A stretch of 64,000 nt of DNA from Rhizoclosmatium globosum (lineage: Eukaryota > Chytridiomycota > Chytridiomycetes > Chytridiales > Chytriomycetaceae). Positions 1 to 64,000 of the stretch are shown here, piece by piece. The notes under the pieces were generated by a model that saw only the letters and a list, made by a program, of their open reading frames with translations, was not told where the DNA came from and ran no database searches. Both the position numbers and the translations under genes were made by a program. The stretch is taken from the NCBI GenBank assembly GCA_002104985.1, contig MCGO01000098.1, positions 85,233 through 149,232 of the forward strand, written 5' to 3'. Position 1 is the stretch's first letter. Each line of letters starts with the position of its first letter.

Positions 1-99
1 AGCGCATAGGTTAAAATAAATCGGTAGTTCACTACTTCAGCATCTGTATAAAACATTGTGTGCCTTTCTACTTTTCGTACACAGATTTTTTTGCTTGGA

Positions 100-1521
100 A
101 TGCATTCGACTTGTTTCTCGCTTGACACGTCTTCAGCATGCACAGACTTGCATATGCAGAGTGAGTACATTACATCTAGTGCGAGAGTGTGAATGCTGAC
201 CTGATGCCAATCTTGACAGGTGTATTGACATCTCCCCGGTTTCCAAACCTCGCCGCTTTCGACTCTTTCATTCGCGACTCTTCAGATAACTCAACACGCT
301 TCACAAACACGGTCCAAGACACCTACGAATGCCCAGGATTCGCTGGCCACAATATTCGATTCCACCAGTCACTTCTCTGCCACTTCTTTGTCAGCTACTC
401 CATCCCTCACTGCCCCGCTTCCAAGATTCCTTACAAACCCCTCTGTCAAAGCTCGTGTCTCAGTCACATTGATTCCGTCGTTTCGCTCTTCAAAGATCCT
501 CTCATCTGTACACAAACACCCTCTGCATCATCCAACCGCGCCCGAATCCTCTTTGCAAGTTCAACGACAAGCAACAACTATCCAACACAGATTTATTGTA
601 CGACGCATGTCTTACAACCTTGTCATCCAACGACGCGTCCAAATGCGTTCTTGGAACCGCTTGGGACCTCAAACACGCTGGATTCTTGGAGTCCACTGAT
701 GCGATACGGTTTTGTAATGACACTGCGAGATTAGACCCCACGGACGTCATGTTGTGTAAAGATCTGAGTTCTGACGATGTTGCTCCTGTTCATCATCCAC
801 TCGATAACCTAACGCGGGACCAAAAACTCGCGCTTATTCGTCCAGCTCGGGACTTGCCATGGATCGTGTCGGTATTGTGTGGGGTGTGATGGTGCTGGGC
901 AGTTTAGTTTGGATTGGATTGGTAAAGTGTAAGAACTGGGAATCGGAGGCGACAATTGCCGTGCAACCCATTGCTGGGGTAGTTGTTGAAAAGTTTCCGA
1001 AGGGTGATGGTATTCAGCGTGTTGGAACGATTGCAAAAGGACGCGCAACATTGAGACGGCAGAATACAATGGCGAAGCAAAGCAATTCGAGAAAAAGTAT
1101 TTTCGATAGTGTTTTTGGGGTTGTTGGATGGAAAGGGAAAGTTGGGAATATGGGGCGTGGTTTGGAAGAGGTTGATAAGAATGAGGAGCGGTACGATTAT
1201 GGCGCACCTGTGATGGAAATTGAGGAAATCAGCGAGTTTGATGATGGTGAGGGAGATTTTAATGATGAGATGGACTTGTTTCAGAGAATGCAAGTCCTTG
1301 CGCCGTACTTTCCTGAGAAATCTGATGAGCTTTCGCTTGTTGTGGGTGAAATCGTCATTATTCTTGAAACTTTTGATGATGGTTGGGTATCTGCGAGAAA
1401 GGAATCCAATGGTTGTGTAGGCATTGCTCCGCTTCCCTGTTTGGGTTCTCTTGCGAACTCAAAATTCATGAGCTTGTACTCAGGGTTCACAACTTCTCCG
1501 CACATCTCTTCAATTCGTTGA
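100..1521 (+). CDS. SH3-domain membrane protein with Cys-rich ectodomain (5' end probably upstream)
   Basis: The C-terminus (about 1288-1440) reads as an SH3 domain, with ALxPYFPEKSDELSL at the start and DDGWVSAR around the conserved Trp. A hydrophobic stretch at about 862-924 (IVWGVMVLGSLVWIGLV) is the likely membrane segment. Before it lies a Cys-rich region (ECPGF, SLLCHFF, HCPASK, PLCQSSC, CKFND, YDACLTT), as in fungal SH3 proteins that sit in the plasma membrane with the SH3 domain in the cytosol. Best splice model: intron 161-219 (GTGAGT...CAG, phase 1) and intron 754-845 (GTGTAA...CAG with branch-like CCTAAC). One base appears to be missing near 540; with it added the length is divisible by three. 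No signal peptide is visible after the ATG at 100, so an upstream exon outside the window probably supplies it. The ligand is unknown. The architecture is well supported and the exact exons less so. Confidence 0.7.
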
Positions 1522-1579
1522 TACATGTTTTTACTTTTCTTTAACTATTGCTTAAATGTATGGAATACAATCTACTCCT

Positions 1580-4104
1580 TCAAACACCCTCTTTCTTTGA
1601 AATCTGACCCAACGGCCATGCCGATTTAAACTTTTCCACAATAGATTGCAGTAAAGAATACGATCCTTGTTGATGTATGAAAATAATTCGACACCCTCCA
1701 CTTGTTTCAGTTGAAGTTCTCACCTCCATCTTAAACTTGACTGTTTGTGGAGTTGATGCTTTTTGAACGTTTACTAAAGTCCCAGCTGGAGAAACTGCAC
1801 TCTCAGGTCCTTTGAGAGAAAGCGATATTTTGCGTGTGAAGTTAGCAACGAAATTGTTGTGGGATGGAGAAACGGGCACGATTTGTTCGTTTTGGCTGTC
1901 ATATTTACATTTCCAGCTCCCAAAGTTATCTGTTTGGTGTTTTACATGAAGATCCTGCATATGGAGGGTTTTAATTTGAAGGCTAACTCTTGCAAGGTCT
2001 TACATTTAACCGCAATAGAGCGGCTTCAGCTGTGGGCAAGAAGTCGTTCGTTGAAATCAAGCTTATTTCTGGTGGAGTATATTGAAATCGTTTGAACCAT
2101 CTCTTCTTGGGAGGTGTCACAGTTGGTGTTCCATCGTCATAAAGACTAGCCTTCCTACGTGCAGTAGGACTCTCTGATTCCGGAGGGGTTGGTTTTCTTT
2201 CGAGTTTGACTGGATCACTTGTTGGTGTTTTTAAAATAGGAATAGGTTTTGCTGGTGTTGTGGCGATTTCAATTCCTCCTGAAACACTCTTCATCTTTCC
2301 TGCTTGACCTGATGGTCGTCTGAAGTTAAGAGTTTCTCCAAGTGCGTTCATGGATACACCAAGAGGACTATGTGGCCTTCCATTACTTTCGGGGGGTAAG
2401 CTGTTGGTTTTGCAGATAGTTTTGCAGATGAATAAGATGGCAAATCATCGAGTTTCTCAGGTTGATTCCCTGACTCCGCCAAAGAATCATTTGAGCTTGA
2501 CGAAGTCCGACGAACCAAATTCAATTCGCTTTTATAGATATCGAGTCGCGACATTGATGGAGAACAAGGGTTCCACTGTCACCACTATCCAGCGAAGCCA
2601 TCGACATGGAGCCTATCCGTCGTTTTGGGCCACCAGCAACGTCCCATGCTGAGAAATTCTCGGAACCATAATTTTCAAATGATTCCCATTTCCTGCGACA
2701 CAAGAGATTGTAAAAGACCTTTTCCATATTCTTTTCAGGTGACAACAGTGCTTGAATCAGCCCCTTTTCGTTTCCTGTCCATCCAAGAAATCCAAGTGAA
2801 CTGACTACATCCAAGTCAAGTGAATCGGGGTCGTTTATTCCTGTAATCAAAGGCCTGAATTTCGATATTTCCGACTTATCCGCATTCTCATTTATGTGGT
2901 CTATAACGTCATCAGATAAATACTTGAAAGATTCAGGGTTTCTTGGTTGTGCGCGGTAAACCACCTGTGCTGAAAAACGGCATTCATGCTTATTCTGTCT
3001 TCTGGATCCACAACGAGCATTTTTGTGATCAAATCGCGTGCGTCAGGGCTCACGTAGTCAGGAATCACGTATGCTCCAACTTTCACCTTAGAACTCATGC
3101 AATAAGCACCTCGATTATCATGAGCAATCACATCTTACCTTACTCAAAAGTCTTCGTATATTTTCGTCATCAAACGGTAGGTTTCCAGTCAAGAGAGCGA
3201 ATAGGATGATTCCACAACTCCATACGTCAGCGGGAGCCCCATCATACTTTATACCTCGAATAATCTCAGGGCTTGCATAGTGCGGACTCCCGCAAGATGT
3301 TTCCAGCATCTTTCCGGTCACTTGGAGGCTCGCCATTCCAAAGTCCGCAACCTTCACAGTCATGTCCTTGCTGAGGAGGAGATTCTCGGGTTTGAGGTCT
3401 CTGTGACTGTTAACTGAATTAGTTGAATAAAATAGCATTGATATTCATACCAAATAAGATGTCGATGGCAGAAGTCAACGGCGAATGTGATTTGTTGAAA
3501 AAAGTCCAGAGCTTCGTTCTCAGGCAACCTGCCTCTGGATACAAGATAATCGAACAACTCTCCTCCTTCAATATGCTCAAGAATCAAATACCTGGAAGAA
3601 GTTTCAGTAAATGGTCGCAAAAATTGCCATTTAGACTTACAGTTCCTTATCAGTTTCGTAAACATCATACAATTGCATCACATTAGGATGTTGAATCAAT
3701 TTCATGATTGTGATTTCGCGTTCCACTTTTTCGTTCAGCTTATTGTTGACCTTCGTTTCTGTTTGACTGTCTGACGCGACGCTTTCTGTGGAGCTGCTTG
3801 CTAGGGATTCTTTTGGAATGATCTTGATGGCTACTTTCTGACCGGTTTCTAAATGTGTTCCTAGTTTGACACGTCCTGGGTCGAAGTGTCAAGGTGTCAA
3901 TATGTGTTAAGGTTGGATATTAGTGTTACCTGTGCTGCCCACTCCCAAAGTTTTGCCAAGAGCATAAGGGCCTATTCTTGGACCGTTGTCGCGAGCCAGT
4001 CTTGATGATATTTTATGACTTAAGAGCTCAGTTGACCCTTTCGAAGACGGGCGTCGGGGGACTTGGGGAGACCTTGAAGCAGGGTCAACCGATACTGGAA
4101 GCAT
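1580..4104 (-). CDS. BRSK/SAD-like (Hsl1/Gin4-type) Ser/Thr protein kinase
   Basis: A CAMK-group kinase. It has the Gly loop [22 protein letters not shown] with the ATP-binding Lys, catalytic loop [15 protein letters not shown] in VADFGMASL, a T-loop ending [11 protein letters not shown], and [13 protein letters not shown]. After the kinase come a mid region with [12 protein letters not shown] and a C-terminal segment (VKFKMEVRT..., [11 protein letters not shown]) that resembles the KA1-like tail of BRSK and Gin4 kinases. These kinases act in cell polarity and cell-cycle morphogenesis (family knowledge). Five introns fit by phase: 3876-3929, 3592-3640, 3407-3450, 3087-3138 and 1955-2003. Three single-base losses are needed, near 2953, near 2573 and in the G6 run at 2391-2396; with them the CDS is 759 codons. 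It is divergent from no gene and lies downstream of RPA135 on the same strand. Confidence 0.85.
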
Positions 4105-4381
4105 TTCGTATTAAAGAAATGAAGTCAACGGTAAGCTTTTAAAATGGTGTTCTTCGCCTCCCAGAAAGCTGTTGGAAGGAGCTCTGCTCTTTGAACAAGG
4201 ATGCCTTAAGAATTGTCGAACGTGAAAATCTGTCATTCAGCTACTACCTTGCATTGAAACAACCAAGAGAAACGACGCAGGCAGTTTGTATTAATGGTAA
4301 AGCCCCATAAAGTAACAAACGAAAAAATGAATAAGAAAACGGTGCAGGCAGAACAACACCCGCGAAAGCACCAACAACCAC

Positions 4382-7300
4382 TTACTCCACATCCAACTTT
4401 AACTTCACATTCATCGCTACCAATTCTGCACACAAATACCTAAACACATATGGTACAGCAATGACGTCGATCCCCTTTGACGTTTTACACATCAAACACT
4501 CAATAGCATCCCGACTCTCACCCATCGAGTCCCCACCACTGCTTCCATCCAACCCGCCGTTCACTCCAAACTTGCCACTAATAGCAATTGGACTCAAAAT
4601 CGATCCACACAGACGACACACGTGTGCCTGTGAGTAATCCGAACAGTTCATCAAACGATCTTGCAAAATGAAACTGACTCCGTGAGCAAGCAGAGAATCA
4701 CGTTCCATTTCTCCGAGACGGATACCACCAAATCTCTTACGACCTTTGATAGGCTGGTGTGTGAGGTTGTGGATGGGTCCTGTTGTACGGACCTGGTACT
4801 TGTCGGAAACCATGTGACGAAGACGTTGGTAGAAGACAACACCGAGGTAAATATCGGCTTTGAATTCTTGACCTGTAATTCCAGAGTACATGGGTTCGTT
4901 TCCATGGTAGTTGAAACCAGCCTTGACGAGCTCTTTACCGAAAAAGTCGGCTGCTGAGTTGTCTTCGTTGAACTGGAACGGCGTTGCATCTTGGGCGTGA
5001 CCGTGTAAGGCTCCTGATTTGGCGGCGATACTCTCAACAAACATTCCGATTGTCATACGCGATGGGAAAGCGTGTGGGTTAATGATGACATCTGGAACCA
5101 TTCCTGATTCAGAGAATGGCATATCGACAGTAGGCCATTTTTGTGATATGACTCCCTTTTGTCCGTGACGCGATGAGAACTTGTCTCCAATAACTGGTGG
5201 ACGCTGGATACGGAACTTGATGTGAATCTTTTGCAGCTCAGCAGTTCCGTCGTCATTTCCTGACAAATCAATCATATTAGAAATCCACAACTGCACTCGG
5301 GAATCATTCACTAACCTATCAGTCTAACTTCATCAACGAAAGCACTCTCAAATCCTTTGAACTTGACAACAGTGACTTGTCCATCAATATCGTTGTAGTA
5401 AGCATACAACGGCTCTCCATCGCTCAACTTGATTCCAACCTTTGGCAGACCATCCAAATCAATAAACGACAACAATTTATCCAACTGATCCTTCTTGATG
5501 AATGATGACTCTCCCTTAGGTCCAAACAGTCCAAAGTGCAAGTGTGGTTTTCCACCAGTTGCACTTCGTCGCTGCTTCTCACCCAAATCGATAAACTCGG
5601 ATTTATAGATGGTTCCGTATCCGTATCCACGCTCGTGTGATGATTTTGAGAGAATAGAAGCATCTTCCATGTCGTATCCGGTGTAGGCAATGACTGCGAC
5701 GATGGCGTTCATACCGTTGGGGTACTCGTCCATTCCATATTCGTTGAAAAGGTGTGGACGGACAATGGGGGATTGTCCAGTTTGGAGACGGTACAGCTTG
5801 TTATCCGTACGGTGTGGGAAGTTGTGCATTGGTGTTCCCATCGATTGCTTACCCATCTATGAACGATGATAAGCATAAAGTAGAGAATCTAAGAAAGACT
5901 GAACGGTACCTGACATTGATACATGTTTCTTGGAGACTGGTTGTGGTCTGAGAATGGAGTCAAGTTGGCGACGACACTCAAAATACTCGTTGGGTGCAAC
6001 TCAATATGTGTGGTAATACCCGCGACGATATCTTCCTTGACACAAGCAATGTCCATGTACACTTGCTCAAAAGATCCAACCATATCAGTCTTTCCGTTGG
6101 GCAGGTAAGTAACAGGACGCATAAATCGGGCAGCAGAACTGAACATGAAAAGACCTGGGTATTGCCCTCCCTTTGATGGTGGAACGTATCCGATTTCAAG
6201 ATCGATTGGGACATTGTTTTCGCCCATAACTTTCCAATATCTCAATGTGTCTGCAACACGGCGGGCTGTAGCAGCTGTACAGTATCCAATCACCTTTCCG
6301 TCAAGTTGAACGGAAACGATCGTGCTGTCCAGCAGCTTTCGGGAAATTCGAGGATCTACTTCAACTGATTCGTCGTCATCGCCTGTAGATTCGGTAGCGA
6401 TGGAATCGGTTGTATCCTTAGGACCCATTCCAACCATTTGACCAACACCCAAACTAGCAACAAGGGCTGGAATAGAAGAAACATCCAACTCTGTAGTGAT
6501 AATTCGACAAGTGTGACTCAAGTGGTTCAAAAGACCACAAGGTCCTCCATCAGGGGTGTGTACGGGACAGAGGAAACCCCAAGCTTCTGGAAGAAGCTTT
6601 CTAACAGTGGTAGTTTTGAGTTCTGCGAAGAAAGCTCCTCTGTGGATGGAACCGAAGTGGGAAAGGTAACGGAACCAGTTCAGTTTTTCACAAACAATTG
6701 TATAACCGGATGTCTGATATGCAGATCAGTACAGACAACTGAAATGGGTTATTTGAATGTTAAAAACGTACCTGCTGCAAATCGAGACCAGAGTTGGAAA
6801 CCAAGTTTCCAGTTGCCAAAAAGTGTTCCATACGCTTTCCAATATCAGAGTTGACCTTGTTGAACACCTTATTCAAATATTTCTCTGTGTGATTGGTAAG
6901 AACCAGTTGTCTTTTCAGCGAAAATGAAAACACTCAACTATCAGAAAAATTAACGGTTGCAGGGAATCGACGAATGTCAGTCTTGATTTGAATAGCAATA
7001 CCGTCCAAAATATCAGCAATCTTTTCTTTGAGGATAGAGTTGAACAAGTGACCACAGAGAAGAACTTCTTGGTGTTGAGGCGAATCTGGGTTATCAACAG
7101 CACATTCTCCGGCAACGAGAGCGTATAATTTCTGAATCATGAAGCTGTAGGATGTGATGAAAGGAGGGAAATTGTAGGAGGGAGACGAATAAATAAGCAA
7201 CTGTTTCGGTTTACAAATATGGTACCCACATGAGCATGTCAAACTTTTCTTGATCTGTCTTGAGATGTACAAGTACCACACGTCTCAAAAACTCGATTCC

Positions 7301-8424
7301 GACCTCCAAATCAGTCGAATCTTCAGGAGCATCCAACATGACATGGAATTTGGAACCAATGTAACCACGACACTCATCACGAGAGTGAACACCCAAATTT
7401 TTGAAAGATCTCAGCAACAATTCGACACGATCCGTCAAGAAAGTGTTTCCAGTCTTTCCAGCAGTAATTCTCATGAACAGGTCACGATCAGATGTTTCTT
7501 GGAGAGCACGGAGAATCAGAAGAACAGGAACCATGTATTCAGACTTTCGGTACGAGAAACGGAGGTTCAGGGCACCATCAGTAAGGTAGTGCAAAGTCAT
7601 TGTTTGGGAAGACATGTCTTCACGGACGCAACGAATGGCAATACCGTAAACAGAGTACGTAGGTCCTCTGTTTTGGAAGGAGCCTCTTTCAAGGGCAATG
7701 GGGTGGTTTCTGCGAGGAACAATCAGGAGACGAACGAGACGCTCAATTCCGTTTGTGATAAAGTATCCACCGAATTCTGCCGCATCTTCCTTGTGCTTTA
7801 CAAGATCTGCTGGAGAGTCTTGTTCAATGTTACAGCGGTTTGATCGGACCATGATTGGGAGGTGGCCAAGGGAACGGAATTCGCTCTGGACGGGGCCACC
7901 GTTGATTGTCCAGTTCAGTTTAGCTTGCATTTTAGCCTGAATAAGTATGTATAGTCAGACAACAGTTGAGAGAGTTGGTGTAGCAGGAGCAGAGGGATTG
8001 TCACCTTGTATGACACACCGCGTTCTCTGCACTCTGACGGAAAGAGGGTGATTGGCACGGCACCGCGCGAAGACTCAATCTGCGGCTTTCCGACGACGAC
8101 GTGCGACCACCAGACTAAGAGGGAGTTAGAGGGTAGTTTAAGCTTAAAAGGGGGCAAGACAAACTCACGCTCGAGCCTCGCCATCTTCTTAATGTCGGCG
8201 CCCTGGGCCAGCGTGTTTCCCGCAAAGACAACCTTTCGCGGAATGTCCTGAATCGCGCGGTCGAGCAGTCCGGCGCCCTTTCCAAATGCGAACATTGCGT
8301 TGAAGCCCTGCACGTGCGGCGCCGAGAGAGCCGCTGTCCGCGCGTGGTGGGGCTTGCCAGTCGATGGCTTAAGCGCTACTTTCTGCCGGTGCACTGTGTT
8401 GAAGTGCGTGTTCTCCGAAGCCAT
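4382..8424 (-). CDS. RPA135: DNA-directed RNA polymerase I second-largest subunit (RPA135)
   Basis: Pol I subunit for rRNA synthesis in the nucleolus. Diagnostic stretches are GGYFITNGIERLVRLLIVPR, NHPIALERGSF, NTFLTDRVELLLRSF, the Pol I-type LDLQQTSGY followed by GAFFAELKTT, CPVHTPDGGPCGLLNHL, GYDMEDASILSKSS, GDKFSSRHGQKG, and a C-terminal zinc site (CRLCGS ... CLMCKTS) followed by IDVIAVPYVFRYL. Seven introns are placed at 8115-8168, 7937-8004, 7145-7229, 6885-6938, 6714-6771, 5857-5909 and 5260-5315. All have GT-AG ends, and the spliced CDS is 1204 codons plus stop, near the usual family length. The N-terminal PHHARTAAL and GFNAMFAFGKG support Pol I rather than RPB2 or RPC2. The start ATG at 8424 is the first in frame. 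Unlike several neighbours, no frameshift is needed. Confidence 0.97.
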
Positions 8425-9212
8425 CGTCGTTGGCGTTTGTTGTTGGTCTTGTGCAAAAAGTCAAAAAGAAAAAAGAATGAAAACCGATCAAATGGAAAAG
8501 TACATCTCTTATTCTTCTCCTCCTCATTTCCTCCTCTCTTAAGCTTTTCTAAGTTTGCTTGATTCTACTGATTCCTGAAGCAATATGTAAGCTTGTGCGG
8601 CGGTACTTCAACTACTTTTTTTACTAAAGCCAACACGTGGCAAGACTGTTGAGCTGAAAGGCGTCGAGTTGACTACTCCTAGATTAAAACAGCTATTACG
8701 AAAACAACTTTCAACAATTTAGGAAGGAAGGAAGGTTATTTCTTTTATAAAGTGTTTACTTAACACAGAACCTCCCAAGTTAAGAGCCTAATAAAATCTT
8801 GTTTCAGTTCAAGAAGTAAAGGGGTCTTTCTGTGACTCAAGGAGTTGAATTTACTACCGCTTCATAATTCCGTTGTGTCAGCAATGCAAATGTTTTACAC
8901 ACAGACGGGGATAACTGCGACTCTTCTAAATAACTTGGTTAGGCAGCTAGGCTTTTCAGGTCGTCTAAAACTACTCTTTACTTATTCAGAAAAGTAGGCA
9001 CGATTTCTGCTAGTTGAAAATTCGGAATACCCTAATTACAAGAAATTCCTATTTGGCCCACGTAAGCCCGCTAGAATAATCAAAATAACAGCTCCTGTAT
9101 TTGATGCAGGTCTCGGGGGATTTTCAACTCCAAAATCCGATGTTCATGAGTTGTGCCTCAAGTATTTTTAGAAAAAAACAAGCTGAAATCCAAAATACTC
9201 AAGCTTCGTAAT
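8425..9212. other. Intergenic region, divergent promoter side of RPA135
   Basis: No convincing coding region is seen between the RPA135 start and the small coiled-coil ORF. It holds the RPA135 5' UTR and promoter, with pyrimidine-rich tracts around 8505-8550. No tRNA cloverleaf or obvious transposon terminus was recognised. Confidence 0.5.
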
Positions 9213-9671
9213 ATGACCAGTATCGCCACTCTCGCTGAGAGCGAGTTTGGTGCTGATTCATTTGGCGGTGAAGCGCACAGCAGCTTCCAGCCAAGTGTCC
9301 GTACCACAAGCACTGGCCAAAGGGGCTTTATGGCCCCGGATTATTCAATATCTCCACACGAGAGCATTGATGAGCCATCGTCTTCAGTTTTACTGAATAA
9401 GTCATGGTTCCAATGGCTTGGTCGGAGTATATTCAAGCACCAAGCAAGAATCCAGGTGCTTGAAGCTGAGGTCAAGGCCAAGTCTTCCAAGATTAAATTC
9501 TTGGAAGTCAAGATCGAGGCTCTGGAAGATCAAGCCGCTGCTGACAGGGCTAAAGCCGCTGAGGACCGAGCTAAAGGTGCTGCGGACCGCGATCAACTGA
9601 TGCAGTTGATTACGAGGCTGCAAGATGATGTTGCACGGCACTATAGCCGTTGCACTTGTGGGGCGTCTTAG
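9213..9671 (+). CDS. Small hypothetical coiled-coil protein
   Basis: An ORF of 152 codons plus stop from the first ATG. The upstream in-frame extension to 9153 has only a GTG. The N-terminal half is Ser/Thr-rich and low in complexity. The C-terminal half (about 9430-9640) is a heptad-like charged helix with the near-repeat DRAKAAEDRAKGAADRD, ending in RCTCGAS. No family is recognised. It stands alone between two intergenic stretches of 788 and 378 bp, which is sparse for this window. It could be a real lineage-specific gene or a remnant of a mobile element. No intron is needed. Confidence 0.45.
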   Translation: MTSIATLAESEFGADSFGGEAHSSFQPSVRTTSTGQRGFMAPDYSISPHESIDEPSSSVLLNKSWFQWLGRSIFKHQARIQVLEAEVKAKSSKIKFLEVKIEALEDQAAADRAKAAEDRAKGAADRDQLMQLITRLQDDVARHYSRCTCGAS

Positions 9672-10049
9672 CGTGCGACTATTTTCTTTCCTTTTCTTCT
9701 AATATTAAAGGCTATGGATCATTTTTTTTCTTTCTCTTCGTAATTGTAATAAGAAAGCAGATCCCAAGCCACACCATGCTAATTGATAGTTGCAGGTTGA
9801 CCAAAAGCACATTATTCAATTCGTACCACATTATGTTTAAGCAGAAGTCCGTTGATTACTTCTTTCCTTCCTTTCATATTTAATAGCCCGCCGCAAACAA
9901 TATCACTGCAGCCATTCATCCTACAGTCAATTAGGACTTTGTTCAAACTCAGAAAAAGAGGTACTTGGAAAATTCGTAATTCTTTGTTATTCTAAGCAAA
10001 CAGCAGGAATGCGAATGTTTATAGAGTAATTAAGGGATAACAATGAACA
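9672..10049. other. Intergenic, AT-rich
   Basis: T-rich tracts at about 9719-9740 and mostly non-coding sequence. It lies at the 3' ends of the coiled-coil ORF and the minus-strand multipass gene, so it probably holds both 3' UTRs. Nothing else was recognised. Confidence 0.5.
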
Positions 10050-11255
10050 TTATACTTCTCGATCATTAATAATTCGCTTCCAAACTACACCATCATTCAA
10101 TTGCCCTCTGATACTTGAAAGTCGAGACCATAAAGTCCAGTTTTCTAAGTCTTGTGAATTCCAGCCACACAACAACATAATGGCTCCAACAGGTGATAAC
10201 CGGCCACCTCCCCTCCATTTATTACCGACAAGGTAACGCGTCTCAGTAAACGTGGTTGCGATGGATAAATCGTTTTCCTTGAGGCATAATTGTTGAAGCC
10301 AAAGACTTGAACCCAACTTCCATCCAATCGCAACTGTTCCCAACACGCTGGAAAGGAATATAAGAATACACCAGTAAACTAAGTTTGTCCCCGCATCGTC
10401 GCTCAACATCAGCTTTCTATCACACACGTCCCCATTGTAATATCTACAATACGTGAAATAGTTGTTTGCTGCAATTGCCATTGCTAGCAGAGGTAGGAAC
10501 GGAGATATCGGCGACATGAAAGCTCGTTCACTTGATTCCAGGACTTTCCTCTGCCGGTAGTTGAGTACCGCCAGGGAAACAGCAATTGAGGTCGTGACAA
10601 AGCCACATAATAGAATGAAGAAATTGTACCAGAAGAGTAGGGTGTAGTCATTGGCCCCAAGAACCCAGAAAGCGTTGTGTAGGACAAATGGGAATATGGT
10701 GATTACGCAGAGGGAATTAACATTTTCGGCGTAGGCGAGGAATATAAATAGTGCGATAAAGTGATGGTATGCTAAGCGGAGTTGATGAGCAAGACCCAAA
10801 CCTAAACTGTGAAACTTACCCATCGGAACATAACGGAACGTTATAGACGTACAATCAAGCTCATAAATATAAAACACTGCATGAGTAACGAGCATAGACC
10901 AAAAGTTCCAAACAGTCCACGGTGGTGTCCATCTTGACGTTTTCTGCGATGTCGAAACACCTGTCGAAGCCCCTTGTTCCTCCATTTCGAGATCCGATTC
11001 TCGCCATACTTCAGCTTCAGCATTTCGAGAGCCAGTCCATTGCTGAGGCAGCCACCTGCGGACCCAGAAGCAGTGTAGAAAGAGGATCCAAATTTGGATG
11101 CCCCAGATAATGTTCATTGTTTGATGCCATGGGGTTGGAAACATTAACTGGCGTGATTGAGATAGAAAAATTTGGGGCGATATGGCTGCAAGCAGGTTGG
11201 GAGGAGTCCGGTTCATTGGATGGTTAGCAGGTAGATGTGGGTACGTCAGCGGCAT
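10050..11255 (-). CDS. Multipass membrane protein of unknown function
   Basis: A single-exon ORF of about 401 codons from the ATG at 11255. An upstream in-frame ATG at 11309 is also possible. Still longer in-frame extension would overlap the ALKBH1 exon on the other strand and is unlikely. Hydrophobic segments are dense: IIWGIQIWILFLHCF, WNFWSMLVTHAVFYIY, HHFIALFIFLAYA, LFWYNFFILLCGFVTT, FLPLLAMAIAANN and VYWCILIFLSSVLGTV, giving roughly seven to eight spans. A soluble tail of about 70 residues follows. I do not recognise the family. It is divergent from ALKBH1, with starts 121 bp apart (67 bp if 11309 is used), so the two probably share a promoter region. Confidence 0.65.
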   Translation of the reverse strand: MPLTYPHLPANHPMNRTPPNLLAAISPQIFLSQSRQLMFPTPWHQTMNIIWGIQIWILFLHCFWVRRWLPQQWTGSRNAEAEVWRESDLEMEEQGASTGVSTSQKTSRWTPPWTVWNFWSMLVTHAVFYIYELDCTSITFRYVPMGKFHSLGLGLAHQLRLAYHHFIALFIFLAYAENVNSLCVITIFPFVLHNAFWVLGANDYTLLFWYNFFILLCGFVTTSIAVSLAVLNYRQRKVLESSERAFMSPISPFLPLLAMAIAANNYFTYCRYYNGDVCDRKLMLSDDAGTNLVYWCILIFLSSVLGTVAIGWKLGSSLWLQQLCLKENDLSIATTFTETRYLVGNKWRGGGRLSPVGAIMLLCGWNSQDLENWTLWSRLSSIRGQLNDGVVWKRIINDREV

Positions 11256-11376
11256 CTGTGTTGACAAAGTTATAAGTCCCTCGTTTTCAAACGCCAAGAA
11301 AGCCCCCATTAACTTACTTATAATATCTCTCCCCTTTCTTTCTTTTTCTAGAATAAACACAAAAAAAGCACAACAA

Positions 11377-12813
11377 ATGGGCAAAAAGAACAAGAAGTTC
11401 ACACCACTCCCAGTCGACGATCCCTCGCACCCAAACACAACACCCTTCCGCGTCTTTGAACGTTCCTTCAAACGAAAGACAACGGCCCAAGAACCGCTTG
11501 CCCACATCCACGCTCCAGAATCAACAAACCTGCCCTCACTTCCAACTTCAATCTCATCCCGCCTCATCGACCCTCTCGCCGACCCGTCCCTTCTCGATGA
11601 ATCCATCCGTCCAACTCAAATCCAAATCCCTCGGTTGGATCAAACACTCTTTCCGGGAAATGACGCAGAAACAGTCACCGCACTCCTGTTTCCAACACAT
11701 CCAGGCCTCATCTACATTCCCTCAGCCATTTCTCCACACGCACAACGAGGGATGGTGAAGAAGTGTATGCGCGAATGGACGGGGAGACCGAATGTGACGA
11801 ACTTGGATACGCATTATGTTGTCAAGGAGGTGAAAGGGTTATGGGGTGTGCATGAGCGGGAGTTTTGGGTGAGGAGAAAGGAGGGGGTTAATGTTGATAC
11901 TGTTGTTGAGAGGAGGGTTGGTGCTGTGGATGGGGAGGATGGGTATTCTGATGATGATGATGGTGGAGAACCAGGTGGTAAAGATGCGGAAGTAGATGAA
12001 GGAAGTGAAGGAAAGAAACGGAAGGTTACAGAGGACGAGAGTGATGTGGGCGATGTAGATGGGTTTCGGAAACACAAGGAATTAGCGAAACCTTTGACTG
12101 TGGCAGAAGTTGTCCCGGAAAAGATTGATCCTCCAACGACGGAGACTCCTCTTTTGGTACCGCTCCCTGTGTCGACACTTGTAAAGCGATGGCGATGGAG
12201 TTCATTGGGATGGTATGTATCAAAAAGCCCATACCTCTGCAAACTGACACCATTCCTTCTTGTAGGCAATATAACTGGACAAAGAAGATCTATCATATGG
12301 ACCGTCCGGTTGAGTTCCCGCCAGATTTGGACGCAATGACACGGGCAGTGATTGAAAGTGTTCAAGGAATTACTGGATATACCAAAGAGCAGTATAAATC
12401 CGAAGCTGGAATTGTAAACTTTTACCAAATGCCAGATGCATTAATGGCCCATCAAGATCGAAGTGAAGTGAATATGGAAGCGCCGTTGGTCAGTTTTAGG
12501 TAAACAATTCTGGGCTCTTCTCAAATTATGATTAAGCTAATCCTAAAACAGTCTTGGGCACTCGTGTATCTTTGTGATTGGGACGGAATCAAGGGAGGAT
12601 CGGGACCCTCTTCCAATATCACTTGTCCTTCGAAGTGGAGATGTGATTGTTATGAGTGGAGCATCACGAAAATGCTTTCATGGAGTTCCAAGGATCATTC
12701 CCAACACTCTCCCTGCACATTTGGCAAATGATCTGGGCGATGACGAGTGGCCCGTGTTCGGAGATTTTCTATCAACAGCACGCATTAATATAAACGTGCG
12801 TCAGATCATTTAA
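11377..12813 (+). CDS. ALKBH1: ALKBH1-like 2-oxoglutarate/Fe(II) dioxygenase
   Basis: AlkB-family nucleic-acid demethylase, subfamily ALKBH1 (tRNA or DNA methyl marks, by family knowledge). The catalytic core is visible: NFYQMPDALMAHQDRSEVN gives the HxD pair, SFSLGHSCIFVIGT follows, then SGDVIVMSGASRKCFHGVPR with the distal His, and ARININVRQI with the 2OG-binding Arg. PLVSFS plus the HGVPR context matches ALKBH1 better than ALKBH2/3. Introns at 12213-12265 and 12500-12551 (GT-AG, phases checked) give 443 codons. An acidic insert (about 11920-12050) precedes the core. Start MGKKNKKF is chosen because upstream in-frame sequence crosses the divergent promoter. The next gene, also a 2OG oxygenase, begins 80 bp downstream. 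Confidence 0.92.
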
Positions 12814-12893
12814 TAAAGTATGGTGAACTTTTGTTATGAGTTATGATTTGAGTCAGTTTTCAGTTTTCAGCTTTCTCAAAAACCAACAAACAA

Positions 12894-14639
12894 ATGAACA
12901 AAGCCGAACTCAACCTCCTCCAAAACCTCTCCAACGCCCGAGACGCACTTGATCTTGGCATAAAAGAAACCACCGTCGCTGAATCCGTGTTCTATGCTCC
13001 CGCCCAACCCGCCGCAAAAGCGTCAGCCCGAACACACCTGTCATCAACTTTACGCTTCCTCGCCGCTGCAAAAGTAACACCTTCCTCAAAATGCAAACTC
13101 GAAAATGCACAGCCGATCTTGGATAACCCGTTCTATATGTTCGCTATGGCCCGGTATCATCTTGGAAAGTTACTTCTACTTGAAAACAAGGTGGACGAGG
13201 CTGCAAGCGAGTTTGAAGCAGCTTTGAACGTGTTTCCGTTTAGTCCAAAGTTTGTTTTGGGGCTTGCGAATGCGCGAAGAGTGTTGGCTTCTGATGAAGG
13301 GATGTTGAAGGATGCTGAAGTGCTTTTTGAAAGAGCGATTCGGGAAGCGGAGGAGTTGAAGGGGAGGGTTGAAGAAGAAAAGGAGAGGGTTTTGAGGGAG
13401 AAAGATGAAGAGGATGAGGAGGAAGAGGAAGAGGACGAGGAGGAAGAAGTGAACTGGACTGAACACGAAACTGTCACTCTCGAAATCAACGCGGGACTCA
13501 TTGACGCCTCGAATGCATTAATCCTACTTCTAATCCAACTCGACCGTGCGTCAGAAGCTGAACCTTTACTCCTCACCCTCAAATACAAATACCGTCTCTC
13601 CTCCAACGTCCTCTCCTACACCCTCCCACGCAAAGGCCCCTGGCGCCCCGACATCCCCTTCGTAAAAGCAATCGACAACGCACTCCCACCCTCCGCCCTC
13701 ACCTACCTCCAAACAGCATTCTCCCGCACATCCCCCTTCTGGACCGAACACTTCTACTGCCCAGACACACCCTACTTCAGCTACTCCCACGCGCTCTCCG
13801 CCGCGAAACAGAACCCTCGCAGCGCTATGGACCAACTGATCACATACGTACACGCCCTCGTCACACCTCTGTTCCCGGACGTCGCGAGGGCACAGAGTGC
13901 GGAGTGGTGGACACACTCGCGGACGCATTGTAGCGGGCATCAGTTGCATTTCGATTCCGCGCATGAAGGGAAGACAAAGGTTTCCGAGGTGGAGGAGGAA
14001 GGTGGTGGTGTGGGGCGGAAGCGGAAGAGGGTTGTTGTTGGGCCTGTGCATCCGATTGTTTCGTGTGTGATTTATTTGTCGGAGGGGTTGGGGGGCCTAC
14101 TATGGTTACGAATCAGCGGTTGAGAGATCCGCTGGCGGATAAGGGGTGGATGGTGGAAAGTGCTGTGAATCGGTTGGTTGTGTTTGATGGGTCTGTGTTG
14201 CATGGGGTTATTCCAGGGAAAGGGTTTCATTCGGATCCTGAGGCGAGACGGACTTCGTTTATGATTGCGTTTTGGGATCATGTTGATATTAAGGTATTGT
14301 TGTTTGGTTGGAAGGGTAAAGCTAATTCGGTCTTGACAGCCGAGTTTGCAAAACATTCCAGGGTCGGCAAGGCCGTTCCCTGAGGAGAACTCTAGTGTTT
14401 ATACGTGGCCAGCATTGCACAAGTTGAAATCACCGAACTCTTGGCCAGGACAGATACCAAAAAACCTGAAGCACGTGATCCCGACACCACTTGACCGAGT
14501 GTGGCAATCTGTTCCAGATGGAGAAAGTATTGCTTCGGTTCAAACAATTGAAGAAGTGCTGGAAGAACATTTGGAGTTTCATTATTCAAAGTCCGAGCTT
14601 GGACTACCCAATTACAACCTTGTATTTCAAGGATTCTGA
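12894..14639 (+). CDS. 2OG-Fe(II) oxygenase with N-terminal TPR-like region (frameshifted in this assembly)
   Basis: The N-terminal half is helical and TPR-like (MARYHLGKLLLLENKVDEAA, FVLGLANARRVL) with a Glu-rich spacer at about 13370-13450. The C-terminal half is a prolyl-hydroxylase-type fold. HQLHFDSAHEG supplies HxD, GSVLHGVIPG the distal His, and RRTSFMIAFWD the 2OG-binding basic residue. The reading frame shifts at the GGGGTTGGGGGG tract (14083-14095): VIYLSEG must continue as VGGPTMVTNQR, which needs one extra G. Intron 14294-14339 (46 nt, phase 0) joins VDIK to PSLQNIPG. With one base added the product is about 566 residues. It resembles fungal TPR/2OG oxygenases; the substrate is unknown. 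Confidence 0.8.
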
Positions 14640-15032
14640 ATAAATGATTCGTAGATAACGTTAATAGTTTCTGTTCAACTCATATTTACTCAGACTCATA
14701 TCTAACTCTGTTTGTCACTCGTGGTGCAATATTCAGCGATTGTGTCAGCGGCTCGTGTGCGAAAGATAACAAAACATGCCGAACCCTAATAACCCGTCTT
14801 TGAATGGAGATGGAAATGGGGACGAGACCCTCGACAGTATAGATGTGTGCTTGATATGAGTGAATGCAACTGCACCGTGACAGGGGAGCCAAGAGGAGTG
14901 TGGGATAGCTTTGCTGCGGGATGGCAGAAGTGTAGGTTATCGCCAATCAATGGAGATTGCAAAGGGAAAGGAAAGAAAAGAGGAGATGCCAATTTTTGTT
15001 TCAGCAACAGCCCTGACACACACTTTGGGAGA

Positions 15033-16367
15033 ATGCAGGGAAGCCGACCGTTGACGGGACACAGCCGACCCACGAGCCTGGATTCCACCACAGACATGAG
15101 TGACTCATACGCCGCCTATGTCGCATCGATTGGCGGGATTGCCGTGCGATCAGGGTCGATTGGGCCTGTGTCGTTGTCGTCAGCACCAACACCAACACCG
15201 CCAACAACACTCGCCCCGTCAACGCCAGCCAATCGCTCGCTCGACTTTGACTTTACATTCGACACTGAATCGGTTGTTGCCTCGCCGCTCGTGGCCCGGT
15301 CAACGTCGTTCGGAACAACAACAACCGCACAAACAACGGCGAAGGACCGCCTGGTCATCGCCGCGCCGCCGCCGCCATCGCCCGCGGCCCTCCGAGCAAT
15401 TCCGCCAGTGCCGCCAATGATGACGCGATCAAAGACGGCGAATGTGAACGTGAACAACACAACTCTGCTGCGATCGAACACGCGGAAGTCGGTTGCTTCA
15501 ACGGCATCGACCCTGTCCCTCGAGTCGCTGCCCTCGATGAACTCAACGGGTTCAACTCCGCTGTCAAATAGAACGCCGCTGTCGAGACGGGCCTCCGACA
15601 CCCGCTCAAGGGCAACTTCGCACTCAACTTCTATCGACTCGGTCGCACAACGCCCCTCTATGGCCTCAATCTCAACTGCCGGTTTCATGGAAGCAAACGA
15701 CCCTCAACTCACCCTGCGCTTCCTCCTCAACCAGCCAAACACAATGTACGGCATCGTCAAGCGGGAGAAGGCCGCCCGCAACTGGCTTGGTAGCATGAAG
15801 TCAACATGGAACCCATACATCACTGTCCTCTACGGCGACAAACTCATTCTCTACCATGCATCAAAGAAACTCTTGACTTCAGATTCACTCAACGGTCCTT
15901 TTTATTCTTCTGGCTCATCCATTCAATTTCAAGACACTCCCACAACAAAGCCTCGATCTTCTTTTTCTTCGTCTGCGCCAAAACAAGAGCAACAGCCGCC
16001 TTCCTTTAAATCTGCATCTCTTTATCAGCCCCCTTCCTCTGCACTCCGTCTCACTCCCGAATCGGAAATTCATGTCTCAGAAAAAGGTGTCTACGTACTT
16101 AAAGTGACTGGCAAGAAACTGGAAGAAGTGAATGTCGATGCATTCAAATCCGTTGGTCTCGACTCTTCTTCTTCCTCCATCTCTACTGCATCCACCCTCA
16201 GTTCTTCTCTCTCGCGCCTCGATTTTGGGATCCTCGAAGACAAGTCATGGGAATTGCAGTTTGATAATGCTGATTCAATGATGGAATGGTTGGGTCGGAT
16301 AAAAGCCAGGGTTCTAGAGATGCGGAGGAGTTTAACGAGGGAGAGATTAGATGCTGATGAAGAGTAG
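15033..16367 (+). CDS. PH-like domain protein A, Ser/Thr/Pro-rich N-terminus
   Basis: The N-terminal about 230 residues are low-complexity Ser/Thr/Pro. The C-terminal part looks like a pleckstrin-homology fold: YGIVKREKAARNWLG, NPYITVLYGDKLILYHAS, HVSEKGVYVLKVTG, and a final helix SWELQFDNADSMMEWLGRI with the conserved Trp. The same closing pattern occurs in two other genes in the window (39993-41327 and 46802-47869). ATG 15033 (MQGSRPLTG) is chosen. An in-frame ATG at 14856 or an upstream exon is possible, since TTTCAGCAACAG before 15012 resembles a splice acceptor. Probably a peripheral membrane or adaptor protein (inference). Confidence 0.7.
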   Translation: MQGSRPLTGHSRPTSLDSTTDMSDSYAAYVASIGGIAVRSGSIGPVSLSSAPTPTPPTTLAPSTPANRSLDFDFTFDTESVVASPLVARSTSFGTTTTAQTTAKDRLVIAAPPPPSPAALRAIPPVPPMMTRSKTANVNVNNTTLLRSNTRKSVASTASTLSLESLPSMNSTGSTPLSNRTPLSRRASDTRSRATSHSTSIDSVAQRPSMASISTAGFMEANDPQLTLRFLLNQPNTMYGIVKREKAARNWLGSMKSTWNPYITVLYGDKLILYHASKKLLTSDSLNGPFYSSGSSIQFQDTPTTKPRSSFSSSAPKQEQQPPSFKSASLYQPPSSALRLTPESEIHVSEKGVYVLKVTGKKLEEVNVDAFKSVGLDSSSSSISTASTLSSSLSRLDFGILEDKSWELQFDNADSMMEWLGRIKARVLEMRRSLTRERLDADEE

Positions 16368-16762
16368 AAATCTTTCTATTCCTTCTACAGCCTCTTTTGT
16401 TTGCTTCATGTGTATGCCATTGTTATTCTCTCGTTTTTGTTGTTTTGTTTCTTTTTCTTGATTTTCTAAAGAGTATAGATGGGTGATGGATGTCTATGGA
16501 TTCAGCTTTGGGTAGATGTCTGTTTGTAGTATGATATGGGAGGGATACGTAGCTGTTAGTTTTTATATTCTTATTTCATGGTTGACTTTTTGTGTTTTTT
16601 TCTCTTTCTTTTCAGTATTCCCTTGAACTTTCCAGGCCAAGTGTGTAAAAAAATACATTCATTCTGTTTATTCAGTTGTTTTTTCGGTTTGTTTTGAGGC
16701 AAAGTCACCAAAAACAACAAGTCCGCAAACAACGCCGCACCCAAAAACATATAAATATCGCC
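16368..16762. other. Intergenic, T-rich
   Basis: The 3' flank of PH-like gene A. It has T-rich tracts (16425-16460, 16590-16620) and no coding potential beyond short frames. It ends in the presumptive 5' UTR of the small ORF at 16763. Confidence 0.5.
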
Positions 16763-16927
16763 ATGGATTCCACTCGTTCCTCTTCACTGTCTGTTCCAAA
16801 AAGTAAATCCGCTCTTTCAAGACTAGTCACTCAGCAATATGATACTGAAGAATCTTTCGTTCAACGGTCAAAAAGGCAACTCACAGCCATATTCAATCCA
16901 ACTTTGAATCTCAACTGTTGTCTGTAA
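16763..16927 (+). CDS. Small hypothetical protein
   Basis: A 54-codon ORF with a good start context (ATCGCCATGG). The product is basic, begins MDSTRSSSLSVPKSK and ends in LNLNCCL. The two Cys near the C-terminus could be lipidated, but this is not a clean CaaX box. No family is recognised. It may be a real small gene or chance. Confidence 0.3.
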   Translation: MDSTRSSSLSVPKSKSALSRLVTQQYDTEESFVQRSKRQLTAIFNPTLNLNCCL

Positions 16928-17418
16928 ACCACCGCTTTTGAGGGTTAATCTCAGTTTCATTTGCTTATCTTCCTCAAGTTCCGTTGCGGGATCTTTGGTC
17001 GTATCTGGTTTTCTGTCTCTCCTGGCTTTCTCGTACTGGTCCATTCTACTTTATGTCTGATGAATTGAAAGGTCTCTTTTTGACTACCGTGACAAGAGCT
17101 GTCCGTCTTTAACGACAGTCTTCAGCAAACCCTGAATATATTGACAAGCGTTCCGTTGTCCGTTAAGGATAACCCTCAGCCATACAAATTTAACTCCAAA
17201 TATTACTTTCTATTTTTTTTGATGAAAGGCAGCGCACTGCATTACACTGAAATAAAATCGTCCATGCTGTCTGAAACCCAGTTTGATATATATTTTTTTC
17301 TTTGAACGAGCTATACGAAAGTACTGAATTCTGATGCAAAAATTTTAACAGGTTCGACAGATGTGTATTTTCCGAAGTTGTTGCCGATGGTGATACCGGC
17401 TGGCAAGTTAGCGGCGAG
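16928..17418. other. Intergenic region upstream of the PAN-module gene
   Basis: No ORF with protein-like composition. It holds the promoter side of the gene starting at 17419. A tRNA-like TTCGA motif near 17351 has no supporting arms. Confidence 0.45.
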
Positions 17419-20400
17419 ATGGTACAAAAAAATCCCGAAATGCTGAGACTCCGTTTTGTCGCAAGACTTCTGGCAACACAACTTCTCCTATGCTCCAGCG
17501 CTGTATCCGACTCACCTACTTCGAAGCAATGGTATCCTCTGGTTGGGGGCACAATCAGTGGACATTGGATCTCAACCACCCATGAAGATACCGCCGAGGC
17601 CTGTCTAGCTCTTTGCGACCAACGCACCGATTGTCATTATGCAGCTTGGTACCCTCCCATAAACGTAAACTGTTACCTTTTTGATTACTCGGAAACTGAC
17701 ACCACATTGGATGGAGCCACAACACTTTACATCCCGTCTGGTGCGACTGTCAAGCAATTGGACATCAATGGAAATAGGATTGGTTATGATGATGGTATTA
17801 GTGATTACAACGTGTGTCGTAAAGCCTGTGCTGACAAGACAAACTGTATTGTGGCCGTTCAACGAAGTGATGCGTGCTACTTTTACCAAGACGTCGGATC
17901 GACTACAAGTTTTAATGCGAATAGCGTTATTGTTGTACCATCTACAAGGTTGACTCCGTCTGTGAACCGGTGGACGCTTTATAGACAAGCCGATGTGGTT
18001 GGGCATAACCTCCAGGACCCGGTTTCGGTTGGAAGTGCAGCGGAATGTCAAAGCCAGTGTAATCAGGGATGTAGTGCTGTTGTGTACGACACAGTCAAGC
18101 AGATCTGTTCCGTGAAAGGTTCTTCGATTGGTCCTTCGGATGGAGTAATCAACCCTGACGTTGAAATGTACATACCTGCCGGTGTGACGCTTAACATCGG
18201 GCTTGGTCTGCAGTTGTTTGAAGTTACGGAGACGCAATCTGCGGAAGAGTGTATGCAGCCTTGTCTCAGTTCTCCTGACTGTGTAGTCAGTGTTTTCAAT
18301 GTGAATGATAACAGTTGCGCTATTGGAACAGGATTGGATTTGGGGGTTGCGATCACGGAACGATGTAATAGCAATATTGTCGTGACGACACTTGGTTTTG
18401 GATGTCCTCCTCAACAATATTTTTCGGTAAGTTCTTTAGTGCCACTTATCCTGAGTATATCTCATAGATTGATTCGAAGTTGCTTTAAAGGATGGAGTCT
18501 GTATAACGTGTGATCATGGTCTTCTGTGTGACAGCTTGAATTATCACGCAGTACCTTGTCCAGTGGGATACTTTTGCGAGTTTGGCGCGCAATTTGCTTG
18601 CAAAGCCACAACAACGACAAGTGACGTTGGAGGACGATCAAAGGACGATTGCAATAAATGCGCAGCGGGGTATGAGGGTGATCCTGTAAGAATCGTTTTG
18701 AAGTAGTTCAATTTCGTCACTAATGTTGACATTAAGGCCACTAGTTGCACGATAAAATCAAGCATTGATGTTCAATGGTATTCAGTGAAGAAAGCCGACA
18801 TAAATGGTCATGATCTTCTTGTCTCGACAAACGTTGCAAGCTCGACTGATTGTACTACTAGCTGCTCCAATACCCAAGGGTGCACTCTAGCAGTCTATGA
18901 TTCGTCAAAGAAGACATGCTGGCTAAAAGATAGCAGCTATGGAGCCTCGGACGCCAAAATCACCAACACAGTAACGATGTATATTCCGAGTGGAGGAGTG
19001 GTTCCTGGTTTCTCATCGGCTTTATCAACAATTTCTTTATCGGATCGACAAGCGTCAGATGATGCAGAATGCAGAACATACTGTGAATCAACTGAGGGAT
19101 GTTTGGGTGCCTTGAAGTCGCAATACTTTTGCCGTCTTCCAAAGCTTCCCTTTGAAGCTAAACTTGGTTCAAACTCAATTATTATGCCGTCTGTAAAGTG
19201 CAATCCTGGAAGTTATTCAAAAGTAAGTTTGTATTATTGTCCTTTTCCCTTGAGTCCACATTGACAGAATTCTAAGGATAATCGAATCTGTATTCCTTGT
19301 GATGATGGATTAGATTGCTCGACCGGGTTTGGGCTTCCATGTGAAGTTGGCTTCTTTTGCACAAATGGTGTCAAGATGCAATGCGATCCATTCACAACTA
19401 CAACAGCGCAAGGCGCGACACAAAAATCAGACTGCAACCTTTGTGTGTCAAGATATACTGGATATCCTGTAAGAATTAAAGATAACTTTCTTGGATTCTT
19501 AGTAATCACCCACCTTTTAGCCATCTTGCACAAAGATCTCCGATGATTTAATTCAATGGATTCCAATTAGTGGTGTTGATATACGAGGACACGATCTCGG
19601 TGATCCAGATGGCGATTCCGTTCCAAGTTCCAGCGCATGTATCGCGACCTGTCTGACTTCGACAAACTGTGCATATGCCCTCTATAGCTTAAAGAGTAAA
19701 CTCTGTTGGCTGAAAGATGCAGTCAAACTCTTGCATCGTGAGGCGGTCTGGGGATCGAAGACTCTATACATTCCATCTGGTGGTCGAATGGATTTAAGCC
19801 TGGAAGCATCCCTATCGGCGATGTACAAGTTCAAACAGAAACGGCGTGTAGATCGGCATGTCAAACTCAACCTAACTGTATTGCTTCTGCTTATTTCAAC
19901 AAGGGTTGCCAGCTGTTTGATAACCTTGGATATGCCGATCCCAGCAGCTTAGACGAATCAAACGTCGTGAGAATCATTATTGAAAACAAGAGTTCTTTGG
20001 TTCCGCCGCCAAAATATCGCACATTTCAATGGATTCCATTCGTGAGCGCGGATATCAACGGTTTTGACATTTCTGGCCCAATTACGCCAAAAAGTCTCTC
20101 AGATTGTACCTTGGATTGCAAGTCAAATCCTTTGTGTGTCACATTTGTGTACGATTCTTCAACTCAGACTTGTTGGTTGAAAAAAACTGGATTTGCTGCC
20201 AACGACACGAGTGCAACTTCCAACACGCCTCAAGCTTCGCGCACCATTTATATTCCAAGCGGAGGCTCAATTTCTGGTTTAATGACAGGAGATAACTCTA
20301 TCCTTCTCACTACAACGTTGGCGAGTACTGCGGAAGAATGTAGACTTGATTGTGGATCGAATCTGAAATGTGTTGCTGGTTTGTTTGGGCTTAGCACAGA

Positions 20401-22106
20401 CTCAGGATGTGTGTTACTTGCTTCTCTTGGAATTGCAACCAAGAAGTGCCCTGCGTCATTCGTCACTATTTTGGCTCCTAAAGTCGATAACACCATAACA
20501 ACATATACAGCCACTTCAACAGTTCTTCCATCGACAACCACTGTGTTCAGCACTACTTATTCATTTTCAACTTTATCCACTGTGGATTCAACATTCTCAA
20601 CTGAAACTTCCACCGCAAGCTCAATAATCCAAGATTCCACTTCATCAATCGATATCACCTCGAGCTCATCAATCCAAAGTTCGACTTCATCAATTGATAT
20701 CACTTCTGCCGATTTGCCTTCTGCGACAATAACTTCAATCGAAAGCACAATCATTAGTTCAACAAATGTGGTTCTATCAAGTTCTTCAATTGAAATCACC
20801 TCCGCCATTTCAACAGCAGCCACTTTAACAGTCTCTTCAGGCGAAAATATTCCCACAAGCTCGTCAGAGAAAACGTTCGTTTCGACAGCCACGAGCATGA
20901 CATCAAGCTATTCAGTGCTTGAATCAATACCGACGGCTATTTCATCAGAAAGTTTTAGAGCTTCGAAGACAACCTCCACCTTGCAAATCGTATCCACGTT
21001 TTATTCATCATCGACTAGATCACTATCACATAGCTCAACTTCAACTGAAGCAGGCTCCAACGTCCCAACTTTGACATCGAACGTTATTTCTATTGGCTCA
21101 ATTAACTCAGAGATTACCATCACTAAGTTCTCTAGTCGAGACGGTACAACGATGAAATTACCTCCTATAACTACAGTGATGGAAACAGCCTCATCTGCAA
21201 AAGCGGCGGTTGCAACAACAACAGCGAATACAATTCCAACTGCAAATCCTTGTAACATTCAAAGTCCACCAAAGAATCTCGCAAATATTGCCGCTGGTGA
21301 GGTTCCCGGGTTTTCACCACTCGCGAATTATGGCGGCGATGTGACTGCGGTTATTGCAACATTGGTTCAACTTCTACCCAATGCTCTTGGAGTCTATAAC
21401 GTGACTGAAATTGATAACTCGCTTTTCGAAATTTTGGAATCTATCAAGCCTGGCGATGCAGCTGTGACGTTCCAGGGAACACCTTTTGTTGATGGTCTCA
21501 ATGCAATTGTGTTTCTGATTACCTCTAGACAATACAAGGCGAGTGATTGGGATATTTATACGTTTGCTTTATTAACCTTAATGCTCCCAGTTTGCCGACT
21601 CACTGCCTCGCGTCGAAATTTACAATGACGTCACTTGTACCTCACCGATTCGATTTGCTTCTATTCCGAATCGTGGTATAGGATTTAGCTATGTTCTCGA
21701 TATCAGTGTTGTGAAGAGCAACTGGTTCTCGATGCAGCTCAATCCTGAAGGAACTCAACTGGTTGTGTCCATAAACTCCAAGCACAATGTTCTTGCGTCT
21801 GTGTCTTTTGCTGTTCGTGCCCTTCAAAAGCGAAGCCAAGACCCAGATATTGGATTCCTTGTTGTTAATGGAGTTGGCAAAATTCTAAGTGGTCAATTAA
21901 TAACCTCACACACAATTGACGCGTTTCCGACTGCTACTACAACTTCAACTGTCAAACCTTCTTTGACAACTTCATTGAGCATGAAATCAACAAAATTGCC
22001 AGGAAAAACTGCAACTTCAACAAAAACTTTGAATGTGGTGGTTTCTTCAGGAAGGACACACCTTTTATCATCACTCTTGATATGTTTGGCCTGTTTGATG
22101 TTTTAA
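17419..22106 (+). CDS. GPI-anchored modular surface protein: PAN/Apple-like modules, Cys-rich modules, mucin stalk
   Basis: The N-terminal signal segment is MLRLRFVARLLATQLLLCSS. About ten PAN/Apple-like half-modules follow, in pairs, with recurring DINGxDL, C...C...C, YDSS.KTCWLK and YIPSGG. Two Cys-rich modules (DGVCITCDHGLLCD..., NRICIPCDDGLDCS...) lie on exons 18491-18685 and 19268-19468. A Ser/Thr-rich stalk (about 20500-21240) precedes a folded domain and a C-terminal hydrophobic tail (LLSSLLICLACLMF) typical of a GPI signal. Introns are 18427-18490, 18686-18736, 19223-19267 and 19469-19520 (all phase 0), plus 21539-21590, which appears to be GC-AG. One missing base near 19788 is needed; then the CDS is 1474 codons. 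The role is probably adhesion or carbohydrate binding at the cell surface (inference). Confidence 0.85.
21539..21590 (+). other. Probable GC-AG intron in the PAN-module gene
   Basis: The donor reads AAG|GCGAGT, the acceptor CTCCCAG, and a branch-like ATTAAC lies about 20 nt before it. Removing these 52 nt joins SRQYK to FADSLPRVEIY in phase 0 and keeps the frame to the stop at 22106. No GT donor nearby does the same. Confidence 0.7.
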
Positions 22107-22203
22107 TAAAAGCTTTCGTTTTGAAAGAACCTTTTTTATTGGTAGTAGCATTTATTAATCATTAAAGTGCTGAAATAGGAGGCCAAGGAAGGAGCTGATG
22201 TAT

Positions 22204-23498
22204 TCACAGCTCCCCGACCAAGAGAGCAACAGATGTTCCACCACCAAACATGGCTGCGACAGTGATGACACTTGCGATACTCAACTGAGACATTCCTGAG
22301 ATTCCGTGGCCGCTTGTACAACCACCGGCAATACGTGAGCCATATACCAATGAAACTCCTCCTAATACCAATCGAGTTGCAAGAGCAGCTGAAATCACGG
22401 AAGTTCCGGTGGTGGATGCGATTCCTGATCCATAGCAAAGTCCAGATCCAGTCACTGAAAGAAATGAACCAACAGTCATTCCAACAGCAAAAACGGAGCT
22501 TGTCCAAAGGCTGGCATAGTCTTTGTAAAACGGCACATTTGTTTCCCATTTTTTGTCAAAAGTAGATACAATCACTGAGCCAACGTATGGATATACAGAG
22601 CTCGCGCCAATGACGCTATCGGTTAATAGAACAGCCAAAAATTGCGCCAGTCCAATGCCAAGACCTGCAGTGAATGGAGACCAAGCTAGAAGTGTGACAG
22701 AAAAGTCCAAGTTTCCGACAGCAAGGAACGGATTCGCGATTTTCGTCATCTTGCTGATATTAAAATCCTTGATAGCGTCTTGCCACATGTCAGACCTCCA
22801 TGGAATGTTACTGTTCAGAAACCACATAACCGGGAATCCAACCAATCCAGCGATGATGGCGATAGTAAGGTACGATGCGTGTTTCCCGTCAACAACTTCC
22901 ACAGGTTTCTTTGCACCAAATGATTTGACAGCTGCTTTCGTGGCCTTGTGGATGTATCCAAACGAAACGGCTCCTCCAAGAGCACCAACGAAAACGTATG
23001 GCGCCGTAGGTATACCTGCTCCGAGTTGGACAAGGACTGTTCCTGGACATGCACCAGCGAGAGACATTCCAACACCAACAAGCGCGCCGCCAATGATGTT
23101 ATTTCCGTATTTTCCGAGAAGGGTGGCGCCTTCGAATAGGCCAAGGGGTGGCTTGGGACAACGTTTAAATTGCTTCAGGGATTCAAGGGTAGCGATAGTA
23201 AGCCTGTATTATAGACTGAGTTAAGTTTGATTCAATTTGATTGGAGGAAGGCTCACATTCCAGCAAGTGTAGCTGTCAAAAACACGACAAGCATTGTGAG
23301 TTCAGTCCATTGCATTTGACGTACAATCACGGACGGTAGATAGACCTTTGCTTTTTCCAAGGCGAAACCAAAAACGAGTCCAACGATTGAGCTGCTAACG
23401 AAATCCCATGCTCTTTCAAACCAACTAGACTTTTTGGTTGGTGACGTGGGACTGAAGGCTTGTGCTTCAACTTTCGAGATAAGGGGTTTCTGTTCCAT
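22204..23498 (-). CDS. YeeE/YedE-family (sulfur-compound) transporter
   Basis: Polytopic membrane protein with two Gly-rich YeeE/YedE signatures: GGALVGVGMSLAGACPGTV in the first half and SRIAGGCTSGHGISGMS in the second. In bacteria this family moves thiosulfate or related sulfur species; the substrate here is inferred. The intron at 23204-23256 (53 nt) gives 413 codons plus stop. The start MEQKPLIS (ATG 23498) precedes a basic cytosolic segment and the first membrane span. It is convergent with the PAN gene, whose stop is 97 bp away. Such proteins are far better known in bacteria than in fungi, so old transfer is possible. Confidence 0.87.
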
Positions 23499-23817
23499 TG
23501 TTTTGTGAGCTGTTGTGAGGTCAACACCCAAGGTTGGGATTATATATAGGGAACAATGGTATTTGAAACAATGATGAAAAAGCAGTAAAAATCTGTTCGC
23601 CGATGGATGCAAGGACCATTGATGAATAATATTCCTCTCGATGTTGAATAAGCAAGAGCGTCGAATAATCATCAAGATACTACACTTTATGAGGGCAATT
23701 CTCACCTCATAAATTTCTGCTTCCATTTATGATAGGACAATAGATTTGAGTATTCACTTCAAAAAATAAAAGCACTCTTCGTTTCTCAGTCGACCATTTC
23801 TACCACTTGACGCCTGA

Positions 23818-24186
23818 ATGCCTTCCACTTGCGATCTCCGTACTACATACATCAATCTCATTCAATTCAATGGAGAGAAGGAGGTTGGTATAGTCAGACC
23901 GTTCATCGATGCACAAAACAGCTCATCTCAGGCCGATAAGGACACAGAAGACTTCGCGATCGAACGTATAGTCTCACACAAACTTCTGAATGGACGATTG
24001 TACTATCAAGTCAAATGGGAAGGACACGGATCGGACATGAATACTTGGGAAGCGGAGCAGAACTTTCTGGTAAGTGCCTGCTGCTTGGCTTCAGTGAACA
24101 CGAGGGAAGAAAAAACACGTGCTCACTCTACTTGTCTCCAGGATTCTGATCTATTGAGCAAGTACAAGCGACGATCGGGGTTATAA
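23818..24186 (+). CDS. Mini chromodomain protein
   Basis: The chromodomain core is clear: FAIERIVSHKLLNGRLYYQVKWEG, then TWEAEQNFL with the aromatic cage residues. Intron 24070-24141 (GTAAGT...CCAG, 72 nt) joins EQNFL to DSDLLSKYKRR, completing the C-terminal helix, for 98 codons. The intron is a multiple of three and has no stop, so intron retention would give a 122-residue variant with a disrupted helix. There is no chromoshadow domain. It could bind methylated histone H3 or be a domesticated piece of a chromoviral integrase (both inference). Confidence 0.8.
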   Translation: MPSTCDLRTTYINLIQFNGEKEVGIVRPFIDAQNSSSQADKDTEDFAIERIVSHKLLNGRLYYQVKWEGHGSDMNTWEAEQNFLVSACCLASVNTREEKTRAHSTCLQDSDLLSKYKRRSGL

Positions 24187-24212
24187 AATAAACGGCCATT
24201 TATTGAAATATT

Positions 24213-24596
24213 TTAGAGGCAGTTTCCCACATATGGTGTGTTGTCATAATGAGTTCCTTTTACAGCTGTGCATTTTAATCCTAAATGACACACTGGACTT
24301 GTGTCAACTTTTGTGGAGACTGCGATGTTGGGAAGATCGTTTGCTGCTGGATCAACGTGGGAGTCTCCGCCACAATATTCCGAATACATTGCGATCGGTC
24401 GACATATACCGCTTATTATGCGTTGCGAATCCGTGACTTTGTAGTGCCAACAGGTGAATTTTGCGTAGCAGTCGAGTTCTCGAACGCATTGAGTACCTGA
24501 GAGACCGAGAGGTAAAGGGGAGACAGTCTGAAAAGTGATTGGAGCTGAAACTCCTAAAGGTACTAGATTCAGCACAAAGACGAGGATGGCGCTCAT
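24213..24596 (-). CDS. Small secreted Cys-rich protein
   Basis: A 127-residue ORF from the ATG at 24596. The signal peptide MSAILVFVLNLVPLGVSA ends in a good AxA-like cleavage site. The mature part has about eight Cys (TQCVREL, CYAKFTCWHY, GICRPIA, YCGGD, PVCHLGLKC, GNCL), consistent with a disulfide-rich extracellular protein. No family is recognised. It is convergent with the chromodomain gene; the stops are 26 bp apart, so the 3' UTRs must overlap. Confidence 0.65.
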   Translation of the reverse strand: MSAILVFVLNLVPLGVSAPITFQTVSPLPLGLSGTQCVRELDCYAKFTCWHYKVTDSQRIISGICRPIAMYSEYCGGDSHVDPAANDLPNIAVSTKVDTSPVCHLGLKCTAVKGTHYDNTPYVGNCL

Positions 24597-24749
24597 TTTG
24601 ATCTGTAGGTATTTTGACAATCCTTCTTGACATTGAGTTGAACCTCAGGCGAAATTATCCTTACATTATGAATCTTTTCCTATTTATTCGATAAGAGATA
24701 ACAGAAAAAGCAAGTGCGACTAATGAGTAAATTGGAAACCGTGGTCCGT

Positions 24750-27418
24750 TTATTTGGCAGCAGCAGCCATCAAGTTAAGAGCAGAACCAGCCTTGAACCA
24801 TCCAATCTGTCCCTCGTTGAAGGTGTGGTTCAACTTAATGTCAACCTTGGAACCATCAGCCTTAGCAACACGGAGAGTCAATGGAACTCCTGGCTGGAAC
24901 TTGTCAAGTCCAACAATGGAGACAATGTCTTCAGGGGCGATCTTCTCGTAGTCCTTTGGATCAGCGAAGGTCAATGGGAGCATACCCTGCTTCTTCAAGT
25001 TGGTCTCATGGATACGAGCGAATGACTTGACAATGACAGCAACTCCTCCCAAGTGTCTAACCTCGAGAGCGGCGTGCTCACGGGATGATCCTTCACCGTA
25101 GTTCTCGTCTCCGATAACAACCCATGGCTTAGCAGCGGCCTTGTAGTCACGGGCAGTCTTTGGAACAGCCTCCCACTTCTGGGTGAGCTTGTTGTAGATG
25201 GTGTTGGCCTTGTCGTTGGCGATGTTGATGGCACCAATCAACATGTTGTTGGAGATGTTGTCCAAGTGTCCACGGTACTTGAGCCATGGTCCGGCCATAG
25301 AAATGTGGTCAGTGGTACACTTACCCTTGACCTTGATGAGGACGTCAATGTTCTCGTAGTTCTTTGGGTTGTAAGCAGTGAATGGCTCGAGGAGCTGGAG
25401 ACGGTCGGAGGTTGGGGAAACAGCGACCTTGACCTGAGAACGGTCGGCTGGTGGGGCCTGGTAAGTGTCAACTCCTGGGTCGAATCCACGTGGTGGGAGC
25501 TCAGCACCGTTTGGTGGCTGGAACTTGAATGGACCCTTTGGACCCTGGAGAGAGTCGGTCATTGGGTTGAAGGTGAGGTCACCAGCAAAGACCATGGCAG
25601 TAACGAGTTCTGGGGAGGTGACGAAAGCGTGGGTAGCTGGGTTGGCGTCGTTACGTCCAGTGAAGTTACGGTTGTAAGAGATCAAGATAGAGTTCTTCTC
25701 TCCCTTCTTGACGTCTTGACGGTCCCACTGTCCGATACATGGACCACAAGCGTTGGCAAGAACGACTCCTCCAATCTTGTCGAAGACAGCGGCCTGTCCA
25801 TCACGCTCGATGGTGGCACGGATCTGCTCAGATCCTGGGGTGATGGTGAAACCAGCCTTGGCGGTGATTCCAGCGTCAAGAGCCTGCTGAGCAAGGGAAG
25901 CAGAACGAGACATGTCCTCGTAGGAGGAGTTGGTACAAGATCCAATCAAACCGACCTTCATCTCCTTTGGCCAGCCGTTCTTGATAACAGCGTCCTTGAA
26001 CTTGGACAATGGGGTGGCCAAGTCTGGGGTGAATGGTCCGTTAACGTGTGGCTCCAAAGTGTTCAAGTCAATCTCAATGACTTGGTCGTACTTGGCTCCA
26101 GCATCTGGGGTCAAGTTGTGCTTGAAGGAGGTGGCGTAGTCAGCAATAGCAGAACGGTTGGTAGCACGCAAGTAGTCAGCCATACGAGAGTTGAATGGGA
26201 AGACGGAAGTAGTAGCACCAATTTCGGCACCCATGTTACAGATGGTGGCCATACCAGTACAAGAGATGGAGTCAACACCTGGACCGAAGTATTCAACGAT
26301 GGCACCAGTTCCTCCCTTGACAGTGAGGATACCAGCGACCTTGAGGATAACGTCTATAGCGGAAAGAATCTGTTTAGTTATGGCTATTCAAATAAAATCT
26401 AACATACCCTTCGCAGAGGTCCAGCCGTTCAACTTTCCAGTCAACTTGACACCGATAACCTTAGGGCACTTCAACTCCCATGGAATGTTGGCCATAACGT
26501 CGACAGCATCAGCACCTCCAACACCGACGGCAACCATACCAAGACCTCCAGCGTTTGGAGTGTGGGAGTCAGTTCCGATCATCATACCACCTGGGAAGGC
26601 GTAGTTCTCAAGAATGATCTGGTGGATAATACCGGATCCTGGCTTCCAGAAACCAATGTTGTACTTCTGGGAGCAGGAAGACAAGAAAGAGTAAACCTCC
26701 TTGTTGATATCGTTGGCACGGGCCAAATCTGGGACTCCACCCTTTTGGGCCTCAATCAAGTGGTCACAGTGGACAGTGGTTGGGACGGCAACGGATGGGA
26801 GACCAGCAGACATGAACTGGAGGAGAGCCATCTGGGCGGTGGCGTCCTGACAGGCAACACGGTCTGGGCGGAGCTTAAGGTAGGAAGAACCACGGGCAAT
26901 ATCCTGGTTCTTGGCATCGTCCAAGTGACCGTAGACAATCTTCTCAGCCAAGGTCAATGGGTGTTGAAGACTTAATTTCCGAGGTTAGTAATGACATTCG
27001 TCCAAAATTCGGATGGATGGGAGTTTCCATTGTCACGTGGGAGTTCTTAGCGACACATGTCTTCCAACTCATTGACAATGCCAACCAGGATATATGATCT
27101 GAAGACTGAGAAGATAGCTAGACGGAAGCGGGAAGCAAGGGAGGGCTGTGTAGTTACCGGTCGCGAACAATCTTCAAGTTGTCCTCAATACGCTGGTAGT
27201 TGATGAACTTGTCCGACTCGAGGTTGGACATCTTGACTTTCTGGTTGGCGAAGGTGGCAAGAGAGCGGGCCGCAGTTGGGCGAACCAACAAGTTCTGGCA
27301 GGGAAGATAACAGCTTTAGTTAACCCTCTCTCACGATCAGACAACCACCACCCGCAAAGAACTAATTCAAAAGGGTACATACCTTGGCGCCAGAAGCGAC
27401 TTTCGAGATTGGAAGCAT
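24750..27418 (-). CDS. ACO1: Aconitate hydratase, mitochondrial
   Basis: TCA-cycle enzyme converting citrate to isocitrate on a [4Fe-4S] cluster in the mitochondrial matrix. Visible signatures are [60 protein letters not shown] and [12 protein letters not shown] (cluster Cys), and [16 protein letters not shown] in the swivel domain. The N-terminus [25 protein letters not shown] is an apparent mitochondrial targeting peptide. Introns at 27295-27382, 26971-27157 (187 nt, long for this window) and 26354-26407 give 779 codons, the usual length. The reading frame is intact. Codon use is strongly biased (GGT, GCC, AAG), as expected for a highly expressed gene. Confidence 0.97.
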
Positions 27419-27853
27419 TGCGTCTGTGGTTGCGAAAGTGGCAAAAAGAAAAGGTGGGTTCGTTAGCATCCTCTGAACAGAACAAGACTCCTCATAGGGA
27501 ACTACGCGCAATCTCGCTGTTCTAAGCCAATAACCATCAAAGATCCCTCAGTGTACGGTGTCGTACAACGCGCCAGGATGAGGAAAAGAACTCACGTTTC
27601 TGGTTGAGAAAAAACGCAGAAGCGAAAAAATGGTGTTGATACGAGCGCCTCCTCTAGATAAGAGGACACTGTGGATTAAGTGCGATACGGTATCTCAAGC
27701 ATTTGTGAAGGAATAATGGATACTTTGGCAAGCCTGCCGCCGTCTTTACCCGCCTTTTTGAGTTGTTCCGTTTCTGGCGATTTGATTGGCTGTGGATGAA
27801 CGCGACTCTCCGAGAGTCAGTATATTCAAAGTTACATTTGTTATTTATTACTT
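27419..27853. other. Aconitase promoter and Derlin 3' flank
   Basis: The stretch lies between two tandem minus-strand genes. It contains the upstream region of aconitase and the 3' UTR of Derlin. No ORF of protein-like composition was found. Confidence 0.5.
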
Positions 27854-28887
27854 TCAGTGATTCTCTTCCTCTTCTTCATTCTGTACATGTTGTTGGGCGT
27901 TGTCGCAACTCATTTTCTCCACCATCATTGTTTCCGTTCGGATTCCACATTTCATATTCTCCAGTTGCTCCAGGAATAACTGCCTCTCCTTGAACTGGCT
28001 CAGCTTCCAGTGTAGGAAGAACGATTTCAACGCCATTCCCAACACCTCGTCCACCACAAAGTCAACACGAAACAACTGCTTTATAAAGTTGGGTGCGCGA
28101 ACTATACGAGGTCGTTCCATTCGAACTCCTCCCACTATAGCACCACCACCCCTTGGCCAGATTTCATCAAGGAAATAATAGGTGTGTCCCGCAAGCAATC
28201 CATCAAATCTCCAGTGGGCCAAACTCCGTGAATAATAAGAGAGAATCCCAAAAAGACCCAAGGAAGATACGCCGCGGATATAACAAACAGTCCAAAGAAG
28301 TGCATTCGCATTTGTGGGTTCTTTCGAGACCATAGGTAAATTAAGTGAATGTAAGAGGTGAACTTAAGAACGGAATTGATCCAGGTTTTGGCGAGGCAAT
28401 AGGCGTGAGGGTCTGTGCATCAAGGAATCAGATGTGTTGGTTTGTGATTGGCTCACACAAACTCACCACAATAGCAGCCATAGAGAGCATAAGCATCCAT
28501 GCAAAGTCGACTGTTCGGCCTCTAAAGTAGCCTTCTTCCAGTGTACGAGAATAGCGGACACTGAAGCTTCTTAGTTGGAGTTAAGGATGGGAGTTGGGCC
28601 ACTCACAGGAAGAACATGTGGAAGATGAAGTCAATAGAGAGGCCGCCGAAATACAAAAAGCTTGTAACTAATCGCCAGTATTGGTGACCTTTGAATACAA
28701 GGTCATAGGAAAAGTGCAGTTGAAACGGCTGCACAAGGTCGAGTTGCTGTAATGACAATCACAGGTCAGGAACCATTGTACCAGAGGTATAAGGTCTTAC
28801 GCAGGCCAAAGTCTCTGCAATCACTAGTGTGATATAAGACCTGGTTATGATTGGTAGCTCATAATACCATTCCTCCAGAGGTGTCAT
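27854..28887 (-). CDS. Derlin (Der1-like ERAD protein)
   Basis: Rhomboid-pseudoprotease of the ER membrane involved in ER-associated degradation. The N-terminus MTPLEEWYYELPIITRSY is classic Derlin, followed by FLYFGGLSIDFIFHMFFLVRY, LIYLWSRKNPQMRMHFFGLF, AYLPWVFLGFSL and GLLAGHTYYFLDEIWP. Introns are 28747-28800, 28561-28606 and 28413-28466. Two bases seem to be missing: near 28345 (between PLTFT and LIYLW) and near 28199 (between GDLM and GLLAGH). With both, the product is 293 residues. An acidic tail (EEEEENH) ends the protein. No active-site Ser/His pair of true rhomboids is seen, as expected. Confidence 0.9.
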
Positions 28888-29271
28888 ATTCAACTCAAGT
28901 TTTTAAGACACCCACTCCGTCAACATCATTCAAGATCCAAATAAGTGATCTTCATAGCCAATAAAATATCTTAGAATAGAATCAGAGCTTGTATTTGTTT
29001 GTACCCAGTTATGTGGTGGCCCTTCTCTTTTGTTTCGTTCACTTTCAAAATCTTGCCATCAAACAAGAAGTCATCACGCCAGCCACGTTGGGATCACTGA
29101 CTTCTGGTACCTAAATTCTGTAGAATCATATAACCACCTGAAGCACTTGCATCAACAAGATCTGTGAGTAGTTTCTATTCTGCTGATTTATACTCGGGCT
29201 GGCGTCTTATCCTTTCCTCATCACAATTACCACAGTACCAGCACAAGTTTCTGAGTGTTCTAGGTGCTATT
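28888..29271. other. Divergent promoter region of Derlin and the STAND gene
   Basis: The genes on either side are transcribed away from each other. Part of the right end is 5' UTR of the STAND gene with a probable UTR intron (about 29163-29235, GTGAGT...CCACAG). Confidence 0.5.
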
Positions 29272-32200
29272 ATGACCAGCAACTACTCTGGTAAGCCACT
29301 TTCATTGTTGGACGTGTTCTTTCTGGCGTCTGAACTTGTAAACACTAACCAACTCTCTCACAACAGCCCCATTCCAAAAGTCAAAGTACCTTTCCCTTGT
29401 ACTTGATACTATGGATAGTACAGAGGCAAATCAAATTGAAAGCTTCTCGCCATCTGAAGCTCCGCAGCCGGTAGATGCCTTCCAGTCCCAGACTCAGCAA
29501 TTACAGGCATCGGACACGTTCTTAAATGGAACCACTTATTCCAATCCATCTTATCCTTCTAAGACCTCATTTTCATCTGCATCTGGCTTGTATAATACTC
29601 TTGATGTTGATAGTTGTTTCATGTCTGAACCTGGAGGTTACACTGCATTGGGACTACAAAAGCGGAAATATGAACATGATTCAACAGCCTGTGACCCCAG
29701 ACCGTCCAATAGACCAAGAATTGCTCCCGACTCTTCGGCATTGGAGTATGTTCGAACAGATGATACTAGTGTCAAAGAATTCGGATTAGAGCGGGCCGGC
29801 ACCTTTGAATCATCTACTACTCTTGTTGATATTGGATTTTTATTGAATGGAGGAGGAGAAGAGATCTGCACTATGAGTTCAAAGGTGGCGATTGAACCGA
29901 TTGATAACGCACGTCATACAAATGAAGGGACTAAAACCAGTAAGTTTCGGGCGAATTAAGTAATATTTTATTACAACCAGACTGATCACATATCATTAGC
30001 TGCTCTTGTGTCCAAGTCGCAATCAAAGATTACGAGCCACAAGAACTCAACCCATATTATTACTACTCAACCCATACCAAACTCTGTATCCTCTCAAATT
30101 GTAACGTTGACGCCCGGTGAATCACCTCGAAAGGAACTTGAAGGCGTCAATCGATCTGACAAACCTGAAACAACATTGCTGAACCGCACCCCAAGTTTGA
30201 GCCCAACTTGCCCTTCCGAAGACGAAGTTTTGTCGTCGTGTCGATGTAAGGGATTCAAGTTTATCGTTGAGCAAATGATTTGACAAATTGGCTTTAGCAA
30301 AATCACCTACTGTAGATCCGCCACCGAACCCATCGAAAACAGAGTTTAACTCAGTGGCCACCGAAAACTATAAATCCATATCAGCTGATATTCAACCATA
30401 TACCCAACCAACTATTAGCCACCAGCAACTTAATCAGCAGTCCGAAACCAGATTTATAAGCTTCGAAGGTCTCGATGACTGCGATTCCGTCCAACTAACT
30501 GCTTCCGAATTGGGTGACGATGATGTACCACCCTCTCCTCCGCCAACTCAACCCCATACCCCTTTCCAATCACTTCAGCATCACTTCATACAACCACCCA
30601 TCACACTCTCAACAACCCAATTCTCTCCGCCAACTTCCCGCTTCCTCCACTCCCGCGAACTGCGCATTCTCATCAAGAACTTGGCGACACCGAAACCAGT
30701 CCTCGCATTCTTATACTCCGAAACCCCAGGGAAAACCACAACCCTCCAACAATACATCAACCATGATCCTGACGTCATTGCAAAGCGGTATCAACACGTT
30801 CTTTGGCTCTCATGCCTGAATCTGGTTACCATCACAACAAGTCTACGTGGTATTCTTCGACGCGTTGGTGTTCGAGGTGATATTGACAATGATGGAGAAG
30901 AAGCTCTTTGTGAAAAGTTCTGGGGATGGATGAAGGCTGCTACCAATACGCGGTACCTGCTAGTTGTCGATGGAGTTGAGAACGTTCAAGTTCTTGAATC
31001 GTTGTTTCGAGGTGTAAATCGGTTGACGGGACATGTTATTGTGACAATGAGGGGTAAAGAAGGAGTGGAAGGGTTCATGCGTAAGAGCGGAGCGCATTCT
31101 TTGCTTATACCTATGGGTGGAATTGTCGAAGCGGATCTGCATGAGTTCTTTTTGAGAAGTAGAGGTGGGAAGGGGGTGAAGAATGATGTTGATTTCTCGG
31201 CCGTGAATCATATTGTGGAAGAAGTTGAGGGAGACGCGTTGTATGCTGCATTAGTTAAATCTTATTTGGTCTCGGAAGACTGCAGTTGTGAAGTGTTGGT
31301 TGAAAGGATGTTGGTGGTCAAGGCGAAGTTGGAGGGATCACCAAATCAATGTCAAGGAACCGATAACCATCAGGTGAAGAAAGAGGATTCAACTGAAGAG
31401 GGAGATGAAGATGAGGAACCATTGTTGTATCTGACCTACCTTTTAATTGAGTCGATATTACGGCGTTATGGCAATCTGGGACTCGCAGCTGTTACCCTTC
31501 TCGAAATTATCGCGTTTACATCATCAACATCGCCGGTTTCTTGCTCCTCTCTTAAGCAACTTCTGGACCTTCATTCGTCAAACCAAACTATTATACACGC
31601 TCTCACACTGCTACACTCAAAGTCTCTTCTTCGTCTTCATCATGTCCCAGAAGGCCACGAAAACACGTACACAATCTCCCATCCCATTCTGCATGAGACA
31701 ATTCTTAAGCTTCAACCAAAAACTCCACTCTACAACATTGCCTCATTAATGCACCACACTCTTCGCGAACAAACCATCCGTGCGAAGACCCTCCACGACA
31801 GCCTTCAAATCGCAGTCCAATACACATCATCCTGCCAAAACCTATGCACCCATTTCTCCACAACCCACAAAAAGCCATCTACACCCCCAACATACCTCCA
31901 CGATATTCAAAAAACCCTCAAAACCCTCGCAACAACATTATACACGCAACACCAACCCCGCGAGTCCCTTGCATCCCTCAAAACCCTGACTTCCCTCCTC
32001 CTCCTCCATCCATCCGAAAACGCCTCCGAAATCGCAACAACAATGGACTTGACAGCATTCCTCGCCCTCGAATTCACACGCACAAAGGTATCACCACCAC
32101 AGACCCTGTTCTCAACGTTACGCACGAACGGGACATACAGTCCACATGAAGTTGCATGTGACGCGCTTTCGAGGAACGTGGTTTATTTGGCGGGATTACC

Positions 32201-32983
32201 TGCCTCTATGCACCAAGTGAATTTGTATATGGCGTTGACGTTGACACACGTAGCACGGGCGAGGTATCTTTGTACGCTTCCGCAGAACACGACGGTTGCG
32301 AGGACTGCAACGGGTGATCAGGCGCGGCTTGCGAAGGAACATGCTTTGTGTCTTGTTAGTGCTGTTTGTCATACCGTTGGGACGTGGAATCATGTGTTGG
32401 TTGTTTCTGCGTTGCAGGTGCTTGTAGTTGCGGCGTTGGTGGATGGAGATCAAGTTCGGCCGTGGGATTCGGTTAAGCGCGTTTTTGCGGTGTTGAAGGA
32501 GGTTTGGGGTGTTGATGATGGGAATTGTTTTGAGGTTGGAGGGGAAGGGGAGGTGGATGAAGGATGGAATGGGAATGAAGTGTTGGGGGAGTGGTTTCGG
32601 ATGGGACGGGATGGGTTGTTGAATGGTGTTGTGAGCGAGGAGAAGGTTGACTTCGGGCGGGAATGGGCAAAACGGGTTTGTCGGAGGCTCTTGTTAGGTG
32701 CGGAAGAAGTTGCGAAAGGGTCTGTTGGGAGGTGGTTGGGTGCAAATGTAAGATTTATCAAGGTATGTGTTAATTTGGCATCTCAGCGTTTGATGCTCAA
32801 CCATAAATCCCACAGGTTGTAGAAAAGCAAAAGCCAAGGATAGTATTCAATCCTACTTCCGTTCCTGTCATTGTACCTGCCGCAAGTAAATCAACACGGT
32901 CACAGAGGTTAGAGCAAGCTCGGATTGTGGAGCGCGCTGTTGATTTTTCAGATGTTTCGGATGTATCTTCAGACTCGGAATAA
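29272..32983 (+). CDS. NB-ARC-type STAND NTPase with disordered N-terminus (fungal NLR-like)
   Basis: Spliced from introns 29291-29366, 29940-29999, 30246-30297 and 32763-32815 to 1156 codons, all phases consistent. Residues 1 to about 330 are disordered, with an NLS-like basic pair (QKRKYEHD ... RPSNRPRIA). An NB-ARC-like NTPase follows: a degenerate P-loop YSETPGKTTTLQQYI, Walker B RYLLVVDGVENV, and a sensor strand GHVIVTMR. Next is a winged-helix-like part with LLHSKSLLRLHH and ISHPILHETI, the place of an MHD-type motif. A helical region without clear repeats completes the protein. STAND proteins act as switch ATPases, and many sense non-self or drive heterokaryon incompatibility (family knowledge). 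The first Gly of the P-loop is replaced. No effector domain is recognised at either end. Confidence 0.75.
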
Positions 32984-33100
32984 GTGATGTGATCAAAGGA
33001 AATGATCGTACTTTCTGTTCTATACAAATCAGCGTACTTTTTGTTGGAAATGAGATAATTTATGATAAGTTGTCATTTTATTTCGTCCGAAATCAGAGGA

Positions 33101-34198
33101 ATGTCTCATCCACTCCTGAACATTCAATTGAGCACACCTACCTATGTCCCAAGTGAAACATCGAGTAATACCCAACAATCGCCGCGATACAATAATGCTC
33201 GGCCTTACTCAACACCGCGTCCAACATCGTCAAGCAAACAGAATCAATCTCTCCCACCACTTGGTTCATACACGCCCTTCTTTCCTCCAAACTCTTCACC
33301 AAATGCTCTGAGTAACAGAGAGTCTCCAGCAACAGGAAACAAGGCATTCTCTTCTCCTTCTGATTATCGACACCTACAACACTCAAGGCAACAACACCAA
33401 CGGACGCCGATGGAATCCACGTTCCTTACAACCAACGAGTCTCTGTACTGCGAAGATTCAATCAGCTGCCGCGATATTTCTGACCTAATGAACGAGACAT
33501 GTGATGAAAATGAGGACAAAGAGGCGGAAGACGAAGGCATCGACGACTTGCTCGCACAAGTTGAGAGCGCGCTTCGACTTGATCAAACGACTTTAAATGT
33601 GGGAGAAGTGGAAGAAGTCGATGAGCTGATGCATTTGGTGAGAGACGCGTTGGGGAGTGAAGCCGTGAGTGTTTATTCGGCAGACAGAAGAGCACAGGAG
33701 AAGTCGAAAGCTGAGAATTGGGGGAATACTTCTGTAAATAGTGCGCGGATTCCGAGTGTGCCGCGGTATCATGAGTTTCAGGAGGCGAGACTTCAAGAAT
33801 ATGAAACTTACATGAGCCCTCCTCATACTCGTCAAGTTTACACTCCTTCGCCTACACAACATGTACGGAATGAAGTGGACGAATCCTGTTATTCTGAGTA
33901 TGCTCTTCAAACTCCAAACATTCGCAGGGAAGTCGCTCAAAGCAGAGAATCCTCCCCATTTGCGCCATCCACCATTCACAACTCGTACTTCAACCGAAAT
34001 CAGACACCATTGCGTACAGAAAGTGTGCGGACTGAAAGGAAGCCGTTTGCAACTGTTCCCACAAGAATCAAAACAACGCCTGTATATTCAGTTCCTCGGA
34101 TCGAATACGACTCTTTTATCAGCAAGGGAGACGATGATACATTTATTGAACGTGCTGTTGCGCCAATGATGAGCAAGTACGGCAATGTCCGAAAGTGA
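33101..34198 (+). CDS. Hypothetical disordered protein
   Basis: One exon; ATG 33101 (MSHPLLN) or 33062 in frame. The protein is rich in Ser, Pro, Gln and Arg. It has an acidic helical part (about 33490-33660: DDLLAQVESALRL, EEVDELMHLVRDAL) and a possibly conserved C-terminus with KTTPVYSVPRIEYDSF and FIERAVAPMMSKY. I do not recognise a family. The stop is 31 bp before the TDP1 start on the same strand. Confidence 0.6.
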   Translation: MSHPLLNIQLSTPTYVPSETSSNTQQSPRYNNARPYSTPRPTSSSKQNQSLPPLGSYTPFFPPNSSPNALSNRESPATGNKAFSSPSDYRHLQHSRQQHQRTPMESTFLTTNESLYCEDSISCRDISDLMNETCDENEDKEAEDEGIDDLLAQVESALRLDQTTLNVGEVEEVDELMHLVRDALGSEAVSVYSADRRAQEKSKAENWGNTSVNSARIPSVPRYHEFQEARLQEYETYMSPPHTRQVYTPSPTQHVRNEVDESCYSEYALQTPNIRREVAQSRESSPFAPSTIHNSYFNRNQTPLRTESVRTERKPFATVPTRIKTTPVYSVPRIEYDSFISKGDDDTFIERAVAPMMSKYGNVRK

Positions 34199-34228
34199 CT
34201 TGTACAATAAACTCTTGATCAAATTCAA

Positions 34229-35822
34229 ATGGCAACGACCGAGTGGGCCTGTGTTGCCTGCACCTTCCTCAATGCCGCGTCTCTTGATTCATGTGAAATC
34301 TGTCTTACTCCCAAACCAACGACCAAGACCAAGGCCGAGGCAGCGACCGCGTCAAATCCAAATCCAACTCGAGCGCAACTTGAAGCTGAGCGACTCGCGC
34401 GGCTTTCGGCGAAACGGCCCCGCGAAGACGACTCAACAAATGTCAATGAGAAGAAACAACGTGTTTCTGCGGGTGTTCCATCGACCACGAAAACAACAAC
34501 ACTATCAACTCAATCAACTCACACAAAACAACAACACCAGATCCGCCTCACAAACTGTGTCCAACATAAAACAAATCAATCATCGTCAAACACTCAACGA
34601 ATGCCCTCGATCTCTCTCATCCACCTAACTCAACCTCTCTCCCTCCGCAAAGCCTTCCTCTCAGCCTTCCAATTCGACCTAAACTGGATCGCTTCAACAC
34701 TGCCTCCAAACATCCCCGTCTGCCTCGCTTTCCACAGCCCATCTCCAACTCCACCTCGCATCCAAAAGAACATTTGCATCGTATTTCCGAAACTGAATTC
34801 AACAACGTATGCGACGATGCATATTAAACTGTGTGTCTTGTACTTTGATGGATTCGTGAGGGTTGTTGTTTCCAGTGCGAATTTGGTTCAATATGATTGG
34901 GAGGAATTGGAGAATATCGTTTGGTATCAGGATTTTCCAAGGAAGGAGGGTGGGAAGCGGTTAGATGGGAGTTCATTAGAGGTACTTTGTTGCTGTCTCC
35001 ATTCATGGTGCGTATTCTCTAATTTCCCTTTTCCTACCATAGACTCCAAACATCCCGTCTGATGAAGATGAACTGTCCTTAGGCGACGCCTTCAAATCTG
35101 ATCTAAAGCAGTTACTCGTGGATATGGAATCTCAATCTTGGGTCTACAACGACTTGGACGCGTTCGACTTCTCATTCTGCAGAGCACGTCTCGTCATCTC
35201 CAAACCAGGAAAACATTCCAACGACAACGCATTCAAATACGGACTCGGCCGTCTCTCCTCTATCGTGCATGAAATCAATGGGAACAAGGCTGTCACGGAA
35301 CCTGTTTCTCTTTGGTACCAGACTTCATCGCTGGGCTCTATTTCCCAGCCCTTTTTAACGTCGCTTGAATCTGCGTGTCGTGGATCTTTGTTTCTACCTT
35401 CCAAGACGAGTACAGTGTCGCCGTCCATGAATATAGTCTTTCCAACTATCGAAACTGTGAAGTCCTCTGCTCTTGGGATGAACGGAGCGGGGACGATTAC
35501 GTGGAGTGGAAGTTTGCATGCTAAATGCGAATACAAACATTTACTGCGTGATTCTGTGTCTCTAAGGAGTGGTGCGCTCTCTCATTGTAAAGTCATCCTC
35601 TGTCAAACAACTGCCAACGATGATATTAAGTGGTTTTATTGTGGGAGCCACAACATGACAATGAGTGCATGGGGAAAAACTGTGGAAACAAAGAAGGAAA
35701 AGAGAGTGGAGATTTCGAATTGGGAGTTGGGTGTTGTAGTTGAGGAAGGAGCTGTTGTTCCATTCCAAACAATGGATGTGAGAAGTCATGGGAGTGGAGT
35801 TCGGGCAGCGCATACGAGTTGA
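34229..35822 (+). CDS. TDP1: Tyrosyl-DNA phosphodiesterase 1 with N-terminal RanBP2-type zinc finger
   Basis: Repairs stalled topoisomerase I-DNA adducts. The two HKN half-sites of this PLD-superfamily enzyme are visible: MHIKLCVLYFDGFVRVVVSSANL and SLHAKCEYK / WFYCGSHNMTMSAWG. NLVQYDWEELENIVWYQD is a family segment. The N-terminus TEWACVACTFLNAASLDSCEICL is a RanBP2 zinc finger (W-x-C-x2-C ... C-x2-C). Intron 34982-35042 (61 nt) gives 510 codons. The zinc finger may bind ubiquitin or nucleic acid (inference). Confidence 0.9.
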
Positions 35823-36192
35823 TTGATTCAGAAAAAGTAAAAAGATTGTTACTCTAATTTGATTTCGCATATATTAGTTCAAAAAACCTGAAAGCGCTGA
35901 AAAATAGCATTAGAAAAGTCTTGGCAAAAACTAAAATCAGGTTAACATCTGATCCTGTCTCCCACCTCTTTGTCTTTGTGATCAGAAGAAAGTAGTAAGC
36001 AGTCTGCTAAAACTTTGGTCTGATGGGCGATGCAGCTGTCTTACAGCATCAGTGTGGCACATGAATAGTTACCCACCCAAACTTTGATCAAATAGGATGG
36101 GTTCACCCAAACTCCCCTTCACTCCTTCCCACTCATACATAGACTGATTTGAACTAAGCCTTTCATCTTGTATTGTTATAGTAACGGTTGAT
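35823..36192. other. Intergenic, TDP1 3' flank and TIR-gene promoter
   Basis: No ORF of interest. A short direct repeat of ACCCAAACT (36075-36120: CACCCAAACTTTGATC / CACCCAAACTCCCC) lies in the probable promoter of the TIR gene. Confidence 0.45.
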
Positions 36193-39100
36193 ATGCTCTC
36201 TCAATGGATGTCCCAAAGTCAACCAAGACAAGCTCCTCCCGAAACCCCACCTCCCGCACCCAGCAGTGTATTGAAAACAGTTATTTTCCCTGGTTTGTAA
36301 AAACCTTTACCGCACATACAAACGCTCTCCACCCTCATTCAAGAAATCTAAACTTATCAAAACGAATATGAAGATGACCTCCAAGTCCGTGTTCAAATAA
36401 TGCTTCGAAGCGGCGAAATCCTCAAAACAACAACGCTCAGTCACTTGGATGCGTCCGTTGAGCGGATTTCATGGCTAATCAACACATACCTCGCACAAGA
36501 GACAGACGGACAACTCGTTGGAGATCTTAGGGTTAGGGTTAGGGGGGATTCTTCACTGAAAACGCCTGTTGTCTGGTTGGAGGGCTCTCCCCACGGTCTT
36601 GGTCACCTGTGCCTCCCGCCGCTTTCAAAGACATTCAGGCAGACTGCTCATAGCGTAATCTCTTCAGATCATGCTCCTGCCGCCTTCTAGGCGCCTCGCT
36701 CTGTGTTCTGTGTATCTTGCGTACACCAACACTGCCCTTGTTGAACTCACACTTCTCCTACCGCCTACTGCAGCTGCAGGCAGCTTCAGATTATGATTTC
36801 GACTGCTTCTATTACAGTGGGCTTACTGCCAGAGCGCCTGGATCTGGCAGTAGTGTCCACTGTTCCAACTTCAACAACTTCAACACCTCAACAACCAGGG
36901 GCGCTCTACGCCCTTGAAACCGCTTTCATATCCACATTCTCCAACTTTGATCTACGCCTTAGCCCTCCACTGCCCCTCAGAGGGGTGGTGTTTTGGGTTT
37001 TCGCTTTTTCAAACTACACTCGCAGCTAACTCGCGACGCCTCGCGCGATTTACACGAAACTTTCACCAGTCATTCGAACGCATCAGATTTACCTACTGTA
37101 GAAAGGACAGCTTCGCGCGATGTCTCGATCATCCGCTAGCGCTGATTTTCTGAACTGCCTTCCCTATCACTTTCCACGCCCGTCTCCGCGTTTCTGAAGT
37201 CGAAATAATGTTTTAAAACGCTGGAAAAAGTTTGGAGTCATTTGGACATGCCTGGCCTGAGTTAGTCAGGCTGCCTTCAACAGCACCAACAACACCATCA
37301 CCAAATGCACCACCACCTTCTACAACCACAGCTACAGCCCATCTACTGATTTAAATCACTTTTAAATCATTATTCTCATCATTTGCACCACCCTTTCTAC
37401 CGCACATTCCTTCTACCGCTTAAACCTACTACAGCATCACGACCACGAATACGTCTGGGGAGAATGCAACGGAGCTTGAACCCTGCCCCAAATCGCGCCA
37501 ATGAAGTACTGGAATGAGCCAGGGCTTGGGAGGGCTTGCTTGTCGTATCGTGTGTCTCCGTCAATTATCACTCTTCTACTGCTCCAGCATCTCTCTACTA
37601 CAAGCTTCCGTGTGTGATATGCAGGCCTTTGAAGTACTGGTACCCGCCATAGGAATGAGGGGCTTCCGAAAATTGGCCTGGTACTGGGGCTAGCACTTGG
37701 TGTCAGTCTGGGTGAGATATTCTGCATCAGCTTCACGTCCATCTCCGATTATACACTCTGCACCTTTTCACTTATCCGCCATGACCTTTCGAGTCTGAGA
37801 GAACTCGTCAGCGAGCTGTCAGTCTGCACATATTCCCGCTTTCATTAATTTCATCATTTCAAGGGACTCTCAGGAGTGAGTGTGGTTCTAGGTATGAAAC
37901 TTTCCTCCCACTGGGAGGTTTTATGTACTGCCAAGTATCATGCTTCAAACACTCCAGCACACTTGTTGCAAGTCACAGCAGCAATTATCACATTGTACAA
38001 ACTGGACACCTGTATAATGGACGTGTCGGACCCTCGTTTCAGGCAGCAGACCTGGAAGCACCGATATGTCGAGGTGCCTTGCTCCGAGAGTGGATCAGCA
38101 AGGCTTAATAGGCGACGAGACCTACCTCCGGAGGATAACAGAATGGATCAGGACCGATAGCTTAAGCTTTACATTGTATACTTTATTATCTTGTGTGTGG
38201 AAGTTAGTATATAATAAACTCGCGCGTGAAACCGTTAGGGTTAGGGTTAGGACTTGAGCAGCAGATTGACAGTTTTGTGAAGGTGGCTGCACGTGGGGAT
38301 GGAGATGGTGTTGCGCGGTCTCTGTCGCTTGTTGCTGTTTATTGGAAGGGATATGAGCCAGTGTATGGATGGGAGGATTTTTCTGGAGCTTGCATGGAAT
38401 TCCTTGGGAAAACGTATAACGTTTCGATTCGCACAAAAGTGGGTACGATTCCTGCAATTGTTGGGTTGAGGGTCGGAGAAGGGTTTAATATTATTCATGA
38501 AGAGAGTGGAGAGCAGATTGACATTGATGATAATAATCCTCAGAGATTTGGAATGACGTTGCAGGAGTTGGGGTTGGAAAGTCGGGAGAGGTATATTTTG
38601 TCACCAATTTTGAGCGGTGGAGGCGGAATAGGCCATTCTTTTACCGCCTTTGTGGATGTTTCAAATGGGGGACCTTCCAAAATTGAGTTTGAGTTTGAGG
38701 CTCCAAGGTGGAGAGTTGTAAGCACAGGTCTTAACCTCGAAGGAGTGTGCACAAACAAATCTTGTAACGCATTTGGTGATCTCGTAATTGCTCCTCAAGG
38801 CCTTGGCGTGTTTGACTTGGAAATGGACGCTCATAGAGTACAATGCCCTGAATGTGACAAACGTGTTGTTCCCAAGGAATGTGGTTTCTATGATTGCGAG
38901 TATGCATTTACAGGTTTCAAAAGCGTTGATGGGAATCTTGTTGGACATTTGTGAGTTTAACAGTGTATTTTGGTGAAGGTTCTTTTTCTGAAGTAATTGA
39001 TAGGGCGCCATTTGTTAAAGCTGACAAGAGCACTTACACACGCTTCTCGGAATCGCAAAACGGTGTTGCAGAATGGGCGAAACTGATAATTCAGACACGT

Positions 39101-39763
39101 AGGGCCAGTTCGAGTACTGATTCCCCTCTTTGTGTGTACTGTGCAGCCATCATTTATAGCAACGGAAAGACTCTCAAATGTTGTGGAGCAGCCGTGCATA
39201 AGAAGTGTTTAAACCAAATCGAGAAATGCAATACATGTGAAGAAAAGAGTCCTGAGGAAGCTTGGCCGGTTTTCATCAGTTACGCATGGAAGAATTCAAA
39301 ATCTGCATGTCACAGAGAAGGCCTGGATATAGATGCTTGTGGTGTGAGTTCACTCATTTTGATTGCTAAGAATCTTCTGACCTTCTTTTTGAAACAGGCA
39401 TGCGACCCAAGGAAGATTTCAAGTAAATTGACTGAAAAGGGTTATTCGACGTGGTTGGACGTTGAAAGGATGCCACCAGCGAGCTCCCTCTACAAAAGCA
39501 TTTCAGAGGGGATTAATCAAGCAAAAATGGCGGTCGCCTTTGTTTCTGAAGAATATTGCAATTCTCGCAACTGCCTTGACGAACTCAAGTTTATTCGCAA
39601 TGCAGATATTCCTATTTTGTTTGTTGTGGTCGGCAAGAAGACTGCGTTTGATTGGAGAAAGTCGCAAGTTGGATTCATGTCTGGAGATTCGTTGTATATT
39701 GAGGCTAGAGGTTCTGAAGATGTTTTCGATAGAATTTTACAGACTGTGCGTGGAATTTTGTAA
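36193..39763 (+). CDS. Zinc-ribbon/RING-like/TIR-domain protein, coding exon split by a 1.7-kb segment
   Basis: The N-terminus comes from 36193-36292 and 36374-36528 (intron 36293-36373). A 1721-bp segment follows, and the frame resumes exactly at 38250. Next comes a module with CTNKSCNAF, CPECDKRV and CGFYDC (zinc ribbon-like), then a RING-like cluster CVYCAAII ... CCGAAVHKKCLNQIEKCNTC, then a TIR domain. The TIR has PVFISYAW, GYSTWLDVERM, AKMAVAFVSEEY, and NSRNCLDELKF, whose Glu matches the catalytic Glu of NAD-cleaving TIRs. Intron 39344-39397 (54 nt) is phase 0. One T seems to be missing near 38950 (GNLVGHF-VSLTVYFG). The product is 571 residues. It probably acts in stress or immune-like signalling, as an NADase or scaffold, with possible E3 activity (inference). 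Confidence 0.75.
36527..36547 (+). repeat. Interstitial telomere-type repeat, left copy
   Basis: Three TTAGGG units followed by a G-run lie inside the TIR gene coding frame, read there as LRVRVRG. It marks the left end of the 1.7-kb segment. TTAGGG is the telomere repeat of many fungi and animals. Confidence 0.9.
36529..38249. mobile_element. 1.7-kb non-coding segment flanked by TTAGGG repeats, interrupting the TIR gene
   Basis: Removing 36529-38249 restores the TIR reading frame exactly (GDL then GLEQQIDSF). Both ends carry about three TTAGGG units in the same orientation. The interior has no ORF of protein-like composition. It contains pyrimidine-rich stretches and small palindromes such as CTGCAGCTGCAG (36767-36778) and CCTCCCACTGGGAGG (37904-37918). 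Its right end is AT-rich with AATAATAAA-like signals (38185-38220). It could be a capture of telomeric or subtelomeric DNA, a retroelement aimed at telomere repeats, or a spliced intron: GT at 36517 and CAG at 38261 are also in phase. No transposase or reverse transcriptase is seen. Confidence 0.5.
38235..38251 (+). repeat. Interstitial telomere-type repeat, right copy
   Basis: TTAGGGTTAGGGTTAGG in the same orientation as the left copy, so the two form a 17-bp direct repeat around the 1.7-kb segment. The host exon continues with GACTTGAGCAG. Confidence 0.9.
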
Positions 39764-39992
39764 TGTTAGGTGCAGTGGACTTCTGTTGCTACCCTTGTTC
39801 ACTTTTTGTTTTCATTTTAACTCATGAATTAAATTCACCTGAGATCAGGTAAGATTAGAAATTGATTAGAGCAGGGATATCACATTCTTATTCTAAATCG
39901 ATTTTGGCAATCCGGGAAGCCCCCACTCGTTTTTGGGAGATTAGGACCCCCAATTTCATTCAATTTCTTTGCTCAAGAACTGACCACCCTTA

Positions 39993-41327
39993 ATGCTGAC
40001 CGAAGATCCATCACCGCCACCGAGCGCACAGATTGCAATGACACCGCGGAGCGAGTGCGACTACTCCTCTGACGAAGACGACCTGTTTGACCTGTCGTTG
40101 AAGAACCCGCACGCCTTCCGATCGCATCTTTCGTCGCTGCTTCCTCCGCCAACAACAACGCCATCAACGCCATCATCGCCCAAGTCCGCACCACTCCACA
40201 ATCACATTCAGTCTCTGCCGCACCTGTCGCCCAAGTCCGTGGCCCAGCGACGGTCGAGTTCGCCACGGACGCCGCTTCCAGGCAACAACAGAGACCGCGA
40301 CAGAGACAGAGACAGCACCCCCTCACCCACGCGCATCCTCCTCACAATCAAAACACCGACATCCGAGTCGGACTTTGTTCCTGTTCTGCGCTACGAATCA
40401 CCAAAGCCGCCACCGTCGCTGTCTCTCTCGCTTGCCCGCCCAGCCGCCGCAATGGCTCGTTCAAAGTCCGCTGGCTCAACCCTCAAACGAAGCTCTCTCC
40501 CGCCAATCCCGAGAAACGGACGCCGCCGCGCAAATAGCCGCCCTCACCCTTTAAGCTCGGACATCTCCTCCTCCACAAATATCCAGGTCATTGAGGAGTT
40601 CTCATCAGACACACCTTTGTCAGCCACTCTACCAGAAGACACATTCCCTTCCCCATCACCACAACAACAAATTCCACGTCGCCAAAACACTACATCAGAA
40701 ATCAACAACACGTATGAAAACGAGGACGAAGATTTGAGCTTGACTATGATCTCCGATCCTCCATCACCACCCCCTCATCTACCCGACCCAGAAGACTCGG
40801 GAATCCGTCTCGGTATCGTTTTACAAGATGTACAGCGACGACAACCAGGCCTCACACATAAACTACGCACTCTCTTTTCAAATTCTCCAAGCGTCGAAGG
40901 AAAGACGGAACAAGGACTCTTGTGGTCACAAGCTGTTCTTGTGGGTGCCAAAGGAATGCTTGTACGATACCTTCTCGATTCAAGTACGCTTGCGGGTCTC
41001 TCTTCTCTGCCAAGTACTCACAGATTGAATGTCTCGGGCCCCTTTACGAGTCACGAAGTGGCGGGTGATGTTGTCGGAGATGTGTGTGAAGGCGTGTTGA
41101 AGACGGCAAAGGCTACCTCTTCTGTACTACAACTTACACGTGCCTCTCAAGTGGAAGTGACGGGGGAGTATGTGCTGCGTGTTTCTGGATCAATTGAGAG
41201 ACGGAAAATCGTGGGTGGGAATTCTATGCGGCGTGAAGATGTTGTTTGGTGGATCAAGTGTGATGATCGTGAGTCTGTAGGGAGGTGGAGAGTGTATATA
41301 ACGCGTCTTGTGGATGCGTGTCAGTAG
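39993..41327 (+). CDS. PH-like domain protein B, Ser/Pro-rich N-terminus
   Basis: A single exon of 444 codons. The N-terminal about 250 residues are Ser/Pro-rich with an acidic patch (SSDEDDLFDLSL) and an Arg-Asp repeat (DRDRDRDS). The C-terminal about 170 residues resemble the PH-like part of the genes at 15033-16367 and 46802-47869: LQLTRASQVEVTGEYVLRVSG then WWIKCDDRESVGRWRVYI, with the same GxYVLxVSG strand followed by a Trp-containing helix. The similarity is clear at motif level and weak elsewhere. Function unknown. Confidence 0.65.
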   Translation: MLTEDPSPPPSAQIAMTPRSECDYSSDEDDLFDLSLKNPHAFRSHLSSLLPPPTTTPSTPSSPKSAPLHNHIQSLPHLSPKSVAQRRSSSPRTPLPGNNRDRDRDRDSTPSPTRILLTIKTPTSESDFVPVLRYESPKPPPSLSLSLARPAAAMARSKSAGSTLKRSSLPPIPRNGRRRANSRPHPLSSDISSSTNIQVIEEFSSDTPLSATLPEDTFPSPSPQQQIPRRQNTTSEINNTYENEDEDLSLTMISDPPSPPPHLPDPEDSGIRLGIVLQDVQRRQPGLTHKLRTLFSNSPSVEGKTEQGLLWSQAVLVGAKGMLVRYLLDSSTLAGLSSLPSTHRLNVSGPFTSHEVAGDVVGDVCEGVLKTAKATSSVLQLTRASQVEVTGEYVLRVSGSIERRKIVGGNSMRREDVVWWIKCDDRESVGRWRVYITRLVDACQ

Positions 41328-41468
41328 GTCTTATGTCAGATTAGCTTTTTTTGGTACATTTAATGTGGTGTTTCTATGTCGTCTCTACGTCTCGTTTTGT
41401 TCAGCTGCTGTATATTCAGTATATTAGTAAAAACGTTTACTGCTTGAATAACGTGAAATCTTTTTAAA

Positions 41469-43015
41469 ATGGCGACGGTTGGGGAACACAATGCGCAAGC
41501 CATTTCGGCCTTCTTGACAAGTCCGCTCGACCACCTTCTTTCAGAGACTGAAAACGATGGCTCCATCCGTCCAAGTGCTGTCAAAGATCGGTTTCCAGTT
41601 CTTATTGAGCGAGCGAGGGAGACTTCAATCTATGCCAATGTCACCGACTTTGAATCAGCCCCCTTCAAAGGAAAGAAGGACTTTGACCTGTCTCTCTCGG
41701 CGCGGTGTGTTCGTGGTGAACTTGATGGCCTTGAAGTCATCCACGTATCGAGTGGATCGGGAGGAGTGCCAACGTTTTGGGGACGGAACGTGGCGGAGGA
41801 GTTGGCTGTTGCCGTTCGCTTTGAACACATCTTCAGAGACGCTTTCAATGCACATGAATTGAGCACGTTGGTTGTTGTGGCTCTTCCAATGGGAAGCTGG
41901 GTGGGTGGCTTGTTTACAACCTTCTGTGTGAGGTCTGTCTGCACTTAACATGCACTCAAGTCGATACTGAGTCTCATTCAAACAGATATCTCTCTCAAAA
42001 AGGTTACAAAATCAGCGTAATCTCGCCAGGAAACAACATCCCCGAACTCCTTCGCGTCATCACGTCCCTCTCCCCATCCTTCCACCAAACCGTCATTGTC
42101 GGATACCCACCATTCGTCAAAACCCTCATCGACCAAGGCCTCACCCTCAACGTCCCCTGGTCAACCTTCAACCTCCGCTGCATCTTCGCCGGCGAAGTAT
42201 TCTCGGAAGAATGGCGCACCCTCGTCGCAACCCGCGCTGGAATCCAAACCCCTCTCAAAAACATGGTCTCCATCTACGGAACAGCCGACTGCGGCGTCCT
42301 AGCCAACGAAACCCTCCTATCCGCCACCATCCGCAATTTCCTCGCGTCTCGTCCAGACCTGATGAAAACCCTGTTTGGGAAGGAACGGATCCCGAGTTTC
42401 ATGCAGTATGATCCTTTGAACCGGTATTTCGAGGGGCATCCTACGGATGGGAGTTTGGTTGTCACGACGATGCCGCCGCCCCCTCGTGGGGATATGGCTA
42501 TGCCGCTTGTGCGGTACTGCATTGGGGATGATGGTGGGATTATTGGGTTTGATGAGTTGATGGTGTTTTTGAAGGGGAATGGGTATGACCCAATGGTTGA
42601 GTTGAAGGAAACGAGGATTCGAAAGCTTCCCTTTGTTTGGGTGTTTGGACGCGCGTTTTGGACAGTGTCGATGTATGGTGCGAATGTGTATGTGGAGAAT
42701 ATTATGGTTGGGCTGGAGCAGCCTGATGTGTGCCACCTTGTGACGGGGAAGTTTGTGCTTGGACTGAATGAGGATCCGGATGATTTGCGGTTGCTTTTGA
42801 GAGTTGAGTTGGCGATTGGCGTTGATGCTGGTGACAATGATGGTGCGGTTGGTCAAAAGATAGCTGCCTCTGTTACCAAAGAGCTCAAACGATTGAATTC
42901 GGAGTTTGCGAATTACGTTCCTGAAGATAAACAAGCCCCGATCATTCATTTATATAATGCAGGGGATGCTACTTATTTTCCAGTTGGAGTAAAACATAGT
43001 TATATCAAAAAGTAA
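41469..43015 (+). CDS. PaaK/CapK-like adenylate-forming enzyme
   Basis: An ANL-superfamily protein, closest to phenylacetate-CoA ligase-type enzymes. The phosphate-binding loop is HVSSGSGGVPTFWGR and the A5-like motif is SIYGTADCGVLANE. DRFPVLIERARETSIY and EELAVAVRFEHIF fit the N-terminal part. Intron 41933-41985 (GTCTGT donor, weak but in phase) gives 497 codons. The C-terminal lid domain looks short, with no clear catalytic Lys motif. The acyl substrate is unknown. Confidence 0.75.
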
Positions 43016-43110
43016 ATAAAAATATCATAATAACTTTTGAAAAGTATATTTTCTGAATGTGGAGGAAATAATGGATGATCAGAGATAAAAATAGTTACCA
43101 TAACCACATA

Positions 43111-45475
43111 TCAACACACTAATTGCCCTTCACCAACGCGCATTACATCCAATGGCAAACAAGGCATTCCCGTGTGCTGCTTCACAAAATCATAAATGTT
43201 TCGGCTATACGAGGTACTAATCAATTGATTTTGCCAGTCAAAGTCTCTAGGAGCAGTATCAAAATTCAAAATACTCCAACGATCCCCTCGGATCACAGTA
43301 TTTGCTTCTTCCAATAATACCGCATATGCAATGCCTCCAAAACTAGCTGCTTCTGACTCGTTGTCAAGATAAGCACCAGCTAAGAGCTCAACATTCTCAA
43401 CATTTCCGTACAGCTCTTCGAGAGCATTTTGGATAGCCGGCACTGATGTGAAATTGCTCCATTCTGTAAGTTGCCTCGTCCAATCAACCGAAGGATCATA
43501 AAAACTCATTGTTGGGTTGGACGCGTACATTTTGCGTGTGTTGATATAGGAGCCAAGTTCCCGTTCGCGAGCTCGGATGAAATCAATTTCACAGAGATTA
43601 AAGCGAGAAGTTGTCATGGCGGTTGGATATCCACGGCCATAACGATAAGCTGGTGTCCACATTGATCCACGAAGTAATGCATCTAATCCGTACTTCGTCA
43701 TGAGTGTTGTGTTGTAATAGACTTGATCGATGGAGTACGTATCAACCAAAATACCTCTTGCGTCAATTATCTTGATGGTGTCTGGAATCATGGTGTGTAA
43801 GCGGTAGAGTATGTTGAATAAGTTGGATGACTTAATGTTCTTCTCTGCTATGAAATAGTCCATAGAGCGATCACTTAAGAGGTAACGAAATCTGCCCTCC
43901 CCACTATATCCAGGAACATATTCGTTCACAAGAAACTTCTGGAACACAAGAATAGTAGCTTCCCTTGCACGATAAAACAGTACGTCAGCGTCCATACTTG
44001 GAAACTTTTGAGCAAGAATATCACATTGCCAGTTGTGTTCCTTTGTGAAAAGCATATGCCAGCCAATTAAGTAAGGACTCTGACCGGCACGTTGATCCCC
44101 AGTAACAAGTTTTCCGTTTTCGCGTAGCAAATTTCCGTTTTTGTCAAGACGGAGTTTACATGGGTGGGACTGGTTTCGAATATAAGACAATATCTCCGGA
44201 GTTGTACCATATAGATTACTCAAATCCAACCAAGTTGATTGTTCATTGTTATCTATCCATGGCCAAGCTGTTTCTTCGGGTGTTTGTCCGACAAAAATTG
44301 GTATTCTTTGCATGTCTTGAGTTGTTGCCATTAAGTCATGGCTTGCAAATTGTCCCAAGCTAATATGAAATAAGGAGCGTTGATTTATGTCAAGGGCGGG
44401 CGAAAACAGCGTGCGGTTCAAAATTCGTCGGCAGACTTCTGCGACAGGTGGCAAGGTCGATGGAGGCTTCAATCCTTGTACTTGATAACTATTGTTTGCT
44501 TTTCCAGAGTCAGGGAAGTATGGATGGTTGTGGGATCCATCAAGCCAATATGGAACCAAACTAACAGGACTTGGAAGCAGGACAACAATGAGACTGCACA
44601 CTAACCCCATCGCAAATATGAACGCAAATATATAATTATTCTTATCTTTTCGTTTTGATTTAGGTTTTTGTCTTGCTATTTCGTTATCTTCCGATTGCAC
44701 AACCTAATTATTCTGTGTAAGTTTATGTCACACCAAAACTTCCACTTGCCTCAGATCCTCGGTAGATTCTTTGCAATAGACTGCAGTAGATTGTAATAGT
44801 CATGCACTGGGCCCAAAGTATTAACCCCACAAATATTGGGTACACAACTTTGAAGGAAGGATCGTAGAACTTCCAATCTTTGATTGCTAGGAGAATTACA
44901 GCGACTAGGTTGACAACTCGGCTCCCACCGAATGCTATAAGCGCAAACCAAAGCCCAATCTTCTGGACAGTCGGAGACCCAATGCGATAACATATCATAC
45001 CAATCTGACAAGGTTGCTCCAAGGCAGCAAACAGCAACATAATGAGAAGTTGGTCCATCTGTGGCTCATTTCTCATCATGAAGCCCCAATAAATCATCAC
45101 CACTGTGACAAGATGATGAACAAGCAACGGCGTCGGAACTTTGTTGCGCATCATGACTTCGCACATATACAGAGCGACAATGAGGTTTGTAGCCCCAAAT
45201 GCATCGTTTGCATACAGAAAGAAGGAGTCACTCCCAAGAACAGACCCAACAGTTGTTTTCACAAAGTAATAAGCTGCAGCGGTCGTGATTGCAATGTTCA
45301 AAACGTAGAACGAGAAGACATCAGGCTTTTTGAGTGTTGGAAGCTTCAACTTCACAAGATGGTTTACAACTTGAAAGCTGGCGTAGATTGCGAGCAGTGA
45401 CCAAACGTACTGGAGGTAGTGAGGGCCCCAAACATAGTTTTGGAAGACGAAACGGTTTGGAGTTGCAGGATACAT
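43111..45475 (-). CDS. TLC-domain / animal-type heme peroxidase fusion protein
   Basis: Exon 1 (45475-44750) encodes a TLC-type multipass domain: FFLYANDAFGATNLIVALY, then PTPLLVHHLVTVVMIYWGF with the paired His, and several more spans. Exon 2 (44703-43111) encodes another span (FIFAMGLVCSLIVVLL) and an animal-type heme peroxidase: SLGQFASHDLM (distal His), WLDLSNLYGTT, GDQRAGQSPYLIGWHMLF, LYRLHTMIPD (proximal His), and IRARERELGSYINTRKM with the conserved Arg. Exon 2 has no ATG near its beginning. A 46-nt GC-AG intron (44704-44749, donor GAG|GCAAGT) joins the two in phase 0 to give 772 codons. If the intron is retained, a TAA ends a TLC-only protein. It may oxidise lipids made or held by the TLC part (inference). 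Confidence 0.7.
44704..44749 (-). other. Probable GC-AG intron joining TLC and peroxidase parts
   Basis: The donor GAG|GCAAGT is the textbook GC-AG donor, and the acceptor is AATTAG. The length (46 nt) matches other introns here and the phase is 0. It contains the stop codon that would end a TLC-only product. Confidence 0.65.
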
Positions 45476-45700
45476 TTAATGGTTGAAGAAAAGAAAATCA
45501 CGCAACTGCTGAACTTAAAAAAGTGCGGTTGCTGAACTTAAACACCCCACACGCCAAGACTGGAATGATATAAGGATAAGATACGTGAAATAGTACTCAT
45601 GGGTAATTGGCCACGAAATGACAAATATTCATCCCTTTTATCTACACCTTTTTTCAAAAAAAAATGGTAGTATAGCGATGAACTAAATATAAGGAGAGCA
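45476..45700. other. Intergenic between two minus-strand genes
   Basis: It holds the 3' UTR of transgelin and the promoter of the TLC-peroxidase gene. No gene is seen. Confidence 0.5.
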
Positions 45701-46489
45701 TCACAATCTGACGCCCCCATTCTGTCGATAGCCAATATGAGAGTTCACATTGGTGCTGAAATTCATGAGCTTATTTGGGATGTTTTGAGCCTCTTTCAGT
45801 TGATCGATGGTAAATCTGCGGACTTTCTTTTCAACGAGTTTAGGACCAATGACAGGGCCTTGGAATCCATGTTTTGCGCCATGACGAGAGATTGAAAAGA
45901 TGCAAATTATGACCTAAGGATGTTTGTTGTTTAGTTTGGTAGTTTCGCAGAAATTGGAAGGGGTCGAAGAAGATGTTGGAGTTAGTTGAGAATGCTGTCA
46001 ACGCCAATTCGAACTAGATTCAGGTGGACTTTGCTGATAGTTTCGTAGCAGTTTCCGAGTTGATCACATCCACAATCACAAAATGCCTCGCTACACATAA
46101 TCAAGACACACACTCTCAATTGTGACAGCATCAGTACACACCTGATACATGTTCTTGCCTTCCCACAAGTCAACAGTCATGAATCGTTCATGGCATGGAA
46201 CACCAAGTTGCTCAACACCCTTCAAAAACTTTGCAATGTTCTCCATCTGTTTAAAGGGCATTTTTGACTCCGAAATCTTGATTGGGGTTACGAGTGGAGA
46301 GAGGTTGAGGGAGTTCAAGAGGGTGCAGAGAATAGTTCCGTCCTTGAGGGCTGATTGGAAGGGGGTGGCTGAGGGAAAGGGAACTCCGGTAACTGATTCT
46401 ATGAATTCGATCGCTGTGAGTTCGTCTCTGGGGTCGTATTTTGCGGCTGCACGGAGGGCGATGTCTCTGTCAAGACTGCAAGTTGCCAT
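45701..46489 (-). CDS. SCP1: Transgelin/calponin-like actin-binding protein
   Basis: A single calponin-homology domain: DPRDELTAIEFIESVTGV, LKDGTILCTLLNSL, FKQMENIAKFLKGVEQLG and FMTVDLWEGKNMYQVI. A C-terminal tail carries a calponin-type element (HGFQGPVIGPK) and a basic part. Introns: 45914-46141, 228 nt and the longest intron placed here outside the 1.7-kb segment. The spliced product is 186 residues, typical of transgelin (yeast Scp1, fission yeast Stg1), which bundles actin. Start MATCSLD (46489) matches the family; an upstream in-frame extension is UTR. Confidence 0.9.
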
Positions 46490-46801
46490 TGTTTTGGTTG
46501 GTTGAAGGGGGTTTGGTTGGTGGATGAAATCAAGGAGACGAAAGTGTTTCATCTGAGTTTGCGGGGTCGAAACAGTTTATTGTTTCATCTCGACTTTATT
46601 CAAGCCTTTTTTGTTATGACGCTGAAGTGCTTTGGCTTCCTGACTTTGAAGTGGCACTCAATCCAGATTCCTTGGTAGTGCGCCCTTGTAACACTGGTGA
46701 CATTTATAATTGCATTAATGTCAAGTACAAATCGCAGCCACTGTGGATGTTCTCCTTTTTTCCGTTTGTGGTTGCACTCTGTGGGAGGCATCGGAGGCTG
46801 G

Positions 46802-47869
46802 ATGGCGTCCAAGTTCAAGAGACACCTGAAACTGAAAAAAGCAAAGTGCAGAAAAGCGCGTCACCCAACCAGCACCAGGAACAACTCTCCTCGAAACAAC
46901 CAACAAACCAACGAACCAATGTCCTCGCTCCAACGCACGTCCTCGCACTGCCACCAACGCAAACCATCGAAGCCTCTGATGCGCCTCAACACAAAGTCAA
47001 GTGCGAACCTTGGAACTGTTTCGACAACATCGACATCGGAACTGACATCGCCCGAGCAATCGCGACTGCCGCGCTCGACATCGCTCGCATCGCCTGGTCC
47101 GAGTGCCCGGTCGCCATCGCCGGCGCTTTTGTCATCAGCCTCGTCCGTTGGTTCGACAATCCACTACCGAAAGCTGAGCGGTGCTTTGCTGACGCCGCCA
47201 CCATCATCTTCAACAACAACAACCGATGGCGTGCGCAAACTGTCCATGGCGAATCAACCCACGTGTGCGCCGCCTCCTTTGGTCATGCGCTCAGTGTCAC
47301 ACGCTGTCTCCCAACGCAGACCCTCTCTGCCTCACTCTTCCTTTCCCTCTCTCGCTCGCGTTCTTGCTTCGTACCAACTGCCTGCTCTCACGGCTGGCTT
47401 TCTGTCGCGAGGTCAAGCGAATTACTTTGCGGTTCTGCAAACTTCTTCGGCTGAGATTCCTGCCCTCGTGTTTTACTCAGCGACACGCGCACAGTCTCTT
47501 CTTGGTCTGATTGATGCTACTGCTCAGCAAGGGCCTGCTTTTGGTCCTCATTCTCTACCAAAGCTTATGCTTGAGAATGAAATTCTGATTGAAGTGGAAG
47601 TGGCGTCGGGTGCCTGTGCAACATCAGAAGAAGCTATTGCGGAAGCTAGAAGAAAATCCTCAACTTTCCAGTCGACTGCTCCTCAAGCTTCTTTGAGGAT
47701 AACGCGAGATTCTGTGGCGCATGTTGCCGAACACGGAATTTTCGTGTTGCAAGTCTCTGGAATCAATGACGTTGCTGGACATGAAGAGATTTGGTCTCTC
47801 CAACTTGCTAGTGGTGATTCAATGATGGATTGGTTAAAGTCCATCAGAGAACTCATCGCCTCACTCTAA
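46802..47869 (+). CDS. PH-like domain protein C, Ser-rich N-terminus
   Basis: A single exon of 355 codons from the ATG at 46802 (MASKFKRHLKLKKAK, a basic N-terminus). The middle is Ser/Thr-rich. The C-terminal part has SLRITRDSVAHVAEHGIFVL and IWSLQLASGDSMMDWLKSI, closely parallel to LTPESEIHVSEKGVYVLKVTG and SWELQFDNADSMMEWLGRI in the gene at 15033-16367. It probably binds membrane lipid or protein partners (inference). The frame at 46697 extends upstream but crosses UTR-like sequence. Confidence 0.7.
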   Translation: MASKFKRHLKLKKAKCRKARHPTSTRNNSPRNNQQTNEPMSSLQRTSSHCHQRKPSKPLMRLNTKSSANLGTVSTTSTSELTSPEQSRLPRSTSLASPGPSARSPSPALLSSASSVGSTIHYRKLSGALLTPPPSSSTTTTDGVRKLSMANQPTCAPPPLVMRSVSHAVSQRRPSLPHSSFPSLARVLASYQLPALTAGFLSRGQANYFAVLQTSSAEIPALVFYSATRAQSLLGLIDATAQQGPAFGPHSLPKLMLENEILIEVEVASGACATSEEAIAEARRKSSTFQSTAPQASLRITRDSVAHVAEHGIFVLQVSGINDVAGHEEIWSLQLASGDSMMDWLKSIRELIASL

Positions 47870-48385
47870 CCCCTCTTCTTTTCATATCTATTTTTACCCT
47901 GGTGCTATGATTTGCTGTCCACCCTCTTCTTGTTTGCATTGTTATATATGACCAACCCATAATTAAATCCATTAAATAACTTTGATATTAATCAACAAAT
48001 GAACACATACTTAAACCCGCTACAATCTACTATCCAGTCTTCCAAAAGAAGTGGTTGGTCAAATAATGCGTCGGATTCATGCTAAGATTGTGTGGAAGTT
48101 TAGGGGACAAACAAAATTATTCAAGGAGCTGTTGAGTTCATCTTGATTCGTTATCTTCCTCTTCCCAATACAAACGTATGCCAAAGCAAACTTATCGGCT
48201 GGGACTTAATACACTTTAATGCCATGAGCTGCATGTCCGACAAGAAGGACACGATTCTTGTGCAGTTCATGTCTGGCAATTTTGCATTTATCCAAAAGCT
48301 TTCATGGCATAAAATTAAAATTGCAATATTCAAGTATTTGACAATAACAACAATAAGATACACAATCGAGAGTAATCCGATGATC
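47870..48385. other. Intergenic, convergent 3' ends
   Basis: The stops of PH-like gene C and the amidohydrolase face each other here. AT-rich sequence; short ORFs have no protein-like composition. Confidence 0.5.
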
Positions 48386-51300
48386 TCAATCCTGAACAGG
48401 CAAAACAGTCAGCTCACCACCATCACCCAATACCTGAACAGAATATCCAAACCCAACAGGTCCACCATTAAACGCAACAAACCCAGCCCGCTGTCCAACT
48501 AAAATCCTTCCCAACCCTCCACCACCAATCCCAAACGCATCCGCAACCCTCCAAGTAACACTCCCAACTGCATCCCACACATCCACCTTCCCACTCGTCG
48601 CATCCGCAGACGTCACCCACCCTGCCTCAAACCACAAACTTCGAACTTGATCGGCTTCCTTCACACTCAGAAGTACAGGCACACCCGCGGTTTTCAAAAT
48701 CTCAACGGCAGTAGGGCCGCCTTGTCCCGTTGGAATACACCATCGCTGTTCCCACGCGTATGCCTGGCACCGAGGCGGCTGTAACAACACGGGGACCTTC
48801 AGTTTCCCGATTTCGTCGGCGACAGCCCATGCACCTGTTGCACCTGCAATCACGAGTTTCAAGGTTGGAAGGTATGAAGATGCGAGGGCGAGGAGTTTGG
48901 AAATGTCGTTGGGGTCGTGGACTGTTACGACGAGGGGTAATGTTCCGGCTACGACTTGGGTGAAGGGGGAGTTTGTGGGTGGGGATTTTAAGAGGTTGCG
49001 GAGTTTTGAGAATTGGATAGCGATTGTGGAAGCGTATGGCTCTTTGGCGCTGTCGCCGATGGAAATATGGAGTGCAACGTCGGGGACAGTAATCGCGTCG
49101 TGGTATTCTGATTTAAGACGTTAATAAAGAGAACTATTTCAAAATCAACCAAACTCACGTTCAGCACCGGTTCGGACAACAGTACTAACTCCAGCAACGA
49201 CACCATTCCCCCTCGGGACAGCAACTACATTCAGAACTCCACTGCGGAAGGCATATTCCTGTAACTTACTACCTCCACCAACACGGACACCATCCTTGGC
49301 CCACACAAAGCCATCCAGGGCATCTTTACTTCCAGCGTCACCATCCCAAGTTCCCTGCTCCTGCCCAATTTCTTGCAGCCCAACCGGAACTCCCACAGCA
49401 ATAATCCCAGGAATTACTGCCCCGTCTTGCAAATCAAACACAGTTCCTTTAGAGGCACACTTTGGTCCAAGACAAGTCACGATTCCGTTCTCAACAGTAA
49501 TTTTCCCAGTCTCCAAGACACCTTCCGAAGCATAAATAGCTGAAATGTTGGCAACTGTGTAGGTTCCGAGGGGTGATTTGGTCAATTGGGCGGAGGGAAC
49601 GACAGTTGGTGTGATTGGTCCGGGTTCAGCGGGAGAAACAACCCATGGCAGTCTGAAAACAACATGTCCGTCAACAACAACGCGAAGGGGATGTGCGCCA
49701 AGTTGTAAGGGTGGACGATCCCACACAACTAAGTCAGCATCAAAACCAGCCTTGAGTTGACCAATCCTGTGACCTGCGCCAATCTTGTCTGCGGGAACAC
49801 TTGTAACAGCACGGAACGCAACATCTGGATCTAGACCATAGTGAACAGCCTTTTGTGCTTCATAAATTAGGTTCTGCGCGTTTGTGACGGGGTGGTCGGA
49901 TTTGTATGCGACTTGAACGCCGGCTTTGTTGAGAATTTGACCAGCGAGGACAGAGTGTTTATATGCTTCGCGTTTATAGAGAGAGTGGTCAGCAAAGATG
50001 GCGACGGAAATGTTGTTGGCGGCAATTTTGTCAGCAAGGAGGTGGGCTTCAGTTGCATGATGGAATGCAGTTATTTCAAAGCCGAATTCATCCTTGTTTC
50101 GGAGCATCATCTGTTTTTGAACAAAATGTTGATTGATTGATACATTACTATAACGTCCTCACATCAATGTCATTCACTTGATAACAGTGCACTTGGAGCT
50201 TGACGTGCCCGCGCAGTAGAGCAACCAAAGACTCATCTTCCAAGGCATCAGGAAAGCGAGACTCTACATGCAAATGCGCATAGGCACCAAAGTGAGACGC
50301 AGCATTCTTTGCATTGTCACACCAATCATCTTGAGCCCTCAAAGTCCGACGCGCCTTTTCCAAACGTTCTCTGAACACCCATGCCGTTCCAAGTCTTGAA
50401 GAAGGCATGGAACCCCAGTCATGACCTTTTGGATTCTCTCCACACGCCATTTTCATATATCTCCACGGAATGCCATCTTGAAAGTCTTTTGTGTCCATTC
50501 CGCGATGCAGTAAAGCATCGTGGGACGAGTTACTGAGTTTGGAATTCATTTTGATGGCAATTCCTTCTCCGCCCATAGCAGGGCCTGAGCCTGGAATGAC
50601 GAGAGAAGTGGTGACACCACCAGATGCAATGAAGTCGATGGCTTTGTCTTGTGGATTAAAGGCATCCAGAATTCTGAGTTGGGGAACAGTTGGACCGCCC
50701 TGTCCTTCATTCGTGTCTTGTTCGGCGCTGAATCCTGGAACGGATTGGGTACCAACGTGACTGTTTCAGTCCTTGTTATTTGACAGAAGCTTGAATGCAA
50801 AACAAAGTAGATACCTGTGCATATCGACGATTCCTGGCGAAACAACACGACCTTCCACATCCCAAACCTCAATGTCCTGTTCAGTGAAGCTAGGATAGAT
50901 TCCCCCGTTAAGCAAATTTAATTCGTTTGCCAACTGTACAACATCACCCGTTGTGATTTGTTGACCAACTTTAAGCACAATCCCATAGGCTGTTGCGACA
51001 TCCATGTCTGGTTCCTTAGACCCTGTTCCGTCCCACACAGTCGCGTGTTTAATCAGTCTAGGAGTATCCGAGGTAGCGGCATCAAAACGCGGGTTTCTGA
51101 TTCTTTGATTTTGAGGCTGAGTATCGAGTTGAGAAGGGGCACGTGCGGCACAGAGGCGGATGCCGTCAGCCAGGGCAGCTTGAGTGATTGCGCGACCAGT
51201 TGGGGCGTGTTGCTCAGCGACAAAGAAGGCGTCGACGGCGAGGGCAAGGGCGGCCAAGGCAGTGCTTTTCGAGTAAGGTTGTTAGTGGTTACTTTGGCAT

Positions 51301-51585
51301 TCAAGGGAGCAGGGTTCACACAACACTCTCAACACACTCAACTCACACTGCAATTAAATACTCAGTCAGAGAGCCCTCAGTCGGCCGCTCCGCCCGAACA
51401 ACGCTGTGGCTGCCAAAGCGCGGCGACGGACTTCTTGCCCGCGAAAGAGACGCGTCGCCCGCTGTCGCCGAAGTCGCTGATGCACGCGCAATTGCCCTTG
51501 CCAGAAGTGGCGACCGTCCCGAGGCGCTTCCGGTCGTCGATGGCGCTGTTGATACACTCAGTCCAGAGGTCGAACTGGAACTCAT
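48386..51585 (-). CDS. Membrane-anchored amidohydrolase-superfamily protein
   Basis: A metal-dependent hydrolase of the amidohydrolase fold. The N-terminal cytosolic Ser/Arg-rich segment is followed by one span (VTALAALALAVDAFFVA). GRVVSPGIVDMHSHVGT holds the HxH metal motif, split by an intron. VKLQVHCYQVNDID, ITAFHHATEAHLLA and YKSDHPVTNA supply further His and Asp ligands. DADLVVWDRPPL and GHVVFRLPWV close the first composite domain. A second amidohydrolase-like half follows without clear metal ligands. Introns are 51265-51346, 50761-50814, 50111-50162 and 49108-49158, for 986 codons with phases consistent. The fungal relatives I know of are annotated as amidohydrolases or CE9-like; the substrate is not established. 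Confidence 0.85.
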
Positions 51586-51692
51586 TCTCGGAAAATAATG
51601 GATAAGCCAGAATTACACAGAGAATTACACAGTATTTACTCTTGAGCTGTTTTCTCCTTTCCTTTTCCTGATAACTTGACATAACTCAACAA

Positions 51693-52728
51693 ATGGACTC
51701 ATACTTGAACCGCCTTTTCCCTTCTCTCACTTCGCTCATCCCACCACACATCATATCAACTCTATTTCCACAAGACTGTCCTCAACAACCGCCTCTACCC
51801 ATTCCACTCAGCATTACAGGGATCCCATCAGAATACCACGAAACTATCCTCACCTCCCTCGGCCATCCAACAACAAACGACCAACTCCCAATCACATCTC
51901 CCATCCTCTTAGTCCTCGCTCTCGTAGGCCTCGGCGTCGGGATCCAAGGCGTGCTCTGGATCCCTCGGGAACTGTGGACGTTGCAACGCGTGTTCCTCTG
52001 GTATGCTGGTATGAATGCCGGCGCGATTCTGTGTCACTGTCTTGCCGGGAGTCCAGAGGTATGGGCGCTTGGATGGGCCGTTGATGTTGGGTGCACAGGA
52101 AGGTAAACGTCAAACAATCTCTTGTTTAACATGAAATCAAAGTGGATTCTAACTTGCTTTTGGTTCAAGTATTGGGTTGAATCTTGTACTTGCCGCATTT
52201 ATACATCCGAGGTTGGACCAGCGAAGTGGAGAGTCTGTGGCGTGGATGGATCCTGTTTCGTTGCTTGTGTCGGGATGGGCGCTTGCGACGGCCCATTGGG
52301 GGATTACGAATCGTGTTTCGTGGACTTCCGAGTTGATTTATTTGGCGCCGTTGGGTGTTGCGGCGGTCGCTTTGGCTTGGAGGGTTGTAATTCCAGTAAT
52401 AAGAGGGTCCATATCGTTTTCATGGATAGGAAAGGTTGCGGGTCTAGCTTCAGTCATATCGGTGGGATTGGGTGCTGCTGGGGTTTTGTTGGAGCCACAT
52501 GTGTTTTGTGAATGGAGGAAAGGAAGTGGGAGCATAATCGGAAGCATCAGCTTTTTGGATGCATTTTTCACTGGCTGTTTGGTGGGATTGCAGGCTCTGT
52601 TGGTGTTTGTTATGTTTGGAGGCGTTGGTACGAAGAAAAGGGAGGGAGGGGTTGGAGCACTGGCTCAAGAGGTTGTGAAAGGAGTTGAGGAACGAAAGAA
52701 GAGGCAGGAAAGGCTTGTTTCAAAGTGA
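51693..52728 (+). CDS. Multipass membrane protein of unknown function
   Basis: Hydrophobic spans at [99 protein letters not shown] and GCLVGLQALLVFVMF, giving about seven, and a basic C-terminal tail (KKRQERLVSK). Intron 52103-52169 (67 nt) gives 322 codons. It is divergent from the amidohydrolase; the starts are 107 bp apart, a probable shared promoter. No family recognised. Confidence 0.7.
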
Positions 52729-53013
52729 CTAAAGTTAAGTTAAAAAGATGCATCTATGCAAAATTTGTGTGATGCAACCTCAACTTTGAAACTAAAGGAT
52801 GAGAAATACGGGAGTGGCTTCCCTTTTCAGACACAAGGAAGATGATGGAGGTGGATGGGGAGCCACAGGAATGGGTTCAACAAAATGAAAATGAAAAGTG
52901 AGTGAGACACTTCCAAAGAAGCCACCAAACAAAAGACTCCTCCCAAGAAAAAGGATCGTTGAAATAGCGCCATTCAGCAAACAAGTTACAAGGAAATACA
53001 ACAGCAAAAGACG

Positions 53014-54147
53014 ATGCTCCAAGCGCAAATGATGTCAGGACGCAACAACAGCATCTCAGAACCACCGCATCTTCAAGACGACGACATTGAAAGCCTCCTG
53101 GACGAGTTTGATCAACTGGAACAGGAACTTCTCCGTGACGTACGAGAACGACGATCAGCCAGGGCTCACGCTGTCAACTTGAACCAAAACTTGGCTCCAG
53201 TTCCAATGGCCCGTCAACGCTCAACTCCTTTCCAATACGCCACATCTCACGTATTGGAGGCTCTTAATGAGGAGGAGAAGTATCAGTACCAGCAGCCAAC
53301 TGGAATGAAGTACTTGAGCCGTTCTGCTTCTGTGACAGGTCATGGCCATAATATTCCAGGAAGACACTACCAACAGTACCGAAACAAATCGTTCCAAACA
53401 ACAAATATGTATGCAATCGATCAGTACTATGTGGAACAGCAGCGTCTCTTTATGAGAGGACAACAAGATGTGTCTCCAGCCACATCTCGGTGCACTTCTC
53501 CCTCTACATCACATTCCGAACAATATTCTATTTCAAGCCCGTCTCCAGATTTACTGGATCCTTATTCTGATGCCCGACGATGGTCCCCTCCACAAAACAT
53601 GTATTCTCAATCTCGTCCAGTACAAAAGGTGTCTTCCCCGCAACTTTCTGTCATCTCCACATCTTCAACGCTCCTAAACCAATCGGATGCACGACCCAAG
53701 AGCCCAATTCATTATCCGTCCCTCACAGCCCCCTTTGCCGTCCTCCTCACCTCCAACCAAGTCCTCCACGGATCTCTATACCGAACAAACCCAACACCTC
53801 CCGGAACACTTCCGTACCAACTTCTGCACCCCTCAAAAAAGAAGAAGGGGTTCTCATTGTCAAGCCTCTTCAAAAAAGTCAAGCAAAGACAAGCTCGCCC
53901 CAGCATTCCCCGGATTCATGGTAGAAAAAGCAGCAATATATGCCTGCGTAAGCCAAGGGAAGCTGTGATGCACTTGTTCGGAAACCATTCTTCCCTGCAC
54001 TGCAGAGCCATCCAGAGTGGCTGGGGTGTCAAATTTGCACCTTTTCTTGGTCTCCTAATATACTTGACTGTGTTGCCACAGTTTCACTCACTAATTTCCA
54101 TGTTTGGTCTCGACTCCTGGATCCAAGGAATTGACCACTCTTCTTAA
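53014..54147 (+). CDS. Hypothetical protein whose 3' end is the first satellite unit
   Basis: A single ORF of 377 codons. The N-terminus is acidic and helical (DDDIESLLDEFDQLEQELL). The middle is Ser/Pro/Gln/Tyr-rich, followed by a polybasic stretch (HPSKKKKGF, FKKVKQRQARPS). From 53912 the coding sequence is the first copy of the tandem repeat, which gives a hydrophobic tail (FAPFLGLLIYLTVLPQF) unlike the rest. Either the original C-terminus was replaced when the array arose, or this exon seeded the array. A frame change near the A6 run at 53872-53877 would give an alternative end. Family unknown. Confidence 0.5.
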   Translation: MLQAQMMSGRNNSISEPPHLQDDDIESLLDEFDQLEQELLRDVRERRSARAHAVNLNQNLAPVPMARQRSTPFQYATSHVLEALNEEEKYQYQQPTGMKYLSRSASVTGHGHNIPGRHYQQYRNKSFQTTNMYAIDQYYVEQQRLFMRGQQDVSPATSRCTSPSTSHSEQYSISSPSPDLLDPYSDARRWSPPQNMYSQSRPVQKVSSPQLSVISTSSTLLNQSDARPKSPIHYPSLTAPFAVLLTSNQVLHGSLYRTNPTPPGTLPYQLLHPSKKKKGFSLSSLFKKVKQRQARPSIPRIHGRKSSNICLRKPREAVMHLFGNHSSLHCRAIQSGWGVKFAPFLGLLIYLTVLPQFHSLISMFGLDSWIQGIDHSS

Positions 54148-57100
54148 GTAAATTGAAAAATTAAGAAGCCAAACTTTGCAGGGTCTCTCCAGAGACTATA
54201 TTGTTAGGATTCATGGTAGAAAAAGCAGCAATATATGCCTGCGTAAGCCAAGGGAAGCTGTGATGCACTTGTTCGGAAACCATTCTTCCCTGCACTGCAG
54301 AGCCATCCAGAGTGGCTGGGGTGTCAAATTTGCACCTTTTCTTGGTCTCCTAATATACTTGACTGTGTTGCCACAGTTTCACTCACTAATTTCCATGTTT
54401 GGTCTCGACTCCTGGATCCAAGGAATTGACCACTCTTCTTAAGTAAATTGAAAAATTAAGAAGCCAAACTTTGCAGGGTCTCTCCAGAGACTATATTGTT
54501 AGGATTCATGGTAGAAAAAGCAGCAATATATGCCTGCGTAAGCCAAGGGAAGCTGTGATGCACTTGTTCGGAAACCATTCTTCCCTGCACTGCAGAGCCA
54601 TCCAGAGTGGCTGGGGTGTCAAATTTGCACCTTTTCTTGGTCTCCTAATATACTTGACTGTGTTGCCACAGTTTCACTCACTAATTTCCATGTTTGGTCT
54701 CGACTCCTGGATCCAAGGAATTGACCACTCTTCTTAAGTAAATTGAAAAATTAAGAAGCCAAACTTTGCAGGGTCTCTCCAGAGACTATATTGTTAGGAT
54801 TCATGGTAGAAAAAGCAGCAATATATGCCTGCGTAAGCCAAGGGAAGCTGTGATGCACTTGTTCGGAAACCATTCTTCCCTGCACTGCAGAGCCATCCAG
54901 AGTGGCTGGGGTGTCAAATTTGCACCTTTTCTTGGTCTCCTAATATACTTGACTGTGTTGCCACAGTTTCACTCACTAATTTCCATGTTTGGTCTCGACT
55001 CCTGGATCCAAGGAATTGACCACTCTTCTTAAGTAAATTGAAAAATTAAGAAGCCAAACTTTGCAGGGTCTCTCCAGAGACTATATTGTTAGGATTCATG
55101 GTAGAAAAAGCAGCAATATATGCCTGCGTAAGCCAAGGGAAGCTGTGATGCACTTGTTCGGAAACCATTCTTCCCTGCACTGCAGAGCCATCCAGAGTGG
55201 CGGGGGCCAAATTTGCACCTTTTCTTGGTCTCCTAATATACTTGACTGTGTTGCCACAGTTTCACTCACTAATTTCCATGTTTGGTCTCGACTCCTGGAT
55301 CCAAGGAATTGACCACTCTTCTTAAGTAAATTGAAAAATTAAGAAGCCAAACTTTGCAGGGTCTCTCCAGAGACTATATTGTTAGGATTCATGGTAGAAA
55401 AAGCAGCAATATATGCCTGCGTAAGCCAAGGGAAGCTGTGATGCACTTGTTCGGAAACCATTCTTCCCTGCACTGCAGAGCCATCCAGAGTGGCTGGGGC
55501 CCCAAATTTGCACCTTTTCTTGGTCTCCTAATATACTTGACTGTGTTGCCACAGTTTCACTCACTAATTTCCATGTTTGGTCTCGACTCCTGGATCCAAG
55601 GAATTGACCACTCTTCTTAAGTAAATTGAAAAATTAAGAAGCCAAACTTTGCAGGGTCTCTCCAGAGACTATATTGTTAGGATTCATGGTAGAAAAAGCA
55701 GCAATATATGCCTGCGTAAGCCAAGGGAAGCTGTGATGCACTTGTTCGGAAACCATTCTTCCCTGCACTGCAGAGCCATCCAGAGTGGCTGGGGCCAAAT
55801 TTGCACCTTTTCTTGGTCTCCTAATATACTTGACTGTGTTGCCACAGTTTCACTCACTAATTTCCATGTTTGGTCTCGACTCCTGGATCCAAGGAATTGA
55901 CCACTCTTCTTAAGTAAATTGAAAAATTAAGAAGCCAAACTTTGCAGGGTCTCTCCAGAGACTATATTGTTAGGATTCATGGTAGAAAAAGCAGCAATAT
56001 ATGCCTGCGTAAGCCAAGGGAAGCTGTGATGCACTTGTTCGGAAACCATTCTTCCCTGCACTGCAGAGCCATCCAGAGTGGCTGGGGCCCAAATTTGCAC
56101 CTTTTCTTGGTCTCCTAATATACTTGACTGTGTTGCCACAGTTTCACTCACTAATTTCCATGTTTGGTCTCGACTCCTGGATCCAAGGAATTGACCACTC
56201 TTCTTAAGTAAATTGAAAAATTAAGAAGCCAAACTTTGCAGGGTCTCTCCAGAGACTATATTGTTAGGATTCATGGTAGAAAAAGCAGCAATATATGCCT
56301 GCGTAAGCCAAGGGAAGCTGTGATGCACTTGTTCGGAAACCATTCTTCCCTGCACTGCAGAGCCATCCAGAGTGGCTGGGGCCAAATTTGCACCTTTTCT
56401 TGGTCTCCTAATATACTTGACTGTGTTGCCACAGTTTCACTCACTAATTTCCATGTTTGGTCTCGACTCCTGGATCCAAGGAATTGACCACTCTTCTTAA
56501 GTAAATTGAAAAATTAAGAAGCCAAACTTTGCAGGGTCTCTCCAGAGACTATATTGTTAGGATTCATGGTAGAAAAAGCAGCAATATATGCCTGCGTAAG
56601 CCAAGGGAAGCTGTGATGCACTTGTTCGGAAACCATTCTTCCCTGCACTGCAGAGCCATCCAGAGTGGCTGGGGCCAAATTTGCACCTTTTCTTGGTCTC
56701 CTAATATACTTGACTGTGTTGCCACAGTTTCACTCACTAATTTCCATGTTTGGTCTCGACTCCTGGATCCAAGGAATTGACCACTCTTCTTAAGTAAATT
56801 GAAAAATTAAGAAGCCAAACTTTGCAGGGTCTCTCCAGAGACTATATTGTTAGGATTCATGGTAGAAAAAGCAGCAATATATGCCTGCGTAAGCCAAGGG
56901 AAGCTGTGATGCACTTGTTCGGAAACCATTCTTCCCTGCACTGCAGAGCCATCCAGAGTGGCTGGGGCCCAAATTTGCACCTTTTCTTGGTCTCCTAATA
57001 TACTTGACTGTGTTGCCACAGTTTCACTCACTAATTTCCATGTTTGGTCTCGACTCCTGGATCCAAGGAATTGACCACTCTTCTTAAGTAAATTGAAAAA

Positions 57101-60100
57101 TTAAGAAGCCAAACTTTGCAGGGTCTCTCCAGAGACTATATTGTTAGGATTCATGGTAGAAAAAGCAGCAATATATGCCTGCGTAAGCCAAGGGAAGCTG
57201 TGATGCACTTGTTCGGAAACCATTCTTCCCTGCACTGCAGAGCCATCCAGAGTGGCTGGGGCCCAAATTTGCACCTTTTCTTGGTCTCCTAATATACTTG
57301 ACTGTGTTGCCACAGTTTCACTCACTAATTTCCATGTTTGGTCTCGACTCCTGGATCCAAGGAATTGACCACTCTTCTTAAGTAAATTGAAAAATTAAGA
57401 AGCCAAACTTTGCAGGGTCTCTCCAGAGACTATATTGTTAGGATTCATGGTAGAAAAAGCAGCAATATATGCCTGCGTAAGCCAAGGGAAGCTGTGATGC
57501 ACTTGTTCGGAAACCATTCTTCCCTGCACTGCAGAGCCATCCAGAGTGGCTGGGGGCCAAATTTGCACCTTTTCTTGGTCTCCTAATATACTTGACTGTG
57601 TTGCCACAGTTTCACTCACTAATTTCCATGTTTGGTCTCGACTCCTGGATCCAAGGAATTGACCACTCTTCTTAAGTAAATTGAAAAATTAAGAAGCCAA
57701 ACTTTGCAGGGTCTCTCCAGAGACTATATTGTTAGGATTCATGGTAGAAAAAGCAGCAATATATGCCTGCGTAAGCCAAGGGAAGCTGTGATGCACTTGT
57801 TCGGAAACCATTCTTCCCTGCACTGCAGAGCCATCCAGAGTGGCTGGGGCCCAAATTTGCACCTTTTCTTGGTCTCCTAATATACTTGACTGTGTTGCCA
57901 CAGTTTCACTCACTAATTTCCATGTTTGGTCTCGACTCCTGGATCCAAGGAATTGACCACTCTTCTTAAGTAAATTGAAAAATTAAGAAGCCAAACTTTG
58001 CAGGGTCTCTCCAGAGACTATATTGTTAGGATTCATGGTAGAAAAAGCAGCAATATATGCCTGCGTAAGCCAAGGGAAGCTGTGATGCACTTGTTCGGAA
58101 ACCATTCTTCCCTGCACTGCAGAGCCATCCAGAGTGGCTGGGGCCCAAATTTGCACCTTTTCTTGGTCTCCTAATATACTTGACTGTGTTGCCACAGTTT
58201 CACTCACTAATTTCCATGTTTGGTCTCGACTCCTGGATCCAAGGAATTGACCACTCTTCTTAAGTAAATTGAAAAATTAAGAAGCCAAACTTTGCAGGGT
58301 CTCTCCAGAGACTATATTGTTAGGATTCATGGTAGAAAAAGCAGCAATATATGCCTGCGTAAGCCAAGGGAAGCTGTGATGCACTTGTTCGGAAACCATT
58401 CTTCCCTGCACTGCAGAGCCATCCAGAGTGGCTGGGGGTCAAATTTGCACCTTTTCTTGGTCTCCTAATATACTTGACTGTGTTGCCACAGTTTCACTCA
58501 CTAATTTCCATGTTTGGTCTCGACTCCTGGATCCAAGGAATTGACCACTCTTCTTAAGTAAATTGAAAAATTAAGAAGCCAAACTTTGCAGGGTCTCTCC
58601 AGAGACTATATTGTTAGGATTCATGGTAGAAAAAGCAGCAATATATGCCTGCGTAAGCCAAGGGAAGCTGTGATGCACTTGTTCGGAAACCATTCTTCCC
58701 TGCACTGCAGAGCCATCCAGAGTGGCTGGGGCCCAAATTTGCACCTTTTCTTGGTCTCCTAATATACTTGACTGTGTTGCCACAGTTTCACTCACTAATT
58801 TCCATGTTTGGTCTCGACTCCTGGATCCAAGGAATTGACCACTCTTCTTAAGTAAATTGAAAAATTAAGAAGCCAAACTTTGCAGGGTCTCTCCAGAGAC
58901 TATATTGTTAGGATTCATGGTAGAAAAAGCAGCAATATATGCCTGCGTAAGCCAAGGGAAGCTGTGATGCACTTGTTCGGAAACCATTCTTCCCTGCACT
59001 GCAGAGCCATCCAGAGTGGCTGGGGGCCAAATTTGCACCTTTTCTTGGTCTCCTAATATACTTGACTGTGTTGCCACAGTTTCACTCACTAATTTCCATG
59101 TTTGGTCTCGACTCCTGGATCCAAGGAATTGACCACTCTTCTTAAGTAAATTGAAAAATTAAGAAGCCAAACTTTGCAGGGTCTCTCCAGAGACTATATT
59201 GTTAGGATTCATGGTAGAAAAAGCAGCAATATATGCCTGCGTAAGCCAAGGGAAGCTGTGATGCACTTGTTCGGAAACCATTCTTCCCTGCACTGCAGAG
59301 CCATCCAGAGTGGCTGGGGCCCAAATTTGCACCTTTTCTTGGTCTCCTAATATACTTGACTGTGTTGCCACAGTTTCACTCACTAATTTCCATGTTTGGT
59401 CTCGACTCCTGGATCCAAGGAATTGACCACTCTTCTTAAGTAAATTGAAAAATTAAGAAGCCAAACTTTGCAGGGTCTCTCCAGAGACTATATTGTTAGG
59501 ATTCATGGTAGAAAAAGCAGCAATATATGCCTGCGTAAGCCAAGGGAAGCTGTGATGCACTTGTTCGGAAACCATTCTTCCCTGCACTGCAGAGCCATCC
59601 AGAGTGGCTGGGGGTCAAATTTGCACCTTTTCTTGGTCTCCTAATATACTTGACTGTGTTGCCACAGTTTCACTCACTAATTTCCATGTTTGGTCTCGAC
59701 TCCTGGATCCAAGGAATTGACCACTCTTCTTAAGTAAATTGAAAAATTAAGAAGCCAAACTTTGCAGGGTCTCTCCAGAGACTATATTGTTAGGATTCAT
59801 GGTAGAAAAAGCAGCAATATATGCCTGCGTAAGCCAAGGGAAGCTGTGATGCACTTGTTCGGAAACATTCTTCCCTGCACTGCAGAGCCATCCAGAGTGG
59901 CTGGGGCCCCAAATTTGCACCTTTTCTTGGTCTCCTAATATACTTGACTGTGTTGCCACAGTTTCACTCACTAATTTCCATGTTTGGTCTCGACTCCTGG
60001 ATCCAAGGAATTGACCACTCTTCTTAAGTAAATTGAAAAATTAAGAAGCCAAACTTTGCAGGGTCTCTCCAGAGACTATATTGTTAGGATTCATGGTAGA

Positions 60101-63100
60101 AAAAGCAGCAATATATGCCTGCGTAAGCCAAGGGAAGCTGTGATGCACTTGTTCGGAAACCATTCTTCCCTGCACTGCAGAGCCATCCAGAGTGGCTGGG
60201 GCCCCAAATTTGCACCTTTTCTTGGTCTCCTAATATACTTGACTGTGTTGCCACAGTTTCACTCACTAATTTCCATGTTTGGTCTCGACTCCTGGATCCA
60301 AGGAATTGACCACTCTTCTTAAGTAAATTGAAAAATTAAGAAGCCAAACTTTGCAGGGTCTCTCCAGAGACTATATTGTTAGGATTCATGGTAGAAAAGC
60401 AGCAATATATGCCTGCGTAAGCCAAGGGAAGCTGTGATGCACTTGTTCGGAAACCATTCTTCCCTGCACTGCAGAGCCATCCAGAGTGGCTGGGGGCCAA
60501 ATTTGCACCTTTTCTTGGTCTCCTAATATACTTGACTGTGTTGCCACAGTTTCACTCACTAATTTCCATGTTTGGTCTCGACTCCTGGATCCAAGGAATT
60601 GACCACTCTTCTTAAGTAAATTGAAAAATTAAGAAGCCAAACTTTGCAGGGTCTCTCCAGAGACTATATTGTTAGGATTCATGGTAGAAAAAGCAGCAAT
60701 ATATGCCTGCGTAAGCCAAGGGAAGCTGTGATGCACTTGTTCGGAAACCATTCTTCCCTGCACTGCAGAGCCATCCAGAGTGGCTGGGGCCCAAATTTGC
60801 ACCTTTTCTTGGTCTCCTAATATACTTGACTGTGTTGCCACAGTTTCACTCACTAATTTCCATGTTTGGTCTTGACTCCTGGATCCAAGGAATTGACCAC
60901 TCTTCTTAAGTAAATTGAAAAATTAAGAAGCCAAACTTTGCAGGGTCTCTCCAGAGACTATATTGTTAGGATTCATGGTAGAAAAAGCAGCAATATATGC
61001 CTGCGTAAGCCAAGGGAAGCTGTGATGCACTTGTTCGGAAACCATTCTTCCCTGCACTGCAGAGCCATCCAGAGTGGCTGGGGCCCAAATTTGCACCTTT
61101 TCTTGGTCTCCTAATATACTTGACTGTGTTGCCACAGTTTCACTCACTAATTTCCATGTTTGGTCTCGACTCCTGGATCCAAGGAATTGACCACTCTTCT
61201 TAAGTAAATTGAAAAATTAAGAAGCCAAACTTTGCAGGGTCTCTCCAGAGACTATATTGTTAGGATTCATGGTAGAAAAAGCAGCAATATATGCCTGCGT
61301 AAGCCAAGGGAAGCTGTGATGCACTTGTTCGGAAACCATTCTTCCCTGCACTGCAGAGCCATCCAGAGTGGCTGGGGCCCAAATTGCACCTTTTCTTGGT
61401 CTCCTAATATACTTGACTGTGTTGCCACAGTTTCACTCACTAATTTCCATGTTTGGTCTGACTCCTGGATCCAAGGAATTGACCACTCTTCTTAAGTAAA
61501 TTGAAAAATTAAGAAGCCAAACTTTGCAGGGTCTCTCCAGAGACTATATTGTTAGGATTCATGGTAGAAAAAGCAGCAATATATGCCTGCGTAAGCCAGG
61601 GAAGCTGTGATGCACTTGTTCGGAAACCATTCTTCCCTGCACTGCAGAGCCATCCAGAGTGGCTGGGGCCCAAATTTGCACCTTTTCTTGGTCTCCTAAT
61701 ATACTTGACTGTTTGCCACAGTTTCACTCACTAATTTCCATGTTTGGTCTCGACTCCTGGATCCAAGGAATTGACCACTCTTCTTAAGTAAATTGAAAAA
61801 TTAAGAAGCCAAACTTTGCAGGGTCTCTCCAGAGACTATATTGTTAGGATTCATGGTAGAAAAAGCAGCAATATATGCCTGCGTAAGCCAAGGGAAGCTG
61901 TGATGCACTTGTTCGGAAACCATTCTTCCCTGCACTGCAGAGCCATCCAGAGTGGCTGGGGCCCCAAATTTGCACCTTTTCTGGTCTCCTAATATACTTG
62001 ACTGTGTTGCCACAGTTTCACTCACTAATTTCCATGTTTGGTCTCGACTCCTGGATCCAAGGAATTGACCACTCTTCTTAAGTAAATTGAAAAATTAAGA
62101 AGCCAAACTTTGCAGGGTCTCTCCAGAGACTATATTGTTAGGATTCATGGTAGAAAAAGCAGCAATATATGCCTGCGTAAGCCAAGGGAAGCTGTGATGC
62201 ACTTGTTCGGAAACCATTCTTCCCTGCACTGCAAGCCATCCAGAGTGGCTGGGGCCCCAAATTTGCACCTTTTCTTGGTCTCCTAATATACTTGACTGTG
62301 TTGCCACAGTTTCACTCACTAATTTCCATGTTTGGTCTCGACTCCTGGATCCAAGGAATTGACCACTCTTCTTAAGTAAATTGAAAAATTAAGAAGCCAA
62401 ACTTTGCAGGGTCTCTCCAGAGACTATATTGTTAGGATTCATGGTAGAAAAAGCAGCAATATATGCCTGCGTAAGCCAAGGGAAGCTGTGATGCACTTGT
62501 TCGGAAACCATTCTTCCCTGCACTGCAGAGCCATCCAGAGTGGCTGGGGGCCCAAATTTGCACCTTTTCTTGGTCTCCTAATATACTTGACTGTGTTGCC
62601 ACAGTTTCACTCACTAATTTCCATGTTTTGGTCTCGACTCCTGGATCCAAGGAATTGACCACTCTTCTTAAGTAAATTGAAAAATTAAGAAGCCAAACTT
62701 TGCAGGGTCTCTCCAGAGACTATATTGTTAGGATTCATGGTAGAAAAAGCAGCAATATATGCCTGCGTAAGCCAAGGGAAGCTGTGATGCACTTGTTCGG
62801 AAACCATTCTTCCCTGCACTGCAGAGCCATCCAGAGTGGCTGGGGCCCCAAATTTGCACCTTTTCTTGGTCTCCTAATATACTTGACTTGTTTGCCACAG
62901 TTTCACTCACTAATTTCCATGTTTGGTCTCGACTCCTGGATCCAAGGAATTGACCACTCTTCTTAAGTAAATTGAAAAATTAAGAAGCCAAACTTTGAGG
63001 GTCTCTCCAGAGACTATATTGTTAGGATTCATGGTAGAAAAAAGCAGCAATATATGCCTGCGTAAGCCAAGGGAAGCTGTGATGCACTTGTTCGGAAACC

Positions 63101-64000
63101 ATTCTTCCCTGCACTGCAAGCCATCCAGATGGCTGGGGCCCCAAATTTGCACCTTTTCTTGGTCTCCTAATATACTTGACTGTGTTGCCACAGTTTCACT
63201 CACTAATTTCCATGTTTGGTCTCGACTCCTGGATCCAAGGAATTGACCACTCTTCTTAAGTAAATTGAAAAATTAAGAAGCCAAACTTTGCAGGGTCTCT
63301 CCAGAGACTATATTGTTAGGATTCATGGTAGAAAAAGCAGCAATATATGCCTGCGTAAGCCAAGGGAAGCTGTGATGCACTTGTTCGGAAACCATTCTTC
63401 CCTGCACTGCAGAGCCATCCAGAGTGGCTGGGGGCCCAAATTTGCACCTTTTCTTGGTCTCCTAATATACTTGACTGTGTTGCCACAGTTTCACTCACTA
63501 ATTTCCATGTTTGGTCTCGACTCCTGGATCCAAGGAATTGACCACTCTTCTTAAGTAAATTGAAAAATTAAGAAGCCAAACTTTGCAGGGTCTCTCCAGA
63601 GACTATATTGTTAGGATTCATGGTAGAAAAAGCAGCAATATATGCCTGCGTAAGCCAGGAAGCTGTGATGCACTTGTTCGGAAACCATTCTTCCCTGCAC
63701 TGCAAGCCATCCAGAGTGGCTGGGGCCCAAATTTGCACCTTTTCTTGGTCTCTAATATACTTGACTGTTTGCCACAGTTCACTCACTAATTTCCATGTTT
63801 GTCTCGACTCCTGGATCCAAGGAATTGACCACTCTTCTTAAGTAAATTGAAAAATTAAGAAGCCAAACTTTGCAGGGTCTCCAGAGACTATATTGTTAGG
63901 ATTCATGGTAGAAAAAGCAGCAATATATGCCTGCGTAAGCCAGGGAAGCTGTGATGCACTTGTTCGGAAACCATTCTTCCCTGCACTGCAGAGCCATCCA
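53912..64000. repeat. Tandem satellite array, about 294-bp units, 34 full copies plus a partial
   Basis: Units starting at GGATTCATGGTAG recur every 293-295 bp (for example 53912 and 54207) until the window end, where a 35th copy is cut. Copies are nearly identical. The main variable site is the tract after GAGTGGCTGGG: GGGGTGTC in the first four copies, later G4C2, G4C3, G4C4, G5C2, G5C3 or G5TC. Each unit has two inverted repeats: GTCTCT-CC-AGAGAC, and CTTCTTAA / TTAAGAAG with a 13-nt AT-rich loop (first at 54140-54168). Frames of 74-88 codons recur on both strands but depend on the variable tract and lack a proper ATG on the plus strand, so coding is unlikely. Confidence 0.95.

Follow-up and report, generated by a model that had tools for sequence, protein, structure and literature searches.

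In the chytrid Rhizoclosmatium globosum, one reading frame joins a divergent ubiquitin-like stretch, a six-cysteine zinc module and a RING-like cluster to a TIR domain in which the glutamate of TIR NADases appears to be kept at its catalytic position. That R. globosum possesses TIR proteins was already known; the union of RING-like and ubiquitin-like parts with a TIR domain is, judged from the sequence, real. We propose, giving the idea an even chance of being right, that the product is a TIR protein that would cleave NAD+ when clustered, and that the front part to which it is joined probably lacks ubiquitin ligase activity.

Gene structure and interruption of the window copy

The gene lies on the forward strand of the window, by which we mean the whole 64,000-nucleotide stretch of DNA that was analysed. 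Three exons (38253-38950, 39004-39343 and 39398-39763), joined through GT..AG introns, give a single 467-residue frame, and there is no stop codon or frameshift in these 1.4 kb. The first of the three carries the end of an N-terminal domain, the ubiquitin-like stretch and the zinc module, as delineated by an alignment (A1) with two Ubl-zinc-RING paralogues, P0003 and P0004, and by cysteines kept in 10 sequences; it is followed by a GTGAGT..TAG intron (38951-39003), downstream of which both the frame and the homology to P0003 and P0004 continue. The second, by alignment with relatives, holds a linker, the RING-like domain and, from 39263, the first TIR strand (WPVFISYAW), and the last, marked by the TIR_2 match described below, holds the remaining TIR domain and the stop codon. 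Because the RING-like cluster and the first TIR strand share one unbroken exon (39004-39343), the fusion of the two is independent of the splice model. The 54-nt intron at 39344-39397 is open in frame and was considered as coding sequence; this was rejected, as the position is also occupied by an intron in three further TIR genes of the genome. The order put forward in the initial annotation, from a zinc-ribbon-like Cys cluster (38748-38895) through a RING-like C/H cluster (39131-39236) to a TIR domain (from 39263), is thus what we find.

The same annotation had treated 36193-39763 as one clean gene, which does not hold: the coding region is split by a 1.7-kb insert (36527-38251, forward strand) bounded by direct repeats of TTAGGGTTAGGGTTAGG at 36527-36543 and 38235-38251. 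The inserted DNA has eight matches in the genome, the window included, two of which are the halves of one long copy on contig C360 that flank 9.4 kb with a reverse transcriptase (RVT_1, 1.2e-18) and an endonuclease (Exo_endo_phos, 8.1e-9). We read the insert as an internally deleted non-LTR retroelement; a host coding sequence was also considered for it and rejected, as it is a dispersed repeat in the genome. Removal of the whole insert by splicing is possible. A second copy of the gene, on contig C386, lacks the insert, with roughly 50 bases of different sequence in its place, and two proteins of R. hyalinum, P0001 and P0014, have residues that match across it.

Upstream of the insert, the exons are tentative. 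The candidate first exon (36193-36292, MLSQWMSQ...) is an ATG-bearing open frame that stays in frame when joined to 36374 through a GT..AG intron, and it is covered by none of the protein records found. Exon 2 (36374-36526, DLQVRVQIML..., left edge tentative) starts the N-terminal domain with the same residues that open P0001, and in the structure model of P0004 the portion aligned to this domain is strand-strand-helix-strand. A Pfam scan of the exon frames of the gene gave no NB-ARC or NACHT match. A separate NB-ARC frame is present in the window at 30279-32819.

The TIR domain and its place among fungal TIRs

Both Pfam TIR profiles score above their curated cut-offs in the unspliced frame 38930-39760 (PF13676, TIR_2: 55.9 bits against 28, E 7.6e-15; PF01582, TIR: 31.7 bits against 21.3, E 1.7e-7), and the identity of the domain, as originally claimed, is near certain by these profiles. 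Plant and bacterial TIRs are likewise matched by a family profile, for which an alignment of five TIRs of this genome, that of the window included (A2), was run against PDB chains. At E <= 0.1 it matched 26 different PDB sequences, led by Roq1 (2.9e-7), Cat1 (1.3e-6), RPV1 (1.6e-6) and AT1G72930 (2e-6), with Toll-like chains ranking lower (Toll-receptor-related 2, 3.9e-3; TLR2, 0.05); further matches were RUN1 (9.9e-6) and AbTIR (4.3e-3).

SARM1 is a TIR NADase, and the glutamate of NSRNCLDELKF (codon 39581-39583) had been placed where SARM1 and plant TIR NADases carry their catalytic residue. The alignments bear this out: it lies opposite the Glu of C-x-x-E in all five printed profile alignments (of five different sequences, two being Roq1) and so faces the Glu of the CLxEL stretch of plant and bacterial TIRs, it is kept in 5/5 rows of A2, the window included, and in the alignment with RPP1 the CLDEL of that protein faces the CLDEL of the window TIR. 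NADase activity is described as requiring a Glu that is highly conserved and sits at the base of the pocket (PMC8813719). Four residues ahead of the fungal Glu, A2 has Asn in four rows, among them that of the window, and Glu in one; Trp is absent. The conserved Trp of AbTir presumably occupies this very position. Its change reduced the cyclic product without abolishing it and lowered NADase activity too (PMC10937652). With no Trp at minus four, hydrolysis would be expected over cyclisation, if the TIR is active at all, and catalysis may be weak because the AbTir change also lowers NADase activity and the Trp is missing here. Cleavage of NAD+ by this domain is plausible.

The window TIR thus resembles the TIRs of plant TNLs (Roq1, RPP1, RUN1 and RPV1), AbTir and Cat1 in profile match and in the C-x-x-E Glu, and TIR NADases in strand and helix order, the latter in a weak model. 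It differs from AbTir in the Asn four residues ahead of the Glu, and from TIR NADases in being fused to a ubiquitin-like/zinc/RING-like module in a gene without NB-ARC. The RING-TIR frame was poorly modelled (pLDDT 49.8, pTM 0.32), the TIR part of the model being close to a single-sequence prediction, and Foldseek gave no PDB match for the model at E <= 0.001.

TIR domains are abundant in this genome (56.9 Mb in 420 contigs), where 92 exon-level TIR_2 matches were found, 86 of them above the cut-off, with duplicate contigs counted. Those on C46, C82/C90 (near-identical copies), C101 and C361 belong to the same subfamily as the window TIR, at 34-43% identity, and lie in genes with other neighbouring domains. 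An intron just before xCDPR occurs at the same place in the window and C386, C82/C90, C101 and C361; the C46 gene has no intron at this position. The TIR domain looks like a travelling module because the intron position is common to three other TIR genes. A genome search with the 467-residue product gave 21 matches as best candidates, among which the zinc/RING part was matched on C419, on C386 and twice on C360, and the TIR part at C419, C386, C46, C82, C90, C101, C361, C160, C112 and C55; the two parts occur together only at C419 and C386, and no zinc/RING match stands beside the TIRs of C46, C82/C90, C101 and C361.

Among annotated proteins, a search with the TIR region yielded 89 candidates, of which not one reached E <= 0.001, one with the whole protein gave two matches, neither with a TIR, and an alignment search gave 13, none with a TIR among their listed Pfam domains; these protein searches require shared five-residue words and similar length and may miss relatives. 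A search of genome contigs for additional TIR rows returned one locus (L041), with no frame of at least 100 residues on the matching strand. Four scans of viral contigs for TIR were empty in three cases and gave one locus (L065) in the fourth, both frames of at least 80 residues there lying on the other strand, and in 61 genomes around G001 weak TIR matches were seen in two.

In the literature, a recent atlas of eukaryotic TIRs (2026) records almost none from fungi, and those found come from R. globosum alone, although its authors note that fungi are sparsely represented in their source and that fungal TIRs had, in a few cases, already been described; in the text of the atlas, as far as seen, the R. 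globosum TIRs are mentioned without closer study (PMC13142454). The earlier statement that fungal TIRs are little studied is therefore correct, but TIRs of this same species are already in print (PMC13142454). TIRs are reported to occur in fungi (PMC7075850), NLRs of Pezizomycotina with TIR-like N-termini are described and TIRs in NLRs of Chytridiomycota are cited (PMC9815663), and fungal HET domains have been linked to TIR (PMC4986451, PMC12881547). HET domains and the TIR-like N-termini of fungal NLRs are remote TIR relatives for which a role in cell death is proposed (PMC4986451, PMC9815663); the window gene differs from both in having a TIR_2 match outside an NLR, and its frames gave no HET match with Pfam. 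TirBCD of Dictyostelium are further TIRs of a eukaryotic microbe, TirC being an NADase whose oligomerisation depends on the putative catalytic Glu, but unlike the window TIR they descend from a relative of bacterial TIR-STING (PMC13142454). A RING-TIR fusion is named in no title or abstract opening among the matches listed from the open-licence literature.

The ubiquitin-like, zinc and RING-like front part

The six cysteines of the zinc module are encoded at 38748, 38763, 38844, 38853, 38880 and 38895 and are kept in 10, 10, 10, 10, 9 and 9 of 10 sequences, respectively, the window included. They are preceded by a divergent ubiquitin-like stretch (approximately 38355-38627) that ends in GGGG and, in A1, lines up with the Ubl of P0003 and P0004; Pfam gave no match to this stretch in the window exon or in P0001. 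The stretch does not figure in the initial annotation.

Relatives of the front part were compared in alignments A1 and A7, which contain P0003, P0004, Anaeramoeba and other public proteins. P0003 and P0004 of R. globosum are letter-exact, exon-joined products of two loci on C360, both with clear ubiquitin domains (PF00240, 1.1e-17 and 8.1e-18), and the model of P0004 (pLDDT 72.7, pTM 0.45, its RING part less sure) matched ubiquitin structures with a best E of 5.8e-13. The Ubl, the six-Cys module, the linker and the RING ligands are alike in the Ubl-zinc-RING proteins P0003, P0004, P0006 and P0007 (the last two from jgi and ena), the first two of which also align with the window gene over the N-terminal domain, and the Ubl and zinc module are alike in P0008 and P0010 of Anaeramoeba flamelloides. 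Unlike the window gene, the Ubl-zinc-RING relatives have ubiquitin domains that match Pfam well. No TIR was found at E <= 0.1 in the six relatives scanned whole (P0006-P0010 and P0014) and none in the exon frames of P0003 and P0004.

The RING-like cluster has eight ligands in RING order (C39131, C39140, C39179, C39182, H39197, C39206, C39227 and C39236, by codon position), aligned with P0003 and P0004, and seven of the eight columns are invariant over five sequences (window, P0003, P0004, P0006 and P0007). Weak structural matches include the RINGs of RNF165 and Arkadia. No RING profile exceeded its cut-off in the window frames, the sub-threshold matches listed at E <= 1 being Prok-RING_1 (0.33, 11.4 bits against 29.1) and C1_1 (0.049); the RING of P0007 passes (34.1 against 27.3), and with 22.3 and 22.9 bits the RINGs of P0003 and P0004, from C360, stay below the cut-off. 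The residue preceding the second ligand is Tyr here and Ile in 4/4 relatives, that following the seventh is Asn here and Pro in 4/4 relatives, and the loop from the sixth to the seventh ligand is shorter than in the relatives. We take the two changed positions to be E2 contacts. Homology and metal ligands support a cluster that is RING-like by descent, but it appears degenerate, and an active ubiquitin ligase is unlikely: no RING profile passes, two signature positions are changed and the loop is shortened. Of the proposed RING-type ligase, the ancestry and the eight ligands stand, and the ligase activity is doubtful.

Proposed function and alternative readings

In the explanation that we propose, a TIR module of the local subfamily was joined to the C-terminus of a ubiquitin-like/zinc/RING-like protein. 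Bringing the TIR copies together would lead to cleavage of NAD+, with ADP-ribose as the expected product rather than mainly cyclic ones, and this cleavage may serve cell death or a response to stress. The front part could regulate it as a sensor, scaffold or restraint, probably with no ubiquitin ligase activity of its own. We offer only tentatively, as an unlikely extension, an immunity-like receptor in which the ubiquitin-like/zinc/RING-like module senses a stress or an intruder and switches on a NAD-destroying TIR, this being one of a series of TIR effectors that would have arisen in the chytrid as a single TIR module was placed beside various sensors (C1, kinase, Sel1 and RING-like).

Many TIRs signal without catalysis, and the domain might instead be a non-catalytic interaction module like those of animal TLR adaptors, the protein serving as a scaffold to which further TIR proteins encoded in the genome are recruited. 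Partners would be plentiful, given the number of TIR_2 matches reported above, Asn stands where AbTir has Trp, and the structural model is weak; the retention of the Glu in all five aligned subfamily members and the ranking of Roq1 and Cat1 ahead of Toll-like chains argue in the other direction, and we judge a scaffold to be a realistic but minor possibility. A truly bifunctional protein, whose single chain would act both as RING-type ubiquitin ligase and as TIR NADase with mutual control of the two, strikes us as very unlikely, considering that neither C1_1 nor Prok-RING_1 comes above its cut-off and that Tyr and Asn replace the Ile and Pro of all four relatives beside a shortened loop.

It may also be asked whether the gene is decaying or dead, with one copy killed by the retroelement and the other by frameshifts. 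The C386 copy differs from the window by approximately 5% substitutions in the stretches compared and has 40 one-base gaps (27 in single-base runs) against 4 in the window, with some longer gaps on both sides. Its exons carry 35 frameshifting gaps (zinc 25, RING 9, TIR 1), whereas Tdp1 exon 2 is free of them and the downstream gene has a single one. Codon differences between the copies, given as changing to silent, stand at 7:5 in the zinc, 9:6 in the RING (16:11 together) and 2:5 in the TIR exon, compared with 8:25 in Tdp1 exon 2 and 5:10 in the downstream gene; the excess of changing differences in the zinc and RING exons argues against strong constraint there, unless errors inflate it. These counts, the insert in the window copy and the lack of a protein model for the RING-TIR part among the annotated proteins found would all suit decay. 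Nevertheless, we consider decay quite unlikely: the exons behind the insert are intact, 33 of the 35 gaps are one base long, and their pattern, with none in Tdp1 exon 2 and with single-base runs so often involved, looks like that of a poor consensus, which would inflate the changing differences too. Moreover, P0001, a partial protein without the TIR part, is 97% identical over the 50% of the query that it covers. We read C386 as an allele or a recent duplicate with a poor-consensus stretch.

Returning to a clustered, NAD+-cleaving TIR on a ubiquitin-like/zinc/RING-like front part, its interest lies in the fact that TIR domains, which act as NAD+-cleaving enzymes in animals, plants and bacteria, have seldom been reported from fungi. 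A TIR with a kept catalytic position, joined to a module of the ubiquitin system, would offer a test of TIR-based cell death in early fungi, and this chytrid fusion may also be used to ask whether ubiquitin-like signals can gate such death.

Retroelement insert and the second copy of the TIR gene

The insert that splits the TIR gene (window 36527-38251) is a copy of a non-LTR retroelement that is also found on contig C360 of the R. globosum genome (G000; positions 319317-330490); the window copy retains the ends of the element, about 0.9 kb and 0.8 kb, and sits where about 50 bases of the gene would be. TTAGGG (telomere-like) repeats lie at the ends of the element, and such termini are curious for a dispersed element.

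The second copy of the gene, on contig C386, carries dozens of short deletions relative to the window at about positions 1450-3250 of its locus (L030). Both exons and intergenic DNA are affected, whereas Tdp1 exon 2 is free of such deletions and only two (3 and 7 bases) occur in the downstream gene; this stretch of C386 is probably a poor consensus.

Neighbouring genes

The tyrosyl-DNA phosphodiesterase gene (Tdp1) occupies window 34211-35822 on the forward strand (PF06087, 2.1e-17 and 2.2e-42), and its start matches a RanBP-type zinc finger below the cut-off. An NB-ARC (NLR/STAND-like) frame of 847 residues lies at 30279-32819 on the same strand, with a PF00931 match (5.6e-6) that exceeds the cut-off; the TIR gene follows about 3.4 kb downstream.

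TIR domains across the genome

TIRs of the same subfamily adjoin other domains on three contigs: C1 (PF00130, 2.7e-14) and, by eye, a coiled coil on C101 (L036, 1284-2695); a protein kinase (1.3e-42) and, by eye, Sel1-like repeats on C361 (L037, 1275-3452); and Sel1 (2.3e-6, below the cut-off) on C46 (L033, 1154-1744). On C101 and C361 the TIR and its partner domains occupy separate frames, which we infer to belong in each case to a single gene. Genome-wide there are 92 exon-level TIR_2 matches, copies on duplicate contigs included, 86 of them over the cut-off, and their sequences diverge widely from one another. By fungal standards, the TIR set of R. globosum is a large expansion.
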